Position numbers and translations under genes: made by a program
Shown: positions 1 to 64,000 of the stretch, piece by piece
How the letters are laid out: every line of letters starts with the position of its first letter
How positions within the stretch are numbered: position 1 is the first letter of the stretch
Notes under the pieces: generated by a model
Databases searched by the model: none
What the model was told of the DNA's origin: nothing
What the model saw: only the letters and a program-made list of their open reading frames with translations
NCBI GenBank assembly: GCA_963924555.1
Contig: OZ004581.1
Coordinates: 6,239,338 to 6,303,337 of the forward strand
DNA length: 64,000 bases
DNA from: Crambe crambe
Lineage: Eukaryota > Porifera > Demospongiae > Poecilosclerida > Crambeidae
Reading direction: 5' to 3'

Positions 1-399
1 TTTTTTTCCTGACCATGCCCACTTTTAACTAACCACCCCTTTTGGAGAACACTGCCTACTTGATAAAATTATTAATTTTAGTCCTTCCCACAATGATTTG
101 GCGTTCATTGCTATGAATCTGGACAGAACTTCTTCTATGTTAATATCCATGTTGTAATGTGTGTGAATGAGAGCCAAGCCACTCGTTCTCTCCTGTCCCA
201 TAGTGGATCGAAGGTACATCTTAGCTTGCTAATTGGAATTAAGGAGTGGTATACAACCAAAATACTCTACTGTACCTATAACCACCAGGTCAGGTTAGGC
301 TATGGCCATACTTGGTAGGTGAAAGGAGGGGGTGGGTTCACATGCAACCTGTGAACAATAGTAGTTACGCCCCTGTCAACTGCAGTATGAAAATTAGTT

Positions 400-1030
400 A
401 CTAGCTCATGTTACCCATTGCCATGGCTCCGGAAGATCGGCACGAATGCTATCGACTTAGAGTTGAATTTGGTGCTTGTTTAGTGAGGACTGTATGGATA
501 GATTATGACTGGATTCTGTAGAATATGAAACACAGACCAATGAAGATTGTGTCTGAAAAGTATCACCAGAATCCAACAAAAAGGAGAGCTTCTGCAGCAG
601 TTCCATTCCACCGTTAAATTGTGAAGCAGTTTATGGGAGAAATGCTTCGTCATTTTTTATAAAATTTGTTATGATGATGTATTTTATAGCATAAAATAGT
701 ATAAAAGTATCTTTTTAAGGGGCCTAACATGTAGTGGAGCAAAACTGAAAGAATGAATGGAACGGACGATGATTGATACTAGGATTTTCAACAGGTGATC
801 GAAAATAGGTATCGGTCGTCGATAAATGATTTTTTAGTCGACGTTAGTAGAGTCAGCATAGCAAAATTTCTATCCAATTGTGAGAAAAATAATTTACATG
901 ACGTTATAGAGGATGAATTGATCTTCCTGTTGTTGTTTAAGACTTTGACGACCATCGGCGAGGGAGATATGGTGCGGGGAAAAATTGATGGTCGATAAAA
1001 TAATCGACGACTTACGCTAATGAATAAGCT
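400..1030. repeat. Dispersed repeat, inverted partner at 43.18-43.61 kb
   Basis: The stretch from the TTACTAGCTC-type start through the ATAAAATTTGTTATGAT segment to about 1020 reappears in reverse orientation at 43180-43610, with small indels. A 67-codon open frame (795-998) lies inside it but is not shared cleanly and resembles nothing I recognise, so I do not call it a gene. Bases 1-400 show no feature I can support. Confidence 0.6.
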
Positions 1031-1849
1031 GTAACAACAAAAATAATATTACTGCTTGAAATTTACGGTCACTACATTGTACTAGCTATATTACCTTTCC
1101 ACAGTGTCATGTCATTGGAGTTCATATTGTGCAAAAGGATTACTTATAAAGGTGTATCTCCAAAAGAGCTAGCTATAGCTAATTGTAGCTATAGCTACAA
1201 AGGATAAAAGTTGGTGTCCCAAGTATATAGTGTGTCCATTGTTTGGAGGTTCCACTGACTGTAATTACAGATCCTAATCTTGCCACTTGTAGTAAGCAAA
1301 ATCTAGAGTTTATGGATCAGATAGAATTTGGGACTATGCAATATGAAAGTTTAATAAGTATTACACATGGACACCTTTGTTCTTAGTACTGGTATGGAGG
1401 TGTCCATAGATTATATCATAGTGGTTGGATAATACATATTCTTCAGCATGATTGGAGTGTAATTAGTGCCTTATAATTCAGAGTAAAAATTATACAGCAT
1501 GCATAAAAATTAATTATATCCAGCACAATAAATTATAATTGGGAAGCTCTATTCGCTTTAGATCTCCTGGACCATATTGCTGCCCATCAAACTCCCACAT
1601 AGACTGAATTCCTTCCAATTATCCCATCATCTAACCACAGATACATAGCAGGAGTACAAATGATATCAGCTATAGGAGGTACATGCTGCATGCACCTATA
1701 GAGCTAGCAGTACATGAATTGAAATTGCGCATTTCTTGAGCATGATGAAACAGTTACTGTAAATTAAAAAAATATATCAAAAATCATTCTAACTAGCTAT
1801 AGCTAACTATTAAGTATTAGCTATGTCCCAATTTATAACAATCCAACAA
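1030..1849. repeat. 3' flank of the HMGL-EF gene, duplicated at 50290-51170
   Basis: This gene-free stretch is the downstream flank of the minus-strand gene at 1850-3592. It is nearly colinear with 50290-51170, and its outer part also matches about 17340-17600. The flank was therefore copied together with the gene. I see no coding sequence or RNA gene in it. Confidence 0.75.
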
Positions 1850-3592
1850 TCACTTCTTTTTTTGTAATTCTTTTTGCATGATCGGTATTATTCCTTTCCT
1901 GAATGCGACAGAAACTAACTCATGTGAGGTGGCAATATCTGGATACTCGTTCAGAGCCCACTTCAAATAAAGACAAAATTCATCCCATTCTACTAAACCA
2001 TCACAATGCAAGTCAATAACCTCGAGAGCTTTCTTGGATTCTTCACACTCGTAGCAGCCAAAATATGGAGACATGAATCCATTGTAGAAACAGTGGAAAG
2101 AAAGACTGTCTTTCTTCTTGCAGCTCTCATCATCAATGTTCCAGTGGTCCCAGATTTCACGTACTTCTTTGACGAGTTCTTCACAAATATGGGAACTGTT
2201 CTTTGCAGCAGCCACAGTATCAGCCATTGCTTCTGTTAACTTTCCTCCAGCACGTTCGAAGAGTATGGCCAATCCTGCAGAGCTCATGTACTCTTGTTTG
2301 GAATTGTTATCAAGATCTTCAATCATCACTGCTTTCATTTTACTTGCCATTTCTTCAGTGAACTGCTCATTTTCTCCAAAGAGCTTGACAAGCCTCTGTT
2401 TGATCATGTAATCAGAAGCTACGGTGGTCATACGCATTACAGGCTCAGTGCCAAAAAATTCAGCCAAATCCAACTCATGTACAACAGTTTTCCTGCTATT
2501 CCTGTCATCGTCAGGGCTGTCTATGTCTTCAACTTCCTTTGCAGAATGTGTATCAAGAACTATATCCAATGCACGTTCACCATAAATGGTTTGTTTTGGA
2601 TGGGGTGGTTGTCCAGTGGTAATCTTGGTAACATTGATAGCAGCTTCGCGTAAATAATGACAATTGTACTTCTTCAAGACTTTCTTATTCCCAAAGCGGA
2701 TGAGGTTGATGATGGTGATAATGGAACAGGCATGTCCTACGGCAGCTCCTTCTTCGCACACACTTGCCCACACTCCATTGGCTCCAGCAGCAAGACACTC
2801 CAACTGAGCCACCTCTGCATATTCAAACCTTTTGTGGATGTGAATAAAAAGATTCCCTGATTGCCAGTTGCATTCGTCCATGAGTTGACGCACACTCTTT
2901 GTCCAGATTGCTAGCTGCTCAGGCAGGTATTTTCCTGATGGGTCTTCAAAGATAATACCAAAAGGCCGTCTATTCATCATGCCCAAAAAACTTACAATAT
3001 CAAAAATATGTGAAGGATGTTTTTCCATCGATGGAGCGAAATCTCGAAAATTGACTAGAATTTTTGAATTGGAAGAAAGCTTCACATATGTTTCTTCAAA
3101 TCTCATTTGCAAGAGCTCACACATTTGTGCAGTCTGGTCATCACTATCGCAATTAATCATATCAATCTCGAATATGGGGTTAGGTATTTTGTATTTTATC
3201 ATCTTCTTAAGGCCAACAGGCATATCTTTTCGGTCCTCTCCCTCACCAACCTCAGAGAAAGCATGAAACCAGCTCATATCGGACTCCCTCTGTGAGAGCA
3301 AGTTACAGAAAGCATCATCTACTCTAGGCATGTGCGAGAAGGCAGAGACTATGACATGCTTGTATCCACACTTCTTCACTTCATCAAGAATGAGCCATTT
3401 ATCGTCCAAGGTGTGGCCACGGAGTTGTCCTACTGTGCTCTCTCGCAATGAGTTGTCCAGCACAAACAGGTCCAAGTTGCAGAGTCTCTCCCACTTTTGA
3501 GCATTCTTTGACAGCTCTTTGTCAATTAATTTAACCAAGTGCTCGTGCCTGTTCGAAAACATAATTATATAAAAGAGTTTGGAACCAAGCAC
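1850..3592 (-). CDS. DRE-TIM (HMGL-like) barrel protein with C-terminal EF hand
   Basis: A single open frame of 580 codons. Seen: a D-x-x-LRE motif at residues 46-51 in the position of the DxTLRD motif of HMG-CoA lyase / isopropylmalate synthase-type enzymes. A metal-type HIH lies at 251-253, followed by LAAGANGVWASV and EEGAAVGHAC, the usual barrel end of this superfamily. Near the C-terminus, residues 527-538 read as an EF-hand loop (D, H, D, G, E, E at the ligand positions). Known: such barrels bind a divalent metal and make or break C-C bonds in acyl-CoA or keto-acid substrates. Inferred: a metal-dependent lyase or condensing enzyme with a Ca2+-responsive tail; the substrate is unknown. 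The true start may differ: CGAACAG near 3549 could be a splice acceptor, with earlier exons beyond. Copies that are broken lie at 49025-49390 (+) and 51170-52665 (-); this one is the only intact version. Confidence 0.8.
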   Translation of the reverse strand: MLGSKLFYIIMFSNRHEHLVKLIDKELSKNAQKWERLCNLDLFVLDNSLRESTVGQLRGHTLDDKWLILDEVKKCGYKHVIVSAFSHMPRVDDAFCNLLSQRESDMSWFHAFSEVGEGEDRKDMPVGLKKMIKYKIPNPIFEIDMINCDSDDQTAQMCELLQMRFEETYVKLSSNSKILVNFRDFAPSMEKHPSHIFDIVSFLGMMNRRPFGIIFEDPSGKYLPEQLAIWTKSVRQLMDECNWQSGNLFIHIHKRFEYAEVAQLECLAAGANGVWASVCEEGAAVGHACSIITIINLIRFGNKKVLKKYNCHYLREAAINVTKITTGQPPHPKQTIYGERALDIVLDTHSAKEVEDIDSPDDDRNSRKTVVHELDLAEFFGTEPVMRMTTVASDYMIKQRLVKLFGENEQFTEEMASKMKAVMIEDLDNNSKQEYMSSAGLAILFERAGGKLTEAMADTVAAAKNSSHICEELVKEVREIWDHWNIDDESCKKKDSLSFHCFYNGFMSPYFGCYECEESKKALEVIDLHCDGLVEWDEFCLYLKWALNEYPDIATSHELVSVAFRKGIIPIMQKELQKKK

Positions 3593-4870
3593 ACACTACT
3601 GGCTATAATATTATAGTTAGATAACTAAATTATTATAGTAGGACCAACTTTTTATCGATCCAAAGCACGTCAATTGCACATGCGTACATGGTTTTAATCT
3701 CGCGTGTAATTGGAGAGATCCGAGCGCGAGTTTGGCGGATGAATAAGTGCTAAGCTAGCTAGCTAACATGCTGCCACACTGCCGGCAATTTCATCTGGAA
3801 ACTCAAGATCTACCTCCAACTCCTTATTTTAACAGACTGACTAGATATTGAACTCTCTGCCACCAACTATTTTTTACGCATAGCCAACCCAGAGCGCCTA
3901 CCAAACTCAAAGATTATCTGAAAAATTATGAGTCCAATAATTATTTGCGACTATCGCTACAGGTGGTGGAAAGTGTGGTTTTAGTCTGGCTGTTGAACAA
4001 ACATCATGCTGCCTTCAATAATAATCCTGCCTCCCACCAAGCTGCTTTAATTGTTCATATCAGTGTAAAAATGTTCTGCTTGGTTTAGTAATAATAACAG
4101 TAAAACCATGCAAAAAAACAACAACAAAAAAACAACAACAAAAAAACCCCAACAACTAAAACCTACATCTCAATAGTGTGACTGATTGACTTTTCCTCTA
4201 AGAAGGAAAAGAACCAAATTAGTTAGCTATAGCGATGTCAGATGACTTGTGTCATGGCTGTCCAGTGATTGTTTAGCTAGTAGCTAAATGGATGTATTAC
4301 ATTATTATAGTATGCTTGAAAAAGTATGGTACCTACATTTGCACTTTGACCTCTTCGTCCCCTTTATTGCGCTACCATAATGTTGTCTGGTTCATAGGTC
4401 TTCTCATTTTTGTGGGAGCACTAAGGAGATCACATTCTTTATCTTATTCATTAATTTTGCATTCACACTGAGCAGTATGACTGAGTCAGGTATGCCCGGT
4501 GTGGTGTGGAGGAAATAACCAAGAAAGCGATAGAGAGATAGAAGGAAACCTAATGGAGGGAAATGTAATAGAAGGAAACCTAATAGAAGGAGAAACCAAT
4601 TCTCCATTATGTGGTTCAGATGGCAAAATAATTGTGTCAGGGTTTTGACTAGCTGTTTATATGATTTCACTGTCTCCATTCAAAGCTATTAATAATCATA
4701 CATGCATTATTCCGATTCAAGACCTTTAGACCTTGACATACTGTTTATCAAGCAGCTTGAATTGGAAGCCACATCAAGTCAACAGTGGCCCCACCATTCA
4801 AGGACTTCCTTACTATAATTTCTAAATAATTATGTGGTGACGATTATTGTCGCTCTGGATTGAAGTTAGC
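3593..4870. other. Gene-free stretch with inverted-repeat pieces
   Basis: No convincing gene. About 3995-4100 (CTGCCTTCAATAATAAT side, then the AAGCTGCTTTAATTGTTC segment) recurs inverted at 5290-5400. About 4619-4682 (TTTTGACTAGCTGTTTAT) recurs directly at 5150-5205 and inverted near 6640-6690. These are parts of the composite repeat described next. Confidence 0.5.
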
Positions 4871-5012
4871 GGTCACTATTCTTATGACTCTTGTATGGTA
4901 TTGCTCATAGACATAATTCTCACAGCACAAACACCTCAAGTGGTCACTGTTCTAATGACTCTTGTATGGTATTGTAATGAATTCCTCATAGACATAATTC
5001 TCACAGCACATA
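4871..5012. repeat. Two-copy tandem repeat, about 70-80 bp unit
   Basis: The segment containing GACTCTTGTATGGTATTG and CATAGACATAATTCTCACAG occurs twice in succession. The second copy carries a small insertion between the two blocks. The 60-codon open frame across it is just the repeat being read. Confidence 0.75.
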
Positions 5013-5534
5013 ATATAAACACATCCTGATGTGTTCAGGCCAACCACTTCCAGACGATCGTAATTTTGGGATATAGCGACCACATAAGCACCACTGACTC
5101 TGTCATTGTACACAAACTTCTCCACACCAAAATAGACAATATGTGTCGTGCTTTTGACTAGCTGTTTATGATTTCACTGTTTCCATTCAAAGCTATAGTA
5201 ATGAAAGGAAAAAAAATTATGCGAAATAAAAAGGCCATGTAGGGTTAGTCTGTACTTTAACAGTTTCTGTTGTAACAAAAATCAAAATTATGCTGCCTTC
5301 AATAATAATCCCTACATCACTGCCTAAACCAAGCAGAAAACACTTTTATACTGACATGAACAATTAAAACAGCTTGGTGGGAGGCAGGGATTATTATTGA
5401 ACAGGCCTATTGTTCTAGCTCTGCTACTACTTCCAAATAAGGCTGCTGTGGTCCAGGCCTATTGTTCTAATCTACCTACTACTTCAAAATAAGGGACGGT
5501 CTTGGGTCTTCTCTGTTGCAAAGATTATTATTAT

Positions 5535-5885
5535 GAGAGTAAAAACATTTCTTCTAAATGAAAGAGTGATGTAGGCTTGAGTACATGACTATAAAAAGTA
5601 CAGAAACAAGGTGCTGGCTATGTACTGACCCTACATCGCTGCATGGACTGCTCTGCTAACTGTCATAAAATTGACATAAACCCTACATTGCTGCAAGGTG
5701 TAGCCAAAAAGGATAGTATGGCAGCAACAATGTAGGGTTTATGTCAATTTTATGACAGTTAGCAGAGCAGTCCATGCAGCGATGTAGGGTCAGTACATAG
5801 CCAGCACCTTGTTTCCGTACTTTTTATAGTCATGTACTCAAGCCTACATCACTCTTTCATTTAGAAGAAATGTTTTTACTCTCAC
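5535..5885. mobile_element. Fold-back MITE, about 350 bp
   Basis: The arms, about 5535-5700 and 5718-5885, are almost perfect reverse complements and include CTAAATGAAAGAGTGATG and GCTGGCTATGTACTGACC. The ends resemble other hairpin MITEs of this window (ACAAGTRA...TTTCTTC...). It has no coding capacity, so it must be non-autonomous. Confidence 0.85.
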
Positions 5886-6106
5886 TTGTTTGCACACTTT
5901 TTTCAAGGGGCGTGGCTAAAGATGTCAAGAACGACCCTTTACCAAATAATCTTACCACGCCCACCGCAACTCAGCAAGACAGTTTTTTTCTCAACAGTAT
6001 CTACGAAGCGTTCTAGCGTTCTAAATGTTGTCTACGAAACGTCTACGTAGCGTCTATGAAGTGTATAAACTAACTTTGTTGTCTACGAAGCATTCGAGAA
6101 TTTGAG

Positions 6107-6405
6107 TCGTCCACGAAGGCACTCAAACGGCAATTGACAGTTAGGACTTGAGCTTTACTTCAATTTGAACGATACCATTCCTTAGATCAGGTGTAGAGCT
6201 TCAAGATGGTACCAAGATCGTAGATATAGGATGAAGCAGTCGGGAGTTATGGCTGTCAAGCGTCCACGAAGGCATGCGAACGGCGTTAGGACTTGAGCTT
6301 TACATCAATTTGAACAAGACCATTCCTTAGATCAGGTGTAGAGCTTCAATATGGTACCAAGATCGTAGATATAGGATGAAGCAGTCGGGAGTTATGGCTG
6401 TCAAG
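6107..6405. repeat. Tandem duplication, about 150-bp unit
   Basis: Two adjacent copies start at GTCCACGAAGGCA and run through TTAGGACTTGAGCTTTAC to GAGTTATGGCTGTCAAG. They differ at a few bases. No open frame spans both units. Confidence 0.85.
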
Positions 6406-6412
6406 AAGAAGA

Positions 6413-6487
6413 TTATTATTATTATTATTAATGAGCGTGGGCGTTTTGCGTGTCAAGCCTACATAGAGAGTGCTACCGCACTCTCTG

Positions 6488-6541
<54 letters not shown>
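6413..6541. repeat. ATT microsatellites flanking a 22-nt hairpin
   Basis: Two ATT/TTA runs (about 6413-6431 and 6487-6541) flank a short segment ending in AGAGAGTGCTACCGCACTCT, a near-perfect palindrome. The same hairpin recurs near 25711, 27695, 52728 and 54731. The poly-Asn and poly-Ile open frames here are microsatellite artefacts. Confidence 0.8.
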
Positions 6542-7087
6542 GAAGGCAGCATAATTTTGATTTTTGTTAACAGAAACTGTTAAAATACAGACTAACCCTA
6601 CATGGCCTTTTAATTTACGTAGCATAAATTTTTTTCCTATAGCTTTGAATGGAGACAGTGAAATCATAAACAGCTGGTCAAAAGCCTGACTCAGTCATAG
6701 CTACATGTGAATGGATGAACTGCACAAATGAATAAGATAAAATAGCAGAAAGAATGCAATCCCACAAAAAATAGGTTCACTTGATAGAGATCAAGCGAGA
6801 ATACTTCATTGACCCTGGTGCATTGAGACATAATTGTCACCTCTGTTGTGAACTAATGACCATGCACAAATTCTACAGTACTCTCTGATACACATGCCTT
6901 GATCATAACATTCATCACCCACAGGCACTAGCTACTAAGTCTATTGCATTTACTTCATTCCTTGATCATCTGTTATATCTGCTCTAAATTTACATTAATA
7001 CCAGCAAAACCACTCCATGAGCTGGTTTTCAAAAGTTGAAATTTGGTTAAGTCTGGTTATGAATCAAGCCTTGATACAACAGTATCA

Positions 7088-7352
7088 TTATGTGATAGTA
7101 CTTGAGAAAAGGGGTCTTATCGTGCAAAACATTAAAAGCTGTTAAATGCTTGTAAAGTTTACAAGCTACATATAAAATGTACATGAGATGTAAAATTCAA
7201 TTAAGTATAACTCAGGAACAAAGTGGTATATAAATTTGATTTAAAAGCCATATACATCTCCAGTTAAAGAGCTTTAGAATGATACCAATAGCTAACTCCA
7301 TTTTGAATTTTTGCGGTGATAAGACCCCTTTTCTCAAGTACTATCACATATA
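7088..7352. mobile_element. MITE with 30-bp terminal inverted repeats
   Basis: ATGTGATAGTACTTGAGAAA at the left end and its reverse complement at the right enclose about 200 bp of non-coding DNA. The shared ends continue through AGGGGTCTTATC. The adjoining stretch 6690-7087 shows no feature I can support. Confidence 0.8.
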
Positions 7353-7534
7353 TTATCTATCATAAACTGCATGTATAAATATTCCAGATCAGATTCATTT
7401 GGGCTCATACAATAATTATTATGATGAAACCTCCAATGAACTGTACATAGCTAGTTACAATACATGAACTTTAACTTGGATAGCAGGATCACAGCATCCA
7501 GTTGCCTATAATAAATATTACATCAAAAAAGGTG

Positions 7535-7720
7535 ATGAATAAGTAAAGGAAAAGAAAAATAGGGATGGCTGTGTAAGTTCAGCAACAAGAGAGTGAACTT
7601 CAGTCAAGTAACCCCCCAATATTACCAAACTACGAGCTAACTATTCCTACTTCACTCCCTTTATATTTCATCTTGGCCTGTCATGGGAGTGAAGTAGCTC
7701 GTAGTTTGGTAATATTGGTG
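7535..7720. mobile_element. Fold-back MITE, truncated copy
   Basis: CCAATATTACCAAACTACGA and its reverse complement form the hairpin centre around CTATTCCTACTTCACTCCC. The left half continues outward to AAGTAAAGGAAAAG, like the complete relative at 53672-53959. The right half is cut off after the arm. Confidence 0.75.
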
Positions 7721-8466
7721 ATGGGTCTGGATGGTGATGCATGCAGATAACTGCAGTACTGAATCTATTATCATAGTGATTGTGAATAACACAGAAGCAC
7801 AAAAATTTGTGAAGGTCAAGTTCGCCTTCATCATAATTTCCATGGACTAATTTCTTAGCATTAAGAGCTGCTTCTAAACTTACTGCCATTTTTGAAAAAG
7901 CCTCTCCATTTCTCTCAGCAGTGGGAAATTTTGGGGAGCATTGGCCAACCATTGCGCATTCACCATGTAAACAATGAACATCAATGAACATCTAACTTTT
8001 GCATTAGATGTCCTGAAAATTGATAGATAAAAACAAGTAAGTAGCTATATACACTATTATTGCAAGCCCTGAATGTGATTTTCACATTAGCTAGTAAGAC
8101 ACAATTTGGGTTCTTACACATTCTGATCCAACACCAAATCATCAACCCTGCATCCTGAAAGAGATAGCTACACAGTCTTGTCTATAATTCAAAGGGCAAC
8201 TTAAGAAAATTGTGAGAGGTAATGTGATATTATTAGTACATACAGACAGAGAGGTATACACTAAATAGAGGAAGGACCATCCTCCCTAGAAGAGGCAACT
8301 TTACTATGCATGAAGTTTAACAGTATTATCAAAGAACACACACTGCTAATTGCAGTAAAGACTATTCTGTAGTGGGATAGGGTATAATTTCTGTCACTAT
8401 ATGGTATCACCAGCCACTCATGTGCACCAACATGATTGGGTAAAGGGTAGACAGTTATATCAGATA
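7721..8466 (-). other. Gene-poor stretch with one unassigned open frame
   Basis: A 107-codon minus-strand frame (7668-7991) runs into the neighbouring MITE at its 3' end. Its middle (ERNGEAFSKMAV, LDLHKFLCFCVI) is protein-like and preceded by a TTTTCAG acceptor near 8010. It could be one exon of a host gene, but I recognise no family. The rest shows nothing. Confidence 0.25.
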
Positions 8467-8585
8467 CAGTGAAACCTCCAGTAAAAGGACACTCTGAAAG
8501 AGGACAAACTCTCATATGTACAAAGGACAATTTAAACTCTATATCCGAAAGAGGACAACCTCTCTAACAAAGGATAAAAGGTTGA
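8467..8585. mobile_element. Possible pogo/mariner-like MITE end
   Basis: CAGTGAAACCTCCAGTAAAA followed by AGGACACTCTGAAAGAGGAC is typical of terminal repeats of Tc1/mariner-pogo MITEs in animals. A shorter relative reads ATAGAGAGGTTGTCCTCTGA near 10558. I cannot fix the other end. Confidence 0.4.
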
Positions 8586-8749
8586 TCCCAAGTGTGTGAC
8601 TGTAGTCACATATAGAGTGGGTTGTATTGCATGAGGAGATCTGTGTGAGATGGGGGACTCCCTTACCATATCAACCTGACAACAGATGCTTCTAAACTGA
8701 TTATGAAAGACTAACACGACTTGAGCTCCTCCTATAGCCACACCCAATT

Positions 8750-9206
8750 TAATTCATATCATACCAAGCCAGATTATGTACTTTGACTACAGCAGATTAG
8801 CTATGTAGCTACTTTGCTTAGTAGCTATCTATTCTGGTCAGATGGCCACTCCTCAGTATAGATGCTCATCCTACATGATTGTATGTAGCTAGTTTGCTCA
8901 CTTCACCATGCCAGTGTGTGCGCCTCCAACCTGTGAACTTTGATTAAAATGCTCCCATTTATCACGAGTAGCTAGCTAAAATGTAAGTACATATACCTGG
9001 ACAAATTTCAGTAAAAATACTGAGGAATCAGTGTGGTTGGAGGCTCTGCCATGCCATGCACATATCATTTATATTGCTGTCGCTGTAAAGTGAATAATAC
9101 ACAAATTTTGTTAATAATCTTCCATCACCAGTGCTATGTACCTACAAAAGAGGATGTTAAAACATAGGTTATTAGCTATGTAGCTATTATGAATTTCTAT
9201 ATCTAG
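8750..9206. repeat. Dispersed repeat block
   Basis: About 8850-9100 (GATGCTCATCCTA ... CACTTCACCATGCC ... TTGCTGTCGCTGTAAAG) resembles 28213-28330 and, inverted, 53455-53520. No coding sequence is seen in this stretch. Confidence 0.5.
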
Positions 9207-9668
9207 AAAAAAATGGAAACAAGTGAGCGCAAAAATTTCTTCTATGTAAAAAAGTGAAGAGGGATAGCCATAAAATTCAGCTGCATTCCTATCACTCCTA
9301 GCCTTCTTAATTTCAATAACCACGCCTATATCACTCAACTTAAATCCCTACTTCACTCCCCCTTCAGCAACAAGTGAGTCAAGTAACCCCAAACTCAAGA
9401 ACCACGTGCACAGAAATAATTATTACAAAAATACTATACCTACTTCACTCCTAGGGCCTAGGAGTGAAGTAGGATCTTTGAGCACAGGTGGGGTTACTTG
9501 ACTCACTTGTTGCTGAAGGTTGCTGAAGAGAGAGTGAAGTAAGGATTAAGTTGAGCAATATAGGCGTGCATATGCATGGTTATTGAAATTAGGAAGATAG
9601 GAATGCAGCTAAATTTTATGGCTATCCCTACTTCATTTTTTATTTAACAGAAATTTTTTGCGCTCATG
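9207..9668. mobile_element. Fold-back MITE, about 460 bp
   Basis: The arms read outward from CCTACTTCACTCCTAGG at the centre to ACAAGTGAGCGCAAAAA at both ends. A partial relative sits at the matching place downstream of the paralogous gene (17830-18190). The insertion therefore probably predates the duplication of the Reeler-DOMON genes. Confidence 0.8.
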
Positions 9669-9846
9669 GATAATAGTATTTAGAGACTTAACTTTCATAT
9701 AGCTAATTATAATAGAGCGCAGAGGCCCTTTATACACAATATCTATTTACAAAAGAACAATGGTAAAAGGCCTAACAAAGAAGTAACAGAATAAAGGACT
9801 AACTGAGCATGCTCATAACTAAAAGAGATTAAGCAACAGTTACACA

Positions 9847-12184
9847 TTACACAATAATCACTATACAAAAACCTGTTATGTAATATGTCATAATTCCAAG
9901 AGCTTGAACGAATATGCTGCTACTTTCAAAAAAAGGGTTAGGGGAAGTATCTCCAATGTGAGAAGTAGTATCTCCAATGCTAGAAGTAGTATCTCCTTTG
10001 CTAGAAGTAGTATCTCCTTTGCTAGAAGTAGTATCTCCAATGCTAGAAGTAGTATCTCCAATGCTAGAAGTAGTATCTCCAATGCTAGAAGTAGTATCTC
10101 CAATGCTAGAAGTAGTATCTCCAATGCGAGAAGTAGTATCTCCAACGCGAGAAGTAGTATCTCCAATGCTAGAAGTAGTATCTCCAATGCTAGAAGTAGT
10201 ATCTCCAATGCGAGAAGTAGTATCTCCAATGCTAGAAGTAGTACCTCCAATGCGAGAAGTAGTATCTCCAATGCTAGAAGTAGTACCTCCAATGCGAGAA
10301 GTAGTAGCTCCAATGCTAGAAGTAGAAATGTTTATGGGTGATGGAGACACGAGGGGATTAGGAACACCACCACCGATGTGGGTCCGAAGTTGAGGTGGGT
10401 TTGAACTCAGCTGGTTCGAACTAGTTCCGACCATTACAAAGAGCACATTTTGCAAGCGGATGTCTCGTCCAGGATTTTCACCATCAATAGTTCTAGTAAA
10501 CCTGAGGGGAGGAAGGGGAGGGAGATAGCAAGGTTATTGGAACAGTCTCAACTGGGATAGAGAGGTTGTCCTCTGATTTTTTGTCAGAACTGAAATGCCT
10601 ATAGGTACAGTTCTGAAGGCTGCATAATGCAGTTACCTGCATGTGATTCGATTATTCACAATTCTAGCTTCCTCCATTTGTATGTCGCTTTGAGTATCAT
10701 CCCTTAGATTTTGTCTTGATCCAGCAACATTCCACGTATCTAAGACCTCCACTGTCATACCATCAGCAGTGCCACAAGCAAACACATCCATGGAGTACTG
10801 AGAGAGAAAGAGGCACTGAAGCTAAGACAGTTGACACGTATTATATTAAATTGCATCCTGCTCGTACTTATCAGTGTTCTCCTAAGCATAGGGGCCTTCA
10901 AGTGCATCTTCCCTTTGATGTGGTCAATAGAATGCTGATTAACCACAAATACCCTTGAAATCACCCCTTTCCTTCTCTAATATATACTTTTCTCTTTCTA
11001 ACAACAACAACATGTACCATATCTTGTCTTTGACTGAAGCCCACAGCCACCCATCCTGTTTCACGTCCTCCTCCCACACCTCCTTCCAAATCAAAGGTAT
11101 ATTGTGTTTCACTACTCCTAAAAAATCTCACAGAACGATCACAATCTCCATTCCCATGTGTGCAACTAGGTGTGCGGAGCTCAAACATTCCCTAAAGAAA
11201 AGAAAAAGAACAAATCCGAGAAGTCAATTATGCCCATTTTCAATGTGAAGTGAACCACTTTTGCCAAAGTAGAGTTCGTATAAAGCAGCAGCAAAACAAA
11301 CAAACTAACAGCAAACAAAGATTATGAGTGACATACATAATTTATACTCTTAGTCTATGATAGAGCAATATTTATGGGTTCCTAAATCTTGTATTCTGGC
11401 TGCTATGTTCCAAAGTATTGCTATAGACTAGATAACTTAGATATTAACAGGATCTAGCACCCTCAGGTCACTACAGCCCATGCAGGGCTCTTGGGGTTTC
11501 TAAATACCATAGATCTCTTGGTCTCGGTATCTAACTTAATATATTTTGTTATTGATTTCAAGATCCTAACTGCTACATTCTCACTCACAGGTTCAGTTGG
11601 TCTTGCAGTAATACGAGGTGGAGAAGTTGGTTCCGAAGTTTGAGGTAACACTTCTCCCCTGTTTTCCTGTAAAGGATAAGAAAGGATAATAATCATACAG
11701 ACAGTGTAGCATTGGGGAGCTAGCCCAGGCATATCTGGACCTTAGACATTATACTGCATTGTACATGAACATGATTGTAATTAATCAATTATGTTGCAGA
11801 TATTGATATTCAAGGTGGGGTCCCTTTGGGATTTAGATATGTGACTTCTAGCTTAGCCTAGTGACTGTAATACATACTGAAGCTCGCAAGTTGGAATAAT
11901 ATGTTGGCATCCGGCGAACAACAGAATACCTGCAGTTTAGAAAAGAGAGAAATGTTTAGTAGAGACCATGCTTCATGCTAAATGCTATGCAATGAATCAT
12001 CCACTTCAGAATTTGGATCTCGTGTCCCTAAACCCTCTAAAGACTACAGTGTAGATTATGTTGTGACCCTGTCACACTGCAAGGCTTCAGATATTGGTGT
12101 TTTACAAATGTACCACTGAAAATTAATGTGACACCTAACCAGATCACAGATCATCTCCTATTTAGTTGTAATAGCTATGTAAAC

Positions 12185-12218
<34 letters not shown>

Positions 12219-14183
12219 ATAGTGCATACTTGACAGGGGCGGATCCAGGAGATTTTTTTGACAAGTTTCTTAGTAGTGACTTTATTATGCTTAAAATACT
12301 ATGTGTGTAAGTGCACGCGAAAATTTTTGAACCACACCCACTTCTGATTAACTACACCCTCTTTCCCGTGGCAGCGCAGGTAGTAATTTCGTGCGTGGCT
12401 GTCTCTTTGCCAGTGGTTAACCAGCAAGGTTAGATTATAGATAGTGTACGCATGTATTTTCAAGCAGACTGTGTGGTTTGAGCTGAATAGACTAAACTAA
12501 CTAGACCGGTTTCCAGAAACCTTAGAAACTCCCCTGGATCTGCTACTGCTTGAGAGACCAAGTGCATACTTACCGGAATTCAACTATTCCATCCATTTCA
12601 GGTGGTGCCCGCCAGAGAATTCTCTGCTCCGTCATATTTTGTCTCCCTCCATTATTATGAGTCACTGTAGCCTGCAGAGTCAAGGATGAAAAATTAATGG
12701 GGCTTTCGACATAAAGTCAGCACCTATTTTCAGCATTCATTTGTGAGCCTATGGCTGGGTATAGCTACCTGACTAGGAAGTTGCACTAAATTATGATCTC
12801 ACAGCAACGTGCATGATTGGGTACATACATTTGGAACGTGATTGTTACACAATTATTGAGTACTTAGTGTGGAGTTTATTATCTTTTGAAACCAGGAACA
12901 TATCCAGACCAATAACACACAACATACAGGTACATATAACACACCATTTTTAATAATTATTGCTAACCCGTGTAGAATTCAGCGCGCAATTACGCGTATG
13001 ATCTGCTAAAGCGCGTAAGTATCCAATAATACGCCGTAGATACGTGCTAAGAGCGCTTTATCATATAATTCCGCAGAAAAAGGCGTAGAAACGGCAATAA
13101 TCTCGCGTAATCTCGCATAAAATAACGTCTACATGCGCCATTTATTGTCGCGATTTAACACGCTTTAGCGTGTAAATGCGCGATAAAGTCAACACGGGAA
13201 ACCATATGCAGTTATGCAAGCAATATAACAAACCTGCAATGTACGAAAAACTGGAACGGTTTACACCAAAAGCTGCCACCATGGCAGATTCTGCTCTAAA
13301 AATTCCTGTGAAGGAAGCTTTTATTATGCCACCCAAGTCTTATTATGCTCAACACAAACGCAGATTGCAGTGATTAAATCCAGAACAGCAAGCCATTTGA
13401 AAGGAGGCTAGCTATGCAAATTTTGGTTTTGCTGTTCTGGATTTCACAAGATCACTGCAATCTACTGTATGCAAATGTGCTGACATCAGCACTGATTCAG
13501 ATTTAGCTACGCAGGCTAATCACATTTAGTTTAATGTGACTAGGGGGAAATGCACTGTGTGTGTCATAACTCCTATGGATCCTCTCTGCTATAGTACTTA
13601 CCATTGCTATATCACCCAAACTGTCACGACAATCGAGGTACTGCTGAAATTGGGCACTGTTCACTAAAAATATGCCTATCAAATTTTCTCCAGGCACACT
13701 TTGAGCTTGAACCACAAATCCCCTAAAGCCGATATTTGGATTCACAGTATCATTGATCAAAACTGAAAAGGGATAATTATAAAGAACCATGATTTCAGAT
13801 CCGATCATACATTGAAATAATAATGGGCAGATTGCTTATCAGAAGCCTAATAGCTACAATGATTTTTGCAGCCTGCTATAAACAAAAAAACGTGAGAGAT
13901 ATACTATCCTACCTGTGTATAGCTTGCCAGCTGCATAATCATATCCTCCACCATTGCTTGTGGATACTGGAAGGTCTGTACTTATCAGAAAGCCACCATT
14001 TCCACTTTGGGGGTCACCATGAGATGCCCCAGGCCTTAGGAACACTCCAGGAGAAGTGTTACATATAGAAGTAGGAGCTCCACCTGGGTAAGCATACCCT
14101 CCATGTGACGCTATTAGGATCAGTAATGCTAGCGCAACTGATGGTAGATACATTTTCTTCGAGTCTATACGTTCTTGCAGCAC
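9847..14183 (-). CDS. Reeler-DOMON secreted protein A, 8 exons
   Basis: Exons by GT-AG junctions: 13913-14183, 13602-13762, 12574-12671, 11878-11929, 11589-11666, 11018-11191, 10637-10797, 9847-10501. They total 1650 nt, 549 residues, with every phase consistent. Exon 1 carries a signal peptide (core LALLILIASHG) then YPGG...C; the alternative start is 14153. Exons 1-4 form a Reeler domain (GFRGFVVQAQ, VTHNNGG, ILWRAPP). Exon 5 is a Pro/Thr linker. Exons 6-7 form a DOMON domain (TGWVAVGFS, MDVFACGTADG, SDIQMEEA). Exon 8 has about 18 heptads of TSSIGDT type, then a hydrophobic tail (FVQALGIMTYYITGFCIVII). Known: Reeler plus DOMON is the extracellular half of FRRS1/SDR2 proteins; DOMON binds heme or sugar. 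No cytochrome b561 follows, so this is probably a stalked, membrane- or GPI-attached surface protein. Function is inferred only. Confidence 0.85.
9950..10330. repeat. 21-bp minisatellite coding the gene A stalk
   Basis: About 18 units of AGTAGTATCTCCAATGCTAGA, in phase with exon 8 of gene A, give a 7-residue repeat rich in Ser and Thr. All six frames stay open through it, which explains the overlapping open frames on both strands. Units differ mainly at GCTAGA/GCGAGA, which switches Ser/Arg. The paralogue has about half as many units. Confidence 0.95.
12234..12548. mobile_element. hAT-like MITE in intron 3 of gene A
   Basis: The left end CAGGGGCGGATCCAGGAG is the inverse of the right end CTCCCCTGGATCTGCTACTG with mismatches. 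Both sides carry CTTGA (12229-12233 and 12549-12553), a 5-bp target duplication. The corresponding intron of gene B lacks the insert. A GA microsatellite (12187-12215) lies just before it. Confidence 0.75.
12968..13205. repeat. CpG-dense repeat in intron 2 of gene A
   Basis: The ends CCCGTGT and ACACGGG enclose DNA rich in GCGC, CGCG and GCGTAA motifs, quite unlike the AT-rich surroundings. It is related, mostly in reverse complement, to 43836-44010 (GACTTTATCGCGCATTT, TTATTGCCGTTT, CGGAATTATA). Probably a MITE family; the paralogous intron lacks it. Confidence 0.6.
13360..13465. mobile_element. Short fold-back element
   Basis: GATTGCAGTGA plus AATCCAGAACAGCAA pairs with TTGCTGTTCTGGATTT plus GATCACTGCAATC across a core containing CATTTGAAAGGAGGCTA. 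A longer relative lies at 30497-30660. It sits inside intron 2 of gene A. Confidence 0.75.
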
Positions 14184-14196
14184 TATTAGGCCACTA

Positions 14197-14258
14197 CAAC
14201 TTGTTAGTCTGGCGTAGTGGTCGCCGCTACTACTATCTATGGCCAGACTAACAACTTG
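14197..14258. repeat. Hairpin just upstream of gene A
   Basis: ACAACTTGTTAGTCTGGC and its inverse GGCCAGACTAACAACTTGT flank about 25 bases. It lies directly before the gene A start, in the expected promoter or 5' UTR. The region upstream of gene B lacks it. Confidence 0.7.
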
Positions 14259-14259
14259 T

Positions 14260-15189
14260 TTTCCTGTTTCTGGTCAGCCGCGCGCATGTTCACCGGTATG
14301 CGCATGCGTAGTAGCCTACAGTAAAGCAGCTCGTTGTAATTGTGTGGGAAATGACTTCTATGCACCTGATCCCTGAGTATTTAACTGTGAAAATGATCAA
14401 TTTCTTAGTGATCTTTTGATAGCAGCTACATGTTTTATCTTTAGCAAACACATAGCTATGGCTTTACATAATAGTGAAGTGCAGTGTTCTTTGTCAATCT
14501 AATAGCTAATCTATCTTTGGAAGATTCTTGCAGTGAATAGTTCATCAATATATCCATCGATATGTGTCTACAGTGCCTCATCTGTATTGTCTGTAGAGCC
14601 TGCTCCAGATGCTGACTGTACCTCAATGCAAAGATTGTACTGGTCCTCATAAAAAATATAAGTATTGCAGAGCTGGAGCCAGCTCATTTGTAGTGGTATG
14701 GCCATGCATAGCTACAATCTGGGGAGGGGGGGGGGGAAGCCCTCCAGTGTTATTGATTCAATTTCAATCTGGTATGATCTAGGTAATGCCATGTAGCTAC
14801 TAACTTATAAGTCATTGTTATTATTCAAATTGCATACGCACACATGCATGTATACACACAAAAAAAAAGTTCTGAATGGTGATACGGCCATGGCCATACA
14901 AGCCGTACCAGTGCCTCTGGCCATGTATCGTGGTGGCTACATTAAATGATTGTTTATACAAGTACAAGAGATCATGTATAACTAGTTGCTGTAATGGCAA
15001 TCCCCCATCCCCCCTTCTTGCATCAGTTGTCCATCGACCAGAAACAGGAAATCAAGTTGTAGTGGCTGGTTGTTCTGACCACACATATTAATTTTCATGA
15101 AAATTAAATCAGCACCTATGATATTCACATTCTTTAAGCCATACATTATTTTCAGATTCAATTTTATTAGTTCTTATAATATGTTGGGT
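14260..15189. other. Gene-free stretch, part shared with 31.1-32.0 kb
   Basis: About 14650-14860 (CATTTGTAGTGGTA, GGCCATGCATAGCTAC, ATTTCAATCTGGTATGATCT) recurs at 31085-31240. About 14870-14930 (CCGTACCAGTGCCTCTGG) recurs near 31925-31980. The CA-repeat tracts between them have very different lengths. No gene seen. Confidence 0.55.
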
Positions 15190-16945
15190 TGGTAATTATT
15201 TTTGAAGGTTGGTTCATTATCTTATCACATCATTATGGTAATGTGATCAGACACGAGATTGTATGCTACAAAGAGATATTATATGAATCCAGTCACATCG
15301 CTGCCATAACAATGGACCATTATACCTCCTGGTGACAGTCGTAAGATTATTTTGTGATGTGGTTTAGGTTGTTTTATTATAATTATAGCTGTCTCTCCAC
15401 CTGCAAGATTCGAGAATTTTCTAAAGAAATCAAAAAACCCAAGAAAAGTGAATCCATTGACCAAGCATAGCCCTTAGTCAACTGGGAGGATATTGCATCA
15501 TATCAAGACATTTTCAAATTTCATATTCCGCATGTAGCTACGTAGCTACAAGGGAACATCAACTCTTCCCAGATAGGTCACTAATTTACAAAGCTGCTCC
15601 ATGCATAACACATTTTTGGGGGCAGTGCCACTGGTTTTTGGGATGCAGCTGAGTGGGAGGTGCCCAGGAGCCACATCTCCTGGAGGCTTATGCAAGACCA
15701 GTCCTCAAGGATCCATGCAAAATTCCTCCTCACTCATGAAATTATAAGGGGTGGGGGTGTACAATAACGTGAGACAGACTAACTTTTGAGACTGAGCCTG
15801 TGACTGAAGAAGAAGTCCCATATAGCTATCTTGTACCCACATGTTCTTCTCCTCCAACGTTTCTGCTTGTGCGTTTCTGCTGTCACCTGGTTAAAACTTA
15901 TACCTATAGATGTATGTGAGGCTGTAATGTTGAGTAACTTACGTAGCTTGCCTATGCGAGGCTGCTTGGCTTGCCTGTGGCTTGGAGGCTGTTTGGTTTG
16001 CCTGTGCTAATTGTCATTCCTGCTGCACTTGCCATGTGAGGCTATCACTCAGTTCTTTTGGTCCTCGTAGAGCCCCAGCCTATATGCTCTTTTAACCCTG
16101 ATGCAAGTTTAAATCAACTGTAGGTATGTAGCAGAGACCTCTGTAATGATATTATACTTCCAGTACCTCTTTAATTTTCTTCATAGCTATTATAAGATCA
16201 TAAAATAAAATTAGTGTGGGATCAAAACCCACACTAAGTCATGATTGATTGATAATTGTATTCTGAAAATCATGCAGACTCAATGCAAGGCTTGCAATAA
16301 TACGTAGTTTGTCATTGTCATTTATTTTCTTCATTTTGTCCTGCCCTTTAACTTAATGGTAATCAGCTGCCAGAATAATTATATCCATGCAGCGTGTATC
16401 ACTTATGATGAGGTAGATATTCTACCCTTCTGGGTGGTATGACTTCTGCTGAGTGAATATATGAGATGGGAGGCATATATAACTTCACAGGGTATCAGTT
16501 GTAACATATAGCACATCATGATATGCACTATATACTGCCTGATGAGATTGTGGGGAGATGTCATGAAATGAAACCAGTATCTTGGTGTGGTAGAGATAAG
16601 TGAATGTGGTCAGACTTCAGAATGGGATTATCAATTTGCAAATATTGTGTGGTAGGTTGTGTGAAGAATAATTATTGGAGTGTGTATAGCTATATTGAGC
16701 TGCATGCGTACGTAGGTTCCACTAGCTACAATGACTAGTCATAGCTACTGATGCATATCGTAGAGGTCACACCTCTGGCCATGGCTTAGACAAGAATAAA
16801 AAAAAATAATTTATAAGTGAGCTATAGCTAATTAGCTACTAATATTATTTTGAACATGTAGCTACACAAAAGAAAAGGTTAAAGTTCATTCATGCATTTG
16901 CCCATGACTATAGTATGTACTCAGGCTGTGGAGTGATCCATTTTT

Positions 16946-17044
<99 letters not shown>

Positions 17045-17600
17045 GACAGCTAGGTTACACTAGGAGTGAGACACATCACATGTTATTCTCTATAAGTTAT
17101 AAACTAGCTAGCCATGCATACTACACAATGCCTCAATTTTTCTATTCATCACACCTTAGTGTGTACTGCACACTAAATTGTCCCAATAAAACAGTGTGTG
17201 TATTGGGACAAAATGGTGTGCAGTATATAGCTAAACACTTTCATTTTACAGTGCATCTATTATTGGGATGACCACAGACTACTCATCATTATCTCTTTAT
17301 GTAGTTGTTATTAAATTGGTCATCAACAGCAAATGAATTAAAAGATAAGCTGTAACAACAAAAATATTACTACTTGAAAATTTACGGTATCTGACTACGT
17401 AGAAGTTCATATTGTGAAAAAGGATCACTTGTAAAGGTTTTTAAGTACATAGCTATCTCCAAAACAGCTATAGATATTATTGTAGCTATACAAAGGACAA
17501 TAGATTGTGTCCCAAGTATATAGTGTGTCCATTGTTTGATTCTTATCTTGCCACTTGTAGTAAGCAAAATCTAGAGTCCATGGATCAGATATAGAATTTG
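15190..17600. repeat. Duplicated segment related to 48.94-50.64 kb
   Basis: The segment shares with 48940-50640 the order TTTTGTGATGTGGTTTAGGT, CTGAAAATCATGCAGACTC, GATATTCTACCCTTCTG, the GT microsatellite (16947-17045, here running into GTT) and the GCTGTAACAACAAAAAT flank. Here the HMGL-EF coding piece found at 49025-49390 is missing and other DNA fills its place (15480-16260). No gene is supported. Confidence 0.7.
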
Positions 17601-17740
17601 ACTTACTGGCTATAGTCATCAGAATTCTGTTCGGGCCATCTGTTTAGTGTTAGAGCGGCACCTAGAGGCTGATGTTTTGCTATTAGTTTTCACTACAGTT
17701 CTATTTCACAATTCAGGATGAAACCCTGTTGCAGTGCTAT
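17600..17740. repeat. Dispersed repeat, second copy at 27957-28078
   Basis: GACTTACTGGCTATAGTCAT, then AGAGCGGCACCTAGAGGCTG, are shared with 27957-28078. Neither copy contains a plausible gene. Confidence 0.7.
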
Positions 17741-17829
17741 TTTGAGAGAACAAGAACCCAAGGAGAACACTTCATTGCAAGCATGTTCTCTTATCTTAAG
17801 AATGGAGTTCAGGGTACTTACCTGCATGT

Positions 17830-18190
17830 ATCCATCACCAAACTCGAGAACCACGTGCACAGCAATTATAAAAATACTATTCCTACTTCACTCCTAGGCC
17901 TCTTAGTCCTAAATGGGTGTGGTTATTGAAATTAGGAGGCCTAGGAGTGAAGTAGGAAAGTAGTTTTGTAATATTGCTGTGGTTCTTGAGTTTGGTGATG
18001 GGTATGGGTAAGGAGTTACTTGACTCACTTGTTGCTGAAGGGGGAGTGAAGAGTAGGGATTTAAGTTGAGTGATATAGGCATGCATGGTTATTGAAATTA
18101 GAAGGCTAGGAGTGATAGGAATGCAGCTAAATTTTATGGCTATCCCTACTTCACTTTTTATTTAGAAGATATTTTTTGCGCTCATGATAA
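17830..18190. mobile_element. Rearranged copy of the 9.2-kb fold-back MITE
   Basis: It shares CCTACTTCACTCCTAGGC, the GGTTATTGAAATTAG blocks and the terminal CCCTACTTCACTTTTTATTT ... TTTTTTGCGCTCAT end with 9207-9668. One arm is shortened. It sits downstream of gene B exactly as its relative does downstream of gene A. Confidence 0.7.
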
Positions 18191-18384
18191 TAGCTAGTAC
18201 CAAAAGACTATTCTAGAGTGCAGAGACCCTCTATAGCTACACAATAGCTATTCACAAAGAACAATGGTAGTTAAGGCCTACAAAGAAGTAACTGCTCATT
18301 ACTAACAGAGATTAAGTAACAGGAAGTCAATTATCATTACACATTAGACGATAATCACTATACAAGAACCTGTTATATAATATG

Positions 18385-21300
18385 TCACAATTCCAAGAGC
18401 TTGAACAAATATGCTGCTAATTTCAAAAAAAACTTGGTTAGGGTAGTAGCTCCAATGCTAGAAGTAGTCAAAGTAGTAGCTCCAATGCGAGAAGTAGTAT
18501 CTCCAATGTGAGAAGTAGTATCTCCAATGCGAGAAGTAGTATCTCCAATGCGAGAAGTAGTAGCTCCAATGCGAGAAGTAGTATCTCCAATGCGAGAAGT
18601 AGTAGCTCCAATGCGAGAAGTAGTAGCTCCAATGCGAGAAGTAGTAGCTCCAATGCGAGAAGTAGCAGTGCCAGTGTTAGCACTTGAAGTAGGTCTAGTG
18701 TTAGTACTTGAAATGTTTATGGGTGATGGAGACACGAAGGGATTAGCAACACCACCACCGACGTGGGTTCGAAGTTCAGGTGGGTTTGAACTCAGCCGGT
18801 TCAAACTAGTTCCGACCATTACAAAGAGCTCATCTTGCAAGCGGATGTCTCGTCCAGGATTTTCACCATCAATAGTTCTAGTAAACCTGAGGGGAGGAAG
18901 GGGAGGGAGATAGCAAGGTTATTGGAACAGTCTCAACTGGGGTAGAGAGGTTATCCTCTGATTTTCTCAGAACTGAAATGCCTATAGGTACCTGCCTATA
19001 GGTACAGTGCTGAATGCTGCATAATGCAGTTACCTGCATGTGATTTGATTATTCACAATTCTAGCTTCCTCCAATTGTATGTCGCCTTGAGTATCATCCC
19101 TTAGATTTTGTCTTGATCCATTAGCATTCCACGTATCTAAGACTTCCACCGTCGCACCATCAGCAGTGCCACAAGCAAACACATCCGTGGAGAACTGAGA
19201 GAGAAAGAGGCACTGAAGCTAAGACAGTTTACACGTATTTAATTCCAACATCCTGCTCGTACTTATCAGTGTTCTCCCAGCATACCTTAAGCATAGGGGC
19301 CTTCAAGTACATCTTCCCTTTGATGTGGTCAATAGAATGCTGATTAATCACAACTACCCTTGAAACCACCCCTTTCCTTCTCTAATACTTTAGGAGAACA
19401 CTGCTTATCATATAGTTTTCTCTTTCTAACAACAACATGTACCATATATTGTGTTTGACTGAAGCCCACAGCCACCCATCCTGTTTCACGTCCTCCTCCC
19501 ACACCTCCTTCCAAATCAAAGGTATATTGTGTTTCACTACTCCTAAAAAATCTCACAGAACAATCACAATCTCCATTCCCATGTGTGCAACTAGGAGGTG
19601 TGTGGAGCTCAAACATCGCCTAAAGAAAAGAAAAAAATCCGAGAAGTCAACTATGCCCATTTTCAGTGTGAACCAAAAGCAGCAAAACTAACTAACAGCA
19701 AATAAAGAGTGACATACAAAATTAAAACTCTTAGTCTATGATAGAGCAATATTTATTGGCTCCTAAATCTTGTGAAGTAGAGAGATACAATGTAAATCTC
19801 CTACATATTTTGATGAATGGCAATGGTGGGCAGAGTTTACGAAGCTTTCATTAGCTGACTTTAGCGCTTCATTTGAAGCCTTTACTCTGGCTGCTATGTT
19901 CCAAAGTATTGCTATAGACTAGATAACTTAGATATTAACAGGATCTAGCACCCTCAGGTCGTTATAGACAGCCCATGCAGGGGTATTTAGTTATTGATTT
20001 CAAGATCCAAACTGCTACATTCTATCACTCACAGGTCCAGTTGGTCTTGGAGTAATAAGAGGTGGAGAAGTTGGTTCTGAAATTTGAGGTAACACTTCTC
20101 CCCTGTTTTCCTGTAAAGGATAAGAAAGGATAATAATCATATAGACAGTGCAGCATTGGGGAGCTAGCCCAGGCATATCTGGACCTTAGAACATTATACT
20201 GCGTTGTACGTCATGAACATGATTGCAGACATTGATATTCAAGGTGGGGTCCCTTTGGGATTTAGATATGTGACTTCTAGCTTAGCCTAGTAACTGCAAT
20301 ACATACTGAAGCTCGCAAGTTGGAATAATATGTTGGCATCCGGCGAACAACAGAATACCTGCAGTTTAGAAAAGAGACAAATGCTTAGCATGCTTGAGTA
20401 GAGACCATGGTTCATGCTACGCAATGAATCATCCATTTCAGAAAGTGGATCTCATGTCCCTGTAGTATTCGGATTCTTTAATTTCTTTTCCAATGTCTAC
20501 ATAAGCATGAGGTCTATCACATGTCTATCTATTACATCATAACATGTTAATGATACAAGGAAATAACAAGAGTGATACATAATTAGATAATAATGATACA
20601 GTCATTGTGATACATTATAAATCACTAAACACTACAGTCCCTAGACCCTCTAAAAACAACAGTGTAGGTTATGTTGTGACTCTGTCACACTACTAGTATC
20701 TTACAAATGTACCACTGAAAATTAATGTGACACCTAACCAGACCATCTCTATAACTCTCCTGTTTAGTTCTAATAACAGTCACTTCAGTGAATCAGAGAG
20801 AGAGAGAGAAACCAAGTGCACACTTACCGGAATTCAACTATTCCATCCATTTCAGGTGGTGCCCGCCAGAGGATACTCTGCTCCATAAAATTTTGTCTCC
20901 CTCCATTATTATGAGTCACTGTAGCCTGCAGAGTCAAGTATGAAAAATTAATGGGTTTTTTGAGATAGAGTCAGCACCTATTTTGGGCATTCTTTTGTGA
21001 GCCTATAGCTGGCAGGGTTTCATCTAGGAATTTCATCATCTTGGGGGGGGGGGGGGGGGGAAGATGACTGATCACATAGCTGTAGGCCATGGCAAGGGGG
21101 AGGGTGCAGGAGGGGGGTGTACCCCCTCCCACATGGAGCGCAAAAGAAAATTTGACTTATTTTTGGAGGACTCATGTTGGCTAATTCTCCTACCATTTTC
21201 AGCAAATGCCAATACTCTATTAGCAAGGGGGATTTTTTCTTGGTCCCAGGTTTCTCTATGAAACCCTGCAATGCATGGCCTAAACCACACACCATCTTAA

Positions 21301-24300
21301 GCCTGATCACTAAGTAGCTGTGGTCTGGCTAAGACACTTTGTTGCTTTAGTTGAGCTTAATCATCATGGACAGAAATGTTATCAGAAGGCCTATAGGCCT
21401 AGGCCTAGTTTCCCCTGGTTCTAGTGAAGTCTCAGATGAGGGCCGAAGTGTTTCTAAACGGCCTCATGGTGTAACTGAAGTTTCAGCTTCAGAGAGAATG
21501 AAATCTTATAAAAAGAGCTTTAAGTACAACCCAGAGTGGAAACTGAAATGGAAATGGTTAGTTATAAGGAACAACAAGGTGAAGGTGGCATGTTTTTTTT
21601 GCTCTCTCTGCAAAAAATATGGGAAACCCCCAGTGCAAACACATAGTGCATGGGTTTCATGATCTATAAGTAATTGGGTAAAGGCAACTGAGCTACTGAA
21701 CAAACATGAAAAATCTGAATGGCATCTAGCAGCTGCAGTTGAAAAAAACAACAACATTAACTGAGTCTGCTATAGAGCATGGGGGTGTTATAGAACAGAT
21801 AGTAGCGCTGCTACAGATAGAGAAAGGAGAATAAAACCACCAGCTGATGAAGCAATTAGTTAGATCGGTTTACTTCTTACTCAGACATCGTATCCCCCAC
21901 ACTACAACCTTTGATTCCTTGATTGAACTTCAAATTGACAATGGCAATGAACACCTTAAAGAGCACCAAAATAGTATATGTCCAGCTACCTCTCTAAAGC
22001 CACCACAGCTGAGCTTCTAAAAAGTATCAGCTATTGCATTGAAGAGCAGCTCCTTACCCAGTTGAAGTCCAGTTCCTTTCTCACTAAGAAACTGGAGAAG
22101 GTATCATGTGAGAGCCTCAGCATGCACTTCACAAGCATTGACAATTAATCCCTAGGAAGTGCTCTACTGCTGTTCCATTCTCTATCCACCTTGCACATAT
22201 GGATAACTCTTCTTTGGATGATACATCAGTACTTTCATCAGCCATTATAGAAATGTACTTACTCCTTTGACCACATTGCGAGGACTGGGTTTTGATGGAA
22301 TTATGCAATGTCAGGAACTAGAAGTGGAGTACAAGTTAGGATGCGTCAATCGCCAAGTGCTCTTTTTGTTTACTGCTGTTGTCACAGACTACAGTTAGCA
22401 GCTGTTAATGCTACTAGTGAACACAATGAGGTAAGAGGTAGCTATTGGGAACTCTTCTCACAATAATAGAAAACCTTTCACTACTCACCTAAAAAGGCTG
22501 ACAAGCTAGCAGAAGTTCAAGCAGTACTTAATGCTCCAGAGCTGAAAATTCATAAACCAAGTGATACACGTTGGTTGGCTCGAGAACGATGTGTTCAAGC
22601 AGTATGGCTAACACTACCAGCCCTAGTTTCCACCTTTGAAAAATTTTCTTCTTTTTTTTATGAAGAGAGTGGTGATGCTGAGGCTTATGGCTACTGTGTA
22701 CCTACACATGCAGCTCTTGGTGGAAGAAACATAATTTTCAGTGACACTGACAAGGAATCATTTATTTCGTCACTACATTCAGAGTGTAATTGACCATATT
22801 ACTAGTAGGTTAAAATCATCTGATATTTATTCAGCCTTTTCGATCTTTAACCCATCCCATTTGCTAAAAACAGAAGATTCCTTGTCTTCATATGGCATGG
22901 ACAAGCTACAAACACTGTGTCACTGAGGGACAGCCCCTGACAAACTTATTACTTATTGATTCAATGATTCATCAGAGAAAAAACTGGACTGAACCAAAAA
23001 TCTAGCTAGCTAAAAAAAAGTTTGGAATAATTTTGGCATTTTCTCACGCTACCGCTAGTCTAGTCTGAAATAGTTACTATAGTGAACACGAGAATCCTAA
23101 CAGTTAGTGGCAGTGGTGGTCGATTGTATCTTCAAGAAGCAATTGCTAGAGGAACCAATGAAGAAAAATTGGGAGAGCTAGATTGCTAGCTGTTAGTCAG
23201 GAGTTGCAAGGAAGAGTCAAAGGAAACCACCGCACGTTACAGTTCAACTACAAAGGGATCTAGTCTGCCAGAGGAAGGCGAAGTCATCGAAAGTCTTCGG
23301 AGTCAGAGATGTCCAAAGCTAACAGGGATGCTAGGAAGGAGCCAATCGAGGAAGATGACCAACACCAATAAGAGGAACCAGGCCTGGAAGAGGAAGCTAC
23401 TCATGAAGCACAGACATAATGCTCATCATGGAGCAGATGCAGAATGAATTTCTCACCTTCATGCAGGTGCAGAAAGAAGCAGACTGTGAGCAACAGGATA
23501 TTTTGCTACACCAGGACTGACTTCTATGGCAGCTATAGTCCCCAACAGGTAACATTTGACGGTCAAACTAGATATTCAATACCTAATTTGGACACAGAGC
23601 AAACTGGGGCCGAGTGGAAGATCTTTCGGCATATATTGTTTACTAACTTCAGTAGCTTTCTCATAATTATGTCTCGCATCAATCTGCTTAGTACTACCAG
23701 TCACTACAGCAACTGTTTCAGCGACATTAAACTTATAAAGACACGGCTAAGAAGCAGGCTCAGTGAAGACACCTTGGATCAAGCCATGCGAGTCTGTATT
23801 GAAGGTCCTGAAAAGCTGAGTGATGAAGAGTTGGATTTAATCGTTAATCATTGGAAGGAACAAAAACCCTAACTTGTAGTTATAATAATATTATTACTTC
23901 TTTTTTGTAGCTATAGATACATTTATAGCTATGAACATAAAAAAAATTTGGCCCCAGTAGATGAAACCCTGGCTGGGTATACCTAATTTGAGAAGTATGC
24001 TGACTAGCTGACTCTCTCTCCCCTCTCCCTGTGGATTGCTCAGCTGTGTGTAAGCTAGAGATAGTGTGTGCCATCTTAGCTACCTCCAGAATTTAGCTAC
24101 AGAATCATGAACTGATCCCTGATAGACCTTACCATTTCAAGTAACAATCGAAACTTGTTGAAACAGGGCTAACTTTCTCTGAGGTCTTTGCAAAGCTATT
24201 GGTGGATCTCACCCAGTGATAAGACATGTCTGGGTCTAGCCTGGTTTGTTGGCCAGTCAGTGTTGTGGACGAGAAGCTGATCTCTGCAAGTTATTTGGCC

Positions 24301-25438
24301 AGCATGTCAAATTTAGCTGGGTATGAGGATGTCGTATCTATATAATTATTGTGGAACTGTACCTGAACTTGTAGATGGCCTCAACATGCTTTTCACTGCT
24401 TTTATATTCAACATTTTTTTTCCTTATGCCGTTGTTGTAAGACAGGAAGTATAATGAGATAATGAATAATAACCACCCGCCCACATCCTGTTTAACAAGA
24501 AATGAGTTGAGAAGCTAATAATCAAGTTTGCTTGGCCTTAACCATCCAACTCAAGTCCTATTATGCTCAACTCAAATCCTAATATGCTCAACTCAAGTCC
24601 TATTACAGCCTAGAACAGTCAACAGTCTAATTATTGTGCAAAGCACTCAAAAAAAATTTTTTTTTCCAACAATTGTTAAATCCATTACAAATCCTTGTAG
24701 TAGCTATACATGTATTTCTAAATCTGGATAAATGTTGGATAAACGAATCACATTTGGTTTAATGTGACTAGGGGAAAATGTTATCAACACTGTGTGTGAT
24801 TATATCATAACTTCATGCACCTACCTATGGATCCTCTCTGCTAGTACTTACCATTGCCATATTACCCAAATTGTCATTGTCACGACAATCGAGGTACTGC
24901 TGAAACTGGGCACTGTTCACTAAAAATACGCCTATCAAATTTTCTCCAGGCACACTTTGAGCTTGAACCACAAATCCTCTGAAGCCAGGATTCCAAGTAG
25001 GAGCAGTGGTATCATTGATCAAAACTGAAAAGGGATAATTATAAAGAATCAGATCCGATCATACATCAAAATAATAATGGGCAGATTGCTTATCAGAAGC
25101 CTAATAGCTACAATGATTTTTGCAGCCTGCTAGCTGTAAACAAAAAAACGTGAGAGATATACTATCCTACCTGTATATAGCTTGCCAGCTGCATAATCAT
25201 ATCCTCCACCATTGCTTGTGGATACTGGAAGGTCTGTACTTATCAGAAAGCCACCATTTCCACTTTGGGGGTTACCATGAGATGCCCCAGGCCTTAGGAA
25301 CACTCCAGGAGAAGTGTTACATATTGAAGTAGGAGGTCCACCTGGGTAAGCATACCCTCCACGTGACACTATTAGGATCAGTAATGCTAGCGCAACTGGT
25401 AGATACATTTTCTTCTGGTTTATACGCCCTTGCAGCAT
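18385..25438 (-). CDS. Reeler-DOMON secreted protein B, 8 exons
   Basis: Tandem paralogue of gene A. Exons: 25171-25438, 24852-25024, 20828-20925, 20307-20358, 20033-20110, 19443-19619, 19034-19194, 18385-18886. They total 1509 nt, 502 residues, and all phases agree. The domain order is the same: signal peptide (core LALLILIVSRGG), Reeler, Pro-rich linker, DOMON, heptad stalk. The alternative start is 25408. Differences from A: 12 extra bases in exon 2, one extra Pro codon in exon 6, about half the stalk repeats (mostly TSRIGAT), and a changed C-terminus. A length change in an A/T run puts the end in another frame, so it stops at LFKLLEL and loses the hydrophobic tail of A. B may therefore be freely secreted rather than anchored. 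Intron 2 holds a 3-kb hAT transposon; intron 3 holds a 175-bp insert. Confidence 0.83.
18440..18668. repeat. 21-bp minisatellite coding the gene B stalk
   Basis: About ten units of AGTAGTAGCTCCAATGCGAGA lie in phase with exon 8 of gene B. Most units read Arg where gene A reads Ser. The array length is independent of that in gene A, pointing to ongoing unequal exchange or slippage. Confidence 0.93.
20462..20636. mobile_element. 175-bp insert in intron 3 of gene B
   Basis: Flanked by GTCCCT on both sides (20456-20461 and 20637-20642). Gene A has a single GTCCCT at the matching place near 12030. The insert starts GTAGT and ends ACTAC(A), so it is a small terminal-inverted-repeat element of unknown family. 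Confidence 0.7.
21013..23971 (+). mobile_element. Degenerate hAT transposon inside intron 2 of gene B
   Basis: The termini are CAGGGTTTCATCTA and its inverse. GCTGG flanks both ends (21008-21012, 23972-23976), a 5-bp target duplication. The unoccupied site is visible in gene A (GCCTATGGCTGGGTATA near 12757). Transposase pieces run left to right. A zinc-finger-like N-terminus (CFFCSLCKKYGKPP) lies within 21351-21662. The SDTRWLAR signature of hAT/DUF4371-type transposases lies in 22575-22793 and just before. The C-terminal dimerisation-type end (LSDEELDLIVNHW) stops at 23872. Several frame changes and stops separate these pieces, so it is dead. A poly-G run lies near 21041-21060. Confidence 0.85.
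24548..24606. repeat. Short tandem repeat
   Basis: Three units of about 22 bp built on CTCAACTCAAGTCCTATTATG lie within intron 2 of gene B, beyond the hAT insertion. No function is apparent. Confidence 0.7.
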
Positions 25439-25560
25439 TATTATAATAAACTTGTAATGTTGGTGAGCCGCGCATCCCCGCCCGGCGCCCCCAGGTTTGC
25501 GAAGAGCTAGGCAGAGACAAAGAGTCCACTGTTTGCGTATATGCGCCAATTTTTCCCAAT
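25439..25560 (-). promoter_or_regulatory. CpG-rich region upstream of gene B
   Basis: The segment directly before the gene B start contains GAGCCGCGC, CCCGCCCGGCGCCCCC and GCGCC. This is strikingly GC-rich for this window and includes GC-box-like sequence. By position it is the probable promoter; no TATA box is obvious. Confidence 0.4.
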
Positions 25561-25700
25561 GGTACTGCAGATTTCACTTGCGTTTGAAAATTGCGTGGGC
25601 TACTGCGCATGTTTTGTATTGCAATTTTATACAGTGGTAATGAGGGTCAAAAGTCATACGCAAAACTCTATGTTCAAACGGAAGTGAAATTTGCAGTACA
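25561..25700. mobile_element. Small inverted-repeat element
   Basis: GTACTGCAGATTTCACTTGC and its inverse (TTCAAACGGAAGTGAAATTT side) form about 26-bp arms around a 90-bp core. Directly to the right lies the recurrent AGAGAGTGCGGTAGCACTCT hairpin (about 25711-25732). Confidence 0.65.
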
Positions 25701-25734
25701 TGCATGTATCAGAGAGTGCGGTAGCACTCTCTAT

Positions 25735-26451
25735 GTAGTGATGACTCGGACGGCCGCGCGCGCCGCCTATAGACTAATACAAAAGTGAAATTCTAGTTCC
25801 CCCACTTGGACCTAACAAAAGCTACTGTGAATGATTATCCAGCCTACTAGAGCCTACTACAATGTGCAGACCAAGTTTCAGGACCAGGGAGCTTACCGTT
25901 TCAGAAATACGGCAAGCAGGTAAATCGTTGGATTCTTCTTCTTCTCTATTATTATTCTTCTTCTTAGACAACCATATCTCTCGAACCACTCAAGCTACAG
26001 CTATGATTTCTGGATAAATCCACTCCAAATTCTACGAACTACGATCTTTTCTACTCGTTGATCCTCGAAAGAGTCGATGAAAAAGGAGACACCACTCGAC
26101 TAATTCAATTAGGAAGCCATCTTTCTATAATACGCATGCGCATATATTTGATATCCAATTATTCGAAATCATAATATTGCTCAGCTGTCTCTAGCTAGCT
26201 AGCTAGCTAGCTAGCTCTAGATAATGATGATAGACTACTGTATCGGCTCGGGGATCTACGGTAGACTCTATTTCAGCATCTTCCTTCGACCTCCAAGTAT
26301 AGCTCAACAATAACACAACACCTTGACTCGTTGATAATGATTGGGCTGGTGTGCTGAGAACTATTCTTCTTTCATCTGTCCCTGCATACACATAGAAGAA
26401 TGAACTCTATACATAGCTAAAACCATAAAAGAGAGGAAAAAAGACCAGGAA
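25735..26451. other. Gene-free stretch with simple repeats
   Basis: Contains a CG-rich patch (GGCCGCGCGCGCCGCC near 25753), a CTT/ATT-rich run (25930-25966) and an AGCT tetranucleotide run (26187-26215). No gene is supported. Confidence 0.5.
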
Positions 26452-26756
26452 CAAGTAAGGGAAAAAGCATTTCGTGAAATGAAAAAAGATGTAGGGATGA
26501 CCACTGCTCAAAAAAGTATTATAAAGGAAACAAGAAGGATGAAAATGGGATCAATCTTTGTTCTGTATATCCAGCCAACAATCCCTACATATACGTACAT
26601 TACCTGAAGCTACCCGACGTATATGTAGGGATTGTTGGCTGGATATACAGAACAAAGATTGATCCCATTTCCATCCTTCTTGTTTCCTTACTTTTTTGAG
26701 CAGTGGTCATCCCTACATCTTTTTTCATTTCACGAAATGCTTTTTCCCTTACTTGT
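26452..26756. mobile_element. Fold-back MITE, about 305 bp
   Basis: Near-perfect arms run from ACAAGTAAGGGAAAAAGC at the ends to ATATGTAGGGATTGTTGG at the centre, with a loop of about 25 bases. It belongs to the ACAAGTRA family. There is no coding capacity. Confidence 0.88.
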
Positions 26757-26923
26757 GGTATTGTAATCTCTCAGTAACTGCATGTCCGTGACGTATGACG
26801 CAATACTGCTTAATCTGGATAAGGAAATTCTGCCAGTCTTCTTCTCTTCTCCAGCAATAGTATCTTATATACACATAATTATGCTGTGACATCACACACC
26901 ATCATAGTAGTACTAGTAGCTAC

Positions 26924-27468
26924 TTAACTATTGTGCACATTGATAAACAAGAAGAACAAAGTTATCATAGCTAGTGAAACAACAAAACTGGTGATAATGT
27001 CAAGCAGTGGGGGTCCTCTAACTATAGGAGTTGTAAGTCTCTTCCTCTCTTGCTCCTCTTCTGCTAATAGTGCCTGAGGGAGAGAAACAGTTCACCAAAG
27101 GAACATTTAAATTTAAAGAGGATGTTGGTTGGGTAAATTACCCAAATCTACATCCATCCCAAAATTTATATCAAACCCAAGGTATAGCTGACCTACCATA
27201 ATATGGTACTTCTGTTCAATACTAGATGCAATATCTTTGCAGTTGACCAAAGGGTCTCTGAGGGCTGTACAGAGACTGTTCCAAGATGGTGGCTGACTTC
27301 CTTTCATCTTTAGCTACTGTTTGATGAATTCACTCATGCACCCATTGATGTCATTGGAGTTGTTATATCGGATTTTCTCAACTTCCGCATCTGGCAGTCC
27401 TAAAACTGCCCCAAGATCTCTCCATTCCTTCACTATGCCAATCAGTGCTGTCCTCACATTGCGATAGG
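26924..27468 (-). pseudogene. Death-domain protein fragment with C-terminal membrane tail
   Basis: Two exons are recognisable: 27197-27468 and 26924-27073, joined by GT-AG with matching phase. The first encodes a Death-fold domain (EWRDLGAVLGLP, then PPSWNSLCTALRDPL). The second encodes LLAEEEQERKR and a hydrophobic segment (FVVSLAMITLFFLF) followed by the stop. In the first exon a TAG sits where this fold normally has the conserved Trp before LK, directly after EFIKQ, so the frame is interrupted. No upstream exons are found before repeats begin at 27.69 kb. Known: Death domains assemble apoptotic or immune signalling complexes; sponges carry many. Likely a 3' gene fragment, though a single-base sequencing error cannot be ruled out. 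Confidence 0.65.
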
Positions 27469-28212
27469 CTGCATACAGGCAAACACAATGTCATGACTCA
27501 GTCTTGTTGGGTATACAGTAGCTGTAGCTACATGTGAATACTATAGCAAACCAGCTATCTACTCACTCAAGGTAACATCTTTAACTTGACTTCCTCGACA
27601 TTCATCTGATCCAGTCCAGTGTCTACTCAGTCCACAACTTTAGTCAGCAAAACTCAGCCACTAGGAACAAGCAGTGCTCCTCATGTAAGTATCAGAGAGT
27701 GCGGTAGCACTCTCTAAGTAGGGATGGCAGGTCAAAGTCCATAGGACAGTATAAACTAAAAACTCTTCTTTCTCTTCTACTCTCACTCTACAGGTTCTCA
27801 GAAGGCTACAGTGAATTATCATATCTACAAAGAAGAGAGGAGAATGTTCAAAAGCCAAAAATTCATTCGCCAACATAAGAAAAAAACGAGTTCTAAAAAT
27901 GACTTTTCGTTCTTTTTCTTTATAATAATAATAATAATAATGTATAAGATCGACGTACCGACTTACTGGCTATAGTCATCAAAATTCTGCTTTGGCCATC
28001 TGTTAGAGCGGCACCTAGAGGCTGATCTTTTGCTATTAGTTTTGACTAAGGCTCTACTTCACTATTCGATAGCACTCGGAACACAGCTGCTAATCTTTCT
28101 ACGCCATTTTGAAGGGGGCGGGGCTTATGGGCGGAGCCACGTAAGCTTAAGTTTAGCTATAGCCAAGGTCTTCATTCATTACCTGATGATGTTCCAGTCA
28201 CTCCTTGCTGAA
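27469..28212. repeat. Repeats: AGAGAGTGC hairpin block and dispersed copy
   Basis: 27688-27950 starts with the AGAGAGTGCGGTAGCACTCT hairpin and runs through AAGTAGGGATGGCAGGTCAA, CTCTTCTTTCTCTTCTAC and CTCTACAGGTTCTCA. It has a near copy at 52725-52985. 27957-28078 repeats 17600-17740. No gene is supported. Confidence 0.65.
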
Positions 28213-28931
28213 TTACAGTACAGATGCTCATCCTATAGTAGCATTATAGCCAGTACTTGGCTGTAGTGTAGTCAGCTCACTTCACCATGCCGTGTACATG
28301 TCATTTACATTGCTGTTGCTGTAAAGTTTTATATCAACAAAACTTAAATAGCTAAACAAATTCTTCAACCAGAGACACTGTATGTACCTACAAAAGAGGT
28401 TTATGTAGAGCTGGCTTTGTATAGTACTGTACTGTAGCCTCCCTCATTCAACTTCAAGCACTAAGAAAAAGGATAGAAACAAGTGAGCGTAAAAAATAAA
28501 AAGGTTAAGTAGGGATAGCCTAAAATCTAGCTGGGCTATCTATAATGTGCTGCAGCCTCGTATGAAAAAAATCTTCGCGATATTACCTCATAAAAGGGGT
28601 GGGGCAATTAATAGCAGTTCTCCTCATATAACACCTGCACAGGATGTGGCCATTTGATGGCATCCACTATTATGATCACTACACCAAATGCATAAACTCC
28701 CCATACTCCTCCCTCAAGCAAGACATACGTACCATCTCAATAATTATTTCAGTGATCACATATGTAACAATTAGCTAATGCTGTTCACTTTTTAAAATGT
28801 TCACTCCTTTCAGTACTCCATTACACTGCAGATGATCATCCTTCAAACTCTCCTCCCTGAACAGAATGAAATACTGATCATTAAATAAATTTAGTTCAAT
28901 CAAGGAAGCCTTTAGTGTCTATCAATTTTCA
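28213..28931. repeat. Dispersed repeat and half MITE end
   Basis: 28213-28330 matches about 8860-9100 and, inverted, 53455-53520. ACAAGTGAGCGTAAAAAATA at about 28480 followed by AAGTAGGGATAGCC is a lone left end of the ACAAGTRA MITE family. Beyond it I see no gene. Confidence 0.5.
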
Positions 28932-28948
28932 TAATCACAAAGAAAAAG

Positions 28949-29403
28949 AATGCAAACAAGTGAATGCAAAAAATTTCTTCGAAATAAAAATGTGAAGTAG
29001 GGATGCTATTATAACTGCAGCTTCATTATGAAAACCAAGTACTGCAGCATCGAAGCAGTATGGCCCAAAAATCTAGCTGGAATATGTATTATAACTGCAT
29101 GCAAGAGAGTGAACTTAGTGAAGTGACCCTTACCCATCATCAAGTACAAGATACTATTCCTACTTCACTCCCATGATCAAGGGCCAAGGGAGTGAAGTAG
29201 GAATAGTATCTCGTACTTGATGATGGGTAAGGGTCACTTCACTAAGTTCACTCTCTTGCATGCAGTTATAATACATATTCCAGCTAGATTTTTGGGCCAT
29301 ACTGCTTCGATGCTGCAGTACTTGGTTTTCATAATGAAGCTGCAGTTATAATAGCATCCCTACTTCACATTTTTATTTCGAAGAAATTTTTTGCATTCAC
29401 TTG
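28949..29403. mobile_element. Fold-back MITE, about 455 bp, near-perfect
   Basis: The arms are essentially perfect reverse complements, from ACAAGTGAATGCAAAAAATT outside to CTACTTCACTCCCATGATC at the centre, with a loop of only a few bases. This is the least diverged hairpin in the window and suggests recent activity of its family. Confidence 0.9.
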
Positions 29404-30496
29404 TAGCTATAGAAGTATGAATAGCCTCCATGCTGCGTAAAATATTATAATTATCTATATATAGAGTGAACTAATGAGAAAATCAGTTGAAGCAACCTAG
29501 CTAGCTACCATAGTAATTATGGGGACAGAGCCAAGGCTGAGGCAGTGATGTTGCATAAACCCATGATGATGACTTCAGTATTGTGTTATATACACACCCT
29601 CTCTTATAGCAAGCATTTTATATGTTACTTTAAGAGAGGGGATATCCTAAGGAAAGAGGGCAAAAGCCCCACCTCATAAAAAATATGTAATCGCTCTAGA
29701 GCTTCATTCTTCCCACATCAGTACTTACTATACTGTCATAAAAAAGCCAGAAATTGTATTAGCTACTGCCATCTTTTACCTTTGCTCAGCAAACACTGAT
29801 ACATTAGGGAACGGAACCCCATTCCCTAGCCACATAATTATACGTCATCTCATTTCCTATGACACTCCCCCTGGAGATGCAAGCCTGAATCACAACAACT
29901 AGAGAACCTGATGGTAGTGCAATCATAAATGAATGCCATGTGTATAAGGGCCCAAGGAGGAAGGGTCGGAGGATAAAGACTGTATCAGCAGGTACAGGTA
30001 AGTGACATTATGAATGTACTGGTCTTTTGTTCAGCATTGGATGAATGTACAGCTTCTCCTTCACTTACAACCACACCTCTACATGTCAGGCTCAAAGGAA
30101 GGAGGGTTCAGATCACCCTTTTTGAAGGGCTTGTCATGATGTAATAGGTAGACCACAACTGGAGAATAGAGCTAGATATCACACCTTTAATTTCCACTAA
30201 TGGGGTCTACTCTGCAGCCCTAAAATCTGTTTGCTTCAATTGGCACTTCTAGCATATTAGCTAATTTCTGAATTTCAAAGGTTGGTATAGAGCACAGAGT
30301 AGCCGAGGATTAATAAATTGTTGGGAAAAAAACAACAACACATTTTGGGTATAGGAACTCTCTTGTGGAGGAGTGTGGAATGTGCACTCTAATGAGGTGC
30401 TTGAATAGAGTACAAACTTGTTATTCAAGGGCCATACACAGTCTAAAGTCTGACCATATTCCCACTAAGAGTACTTATGTCTACCAGATCAGGATA
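29404..30496. other. Gene-free stretch
   Basis: No open frame, RNA gene or clear repeat pair is supported. A short 68-codon frame near 30365 has no protein-like features. Confidence 0.45.
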
Positions 30497-30660
30497 CAGC
30501 ACATTGCAGTGATCTTGCAATACAAATCTATAACAGCAAAACCAAAATTTACATACCCTCCTTTCAAGTAACCCAACTCCAAAGCCATTTGAAAGGAGGC
30601 TATGTCAATTTTGGTTTTGCTGTTCTGGATTTTCATGCTGCAAGATCACTGTATTGGTTT
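30497..30660. mobile_element. Fold-back element related to 13360-13465
   Basis: TTGCAGTGATCTTGCA and AACAGCAAAACCAAAATT pair with AATTTTGGTTTTGCTGTT and TGCAAGATCACTG across a core containing CCATTTGAAAGGAGGCTA. The core is shared with the shorter copy in gene A intron 2. Confidence 0.75.
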
Positions 30661-31236
30661 ACCTCCATTATCTCCTCATCAGGCACCTGTTCCAGTCTAT
30701 GTGATTGGAGTAAAACACACACACATATGCATGTCACTGTCCATTGGTGAAGTGTCAGAGACAATTGCTCAAAGTCTTAACACTCAAATAAAGTTATCAA
30801 TGCAACCTTCATACCGTGTTTTTACTATGTATGGCATGATTGTGTGTGTGTCATCATGAAAATATCTCAAAATTCTATAAAAATAAGCTAATTAAGTACT
30901 CTCAACTTCACTTATTTTAGTTGTCATCTCAACAGTCAGTGTAGCACTCAAAGGATTTTATATTTCTTCTGCACTGCATAAAGTTATGTGCTGTTGTTTC
31001 ATGAGGAATTTAAAATGGTTCCATTATCTATGTGAGTGGTCCCATTATGTAAAGAATGTGTGAGCTGTCTATCATGAGGAATAGTCCACAGAGCCAGAGC
31101 CAGCCCATTTGTAGTGGTACGGCCATGCATAGCTACTATCTGGGGCCAGTAATTAAAATTTAATGTTTTATTGATTCAATTTCAATCTGGTATGATCTAG
31201 GCAATGCCATGCACTAACTTATAAGTATTCAAATTG

Positions 31237-31272
<36 letters not shown>

Positions 31273-31804
31273 GATTATGTAAGTACTAGAAATGTTAAAT
31301 ACTACACAATTTACCACGAACTAATTATGCATGAAACTGGTAAAAAAGAATATTAAGAGTCAAAGCACATGGTCCAAAAAATATATATATATAAATAAAA
31401 AATTAAAGATCCTCTTTCATCAGGTACCTAGCTTAAGATTACACTATACAATCAAATTTCACTATCTAAAATCAACCAATGTGGCAGCTTGCAAACCAGA
31501 AATGATCATGACTGAGTTAGTATGAATTGCCACATGATAGGAAACAGCTTCTTAGGCTTTCTAATCATTGATACTACCGGAGTAACCGGACTCCATTAGT
31601 GGGAGTGGTCCTTCTCCTTTCTGGGAGCTAGCCAATGGGTCGGGAGATTAATGGGACCGAAACCCATGATTTAGTGTTGATCGGATTGTGATGACTGGTA
31701 TCAAATGCTGACTAACTCTGATCAATGGCGATCAGCAGTGCAGTGGACAAGATCATTTCCAAAGTTATATTTTTTATTTTCTTTTGTTTCTGCTTAAATA
31801 ACCC

Positions 31805-31902
<98 letters not shown>

Positions 31903-32886
31903 CAAAACAAAAAAACAACAACTCTGAATGCTGGTACAGCCATGGCTGTACCAGCCGTAGCAGTGCCTCTGGCCATGGTCCTCCACATTTTAAGTGGTCC
32001 CACTATCTAAAAATCATGTGTGGTCTGTCTCAGATTAGCTGCTTCTATCTCAGATGGCTCATAATCATGAGAAATAATCCTCCATTGGTAAGTTCCACAC
32101 CAACATCTACTCTGAGTGGGAATATGGTCAGACTGCAAATTGTGCTTATCAAAATTCTCTACCACACCAGGATATTGGCCATAATGGTCATCTCCCCATC
32201 ATGCAGCTGTGAAGATGTAGACTGGACTCCAGCTAAGGAACCCCTAAAGTTACTAGGCAACGAAATTAATATGACTAAATTGCCCACCCCCTATATGTAT
32301 AATTATGGGTGATATGTTAGAGTAGTAGAATCTATCTACCTCATGATTAGTGTACAGCTTCAACCAGAAGCAGAAGCACATTGCAGGACATGCAGTAACA
32401 CTCTCATCATGTATGTACATCTGCAATACTGCCCCCATCGATAAAACATAATGAAAGTAGCTGGTTCTGTTATTTTAGCTGGGGTTTTATTGAAGTTGGG
32501 GGGATATGGGTTTATGAGATTTTCATGACCTTTGTTACCGCAGGCTTCTGAATATTTTGGGCTTTTAATTTTGACTTTGAGTTTATTTGCGGTGATTTAT
32601 GGGAGTTTGTTTTGTTTGATGATTGCTTTTTTAATTTTATTTAATCATTGTAGGGTTTTAAATTGTGTCAGATAAGGGGCAAATGAATGAATGGACTGGA
32701 AAACATCCAATAACAGACTATCATTGCAATTAAGTCCTTGCATTGAATCTCATTTCTCGACACATTGGGTTCACACATTCTGATCCCACACTACATTGTC
32801 AATGCTCTTGTCTATAATTAGCTGAAAAATTTCATTGAAATCGTTATCAAAGAGGCACTTGAATTGTGAGAGTTAACAGTTACCTT
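30661..32886. other. Gene-free stretch with CA microsatellites
   Basis: Contains CA runs at about 31241-31268 and 31809-31900, and segments shared with 14.65-14.95 kb. The 195-codon frame over the long CA tract is a microsatellite artefact. No gene is supported. Confidence 0.5.
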
Positions 32887-32888
32887 AA

Positions 32889-33373
32889 GGTGACTATTAA
32901 AAACGGGTACTAATCTTAGCGAATTTTAGCGATTTGTTAATAATCGTTAATATTTGTACCCGCTAATAAAATATTACATCACAAAGTAACTATGAATATC
33001 ATTACAAATATTATTACAATAACAAACAGAATTTTCACAACATGGCAAGCTTCCCACAGCTGGCTAGTGTTGCTCTCTTCTCTGTACTTTCTCTTCACTA
33101 GTGCAGCACTTGATTGATCTTGCTCTTCTTCTTCTTCATGTATCGGAGTCTGAACTTCATCAGTTACATCTTCAAACTTCCCATCTTCAGGCTCCTTGTA
33201 GAGCTTGGTAACAAGCTCATCATATTTCACCAGGGCTTTCTTGTATTGCAGCTCTCCATGTGTATTGTGATTTACACATTCCTTTATTCACAAAATTCGC
33301 TAAATTTAGTACCCATTAAATACAAAGAAATGCAAAATCGTTAATTTTTGACTCCGTTGATAATAGTCACCTT
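32889..33373 (-). mobile_element. Small DNA transposon enclosing a membrane-tail exon
   Basis: The ends AGGTGACTATTA and its inverse TAATAGTCACCT are each flanked by TA, as in mariner-type insertion. Near each end an inverted GGGTACTAA ... AGCGAATTTT block recurs. Inside, on the minus strand, 32979 to about 33285 is open. It reads QYKKALVKYDELVTKLY, an acidic run (HEEEEEQD) and a terminal hydrophobic helix (ILFVIVIIFVMIFIVTL) before the stop. No start codon or transposase is present. It looks like a non-autonomous element that captured the last exon of a host membrane-protein gene. Confidence 0.6.
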
Positions 33374-34397
33374 ACGGTACATGATATTATTAATACAGGT
33401 CTATAATACAGGAAGGGCAACTACAGGAAGGATTGTCCTTGAATGGCAGAGCTGCCACTATTAAGGACAACTGCTAAATGCAATCTAAGACTGTGTAGTG
33501 AGAAATGTCATGGTCTAAAAACAAAAGATTCAATTTAATATACCACCTTCATATACCCTGACCTGATTGGGTAAAGGGCTCTAGCTAGAACAATATCAGC
33601 CCAAGTTCAAGGTAGAGGGTTCAGACCACATGATCTACACAGTACTTTTGCTAACCTGCACCTGCATTCATTCATTTATATTTAGGTGGGTAATAATTAT
33701 GGGTGTGGTTATTGAAACTAGGAGTAAGGACTCTTTTGTTCATGAACTTTACACACAACTATCCCTACTTGTCTGTTCCATAAAGACACTAGCTATGAAG
33801 AACATTAAAGCAGCACCTTAAATGTGACACGCTATATGAAAACCAGGAATGTTACTCAATAATCAATTTCTGGATATGTGCGTATAAAGGAAAAAAAATT
33901 TTTTTATCCACTTCTTTATTTTTACCTCCACAGTATGTTCGGTCCTTTGACTACCTCCATACCAAATTTGAGGAGGAGGAAAGGCTTTGAAATATCAACA
34001 AAAACCGGATGAGTTTTTCAATTCATCATTGGACGAAAAACCAGGAATTGAACTCTGTATGGCTCTATTCACCATTCTCTGCATGCACAAACATTTACAA
34101 AGCACAAAATAAACATCACACCCAGAGCACATGATTGTCTTTTCATACAACCTTTACCTTCGAAAACAAACATCAGTCGATTTTTTCAATATGCAACTAT
34201 GCACAAAGCAATAACATCTAACTGCATCAATCAGGATCACCCTGGCCTGCATTTTAAGAACCAGTCATAATTGGCAGTTCTGTGTAATTTTTAGTGATGG
34301 TAATCTTAGCAATGAGTTGCTAAACAATAAGAAGTTGCCAGCAGTGAAGGGCCTAAGGGATATGCAGTAGCGTCATGCATGTGGGTGTGAGAGGTAT
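33374..34397. other. Gene-free stretch
   Basis: No coding or repeat structure that I can support. Short frames near 33630 lack protein-like character. Confidence 0.4.
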
Positions 34398-34900
34398 ACC
34401 GTAATCGTATAAATTTTTGGAGGTTTAAAATTTCGTGATTTCCGTCCTATAATTAAAAATTTCCACAGGTCTAATTTTCGTAGCAAGTACATGGAAAATA
34501 ATGCATGAGCACAATAGCTATATCATTGCCTGCTGCTGGGGCCAAGGCTATACCTTCTCATGATTCGTGGCTACTACATGCAGAGAAATCTAGATAGCTA
34601 GTCCCCCAAAAAGAAGAAAAGCTGGGCTGGCGACACCAGACTAAAATCTAGACTGCTACGGAGGCGAGACGCTTTGTTGTAGAAGAGAGACAGGTAACGG
34701 CCATGATCCTTTCGTCTCACGGACTATCTGCTCCAGGTTTTTTTCCAGCTGCTATCGATATCGCATCACATATGCATGCGCATTGTTGTCATATGTGACG
34801 TCATAGTACTAAAACTTTGTTTATTATTTTCGAGGATTCCGATCGACTACGAGAAAATGAAAATAAAACCCCACCGAAAAATGTATACGATTACGGTATG
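34398..34900. mobile_element. MITE with TACCGTAATCGTATA ends
   Basis: TACCGTAATCGTATAAATTT on the left and TATACGATTACGGTA on the right are inverted repeats with related AAAATTTCGT / CGAGAAAATG blocks inside. TA flanks each end, suggesting a Tc1/mariner-type target. The core holds no open frame. Confidence 0.75.
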
Positions 34901-35423
34901 TGAGTCTCAGGTAGAAATCGAATATTATCCCATTTTCAAATAGCTTAATTGATGAGCAATTTCTCAAACTTGCTTTGATGAAAATTAATTGTCCCAAACT
35001 TTTGTCATGTGTTCTATAATGATTGAACTATCTCTATAGCAAATTTCAAGACCTAGGCCACTAGTAGTCATGAGTTATGGATAGCTAAAGTAAAGTAAGC
35101 TTTCATGGCTGACTAGCTAGCTGTAAGTGCTAACCTTTCTTCTTTAGTTCAAGCTCTATACAGTTTTGAAGAATAGCCATAGGCCTTTCAAATTGCGCTC
35201 TGTACCTATATATGCTATCATAGGTGTAGCACTGGGTCAGGCAGGTCAGGGATTTGCCTGATTAATACAAGCCAACACATCATCCTGATGATATCACTTC
35301 AGGGAGTATGGCAGTTTGCATAACTTTATAGCTAATTGATTACCAACACCTCCCATACCACTCAGGGTTACAGGTATTATGGGGGAGAGCCTGACTAGTG
35401 AGACTATTTGCCTGACCAATGCA
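34901..35423. other. Gene-free stretch before the copia element
   Basis: I see nothing coding or structured here. The copia element has inserted at its right edge. Confidence 0.4.
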
Positions 35424-35428
35424 CAAAA

Positions 35429-35609
35429 TATTGGAAATTGTCTAAGAAGATCAATCTGGATTTAATATAGCAAGAACAAAGATTACACAAGTACCATGAG
35501 GCAAAAGTAAAATTGAAGTGTGATTACATCATAACCGTGACTGTTAATTAGAATGACATGAATCATAATGTATGCTGTTTGGAGTCTTGGGTGAATTTGC
35601 ATTCTAACA
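35429..35609 (-). repeat. Copia 3' LTR
   Basis: 181 bp. On the minus strand it begins TGTTAGAATGC and ends TTTCCAATA. It appears identical to the partner LTR. A purine-rich tract (GTGAGGAGGAG on the minus strand, 35610-35620) directly precedes it and serves as polypurine tract. Confidence 0.93.
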
Positions 35610-38600
35610 CTCCTCCTCACACATGACTCCAAAAGTTCTATTAGTTCAAACGTTTCACTCCAGCTCCGTCCATTAGTTTCTTGAGCTGATGTTGGTAAAG
35701 TCCCTTTGTTAGCATGTCTGCAACCATGTCACCAGTAGGACAGTAGAGAAGTTGAATATCTCCATCATTGACTTTCTCCCTAATGAAGTGGTGACGAATG
35801 TCAATATGCTTTGCACGGCCATGAAACTTCGAATTCTTGGCCATGGCTATGGCAGATTGGTTATCCTCCATGATGGTTATCGGACTCTTGGATCCATTTC
35901 CAAGTTCAGCTAAGAGACGCCTTAACCATACTGCCTCCTGAGCGGCACTGGATAGTGCTATGTACTCTGCCTCTGCTGTGGACAAAGCGACACTCTCTTG
36001 TTTTCGACTCTTCCACGATATGGGCCCTCCAGCAATTTGGAACAGGTAGCCAGATGTGGATCTCCTGTCTTCACGGTCCCCCGCCCAGTCTGCATCCGAA
36101 TAACCAATGCATTCTGCTGACTCCGACTTCGTGAAGGAAATTCCATAGTCTGCAGTCCCCTTCAGATATCTCAGAACACGTTTTGCTGCAGTCCAATGGC
36201 TCTTGTTTGACTTGCTGGAGAATCTTGCAAGTGTGCTGACAGCATAGGCGATATCTGGTCTTGTACAGACTGAGAGGTACATCAGGCTCCCTATAAGCGA
36301 CTGGTATTGTTGCTGTTCCACAGCTTCTTCACCCTCAGCAGCTTTTAGGAGATGATTTCCTGGGTCCACAGGTGTAACGACTGGCTTTGAGTCACTCATC
36401 TTCTGCTTCTCAAGTAGTTTCTCAATATAAGCAGGTTGTCCCATCCAAGTTGTAAACTCTTCTTGTTTCTGTACCACAGATATGCCAAGAAAATAGGTTA
36501 ACCTTCCCAGGTCCTTGATACTGAATTGACTTGCAAGCATTTGCTTCACTTTGTTGATTCTGGCATCACTCTCTCCAGCTGGTACAATATCGTCAACATA
36601 CACTCCTAGATAGAAGTTGTCACCTTCTGTTTTGGACTTGTAGATGCATGGATCCGAGTGCAATTGTTCAAAGTTCATCTTCACCAGGTGAGCATGCAAA
36701 GCTGAGTTCCAACAGCGTGCTGACTGTTTCAGTCCATAGATACTCTTTGAAAGTTTGCATACAAGTTGGTCTTCCTCAGGTTTGGTATAGCCCTCAGGTT
36801 GTTTCATGTACACCTCCTCTTCCAACACACCATTGAGGTAGGCTGTCGTCACGTCCACATGGTGTAGCTGTAGGTTGTGTTGAGTTGACAGCGCCACTAA
36901 TGTTCTGAACGACTCCATTCTGACAACTGGACTAAACGTCTCGTCATAGTCGGCTCCTTGTTGTTGGTTGAATCCTTGGGCTACCAATCTGGCTTTATAT
37001 CTCTCAACAGTTCCATCTTCACCTGTTTTCACTTTGTAGACCCACTTTGAACCAACAGCTCTCTTTCCTGGTGGCAGGGCGGTCAGTTCCCAGACCTTGT
37101 GTGCTTTTAGTGATTCCATTTCACTGTCCATTGCTTGATTCCATTGATCTCTCTCCGGCGAGCATGTAGCCTCTTCGAAGGAAGTTGGCTCGTGATGGAT
37201 AGTCAAATTTACTCTCTCTCTCCCATAGTAGTCAACCGGCCTTCTCTCTCTGTTTGATCGCCTGACTTGAGGTTGAGTTGGAATTCTCTCCTCTTCATCC
37301 TCTTGATTAGCCTCTTCACTCATGTCTAACTCCAACACTCTCTGTGTTGGTGCTGGCTCTTCTCCTGTTTCATTTTCAGGCGTCGGTATGGTAGACTCCT
37401 GTTCATCAAATCTGACATTTCAGCTGTGCAGGACTTGATGTGCAGCTCTGTCATAGAGCCTATAGCCTTTTCTCACACTCCCATAGCCAATCAGAATGCA
37501 CTTTCTGGTCTTTGAGTCCAGTTTCTTTCTGCTGTCTTTGAGTGCGTAGGCGGTACTACCAAATACCCTGAGATGCTCCACACCTGGCTTTTGACCATAC
37601 CAGGCTTGGTGAGGAGTCATGTCCTTCAGCTTTGAAGTGGGACTTCTGTTCCTCAGGTAAGCCGCTGTCGATACTGCCTCTGCCCAGAAACTCTGTGGTA
37701 ATCCTGCGTCCAATAGCATGGCTCTTGTAGTTTCCACCAGAGTACGGTTAAGTCTTTCAGCTGCCCCATTTTGCTCCGGAGTCCTAGGAATTGTGAGTTC
37801 ATGTCTAATTCCACACCTCTTGAGGTGATTCTGAAACTCGTCTGACGTGTATTCTCCTCCGTTGTCAGTTCTGAGTGTTTTCAGTCGTTGGCCAGTTCGA
37901 TTTTCCACTTCAGCTTTCCAGTCTCTGAAAACGCTGAATGTCTGATCCTTTCTTTTGAGAGGGTATACCCAGCAATAGTGAGTGTGATGGTCAAGGAACG
38001 TAAGGAAATATTCGGCCCCTCCAATAGATTTCGCCCCCATTTTCCCGCACAGATCAGAGTGCACCAACTCCAATGGCTCTGACGTTGTGGTGTTGCTTGT
38101 CTTGAAGGGTGTTGTGCTCTGCTTTCCTCCAATGCAGGATTCGCATAATCCTACTCTCCCCGAGGTGTCATAGTCTAGTCGATTCACCAACTCTTTCTTT
38201 GCTAGCTTCTGGAGACTCTGTTCGTTGAGGTGTCCAAAGCGTCGGTGCCACAACCTCTCTTTGTTCTCCTTCATGGCTGCATTCACACATTCTAGAGACC
38301 TTTTACAAAGTTCCAGGTGGTAGAGACTCCCTTGCCTTGTGGCAAAAGCTGTGGTCTGACCACGATCATTTGAGAATTCACACCCCCTTTTGCTGAAGGT
38401 CACGAGTTTTCCAGCCTCTGTTGCTCTAGAGACACTAATCAAATTATACGTAGGTCAACTGGGGTACATAGAGCACTTGCTGCAGAGAGCAGGTCCTACT
38501 GGATCCATCTGGTAACGACATCTCCAACTCGACCATTCCTACCGACTTCACTTCCAGGGTTTTCCCGTCTCCCAGAGTGACAGTTTCTGGTTGTTCCAGG

Positions 38601-39519
38601 TCTTTCACTTGTGAGAAGATGCTTTTGTTGTTGATCATGTGACTGGTGGCTCCGGAGTCCACTAGCCATTCACTCTCCGACTTTGCAGTCAGTGCTTGTC
38701 CAATCACCATGGCATCCTGGTTTGAGTCACACTTCCCTGATTGCTGCACCAGGCGTTTTGCTCCTCCTGCTTTAACAGCTTGAGCTTTGGCCCATTTCCT
38801 ACAGTCTCGTTTGAAGTGCCCTGGTTTTCCACAGTAATGACAATTGAAGGTCTTCTTTCCAGATCCAGACTTGTTGCCAGCAAAAAGTAGCTTTGCATCT
38901 CCCTCTGTAGTCTCCTTTCCCTTGAGCTTCTCTTCCTCTCTGAGTAGTCTCTCAGTGACCGTCTGCAGGGGTGGGATATTTTCAGAGCCACTCTCGAGGG
39001 CTGTCACAAGGACATCGTAAGTGTCCGGAAGGCTTGCTAAGATGTGAACAACTTTGTCTTCTTCAGAGACAGCTGCATCGATTACAGCCAGTTCTCCAAA
39101 CACTTCTGTCATCTGTTTGATGTGGTTTTTCATTGATTCTCCTTCCTTCAGCCTCATTGTAAAGAGCTTTTTCCTAAGCCTGAGCTTATTTGCCCATGTC
39201 CGTTTCTGGAACTGGTTAGACAACATCTCCCAAACGACAGCTGGGTCTTGAGGGTCCGTCCCCTAGCAGGTAGAGAAGTGATGGGTCAATGGCTAGAACA
39301 ATTGTGGCCAGAGCTCGATCCCTCCTGCCTACATACTTGGTGTACTTGTCTGCATCAGTCTCTCTGTCTGGACATTCTTCAGTCCCTGAGACAATTCCCC
39401 AGAGTCCTTCTCTGACTAGGGCCATCTTGCACTGTAGCTTCCACGTAGGGTAGTTTTCCCCATTTAAGGCAACGACTAACGTATGCTTCACTTCTCCAGA
39501 CATCTCTTCTTTTAGAATA

Positions 39520-39539
39520 CGGCGCCTGGGCCCATAACC
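39520..39539 (-). other. Copia primer-binding site (half-tRNA type)
   Basis: Directly inside the 5' LTR the minus strand reads GGTTATGGGCCCAG. This complements the anticodon stem-loop of initiator tRNA-Met (CAU anticodon), not the tRNA 3' end. Drosophila copia is known to prime from the internal end of a cleaved initiator tRNA in this way. Confidence 0.8.
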
Positions 39540-39720
39540 TATTGGAAATTGTCTAAGAAGATCAATCTGGATTTAATATAGCAAGAACAAAGATTACACA
39601 AGTACCATGAGGCAAAAGTAAAATTGAAGTGTGATTACATCATAACCGTGACTGTTAATTAGAATGACATGAATCATAATGTATGCTGTTTGGAGTCTTG
39701 GGTGAATTTGCATTCTAACA
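39540..39720 (-). repeat. Copia 5' LTR
   Basis: 181 bp, same sequence as the LTR at 35429-35609. It would carry the element's promoter. The host bases CAAAA follow directly at 39721. Confidence 0.93.
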
Positions 39721-39887
39721 CAAAACACTGCTACACCTCTGGCTATGGAGAAAAAATAAGGCCTCACTGAATTTTCTGTATTTTCTCAGCATTGGGTATA
39801 ATTTTTGGCTCTAGTGTGATAGTAGTTATTTTAATTTTTTTTCAAGGGGAAAGTAGAAAAAAATAATGATATTGAACCATAGATAGA

Positions 39888-40112
39888 TATATGCACCTGC
39901 AATGAGGATTATAACACTCTGCCATAGGCCATTTACTGGGTCAAAAGGTCAAAGTTTGATCAAGATTTGCTTTGGTCTGACATCATAATTGGCATAGTAC
40001 ATCCCATTGCACTTAGGTATGTATCTATTTTTGCCATATCATAATAATTATGGCCGATCTCATGGTCTGACATTTTGTCAGATCACTTCAAAAGAGTTAT
40101 AATCCTCACTGC
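39888..40112. mobile_element. Small MITE
   Basis: GAGGATTATAACACTCT near the left end and AGAGTTATAATCCTC near the right, with GCACCTG outside both, form inverted termini. The core of about 170 bp is non-coding. Confidence 0.65.
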
Positions 40113-40979
40113 ACCTGGTGCTTGTGGTAAGCATTTACAGATTTCTATGTATGGAGCTTCCTGGTTGGAATCCTTTTGGGGATCAGCAAGAAAATTGTAC
40201 ATCTTTAATGCTATGCACAGTTCAAAAAGTACTCTTTCATGACATTTTATTATTGAGATGCATGGTAAATAATGATTGGAATGTAATTAACCTGATGTTT
40301 GATAGGCTGTTTCTTCAGCTTTAAGTGTTTGTAGATGATTTTACCTGGGGACAAGAAAGATCTAGTAAGCTAGTTGCTAGAAAGCAAACCAGTTTTGGCT
40401 GGGCTTTGAAATTCAGTTAGCAATTAACCTTTTTCTGAATCTCCAAAACAGGACAGGGATGGATTGGGTTCAGCTGCTTTTCAGAAATCTACCTGTCAGA
40501 TCTATCTACAGTCCAAGTTGAGCCTTTACTGGCCTGAGTGGACGGGAGAAAATAGTGAAAGAGTCATAATTTCTTGGGTATGAACATTTTCTTAAACCAT
40601 TACAAGCAAATGGTACATCTAGGACATCCCTGGAACACTAGCTCACATGTGTGAAGTGTTGCCTAACATGAAGTGTTGCAGTATGGGTCTGTCAGCAGTG
40701 TAGTTTGGTGCATGATTTATACACATCTCCCTATATTAACTAGTCAATACATATCAGGAGTAGACACCATTGCTTTCTACTATTAGTGCTCCACAAGTAG
40801 TGGAGTGGGATAACTTCTTAGCTACATTAGTTACTGTGATGATCTTACCAGGTACTTCACAGTGGACTCCTATAGGCTATGCATCTCATAATCTCATAGT
40901 AGCAAGTGAATCACCCCTTTTCCTGAGTGTTTCCTATATATACAGGAGGAGGAAGATGTATAAAATTGTAGCATAGTAG
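40113..40979. other. Gene-free stretch
   Basis: No gene or clear repeat supported; short open frames only. Confidence 0.4.
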
Positions 40980-41369
40980 TTGCCGACCCTTTACCTTCCT
41001 TTTCCGGTAACCGGAAATCTGTTGAGCATGCGCACTAGGACAGTCAATCGCACTGGATATAAAATCGCAGCAGATACCCTCTTACACGGAATTGCCCCTT
41101 CACTTGATAGCAACCGATCTGAGACAGAAGCAAAGATGGCGGAAAAGTACAGAACTCAAGAAAAAGGTTTGACCATTGACAAAAATGTCCTAAGGAAAAA
41201 GTACATCTACTAAAAATTCATGGCATTGCAGCTAGGACCTACTTATTTGTTGGTGTTACTTAGTCCTAGGTCTCAATCTCACTAACTACTAGCTTCAACT
41301 ATTCAACAGTGTTGTTTATTTCTTCATAGCTATACAGGAGCAAACAAAGCATACTGCTACATGGATGGT
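40980..41369 (+). promoter_or_regulatory. Possible promoter and first exons of an unidentified gene
   Basis: CTTCCTTTTCCGGTAACCGG gives ETS-like sites. At 41135 ATG sits in a good context (GCAAAG ATG GCG) and starts MAEKYRTQEKGL. Downstream, CTATACAG, then 28 bases ending ATGGATG, then GTAAGT (41369) looks like a small exon with both splice sites. I cannot identify the product or join the pieces with confidence; a transposable element begins at 41542. Confidence 0.3.
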
Positions 41370-41541
41370 AAGTTGTTATGAAAATAGCTAGTTGCTGTGT
41401 TGTTGTGTTGGTCCACTATACATTCGACTGGCTTTGCCACACTGTCAGTGCAGCAACAGTATCATAGGAAGTGGCAGGGAGGGCCATGACCCCACCCCAC
41501 AACCATTCTTTATTAAAAGCATCTGGTCATGTTATACACGA

Positions 41542-42123
41542 TTAGCCTCGTCCCCAGGCTCTTGCAAGCACATGGAAGGGGAAGGGGAAGAAAGAGAGCC
41601 TGGTACATACTGACTGCAGGTTTTTCACAGAAATCTGTGAATTTATATTCTTCCATAATTGTTCGGTTCATTCTACGTACGTAAAAATGATGTCATCATT
41701 CAAATGTCAACAATGGCAGTGCCAGTCTAGTGTTCGTAGCAGTGCTAGTTTTGAGGAAGCCAGCCAGTATGGACTTGGAAGGTTAGGCTTTAGCGATCTC
41801 TCTTTAAAGGACGAGCAGTGTCTATCTATCAGAGCCATTTACAAAGCAACCAGTGTATTCATGTGGCTACTGGCTTTGGGAAGAGCCTGTGTTATCAAAT
41901 CCTCCCTTTTGTGATGGAATATCACTACGTATAACCAACTTGGCGATTCCAGAGCTGCGCTGTGCTGGTAGTTTCTCCCCACTTAATAATCCACATCGAA
42001 GCATCATCGGCATCATATTAATTAACAAGATAAGCCAGGCAGAAGAAGTTGCACATGAAATTTACAATCTGTGTCTCTTTCTTCCCCTCTTCCATGCACA
42101 CGCAAGAGCCTGGGGACTAGGCT
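41542..42123 (+). mobile_element. MITE carrying a RecQ-like helicase gene fragment
   Basis: Terminal inverted repeats of about 50 bp begin TAGCCTCGTCCCCAGGCTCT (left) and end with the inverse at 42123. Between them, from 41687, the plus strand encodes the N-terminal part of a RecQ-type helicase. It has an LSLKDEQCLSIRAIY motif, a Walker-A-like TGFGKSLCYQ (read in a second frame) and SCAVLVVSP further on. So the fragment has at least one frame change and an internal stop and is not functional. Its position wholly between the TIRs suggests capture of host DNA, as in Pack-type elements. Relatives of the TIR lie at 47437-47767 and 60834-61453. Confidence 0.7.
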
Positions 42124-42274
42124 ATAGGTACATGATTTGATGGACAATAGGGGTCCTAGCAATGTGCACTCACAAGCCTGAATACTAAAAGAATAGGAGT
42201 CAGCCAGTCCCTGTTTATGCTTGTCTTTATTTTGATACAAAAGCAATTAGCTATGAGAAGAAAAAAACTAAGCA

Positions 42275-42538
42275 TAGGCGTAGGAAGCAATTTCACTTTG
42301 GGAGGGGGGGGGGGCAGATTTTGAACTTTGTATATAGTGGACTGCATGGCTGTTAGGCCACGGCGAGGGGGGGATGTACCCCCTCCCACGTGGAGCACGA
42401 AGCAAAATTTTAACTACTTCTTTGAGGCTAGATTTTTTATTTGCACCATCATAAAAATTAATATTTCCAAAGTATTGTATAACTGTACTGATCAGCTAGA
42501 AATATTAGGGGGGCTATAGCCCCTGGTTCCTACGCCTA
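42275..42538. mobile_element. hAT-like MITE
   Basis: The ends TAGGCGTAGGAA and the inverse TTCCTACGCCTA enclose a poly-G run and GTACCCCCTCCCACGTGGAG. That motif is shared, with few changes, with the interior of the hAT element in gene B (near 21118-21140). This suggests it is mobilised by a hAT transposase. Confidence 0.65.
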
Positions 42539-43033
42539 GCGCCTATGCTAAGTGCATTCCAGTAGCAAATGGTGACCACACCCACTGGCCCTGTGAGGTT
42601 GCATTCCAATAACAAATGATATTCTCATTATGATTACTTTTGTGACCACACCAAGCATTATCTTAAGTAGGGGGCCACATAAGCCACTCCTACAGTCATG
42701 CCCAAAATGACATGACTATGACATCCTCTAAGCAAGATCCTTGAGCAACTTACAACACAACTCACCATAAGATGATGTAAGAACAGTTATCTAACTTAGC
42801 AAGTTAGCATGCAATGCTATTGAGTAAAACCACAGAGGTCATGACCTGAGTAAACCATGCCATATTATTATATTTAATTGACCTCTCTCCTAACCAACCA
42901 CCTCTTAGCTAGCCCGGTAATCAGAGCCTCCAAGCTGTGTTTGAAAGTTTCAGTACTAAATAATCTAAATTTCAGTATTTTTGGTATTTTTGTAAATTTA
43001 AAAAATATATAATTTGAAAGAAGGTTAGAAATA
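42539..43033. other. Gene-free stretch
   Basis: No coding sequence, repeat pair or hairpin that I can support. Confidence 0.4.
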
Positions 43034-43835
43034 TAGCGTAAGGCACCATATTTCGACCAGACTATTACCCTTGTACCATATCTTCTTCACTGATGATCGT
43101 CGAAGCCTCAAACAACAGCCATAGGGAATATAATATCTCCCTCTGTAACGTCATTTTTCTCACAATTGAATAGAAATTTTGTACTACTACATCAACTAAA
43201 GCTCCATTAATCGACTACCGTTACTTATTTTCAACTACCAGTTGAAAATCTAATATCAATAATCGTCCATCCCATTCTTTTATTCTCCAATATATGTCAG
43301 GGCCCTTAAAAAGATACTTTCAGACTAATTTTTATAGCATAAATATATTATGATCATAACAAATTTTATAAAAAAATGAACAAAGCCTTTCTACAATTTC
43401 GCTCCTTGTTATAGCGAGGACTTTATGGATGCATGGATACAACTAGATTTTGAAACACAGACCAATGAAGACTGTTTCTGAGAATTATTATTCGAATCCA
43501 ACAAAGGAGAGCTTCTGCAGCAGTTACCATTCTACCATTAGTCGAGTTTTCGTAGCTTTTGAGCAAACTTCCAGAGCCATGAGGATGGGTAACGCAAGCT
43601 AGTAACTTACTTTCATACTACAGCTGATAAATACTTCTCTCGAAGTCCTGTTTTCTCTCCATATCTTGTAAGTTTTCCCCATATATTTTTTAATGCAGCC
43701 ATTTTCTTGTTTACTACCGTAGACCTTCCGTGTCATTGATGTGATCAAGGGCATATCGAGCCGCTTTGTGGCTCGATTGCGGCTTGATATGCCCTTGATG
43801 TGAGATGCAGTCAAAATTTGATGCCTTACGCTACC
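43034..43835. repeat. Composite repeat bounded by AGCGTAAGGCA inverted copies
   Basis: AGCGTAAGGCACCATATTT (43036) faces AAATTTGATGCCTTACGCT (43833). Inside lie the inverted copy of 400-1030 (43180-43610) and a compact hairpin at 43735-43803 whose arms share TCAAGGGCATATC. It looks like several insertions nested in one older element. Confidence 0.55.
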
Positions 43836-44010
43836 CTTGTTGACTTTATCGCGCATTTGCACGCTAAAGCGCGACAATAAACAGTGTGCGTATACGTTAT
43901 TTTACGCAAGATTATTGCCGTTTTCTGCGGAATTATACGATAAAGCGCGCGTATCTCCGAACGTACAAACGCGCGAAGCTTGACGTAATATTGCGTTAGA
44001 AATATAAACA
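43836..44010. repeat. CpG-dense repeat, relative of 12968-13205
   Basis: Begins TTGACTTTATCGCGCATTT and contains GCACGCTAAAGCGCGACAAT, GATTATTGCCGTTT and GCGGAATTATACGATAAAGC. All of these have close inverse counterparts in the gene A intron copy. Confidence 0.6.
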
Positions 44011-44177
44011 TAATTCTTGCATGTGTACATTGTTTGGCTCGGCTCGAACAAGTAATGACTCTTCAAATGTAGTGAGCTCACAGCATTTACTTGTCTTGTT
44101 GAAATGGCATCCAATTGTTTCTGTGGTGAAAGAGAAGATCGAAAGTCTTTTTTTATTCTTTGTACTTGACTGAAAAC

Positions 44178-45320
44178 TCACTCACAGTCTGCATTAGATG
44201 CAGGAATTGAAAGTAATATCAGAGCACATGTAGCAAGATTCCTGTATTTGTATTCACCCATGGGTGACTTCATGTTGTATATATCAAGCCAAAATTTCAT
44301 AGCATCACTCTCTGTAGAATCAAGATCACCATCAACAACAAATTCACTGTGTTCCAACTTTATAGTTCCTTTGTCCAATGGGATTGAAAGAATATCCTCA
44401 ATCTGATCAAAAGTGCATTGCTTTTGTCATGGACCTCCATTCCAGACCCAGAGGCCCCTGACAACTGCAGCCTTTGATTAGCACTTAATTATGAGACGTG
44501 AACCCGATTCTCAGGACACTTGACCATATATGTACAATTCTAGCATGATCACACAGACAGTCAATCAGTCTTTGTCTTATACCTTTTCTTTTTGGCTGAA
44601 TTAAATAATAAGCTACTAGCTACTTTAGATCAGTAAATCCCAACAGCTACTCTCAGTGGGATCAAGAAATGAGAGAATGTGTGTTAACTGGGATTTAAAG
44701 TCAAATTTCTGCAGCTGTTTCTGTACAAAACGCTGATAGAACTGCACAACTCCTGTGTAAAACCCATTCAATATTTCTCCTTCATTATAATTCAGATGGA
44801 GAGCTAGGGTAGTTGCACTATCTCCAATAAATGATTCATTATCAGGAAGATGAGTACTGAAACTTAATCTTAATTAAGTGCTGTCTAACAACCTCTAGTT
44901 TGACAAAAAAACAACCAATACTGTTTTTAGGAGACTTACACTTTCACCATAAAGTTTACGAACTGTAGATGTTGATGAGGTTTGTTCAACAATGATTAAA
45001 TTTTAGTCTTGCCTAGCAGTTATGTTAATTGAAATAACAATTCTGTTATTGCAGTGTGGCTTATTCATAATTATAGTCTTAACTTAACCTGGTTTTTCTA
45101 CTTCATCATGACTTGAGAAATATGAAAGCAATGTGTCCCACATCTCTAATGTCTGGTTTATAGCCCTACAAAGGGAAAGCCACCTGGTTTCACAGTGCTT
45201 GAGAATGCATTTGTATTCTACACAACAGAACATAGCAAACTCTTTTAGTGAGACTATCCTTTTGACACTGTTTCGAAAGTGACAATAAAAATCAACAAGC
45301 AGGTCATCCACTAGCTAGAA
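44178..45320 (-). pseudogene. hAT transposase remnant
   Basis: Minus-strand pieces in N-to-C order: CETRWLSLCRAINQTLEMWD (45084-45311) with the hAT-typical TRWL; a middle part around 44700-44860 (FYQRFVQKQLQKFDF); and the C-terminal dimerisation signature ILLSIPASNADCE (44178-44378). Stops and frame changes separate them. It differs from the hAT in gene B. The termini are not recognised. The following stretch 45321-46826 shows no supportable feature. Confidence 0.75.
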
Positions 45321-46826
45321 TTTTAACAGCTGATTTAATACAAAGATTAACCAGATGGCAAATACAGTTCACATCAACAATGGGCTGAAGAGTACGTAAC
45401 TTGGCACCCTGTGCCCCTTTCATTACATTGCAGGTGTTGGAAGTAAAGCTCATAATAATATTATCTAGTTTTGATAAAGCTCATAATATTATCTAGGTTT
45501 GATGCAGGCATCTGTATGAGAAAGAAGTGAGCTACTAGCTATTTGCATTGTTTAACCTAAATTCTACTGTACTTTTTTCTAAGTTGAGTACACATACAGT
45601 ACACCCCGTGCATTAATTACATCATAATAGATAATAGACTTGGTGGGGAAATACTTCTTTCAGTGAGATAGAAGCATGGAAAGTAAAAAGAATATAAATG
45701 CAAAGGACAGTCCAAGAACTAGATTGCAAGCTTTTGGCTAACTTTGGATGCTTCTCTTTATTGCCAACTGTAGAGCTGTATAAATGTCATCATGCCATAT
45801 GTATTATAGTACATGCAGTGCAGTGCTGAGGAAATTATGGCTGTGAAGGTCTGAGTCTGAGGGTGCAGCCCAAGGACAAGGACCGTTTACAGCCATAATT
45901 TCAAAGGCAACTAGCTATGTTCCACCTGGCTCTGCCTTTAGGCTACGTCGCTTAGTTACTCTCTCACTGGCACCAGCAAGGTAGATTCAATCTGCGACAA
46001 TATCTGTCTCGGTATGTGTACTGCTAATGTTGATGCTTCGCAGAAGCCACACCCACAGGATGACAAGTTTTTTTTACCTGTTATGGCCTCAAGAGGAAGC
46101 TAATAATACATGACCAGCCTTTGCTTCAACTTTACTTGGAGATGGTTTACTTCCACTAAGTGGGCTCTTAAAAATTTTGGTTCATCGAAAGATTGTAGAC
46201 GATCATACAGCTTTCCTCTAGAGGACCAAGCACCTGATGATATTTTGCAGTGCACTGATGCACAAGTACTAGACTATGTAGCTATCTGAGACCTTTTCTA
46301 AATTAACTTATTGAGACCAGAAAATGTAATGGTGAACAGTATCCACCAGCAACTTTGCACAGTCTAAACTCTTCTTGTGGATTTTTACGCCATATGAAAG
46401 GAAAATCCTAGAGCAGTAAGGAGGTTCACATTAACTTTGGTGCTATAAATCTACATGAAGAATGTCTACCCATGCAGGTATGGCAAGTCCTTATCTTCCA
46501 ATTGTGTGGTTATGACTGCACAGCTACATCCATGCATCTTTTCATAATATTAATACAGACAGCAATGCACTGTAGCTAGTGCTTTGAAGTTCTTCAGATC
46601 ATAGATAAGATCTATACATTTATTGCAGAAATGCAAAATGTTTAACTTTGCATTCCCGTGCACCCTTTAACATAACATCAACATCAAGTGACATTAAAGT
46701 GTCCAAAATTTTCTTGAACATCATTTGATTGTATAGGAATTAAGATCCCCAGACCCTTTCCTTCCACTGCCCATAATTAAAAAAAATGGGCATGGCCTGC
46801 AAGACTCTCCATTGTATACTAGACTG
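45321..46826. other. Gene-free stretch
   Basis: Nothing coding is supported. Short repeated words (CTCATAATAATATTATCTAG near 45450-45495) form one small tandem duplication. Confidence 0.4.
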
Positions 46827-46827
46827 T

Positions 46828-47014
<187 letters not shown>

Positions 47015-47025
47015 CCTCCTTACAG

Positions 47026-47308
47026 GAACTGATGGAAGCATCGAAGCAGAGGGAGATAAAGAAATGGAAAGAGGTGGAAGCATTGAAGCAGAGGAAGATA
47101 AAGAAGTGGAAAGAGGTGTGGTATTGAGGGCAGGGCATGTGACTCAGTCAGTGTTCCACATATATAGGAGATAGCTATAGCGAAGAGGGAACTGGCTGAG
47201 CCTTCCCTGTCCTTAAAAAGGCAGCAATACCTGGAGGATCGAATTCTGTTTAGGGAGACATGGATCAAGGAACACAAAGAAAAGATGCAATTATTTGGCC
47301 TCAAGCGT
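47026..47308 (+). other. Exon-like, charged coiled-coil sequence
   Basis: After the CT tract and CTTACAG, the frame reads ELMEASKQREIKKWKEVEA, with an imperfect 48-bp duplication. A second open block (about 47175-47308) reads KRELAEPSLSLKRQQYLEDR and FRETWIKEHKEKMQLFGLK before GTAAGT. Both look like exons of a helical, charged protein. I do not recognise the family and cannot place the start or end. Confidence 0.3.
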
Positions 47309-47436
47309 AAGTACTACGTAAAGACTGAGATGTGCAACCACTTATAGACTGTAGTTAAGATGCACTTGTCAAGTGATGCAGGGTTTTATGGTTTTGGCAT
47401 CTAAGTTAATAGCTATGTAATAACCAATCAACTGCA

Positions 47437-47767
47437 GTAGCCTCACGCCAGGCTCTCGGGAAGGAAGGAAAAGAGACATGCACTGTCTGTGCATGCGCTG
47501 ATTTTTCCGCAATTTTGCAGAATCCGGATACTTGCCTGTACATGTCCGCAACACTAAATGTCATAGGTCAAAGTATACTTGTTGCCCTTGTGGTTGAAAC
47601 CATGATGTTTAACGTTTATTTGAGTTAATTGCTTGGTTATGTTTTATGACTAACATAGCATGCGCATAGTGATTCGCGGCTGAAAAATCAGCGCATGCAC
47701 AGACAGTGGCAACCAGGCTCTCTTTTCCTTCCCCTTCCCCCTTCCTGAGAGCCTGGCGCGAGGCTAA
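47437..47767. mobile_element. MITE of the TAGCCTC family
   Basis: Left TAGCCTCACGCCAGGCTCTC and right GAGAGCCTGGCGCGAGGCTA are inverted. A second inner pair (CTGTGCATGCGCTGATTTTT and its inverse) extends the fold-back. No coding content; no clear target duplication. Confidence 0.8.
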
Positions 47768-48939
47768 TTCTCATTATGCCTGGAAGAAGCTAGATTCACT
47801 GCACTTTTTGCTAAAAGAAGAGCATTCTATCCCTAGAGAGTGGGCCGTCCCTTATTTTCTCATGCAGCAAAAATATGAGGCTATATAGCTATATACCAAG
47901 GCATTCTCTGTGGTGATGTGAGTTCTACATGCATAGAACACAGCCTCTAGAAAATAAGTTAGACACCTCAGCCAATGGATTCTACGATTTCATATAAAAA
48001 TCTTCAAGCCCTTGGATACATAGTAGAGCACTTGGACTCTAGCTACACTCTAAAAGTGAAAGCGTGTATCTACTACATATCTAAGGAATGCGGTACTAAT
48101 TGACAGGGGGGGATAGGAGCTTAGGGTTGTGAAATCAAAGCCTGGCCCAACACCGGTGGGCAAGCCCAATAATTAAGAGTTTGTGGATGAGTGAGTGGGT
48201 GGGGAAAGAAATGACAGATGTCAGCTCTCAACACATGCGCCTCACTGATAAGGGCCCTACCCCCTTTGTCATGAAGTCCTCATTGTTTAACTGTCATTAA
48301 ATTTCTTATTATTTTCGTGCATGCCTGTTAGACAAATTGTAATAAACATTACATCATCACAATTTTGAGAGCTAGCTTGTTTTTATCGCTTTTGCTCTTT
48401 CTGTGCTAGATTCAACTCACCTCACTCTCAGAAGCGTTCTGTGCAAGCTGTTTATATTTGTATCGCTACCAACTGGTTAGATAAGAAGAGTCGGTGCTAT
48501 TTACTTTTTATTTTTAAAAGACGATAAGCTTGGCTTGAGAGGGATGGTGCTGTTCTTATTGTGTTTCAGTTTATTTCGCAGGTGAAGCCAGATCTAGCTA
48601 GCTAGCCAAAGCTAAGCTGATAGAACATGTGTGTGCTGCATACATGTGTGGTATTATTGTGTATAATTATGTGTTTAATTAAGTGCACACACATTCAATC
48701 GATACCATGTACCAGGCCAGCCGCTCTCCCAATTTTCATCGCCCTACGAAAAAAGCAGGGGCTAGTAAATAGTGTAAAAACCTAAAGATACATTCTTAAG
48801 CATTGGAATTTTCTCACTGACTTGGTATTTTAATTATGTTGTAAGGTGGAGGGATAGAGTGTCTTCGTATTCATTCTACTCTCCCTGGATCTTCCCACTT
48901 TTCTGCCTCCTCCAGCCCTCTTTCTTATGGTGACAATGG
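47768..48939. other. Gene-free stretch
   Basis: No gene supported. One possible tiny exon precedes GTAAGA near 48940, but it cannot be assigned. The rest is AT-rich with no repeat pair that I can see. Confidence 0.35.
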
Positions 48940-49024
48940 TAAGATTTATAACTTATTTTGTGATGTGGTTTAGGTTATATCGTTAATTATAGCTGTCTCT
49001 TCATCTGATGAGTCTGGCGAAATT

Positions 49025-49390
49025 CAAGAATTTTCTGATGATGACAGGAATAGCAGGAAAACTGTTGTACATGAGTTGGATTTGGCTGAATATTTTGGTA
49101 CTGAGCCTGTAATGCGTATGACCACCGTAACTTCTGATTACATGATCAAACAGAGGCTTATCAAGCTCTTTGGAGAAAATGAGCAGTTCACTGAAGAAAT
49201 GGCAAGTAAAATGAAAGCAGTGATGATTGAAGATCTCGATAACGATTCCAAACAAGAGTACATGAGCTCTGCAGGTTTGGCCCTACTCTTCGAACGTGCT
49301 GGAGGAAAATTAACAGAAGCAATGGCTGATACTGTGGCTGCTGCAAAGAACAGTTCCCATGTTTATGAAGAACTTGTCAAAGAATTCTGA
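49025..49390 (+). pseudogene. HMGL-EF gene fragment, plus strand
   Basis: Corresponds to about residues 358-477 of the intact gene at 1850-3592 (shared ELDLAE-FGTEPVMRMTT, ENEQFTEEMASKMKAV, FERAGGKLTEAMADT), with high identity. It starts inside the coding region and ends at KEF followed by a stop, where unrelated sequence shared with 16.26 kb takes over. There is no promoter or start, so it is a duplicated fragment facing the opposite way from the other copies. Confidence 0.85.
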
Positions 49391-50290
<900 letters not shown>

Positions 50291-51169
50291 GGGATGATCT
50301 CAAGCTGTAGCAACAAAAATAATAATTATTACTGCTTGAAATTTACAGTATCTGACTACATTGTACTAGCTATATTACCTTTCCACAGTGTCATGTCATT
50401 GGAGTTCATATTGTGCAAAAGGATCACTTATAAAGGTCTTTAAGTATGTATCTCCAAAAGAGCTAGCTATAGCTAATTGTATCTATACAAAGGACAAAAG
50501 TCTGTGTCCCAAGTATATAGTGTGTCCATTGTTTGGAGGTTCCACATGTAATTACAGATTCTAATCTTGCCACTTGTAGTATTATAGCAAAATCTAGAGT
50601 TCATGGATCAGATAGAATTTGGGACTATGCAATATGAAAGTTCAATAAGGATTACACATGGACACCTTTGTTCTTAGTACTAGTATAGAGGTGTCCATAG
50701 ATTATATTATAGTGGTTGGATTATACAGTAGAACTCTATTCTCCAGCATGATTGGAGTGTAATTAGTGCCTTTTAATTCAGAGTAATAATTATACAGCAT
50801 GCATAAATTTATATTCAGCACAATAAATTATAATTGGGAAGCTCTATTCACTCTAGATCTCCTGGACCATATTGCTGCCCCACAGTTGTACTCATCAAAC
50901 TCCCACATAGACTGAATTCCTTCCAATTATCCCATCATCTAACCACAGATACGTAGCAAGAGTACAAATGATATCAGCTAGGAGGTACATGCTGCATGCA
51001 CCTATAGAGCTAGCAGTACATGAATTGAAATTGCGTATTTCTTGAGCATGATGAAACAGTTACTGTAAATTAAAAAAAAAACAAAACATTACTGGTACAT
51101 ATATCAAAAATCATTCTAACTAGCTATAACTATTAAGTATTATATCCCAATTTATAATAATCCAACGAT
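50291..51169. repeat. Duplicated 3' flank of the HMGL-EF gene
   Basis: Nearly colinear with 1030-1849, with small insertions. It adjoins the broken HMGL-EF copy at 51170-52665 just as the original adjoins the intact gene. Confidence 0.78.
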
Positions 51170-52665
51170 CACTTCTTTTTGTGTAATTCTTTTTGCATGA
51201 TCGGTATTATTCCTTTCCTGAATGCGACAGAAACTAACTCATGTGAGGTGGAAATATCTGGATACTCGTTCAAAGCCTACTTCAAAAAAAGACAAAATTC
51301 ATCCCATTCTACTACACCAGTACATCCAGGGTCTGTCTCATGTCAGAGATACTATCATCGCAATGCAAGTCAATAACCTCGAGAGCTTTCTTGGATTCTT
51401 CACACTCGTAGCAGCCGAAATATGGAGACATGAATCCATTGTAGAAACAGTGGAAAGAAAGGCTGTCTTTCTTCTTGCAGCTCTCATCAATGTCCCAGTG
51501 GTCCCAGATTTTGTGTACTTCTTTGACGAGCTCTTCATAAACATGGAAACTGTTCTTTGCAGCAGCCACAGTATCAGCCATTGCTTCTGTTAACTTTCCT
51601 CCAGCACGTTTGAAGAGTATATGGCCAATCCTGCAGAGCTCATGTACTCTTGATTGGAATCATTATCGAGATCTTCAATCATCACTGCCTTCATTTTACT
51701 TGCCATTTCTTCAGTGAACTGCTCATTTTCTCCAAAGAGCTTGATAAGCCTCCGTTTGATCATGTAATCAGAAGCTACGGTGGTCATACGCATTACAGGC
51801 TCAGTGCCAAAAAATTCAGCCAAATCCAACTCATGTACAACAGTTTTCCTGTTATTTCTGTTGTCATCAGGGCTGTCTATGTCTTCAACTTCCTTTGCAG
51901 AATGTGTATCAAGAACTATATCCAATGCACGTTCACCATAAATGGTCTGTTTTGGATGGGGTGGTTGTCCAGTGGTGATCTTGGTAACATTGATAGCAGC
52001 TTCGCGTAAATAATGACAATTGTACTTCTGCAAGACTTTCTTATTCCCAAAGCGGATGAGGTTGATGATGGTGACAATGGAACAGGCATGTCCCACGGCA
52101 GCTCCTTCTTCGCACACACTTGCCCACACTCCATTGGCTCCAGCAGCAAGACACTCCAACTGAGCCACCTCTGCATATTTAAATCTTTTGTGGATGTGAA
52201 TAAAGAAATTCCCAGATTGCCAGTAGCATTCGTCCATGAGTTGACAAACACTCTTCGTCCAGATTGCTAGCTGCTCAGGCAGGTATTTTCCTGATGGGTC
52301 TTCAAAGATAATACCAAAAGACTGCCTATTCATCGTGCCCAAAAACTTACAATATCAAAAACACGTGAAGGATTGATGGAGCGAAATCTTGAAAATTGAC
52401 TAGAATTTTTGAATCAGAAGAAAGCTTCTTGTATGTTTCTTCAAATAACATTTGTGCAGTCTGGTCATCACTATCACAATTAATCATATCAATCTCGAAT
52501 ATGGGGTTAGGTATTTCGTATTTTATCATCTTCTGAAGGCCAACAGGCATATCTTTTCGGTCCTCTCCCTCACCAACCTCAGAGAAAGCATGAAAGCAGC
52601 TCATATCAGACTCCCTCTGTGAGAGCAAGTTACAGAGACTATGACATGCTTGTATCCACACTTAT
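51170..52665 (-). pseudogene. HMGL-EF gene copy, broken
   Basis: Same orientation and order as the intact gene at 1850-3592 with high identity. The barrel end (LAAGANGVWASVCEEGAAV) and FGTEPVMRMTT are retained. It is interrupted by frame changes near the middle of the barrel and near the C-terminal third, and the EF-hand loop is replaced by unrelated residues. About 90 N-terminal residues, including the LRE metal motif, are deleted: AGAGACTATGACATGC is joined almost directly to the 5' flank. It cannot make a working enzyme. Confidence 0.88.
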
Positions 52666-52724
52666 ATAAGAGTTGGGAATCAAGCACACACTGCCAGCTA
52701 TATAGCTAGATAACTAAATTATCA

Positions 52725-52990
52725 GAGCACTCTCTAAGTAGGGATGGCAGGTCAAAGGTCATAGGACTGTATAAACTAAAAACTCTTCTTTCTCTTCTAC
52801 CCTTACTCTACAGGTTCTCACAAGTCCTGGCCCTATCCCTACATCTATACAGAAGACAGGACAATGTTCAATAATCTAAAATTCATTCTATAACATTTCA
52901 AAAAAAAAAACGATTTCAAAAATTGACTTTTGTTCTATTATTCAACATAATAATAATCTAATAAATTGTAATATTGCTGTGGGTATGGGT
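52725..52990. repeat. Copy of the 27.69-27.95 kb repeat
   Basis: Begins within the GCACTCTCTAAGTAGGGATG hairpin flank and runs through GGCAGGTCAAAGGTCATAGG and CTCTTCTTTCTCTTCTACCC. The first half of the hairpin is missing here. Confidence 0.75.
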
Positions 52991-53671
52991 AAGGGGTTAC
53001 TTTACTCACTTAAGGTGAGAGAAGTAGGATATATAATGCAGCTAAATTTTATGGCTATCCCTACTTTTTAGAAGAATTTTTTTGCGCTCACTTATCATAA
53101 GTAGGACCAACCTTTTAAAGCAGCACGTCAATTATTGCACATGCGTACAGATGATTTTAGTCTCGCATATAATGGGAGCGACCATAGTCTGGTAGAAGAC
53201 TGAAATAACAATGGAACCTCTAGTGAAAATCTAGTACCAGAAATGAACACAAGCATTTCTTCAGAGCACAAGCTTGATGCTGGTACGGTACAGAAAATCT
53301 ATGATCTGTACGAAGGAATTCAAGACCAATCTGTATCAGTTTGTGGTTAGACTTCAGAATGGGCTTATCAAATTTGCAGATGTTGTGTGGTGTTTAGCTA
53401 TTAATTTTTGTCTATTATTTAATGTCAAACTTTATAGCAACAGACATGTGCATGGCATGATGAAGTGAGCTGACTACACTACAGCCAAGTATTGGTTATA
53501 ATAGGATGAGCATCTATACGTTACGCTGCCCAACCGGAAGTCTTTATTGCATAATATATTTCCTATTTTCAGCCTGGTAGTTCAATGAAATGTGTGGGGG
53601 TTGATTGTGCGAATAGTTTTGTTTACACATAGATAATAGAGCATTATCTATGCATGGTTTACATAACCACA
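52991..53671. other. Gene-free stretch with repeat fragments
   Basis: Contains a lone end of the ACAAGTRA MITE family (about 53035-53095), a third copy of the ACTTCAGAATGGG ... GATGTTGTGTGG segment (53345-53392, compare 16610 and 49775), and an inverted copy of 28213-28330 near 53455-53520. No gene supported. Confidence 0.5.
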
Positions 53672-53959
53672 AGTAAAGGAAAAAAATATTTATTCTAGAG
53701 AAGTAGGGATGGTTGTGTGCGGTTCAAAAAAATTCAGCAACAAGAGAGTGAACTTCAGTCAAGTAACCCCTTACCCATCACCAACTATTCCTATTTCACT
53801 CCCATGATGAATAAAGGGAGTGAAGTAGGAATAGTTACCCCGTAGTTGGTGATGGGTAAGGCTGAAGTTCACTCTCTTGTTGCTGAACTTTTTTGAACCG
53901 CACACAGCCATCCCTACTTCTCTTTTTTATTTAGAATAAATATTTTTTCCTTTACTTGT
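53672..53959. mobile_element. Fold-back MITE, about 288 bp
   Basis: The arms run from ACAAGTAAAGGAAAAAAATA outside to CTATTTCACTCCC at the centre. It is the complete relative of the truncated copy at 7535-7720 (shared GTTCAGCAACAAGAGAGTG). Confidence 0.88.
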
Positions 53960-54976
53960 TCATCTTTTTTGATGTAATGCTCTATTATTTTATTATAGGT
54001 AACTGGATGCTATCAAAAGTTAAAGTTCACGTATTGTAGCTATGTAGATCATCGGAAATTTCATCATAATATTGTATGAGCCGAAATGAATCTGATCTGG
54101 AAGATCTATACAGTTTATAATAAGATTATTGCCATTGATCTAATTTTGTATATAATTTTTAAGGATATGTACCTGATATAGACTACTGTTGCATCAAGGG
54201 TTGATTCATAACCAGATTAATGCCTAGGGTTTACGCTCTGAGCATCGAGAGGCCAACATCAAGGGAGAAAGCTAATGACACATTCACTATTAGTTGCGAG
54301 GTCGAGGTCCAAGAATCACGTGTACGGGGCGGGGCATAAAAATGTCTGCCTCGTTGTAGGTTGAAAACTAACAAGTTGGAAAATGACTTGCTATTTTTGA
54401 ACACGTCGATTTAAAGGTAAAGGATTATAGCACAGTCATTTCTGAGTAGATTGGTATAAGAATTATAGCATTTGAATAAACCATTTCTGAAATAAGTTGT
54501 TTGATGATGATGATGATGATGATGATGAACGACCAGATGAAAACGGCGATTTTTGAAGTCGTTGTAAAATGATACTGCTTCGTTCTCTACTCTTCATATT
54601 TGAGTCCTAGCACATTGAAGGTGTTCTGTATTGAAGTTAGGAGTTGGTGACTGCAGGAAGTAAGTATTCTGGAGTTATGAAAGAAAATATTAAGTACTAC
54701 TCCAATGGAGCATCCGTGCCATCCCTACTTAGAGAGTACTATCGTACTCTCTATGGTTTACATAACCATCACATAACCATCACAACCACAACACTCAGAA
54801 GCAGCTGCCCCTTTAAAGTTCAGGCATAGGTCTTTGTTGCTCAGTGTAAACAAGATAAATCACGGTATGAAATGTATACTTCCTTTTTTACAGTGTAGGG
54901 ATTTTGCCCCTACAATTTTGATCTATTGCTATACTTAAATGTTTGTACTATGCTTTGCAACTTAAATTATACTCAC
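53960..54976. other. Gene-free stretch
   Basis: Contains a GAT trinucleotide run (about 54505-54528) and a variant of the recurrent hairpin, AGAGAGTACTATCGTACTCT (about 54731). No gene supported. Confidence 0.45.
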
Positions 54977-55072
54977 CTGGGGATTCCTCTGTCCCGATTT
55001 TAAAGTAGTAGAAGTGTTTTCCAGGTGTGTAAAATGGTACATTCACTGCCTGCTCTCTGTGACTCCAGAAGG
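54977..55072 (-). other. Orphan exon candidate
   Basis: A 96-nt open stretch with acceptor AAATCTAG and donor GTGAGT on the minus strand. It encodes FWSHREQAVNVPFYTPGKH followed by FYYFKIGTEESP, which is protein-like. No family recognised and no partner exon found nearby; 55073-55520 shows nothing further. Confidence 0.35.
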
Positions 55073-55524
55073 CTAGATTTGCACTAGCATTCCTTGTATA
55101 AGTATGAAACACATACTTTCAGATATTGCATATCACCGCATTGGTATGCATTACATGCAATTTTGTATGAATTACATACTATAATAATAAATACATCAAA
55201 CAACATGTTCTATCATGTTTATAAAATGGTTAAGTTTTGGGGGTAGCTATATAGCATTTATAAAAATCACCTCTAAAAAGAATAAAAATTTGCAGTACCA
55301 TTCTTGTACCTAATGTTGAAAACATAATAAGCATAATACTATAGGAATGTTAATTGGGTTTATTTTTGACAAAATAGTTCCTTCAATTGAGAGAACGGCA
55401 TCTTTTACTTTAGTTGCTGTTCCCCTCACCATACATACAGGCTGAGGGTTGCCCTCCTTGGACACGTCAGCAAATTCAAAGGTTCAATTAGTTATAGCTA
55501 GCTTAACTCAGAAAAGGTCCTTAA

Positions 55525-55719
55525 AGGGTAGGTTGAATGAAAAAAAATTTTTTTTTTAAATATCACCAAAACCCTTTCAAGGTAGTCTATAAACTAAATA
55601 TATTACAATTTTAATTCACACTACAGCATAACACCCACAAAAAATCATTCAATTCAGCTATTTACTTCCTGTTGTGGGCGGGGCTTAACGATGACGCAGA
55701 CGTAGGGATTCATTTGGCC
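55525..55719. repeat. Ginger left terminal inverted repeat
   Basis: 195 bp, matching 60428-60640 in reverse with a few indels. Shared internal blocks include ACCCTTTCAAGGTAGTCTAT and TGTGGGCGGGGCTTAACGAT. The GC-box-like GGGCGGGGC may be a promoter element used from both ends. The repeat ends ...TTCATTTGGCC, and the following TGTCACG is also found at 59434-59440 in reverse, on the far side of the nested palindrome. Confidence 0.9.
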
Positions 55720-55958
55720 TGTCACGAATAATTTGGACCCCTCAATTTTGGACCCCCAGGTCCATATTTTATATAGTGAAAGGACCCCCCAGTCCAAATA
55801 CTATGCGGCCATTTGTCCACCTGGTCCAAATACTTCAAATACAGCTGAAGTATAAGGACCCCACTTGAAGTAATTGGACCTTATTATTAATCAGGGGTCC
55901 ATAAAATATGGACCCCCTCAAAGTAACTATTATAATTTTTTAAATGTCAGTTAGTATA
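55720..55958 (-). other. Ginger 3' non-coding part with GGTCCATA inverted repeats
   Basis: GGTCCATATTTTATATAG and GGGTCCATAAAATATGGACC face each other, with repeated GGACCCC motifs between. It may be a small fold-back inserted in the element's 3' UTR, or an internal structural repeat. Confidence 0.5.
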
Positions 55959-57107
55959 TCATGACTTGCACTTCTTGCACATCCACAAGACACTACGGTT
56001 AAGAGCTGCTTCGGGAGGAACTTTGACACACATGTCAAGATGGAACCATTCTTTGCAATCTGAACATTCGATCATTTTCCCAAACTTTGGGAGCCGACAG
56101 AAACAATATAAAGAAAATTTTTGTGTGTTTTTCACCCGAGTTAAAGCCCTACGAGTCTTATCATATGGAAACAGCACCATCTTTTTATCTGAAAAACATT
56201 TAAGCAAATGAGGACGCATTTCATCTTGTATGAAATGGTAACCTTCAGGCTGATGGCCAAGGGCTAAAGCAGTTGCAAAAGCAATTGCAAACATGCCGCA
56301 ATTTGATTGTCCATACTGCATCTGAACATTGATAAATTGTAGGTCAACTTCTTTTTCTTCTGAAGAGAGCAAGCAAGCAATCTGCTTCTCAACGAAAGTA
56401 CTGACTGTTGGATATGCACTATCATATACATATACAGTAGGATGTACAGTGCCTATTGTTGACACAAGAAGCCAGTGACCATTGCCAGTGTTCAATATTT
56501 GTAAAAACTCAGAGGTTTGAACTGAAAAAGATAATGTAAGTCCACAGCAGACTTTTTGAAGGCCACTGACAGGACATATATCTTTAATAAGGGTTTGTGC
56601 TGCATCAATGATGCTGTCAGTCACCCAACTTTCATTATTCATAAGAATATTCTTATCTGACATGTAAAGATTGAGCTCCGGTATCCATTTCTGTGGAGGA
56701 GGGTGTTTTGGCTGATAGTCTTCAACCACAATTGGATTAGTAACAGGATGCTTGGAAAAAATTACTTGCCTCCTAGTTGATCGTTTCTCTAACATCAACC
56801 TTCTAATACAAGTCTTTTTTGGCATGGGGCTATGATCAAAAGATAATTCAGGTCTTGATTTAATAGGTCGACCAGGTACAGAATTGAGCTGTTCAGATCC
56901 AATTTGATGTGAAGGCAGAGCTTTTGAACTGCTTGAAATTGGACGAGTTATGATTGGAGATGGGGATACTTCTAGTGTAATAGGAAAAAAGAATGAAAAA
57001 TCACTGGATTTACGCTTTGGTGTACTGGCGACAAATCTTGAACAATTTACAGCACCCATGTAATCCTGGTCTTCAGAGACATCATCATTAAATTCATTAA
57101 CAGGAAT
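55959..57107 (-). CDS. Ulp1-type cysteine protease with C-terminal PHD finger (Ginger)
   Basis: Main exon of the second Ginger coding unit. It begins after a GCATGCAG acceptor with IPVNEFNDDVSEDQDY; the open frame upstream of that is intronic. Numbering from the frame's first Met at 57149: a low-complexity Ser/Pro region (45-130), then a C48/Ulp1 domain with catalytic-type H225 (GNGHWLLVS), D243 (VYVYDS), Q281 and C284 (GQSNCGMFAIAF). A PHD finger follows with C349, C351, C362, C365, H370, C374, C391 and C394. Short upstream exons are likely at 57157-57213 (ending ELEMSSPK) and about 57287-57331 (SSSNSASQEEDSLK). A GTATAT in the last integrase exon could splice into them, giving one polyprotein. 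Known: Ulp1 proteases cleave SUMO or polyproteins, and PHD fingers read histone tails. Inferred: processing of the transposase and chromatin targeting. Confidence 0.82.
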   Translation of the reverse strand: MPVNEFNDDVSEDQDYMGAVNCSRFVASTPKRKSSDFSFFFPITLEVSPSPIITRPISSSSKALPSHQIGSEQLNSVPGRPIKSRPELSFDHSPMPKKTCIRRLMLEKRSTRRQVIFSKHPVTNPIVVEDYQPKHPPPQKWIPELNLYMSDKNILMNNESWVTDSIIDAAQTLIKDICPVSGLQKVCCGLTLSFSVQTSEFLQILNTGNGHWLLVSTIGTVHPTVYVYDSAYPTVSTFVEKQIACLLSSEEKEVDLQFINVQMQYGQSNCGMFAIAFATALALGHQPEGYHFIQDEMRPHLLKCFSDKKMVLFPYDKTRRALTRVKNTQKFSLYCFCRLPKFGKMIECSDCKEWFHLDMCVKVPPEAALNRSVLWMCKKCKS

Positions 57108-57349
57108 CTGCATGCATGGTGATGATAACAGTAGAGCCAAAAACAACAATACTAACCTTGGGTGAGCTCATTTCCAATTCACTTAAATTCAATGGAGTGA
57201 TAGAAAAATTGAACTTGTGACCATTCCCATACTAATATACACATGCCATAGAAATTAATTGAAGTAACTGGTTTAATTATGCCAATTACCTTAAGGCTAT
57301 CTTCTTCTTGTGATGCACTGTTACTAGAAGACTATACATAAAATATACA

Positions 57350-57510
57350 TGTGACAGTCGAGGGTAGAAATCAAACTTTATTCACGTTTTAGTCAAACTT
57401 TCCTTTTGTCATGACTGATGCTTTACAATAGAATTTTCTGCCTTTCGAACTTTTTTTTTCGAAAGTAGAAAGCGTGAATAAAGTTTGATTTCTACCCTCG
57501 ACTGTCACAC
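57350..57510. mobile_element. 160-bp MITE inside the Ginger element
   Basis: TGACAGTCGAGGGTAGAAAT at the left and its inverse at the right form about 38-bp termini, extending through CAAACTTTATTCACG. It sits between the two coding units, in a probable intron or spacer. Confidence 0.85.
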
Positions 57511-57536
57511 ATGCATGTTTCATTACACTGTATTCA

Positions 57537-59313
57537 TTATAGTCTAAAATATACCAAGGGGCTTAGAGTCCGATTCCTTTGTAATGGCTTATCATCTTCT
57601 GAATCTGGAGCTATGTACTTTTTGAGATGAAAACCATTAACTCGTGATACGATCTGTAAAGAAACCACTAAAATTAACAAAGTATAAAAATAATAGAGCC
57701 AAAATAACCTTGCCAGTAACATTTTCTTTTAACCTGAAGAGACCTTTTCCCAGTGATGCCAAGATTGTATATGGTCCTACCCAACGATTATCCAGTTTTC
57801 CTCCCTTCCTTTTTTTCCTAAGAAAATCTTTTTTAAGAACAAGAGATCCAACTTTAAAATATGTGGCAGCTCCATTAGCATGTTTTGCATCATAAAGCTT
57901 CTTTTGTTTCGTCTGGGCTTTCAATATATTTGTTTTAATAATACTTTCCATACCACACCTCTCACACGCTACATCTTCATCATCTGGATCACACTTTTTT
58001 TCAAACTCCTTTACTCTTTCATCTGGATCTTGTATACCAGTATTGATATCAATAGGTAACCTTGCAGTACGACCAAACATAGCCTTGAATGGGGTATACT
58101 TGGTAGATTCCTAGTATCATACACAATCATATCACCACACCATTAGCTTAGCTACTTTCTTTATTGACACACCTGAACTGCAGAGTTATAACTGTACACT
58201 ACAGCTCCTAGATTTTCATCCCAAGATTGACGGTTTTCTTGAGCAAATTTGGCAAGTGAATTACATAATGTCTGATTGTAACGCTCATCCAGGCCATTAG
58301 CTTGTGGATGATAAGGCGTTGTCAATCTGTGGTCAATGTTAAAGGTTTCCATCAATTCTGTATCTAGACGATTATGAAATTCCTTCCCTTGATCAGTTGT
58401 TATTACAGATGGCAGTCCCATTACATAAAATAACTATAAAATTATAAGAAAATATTTAATATCAAGTGTATTAAGCCACTACTGCTTACCTCTCGTAGAG
58501 CACTGACGACATTAATAGCGGCTTTTGTAGGTAGAGCTTTTGCCCATCCAAATTTTGTGAAATAATCCGAAATGGTAAGTATATACCTATTACCTGAAGA
58601 TGATGGTGGAGAAATAGGTCCAATGAATCCATTCCCACATGGAACCATGGTGATTTAACTGGAACAGGATGGAGTTCAGGCCTGACTCTTTCGATTTTCT
58701 TATTCATTGATTGGCAAACGTGACAATGCTCAACCTAGAATGCACATTTTATCTCTTTATTATTATTATTATTATTATTATCATCATCATCATCATCATC
58801 ATCATTTTAAGGGCTGAAAGGAGGAAGAGGAATGAAACTTACCAATTCCACTACATTTTGATACAGTCCTTTCCAGTAAAATCTCTCAGCAACTCTACGC
58901 CATGTTTTGGTTATGCCAAAGTGACCTGATGTGGGATCAAAGTGACATGACTTCAAGATTCGCTTTTTATCTTTAACTCCTGTTATAACTTTCACCTACA
59001 TGATGCATAGTAATAAAACAAGAATGCATGAAGTGTATAAAGTTGGTCGGGAGGAGGGGGAACAAGCAACTAATTATGGAGTGAGCAGTATAATGAGTAG
59101 CTAATTTTACCAACTTAGAGTGTCACTTTTTCTTCTTAGATGACTTACAGTGCCACCTTTTCTTCTTAGATACACCTCTCCCTTTTCGACAATTAGATTT
59201 TTGGCCCTTTTACGAACTGCTCGCTTTTTGTCTTTAGAAAGACCATCCTTGTAACAACCTCTGACAGCATACTCAATAGCAAGATCCAAAATATCATCTT
59301 TCGACTCATCCAT
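57537..59313 (-). CDS. Ginger integrase (HHCC finger, DDE core, GPY/F module), 6 exons
   Basis: Exons by GT-AG sites: 59149-59313 (start MDESKDDILD), 58843-58995, 58490-58734, 58173-58433, 57709-58110, 57537-57653. The HHCC zinc finger is CHFDPTSGHFG in exon 2 and CHVCQ in exon 3. The DDE core shows a first Asp after FHVGM, a second in TTDQGKEFHN, and the Glu region in YHPQANGLDERYNQTL. The GPY/F module is NRWVGPYTI in exon 5, and the C-terminus (NGFHLKKYIAPDSEDD) is in exon 6. Known: this architecture is shared by Ginger transposases and Gypsy-type integrases, and it cuts and joins DNA ends. One reading-frame disturbance appears within exon 3, so this copy is probably inactive. An ATT/ATC microsatellite (58757-58806) fills the second intron. 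It differs from plain LTR integrases by having introns and no adjoining reverse transcriptase. Confidence 0.8.
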
Positions 59314-59459
59314 TTCTTTGTTTCTGGCAGCTGCAGCTGGAGGTCCAAGTACTTCGTTGGCGGAACCGGCACTTCACGCATGCGCTAAAAAATTCGAACC
59401 GGAGGGTACTACGGCTATGGGGGACCATCCACTGCGTGACAGGCCACATGCTATAAATT

Positions 59460-59945
59460 ATGGCAACAGATGGTAGTCTAGGTGACCATAGTTCTGGAGA
59501 AAGCACTTTAGACTCAAGCTCTTCACTAGGAAGTAGTTCAGGTGACAGCTCTCTAGCACTTTCATATGCATCTTCTGAGTTTGAAGGTGCTGATGAGCCA
59601 GAAGGAGTGCATCCATTTCTCTATGAGCCTGTTACCAGTAGTGATGATGATGAAGGGAGTGATTCAAGTGATGGTGACTCACCTAGACTTCTCAATACAG
59701 ATTGGTAAGTAAACAACAGTTCAAGTGTATTGATTTTTTTATTTTTTTTGTTTCTCGATGTTGAAGGTGCACTTGATAATGCCTACAGCTATAGAATGTC
59801 TCTGCTGTAGTGAAATTACAGAAATGATGAATAAAAGATCAACAGAAGAAGTAGGGTGTATTACTCTTCACCCGGGGTTTCAAAGTGTTTGCTTGAATAC
59901 ATGGGTTCTCCAAACCGCATATTATAGCTATAGACAGCAGTATGG
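59460..59945 (+). pseudogene. P2X7 cytoplasmic (ballast/ZCD)-type domain gene, plus-strand copy
   Basis: Exon 1 (59460-59704) starts MATDGSLGDHSSGEST, is acidic and Ser-rich, and ends RLLNTDW at a GTAAGT donor. Exon 2, after TTGAAG near 59765, reads PTAIECLCCSEI, CITLHPGFQSVCLN and on through the spacer as WVLQTAYYSYRQQYG. That is the expected run of the zinc-coordinating cysteine domain known from the P2X7 receptor tail and from many unlinked invertebrate proteins. A 13-bp deletion relative to the other arm removes most of the first CxCGxC cluster and shifts the frame, so this copy is defective. Confidence 0.7.
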
Positions 59946-59982
59946 TGAAAATGCTATTGAAGGAGCTATTCAAGCAAACACT

Positions 59983-60412
59983 TTGAAACCCCGGGTGAAG
60001 AGTAATACACCCTACTTCTTCTGTTGATCTTTTATTCATCATTTCTGTAATTTCACTACAGCAGAGACATTCTATAGCTGTAGGTATTATCATACAGTGA
60101 CCACAAGTGCACCTTCAACATTGAGAAACAAAAAAAAATCTAACTATTCAATACACTTGAACTGTTGTTTACTTACCAATCTGTATTGAGAAGTCTAGGT
60201 GAGTCACCATCACTTGAATCACTCCTATCACTACTGGTAACAGGCTCATAGAGAAATGGATGCACTCCTTCTGGCTCATCAGCACCTTCAAACTCAGAAG
60301 ATGCATATGAAAGTGCTAGGGAGCTGTCACCTGAACTACTTCCTAGTGAAGAGCTTGAGTCTAAAGTGCTTTCTCCAGAACTATGGTCACCTAGACTACC
60401 ATCTGTTGCCAT
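59983..60412 (-). pseudogene. P2X7 ballast-type domain gene, minus-strand copy
   Basis: Exon 1 (60177-60412) has the same start as the plus-strand copy but lacks three acidic codons. Exon 2 from 60112 keeps the first cluster (WCTCGHC, completed across the intron) and continues ECLCCSEI ... GCITLHPGFQSVCLN. After the arm ends, the frame runs into the reverse of the spacer (SSFNSIFTILLSIAIICG), so the domain's C-terminal half is absent. The two copies are thus complementary in what they have lost. The function of such stand-alone domains is unknown. Confidence 0.65.
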
Positions 60413-60427
60413 AATTTATAGCATAAT

Positions 60428-60640
60428 GGCCAAATGAATCCCTACATCTGCGTCATCGTTAAGCCCCGCCCACAACAGGAAGTAAATGTCAATGTCGATT
60501 TCTAGCTGAAAAGAATGATTTTTTTTGTGGGTGTTATGCTGTAGTGTGAATTAAAATTATAATATATTTAGTTTATAGACTACCTTGAAAGGGTTTTGGT
60601 GATATTAAAAAAAAATCTTTTTTTTCATTCAACCTACCCT
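60428..60640. repeat. Ginger right terminal inverted repeat, outer part
   Basis: 213 bp, inverse of the left TIR, with about 13-20 extra bases near GCTAGAAATCGACATTG. TTAA follows at 60641. Its innermost few bases (CGTGACA, 59434-59440) are separated from the rest by the palindromic insertion at 59446-60427. Confidence 0.9.
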
Positions 60641-60833
60641 TTAATGAAAAAATGGTCGGTATAGCAATTTTCAAACCTGAAAGCTACACCTTTTAGCTTT
60701 TTTTGGTTTTGTTTTGTTGTTTTTTGGTTGGTTTTATGTTTTTTTCAGGGGGGGGGGGTTGTTAAGTTGTGAAGAGTGCTTATGTACGTAACAGTAAAAA
60801 AATTCCTTGACCTCATAATTCAATGGTCAGGAG

Positions 60834-61453
60834 TAGCCTCGTCCCCCCAGGCCCTCTTTTTAGTTATGAATGTGGAGGGCCTAGTACGTGAAGTCACAGG
60901 GGGATAGAACTGGGATAGAACTGGGGTAGAACCGTTTTAATTGGGCATGGGCAGTGCATGAGAGCATTATGACCATGCCCACGCATTTGGGCTATGGACT
61001 GGAGCGACTCCACCAGGTATTCAGAAGAACTTCTGCTGTTTCGCTACAACAAAATTCACTATGGCTATACAACCAAGGACTTACTAAAACTCGTGAAGAA
61101 TTCTGAGGCCGATCTATTTATAATCCAGCTAAGCCTACAATCTAGACTACGTCTTGATAGCTGTACTATCTAACGATAGGCAGCGCTGATACTATCTGCT
61201 GCTAGGCTAGCAAAGCGTAGCAACACTCGAATTCAGTGGCAGCTCAATGGCTCAACGCCTCTTCTTTCTTAGGCCTGGCTGGACCATGTGCTAGTGCGTG
61301 GTCGTAGCACTGATTCGTCATGGTGACGTTTGTGATGTGAATGCGTTTCCTTGGACACACCCACACTATGGGGTTTCTATGGTTTTGCGATATTTTCGTG
61401 TACCAGGCCCTCCACAATCATAATTAAAAAGGAGGGGCCTGGGGACGAGGCTA
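60834..61453. mobile_element. TAGCCTC-family element, 620 bp, with 9-bp target duplication
   Basis: Left TAGCCTCGTCCCC and right GGGGACGAGGCTA continue into GGCCCTC / GAGGGGCC inverted blocks. GGTCAGGAG stands at both sides (60825-60833, 61454-61462). The 8-10 bp duplication size points to the Mutator/MULE group, tentatively. The interior has no recognised gene. It belongs to the same family as 41542-42123 and 47437-47767. Confidence 0.78.
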
Positions 61454-61462
61454 GGTCAGGAG

Positions 61463-61985
61463 GCTATCAATGGGGACAGTGACCTTTCATTAAAAAAAGA
61501 GACCAAGCAAACTATCATGGTAAACAACCACAATTCATTAGTATACTGCAAATGGTTTGGGTACAATAGTTTTTTTAGTCTTCACTAGTATGAAAGTATT
61601 ACATATAATATCAAATTACCAGCAAGAATATTATAATGACTCTGCTTGGATCAATTTTGGTCCTAGTGTCTGGCAAGAGATGAATAACTATCAGCAGAGC
61701 CAAGATAGATTTCGACTCTGAAAAGAAAGGAATGAGAGAATTTGAGTTGGTACAGTACATTACTTACATACATGAACATGATTATGTGGCTGTACACATA
61801 CATTAAGCTACATGTTAATGCTACACAAAATGCACTGAGGCATATCATGGCCATGACAAACTGAGTCAAAAAACTTTTGTATACTTTAGGAAACGCACTC
61901 TAAGGCGCTAACTACATACCTTCAGAAAGGTCTTTCTTGCAATCCTCAAGGAGGGACTGTACGTACATGACAACCTCAAATTTTT
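61463..61985. other. Gene-free stretch
   Basis: No supported gene. It lies downstream of the SAM-domain gene and may contain its 3' UTR. Confidence 0.4.
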
Positions 61986-61989
61986 GGGA

Positions 61990-63692
61990 TAGTATTCAAC
62001 CAAATATCATGAAGCTCTGTTTTAGCATCCTTCTCTAAAATATGATTCAACTCATCAAGAATCTGAAACAAAACAAATGTATATAATAATTATGGGCCAT
62101 GGGTTTATAATACTCTTGAGATCATTAGCTACCTGTTCAGTTCTTTTTAGAGATGGAAATTTTTTCAGAAGTTGGTCCATTGATGATGGCTCTTCCAGTA
62201 TCTCCTTCCTTCGAAAAGGGAAACTCCTAATCATGAGATCAGCAATCACTTGCTTGTTTGGGGACATTTTTTTTTCCTTCTTGTTGAAGAACTTTCAAGT
62301 GCCTAAGATATGATGCCTCATCTTCTCCCTTCGGAATGTGAGGTGCCGCAGGAATATGTGGAATTTGTGTAAACTCTTTTTTTATCTTCTTAGTTGGTGG
62401 CTCAGACATCTCATTACTAATTTCAGACTCTGTACGAGGTTTAGAATTTCTCAAATATTTCATCTTATCTCTGAGTGTTTCTACTAAGTAGCCCAAGAAG
62501 TTGAGATATGGACATATTAAACATACAACTAGGGGGGGCAGGTGGCAGTGAAAGAGGGTTGTGGTAGGCTTAATATTACCCAATGCACCAGGAAGATTAT
62601 ATGAATCCAGTCACATCGCTGCCAGGACTTAAGGAAAGGATATTCACTGACAATTTCAAGTGTGATCCAACATGTCTGTATTCCTCATCCTTAGGGCAAC
62701 TTTTTTCCTTAAAAATATAGCAGATGCTACACTGGATATAAATTTTGTCCTTGCTCTTCCTGATAATCTATTATGAGCTAATTCACTCATGACAAAGGCA
62801 GGGTAATTGCGTGGTAGCTCGAATAAACGAGAGAGAGGTGGTTCTTGTTTCCTTTTTGAGAGCATTCAAATGGGTAAAAGCAACTTCCTTTGATTTCAGT
62901 CTTGGTTTACGTACATGGATGGAAGGAATGTGTTCATTTATCATTCAGTATTTACGTACCTTGACAATGGAATCATTTTCCTCATCCTTGTCTGATGGCT
63001 ACGTATATTCTTCCTTGAGAGCAGAATCACGTAGCTCATCATCTTCAGCTGACTGCTGCATAAAGATTATACAGCTAATAATCTGCCCTTGCTATAACTA
63101 TAAAGATTTTTTTTTGATGATTAATAAACATTCCTGTTCTAGCATGGTATGCCTCTTTTATGGGAAGGGTCACTATCTTTTATTTTCATGCAGAGTTATA
63201 TATAAGTTTTGCATAAAGCATCGAAGTCCAATAGCTATTAAAATTAAAGCAGATAAACTTACATCTTCCAGTGAGTAACATATCCATGATCACTAATCAT
63301 TCGAGACTAAGTCATACTCAATTGCACCTTCATCACTGACCTAGCTACATATTAAGTATTGCATGGGGTAGTAATTATTGCCTTCACTATTAAACATGGC
63401 TGACCAAAGAGAGAAGACCTTGCTCACCTCTATTGTCTTTTTATCAACTTTCTTCAGAGCATTTAGTTTTACTATCAATTTTCGTCTTATACCAGAAAGA
63501 TCAGGTTCGGTAAGGAGCAAAAAACTCTCCCCATCAACTCCATTGTCTGGAAGAGACACATGATACAGCTAGCTATCTAGCTAAGCTGCTCTTACCTTGA
63601 AAAATACTAACAATTTCCTCTTTAAAACCTTCCTCCCTTAGCCATTCTGCGAATTTATCAGCATCTTTTTGAGAAAGGCCATGATGAATCAT
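61990..63692 (-). pseudogene. SAM-domain protein gene, probably decayed
   Basis: Exon 1 (63596-63692, start MIHHGLSQKDADKFAEWL) and exon 2 (63428-63546, GESFLLLTEPDLSGIRRKL) join in phase to give a SAM domain, normally a protein-protein or RNA-binding module. Exon 3 (62960-63055) is acidic but has an in-frame TAG. Further exons read LSRLFELPRNYPAFVM (about 62690-62830) and GEDEASYLRHLKVLQQEGKK (about 62270-62500). PNKQVIADLMIRSFPFRRKE follows (about 62150-62270), and a terminal exon reads ILDELNHILEKD (about 62010-62062). These blocks belong to an uncharacterised SAM-associated family common in cnidarian, sponge and fish genomes. A second frame change after the FELPR block supports decay. Expression is conceivable if unusual splicing skips exon 3. 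Confidence 0.6.
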
Positions 63693-63714
63693 TGAATAGA
63701 GCTAGCGCTCTGGT

Positions 63715-64000
63715 CTAAATAGATCCCGCCTCCGACCAGTCGGAGCACAGAACAAAATATTGCCCTTCTCGGCTTCCCGCCTCCAATCCCAACTCCGATC
63801 CCGACAGCCTCTCCGATCCCGCCTCCGACCAGTCGGAGCACAAAACAAAATATTGCCCTTCTTGGCTTCCCGCCTCCGATCCCGACTCCGATCCCGCCTC
63901 CGAGTGGGTCAAAATGCACTTCTCGGCCGTCGGAGCTGAGTCGCCGCACCCGCCTCCGACCAGTCGGAGCAAAAAGTTCATAAAAATTGCACTTCTCGGC
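63715..64000. repeat. GC-rich tandem repeat, 93-bp period, upstream of the SAM gene
   Basis: Units starting ATCCCGCCTCCGACCAGTCG at 63723 and 63816 share ACAAAATATTGCCCTTCT. A third, partial unit begins near 63945. Each contains the perfect hairpin CTCCGAC-CA-GTCGGAG. The array is strongly CpG-rich against an AT-rich background and sits where the SAM gene promoter should be. It runs off the window. The Gly-rich open frames across it are repeat artefacts. Confidence 0.85.

Follow-up and report, generated by a model that had tools for sequence, protein, structure and literature searches.

A probable non-autonomous fold-back Kolobok element from a mirror-doubled KolX gene end, interrupted by a Ginger1-like transposon, in the sponge Crambe crambe

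The window analysed here is a stretch of 64,000 nucleotides from the demosponge Crambe crambe (GenBank assembly GCA_963924555.1, contig OZ004581.1, positions 6,239,338 to 6,303,337 of the forward strand). It contains a palindromic element with its own TIRs and, inside this element, a second DNA transposon. The features are as follows, with KolX exons as predicted from relatives elsewhere in the genome.

55521-55524, no strand: TTAA, left target-site duplication of the fold-back element
55525-55719, plus strand: left TIR of the fold-back element, starting AGGGTAGGTTGAATGA
55716-55719, no strand: GGCC, left target-site duplication of the Ginger1-like element
55720-59441, minus strand: inserted Ginger1-like DNA transposon, 3722 bp, with ends TGTCACG...CGTGACA
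59442-59445, no strand: GGCC, right target-site duplication of the Ginger1-like element
59446-59899, plus strand: left arm of the fold-back element, predicted 5' part of KolX
59460-59704, plus strand: predicted KolX exon 1 (Ser-rich) of the left arm, followed by a GTAAGT donor; a similar exon is present in the C17 element
59767-59970, plus strand: predicted KolX exon 2, from the left arm into the loop; a 13-bp deletion takes out the CxCGxC start
59900-59966, plus strand: loop of 67 bp, the unduplicated continuation of parental KolX exon 2
59967-59970, no strand: TATT junction microhomology, the turn into the element's own complement, placed by the C5 and window sequences and the arm alignment
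59967-60427, minus strand: right arm, inverted second copy of the predicted KolX 5' part
60412-60177 (exon 1), 60113-60176 (intron) and 60112 (start of exon 2), minus strand: predicted KolX pieces of the right arm
60428-60640, minus strand: right TIR of the fold-back element
60641-60644, no strand: TTAA, right target-site duplication of the fold-back element

The two arms and the loop form a near-perfect palindrome, whose calculated folding energy as single-stranded DNA is -532 kcal/mol compared with a mean of -105 (sd 5.35) for 20 shuffled sequences (z about -80). A preliminary description of this DNA had reported the palindrome with two arms of about 450 bp, which is confirmed, although it had assigned 71 bp to the loop. 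Each arm comprises the Ser-rich exon 1, the GTAAGT donor, a short intron and then the start of the cysteine-cluster exon 2. The earlier account of both exons in each arm therefore stands for exon 1 and the beginning of exon 2, but the left exon 2 of the window copy lacks 13 bp that are present in the right arm, and the first CxCGxC cysteines are gone as a result. The left-arm exon 2 runs on through the loop as it does in a relative on C5 and breaks off at the junction. KolX exon 3 is missing from both arms and the fold-back element carries no transposase. The arm pieces alone gave no Pfam match at E values up to 0.1 and no PDB match at E values up to 10. Thus, the P2X7-ballast identity that the preliminary description had read from the arms could be established only through the spliced sequence of a relative.

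The palindromic element extends from 55525 to 60640, with TTAA on either side and the termini AGGGTAGG ... CCTACCCT, and measures 1390 bp once the Ginger insert and its duplicated 4 bp are subtracted. Almost the entire element is inverted repeat, which is the organization of a fold-back transposon. The left TIR of the window copy lacks 16 bp, seen as a gap in the alignment to other loci. Kolobok elements are characterized by TTAA target duplications and RR/YY ends (PMC9587614), and the window copy exhibits both, with TTAA/TTAA and 5'-RR ... YY-3' termini. The repeat of about 200 bp at 55525-55719 and 60428-60640 had previously been taken for a Ginger TIR, interrupted at GGCC on the right; it is the TIR of the palindromic element. 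A separate inverted repeat with 59-bp arms (80%), starting TAGCCTCGTCCCC, lies just to the right of the element at 60834-61453.

Relatives in the same genome point to the source of the arms. An element at C5:3101075-3111495 (TTAA included) has the same TIRs as the fold-back element and is about 10.4 kb long with foreign insertions. It encodes a THAP domain (PF05485, 9.8e-18) at one end and, on the opposite strand at the other end, a three-exon KolX gene whose exons 1 and 2 are those of the fold-back arms, exon 1 being split by about 1.1 kb of other sequence. When exons 2 and 3 of this gene are spliced, the product matches P2RX7_C (PF20478) at 1.2e-18 and, in the PDB, residues 476-594 of the solved cytoplasmic part of P2X7 at 2e-12. 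Because of its size, its foreign insertions and an identity of about 94% to the fold-back element over arm plus loop, the C5 element is regarded as a relative of the parent and not as the parent itself. A second element, on C17, is 3.6 kb long with TTAA and TIRs of about 215 bp at 93% and has the same two-gene layout; its THAP domain matches at 1e-17 and its KolX exon 3 matches P2RX7_C at 1.3e-11. Judged from these genes, each arm of the fold-back element corresponds to the 5' part of KolX, a gene of three exons.

The layout of the C5 and C17 elements, compared by sequence, resembles the published Kol0 design, in which a Kolobok transposase is accompanied by KolX (Kojima and Bao 2022, PMC9587614), and the KolX accessory gene with a P2X7 ballast domain is found in both. 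The same authors argue that KolX is the transposon source of the ballast domain (PMC9587614); the main text of an earlier survey of the domain that they cite (PMC7016195) contains no word beginning with 'transpos'. The suggestion in the preliminary description that the ballast family spreads through transposons is thus sound but already published, and for Kolobok KolX. It had also proposed looking for Ginger TIRs around ballast genes, and the KolX genes related to the arms (C5 and C17) lie instead within Kolobok-type TIRs and TTAA. The signature of the Kolobok transposase is a DDD/E core with C/DxxH (PMC9587614). The C5 and C17 elements yielded weak MULE-type matches below the cut-off (0.0074 and 1.5e-4), in a stretch with 'DVWH', and matched no named Kolobok model. 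The weakness of these matches counts against the Kolobok assignment, no Pfam model naming the Kolobok catalytic core, and the C5 and C17 elements are candidate sources of an intact transposase. Two tandem ballast-domain genes, the ballast part of each in a single open frame, were also seen at C10:1124191-1127101 (L077); the pair lies between the halves of a degraded inverted repeat (71% over 140 bp, 3.8e-18), and the sequences may represent host genes or an old transposon.

The simplest reading of the fold-back element is a MITE-like passenger that would be moved in trans by a Kolobok transposase. A functional alternative is a silencing cassette, in which read-through transcription would give a long hairpin RNA directed against KolX or Kolobok, as proposed for Mu killer. 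A full copy could yield a hairpin of roughly 650 bp per arm, comprising the TIR and the KolX 5' part, and Mu killer is similarly built from a TIR and a partial transposase gene in inverted duplication (PMC3440606). However, the arms hold KolX and not transposase sequence, and a MITE-like element needs no such function to spread; a silencing role is accordingly judged unlikely, albeit conceivable. It is very unlikely that the fold-back element still makes a truncated KolX, consisting of exon 1 and part of exon 2, that would interfere with the full protein. The exon 1 frame and the splice sites are kept in both window arms, as such a product would need, yet the 13-bp deletion shifts the frame of the left exon 2, exon 3 is absent, and the high identity among copies can explain an open frame without selection.

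The existence of the tandem ballast genes on C10, outside elements of the fold-back family, raises the alternative that the element picked up a piece of an ordinary ballast gene of the host. The C10 genes encode different proteins and have their ballast part in one open frame, whereas the captured exons match the KolX of C5 and C17 in the same exon order and in the same position beside the TIR. Capture from a host gene is therefore highly improbable, and derivation from the KolX end of a Kolobok element is preferred.

The genome of the same sponge (143 Mb) was searched with the palindrome. The 86 rows obtained comprise at least 36 fold-back loci, window included, some of them truncated or interrupted. 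The remaining rows belong to the full-type element on C5, to one C9 locus of a second kind and, at C18:11921, to a partial locus with a single arm. Loci were counted by hand from these rows, and copy counts are lower bounds, as the genome search scores the best candidates only. The preliminary description had left the choice between a mobile fold-back element carrying the domain gene in its own TIRs and an inverted duplication formed in place; the 36 palindrome loci establish the former and exclude the latter. Both outer ends were found in 28 of the 35 loci examined, and TTAA is present on both sides in 26 of these 28. Overall, TTAA adjoins 58 of the 63 ends found in the 35 loci, the exceptions being both ends of L006 (ATAA/ATGA), one end of L024 (TTAA/TTTA) and one end each of L025 and L060, these two single ends reading GTCA and TTTA. 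At two loci, L009 and L066, the element's own two flanks are direct repeats (97% over 178 bp and 91% over 142 bp), which exceeds what a TTAA duplication would produce. Both the loci without paired TTAA and these direct repeats weigh against the preferred reading. Reversed-pattern controls of the pattern searches returned 1+3 against 41+50, 2+3 against 63+55 and 7+13 against 64+60. An element with a DUF7869 protein (6.5e-20) occupies L037:2343-3920 within the right TIR of a fold-back copy on C18. The loci L014/L017 and L015/L016 contain only the TIR with part or all of KolX exon 1; flanks are common within each pair, so that by sequence the pairs look like segmental duplicates.

The element inside the window copy encodes on the minus strand integrase-like pieces and an open reading frame that contains a PHD finger and matches Ulp1 weakly. 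The PHD match (2.8e-6) is above its curated Pfam cut-off; rve_3 (1.3e-5), rve (2.3e-4) and Peptidase_C48, the Ulp1 family (0.0058), are all below theirs. Ginger1 transposons are described as having a Gypsy-type integrase core, a C-terminal Ulp1 or OTU domain, a TGTNR end and a 4-bp duplication of CCGG or CCGT/ACGG (Bao et al. 2010, PMC2836005). The inserted element resembles Ginger1 (PMC2836005) in its length of 3.7 kb, its integrase-like pieces, its PHD finger, its 4-bp duplication and the TGTNR-type sequence TGTCA at both ends. It differs from Ginger1 (PMC2836005) in the duplicated sequence, which is GGCC, GACC, GGCC and GGCC in four near-full copies including that of the window; two partial copies each show it on one side only, with AGCC on the left of L072 and GGCC on the right of L073. 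The label Ginger1-like is used on account of this difference. An inverted-repeat element of about 166 bp at 57350-57509 lies within the window Ginger and is missing from the three other near-full copies; elsewhere in the genome it has many copies with 94-99% identity.

These transposon copies decide the order of nesting. L043, L044 and L045, the three near-full Ginger copies outside the window, start with TGTCACG, end with CGTGACA and are flanked by GACC, GGCC and GGCC, respectively; they lack the repeat of about 200 bp and the palindrome, and neither the fold-back TIRs nor the arm matched them at 1e-3. Conversely, the same repeat adjoins the arms at other fold-back loci. With a strict pattern, the joint of TIR, GGCC and arm is found on both arms at 27 of the 36 loci and on one arm at 8, so that at 35 of 36 loci one arm or both adjoin the repeat with no Ginger in between. 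The window copy shows the strict joint on neither side, its left side being split by Ginger and its right side having an extra base; a laxer pattern also accepted the Ginger-split left arm. When the window flanks are joined across Ginger, they align end to end with other loci (96% at best, 90-92% for most of those listed). The bare Ginger copies, the uninterrupted fold-back copies and this alignment identify Ginger as the inserted element, which by sequence comparison entered the left arm of the window fold-back at GGCC at a later time. The preliminary description had the reverse, in which a fold-back element had entered the right TIR of a Ginger at GGCC. GGCC does lie on both sides of the Ginger-like stretch, which the two 200-bp repeats flank, but it marks the insertion of Ginger and not that of the palindrome, and this nesting is extremely improbable.

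The junction pattern of the palindrome is found in 35 of the 36 loci, and the remaining locus (L026) has the same junction with a 2-bp insertion, which indicates that one founder gave rise to these copies. Palindromes can originate locally, but an inverted duplication in place at the window locus only has virtually no probability, given a junction common to 36 dispersed loci and the lack of any match at 1e-5 among the 150-bp flanks of different loci. The turn itself is readable by comparison with C5, where KolX reads ...GGAGCTATT|AATGAG; the fold-back element reads ...GGAGCTATT|CAAGCAAAC, the complement of the arm from the common TATT onward. At the C9 locus (L010) the turn is another one, located in exon 3 or just beyond it and accompanied by a short reversed patch. 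L031-L033, whose arms are more diverged, turn at a third point close to where exon 2 begins. Three distinct junctions imply that the KolX end was palindromized at least three times. All three derive from the KolX end, and three events are too few to establish an end bias; a search with the transposase end of C5, TIR left out, gave 11 matches with no inverted pair, and that end thus yielded no example of a fold-back. A second family of palindromic elements flanked by TTAA, the TTAAAGGGTAGGTGAAATGA family of about 1036 bp with TIR AGGGTAGGTGAAATGA, occurs at L040 and similar places. It is palindromic over its full length and has the GGGCGGGGCTTA subterminal motif in common with the KolX fold-back; KolX gave no match to L040 at E values up to 1.

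Arm distances were determined for the 22 of 36 loci at which both ends were located, a long insert was absent and the length was 1380-1440. The mean K2P distance between copies is 1.3% among left arms and 1.55% among right arms, and the left-right distance is 2.35%, equal within and between copies. In a tree of these arms, left and right arms form separate groups, with the exception of one left arm (L027). The arms are thus not visibly homogenised within copies, and the equal left-right distance within and between copies suggests that the arms of the founder were probably not identical. This is a point against birth by a simple intramolecular fold-back; two different copies, and not a single folded strand, may have been joined at the turn.

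Presumably, an inverted copy was made of one end of a KolX-bearing Kolobok (the TIR, KolX exon 1, the intron and the greater part of exon 2), with template switching as the likely birth event and the turn placed at the 4-base TATT match. The palindrome would have kept two intact TIRs and could then be moved in trans by the Kolobok transposase, which would account for its spread to at least 36 sites, mostly TTAA, before the Ginger1-like transposon inserted at a GGCC in the window copy's left arm. The direct observations, namely the structure, the relatives of the parent gene, the TTAA sites, the common junction, the Ginger duplications and the uninterrupted counterparts, make it very probable that the locus holds a non-autonomous fold-back Kolobok from a mirror-doubled KolX end, later interrupted by a Ginger1-like element. 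The observations of the preliminary description are in part confirmed and its interpretation is in part supported. With the nesting order corrected, the full relatives present in this genome show the ballast gene in the palindrome to be transposon cargo. When P2X7-like ballast genes of invertebrates are annotated, Kolobok TIRs and TTAA should therefore be looked for. A fold-back transposon with a readable source gene, turn point and later interruption also helps to test how palindromic transposons are born.

The Kolobok superfamily, KolX and enlarged-TIR derivatives in another superfamily (Galileo) are already known. The recurrent palindromization of a KolX end, with at least three distinct junctions, seems to be new; no earlier report of KolX-carrying Kolobok fold-backs was found in the main texts of the open-access literature searched. 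The window element is like Kolobok Kol0 (PMC9587614) in its TTAA duplications, its 5'-AG...CT-3' termini and its relatives in the genome, which have a THAP-containing transposase-like gene and a KolX with the ballast domain. Unlike Kol0 (PMC9587614), it has no transposase and consists of two inverted copies of the KolX end. Mu killer of maize occupies one locus, contains transposase sequence and has been reported to cause silencing (PMC3440606). Both Mu killer (PMC3440606) and the fold-back element are inverted duplications that combine a transposon end and a portion of a transposon gene, whereas the fold-back element, known here from DNA, exists in many mobile copies and carries KolX sequence. 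By this analogy, it might be imagined that a repeatedly palindromized KolX end (at least three junctions) produces mobile hairpins that feed a small-RNA response against the parent, as a spreading, non-plant counterpart of Mu killer, but this combination is judged quite improbable. Galileo and other Foldback-type elements of Drosophila (PMC3573991; PMC3688188) offer a further comparison. As in Galileo (PMC3573991), long TIRs have been enlarged by the recruitment of adjoining internal sequence, and a THAP domain, here in a putative transposase of the relatives, is associated with the system. Galileo belongs to the P superfamily (PMC3573991), whereas the window element is assigned to Kolobok and has KolX exons in each arm.
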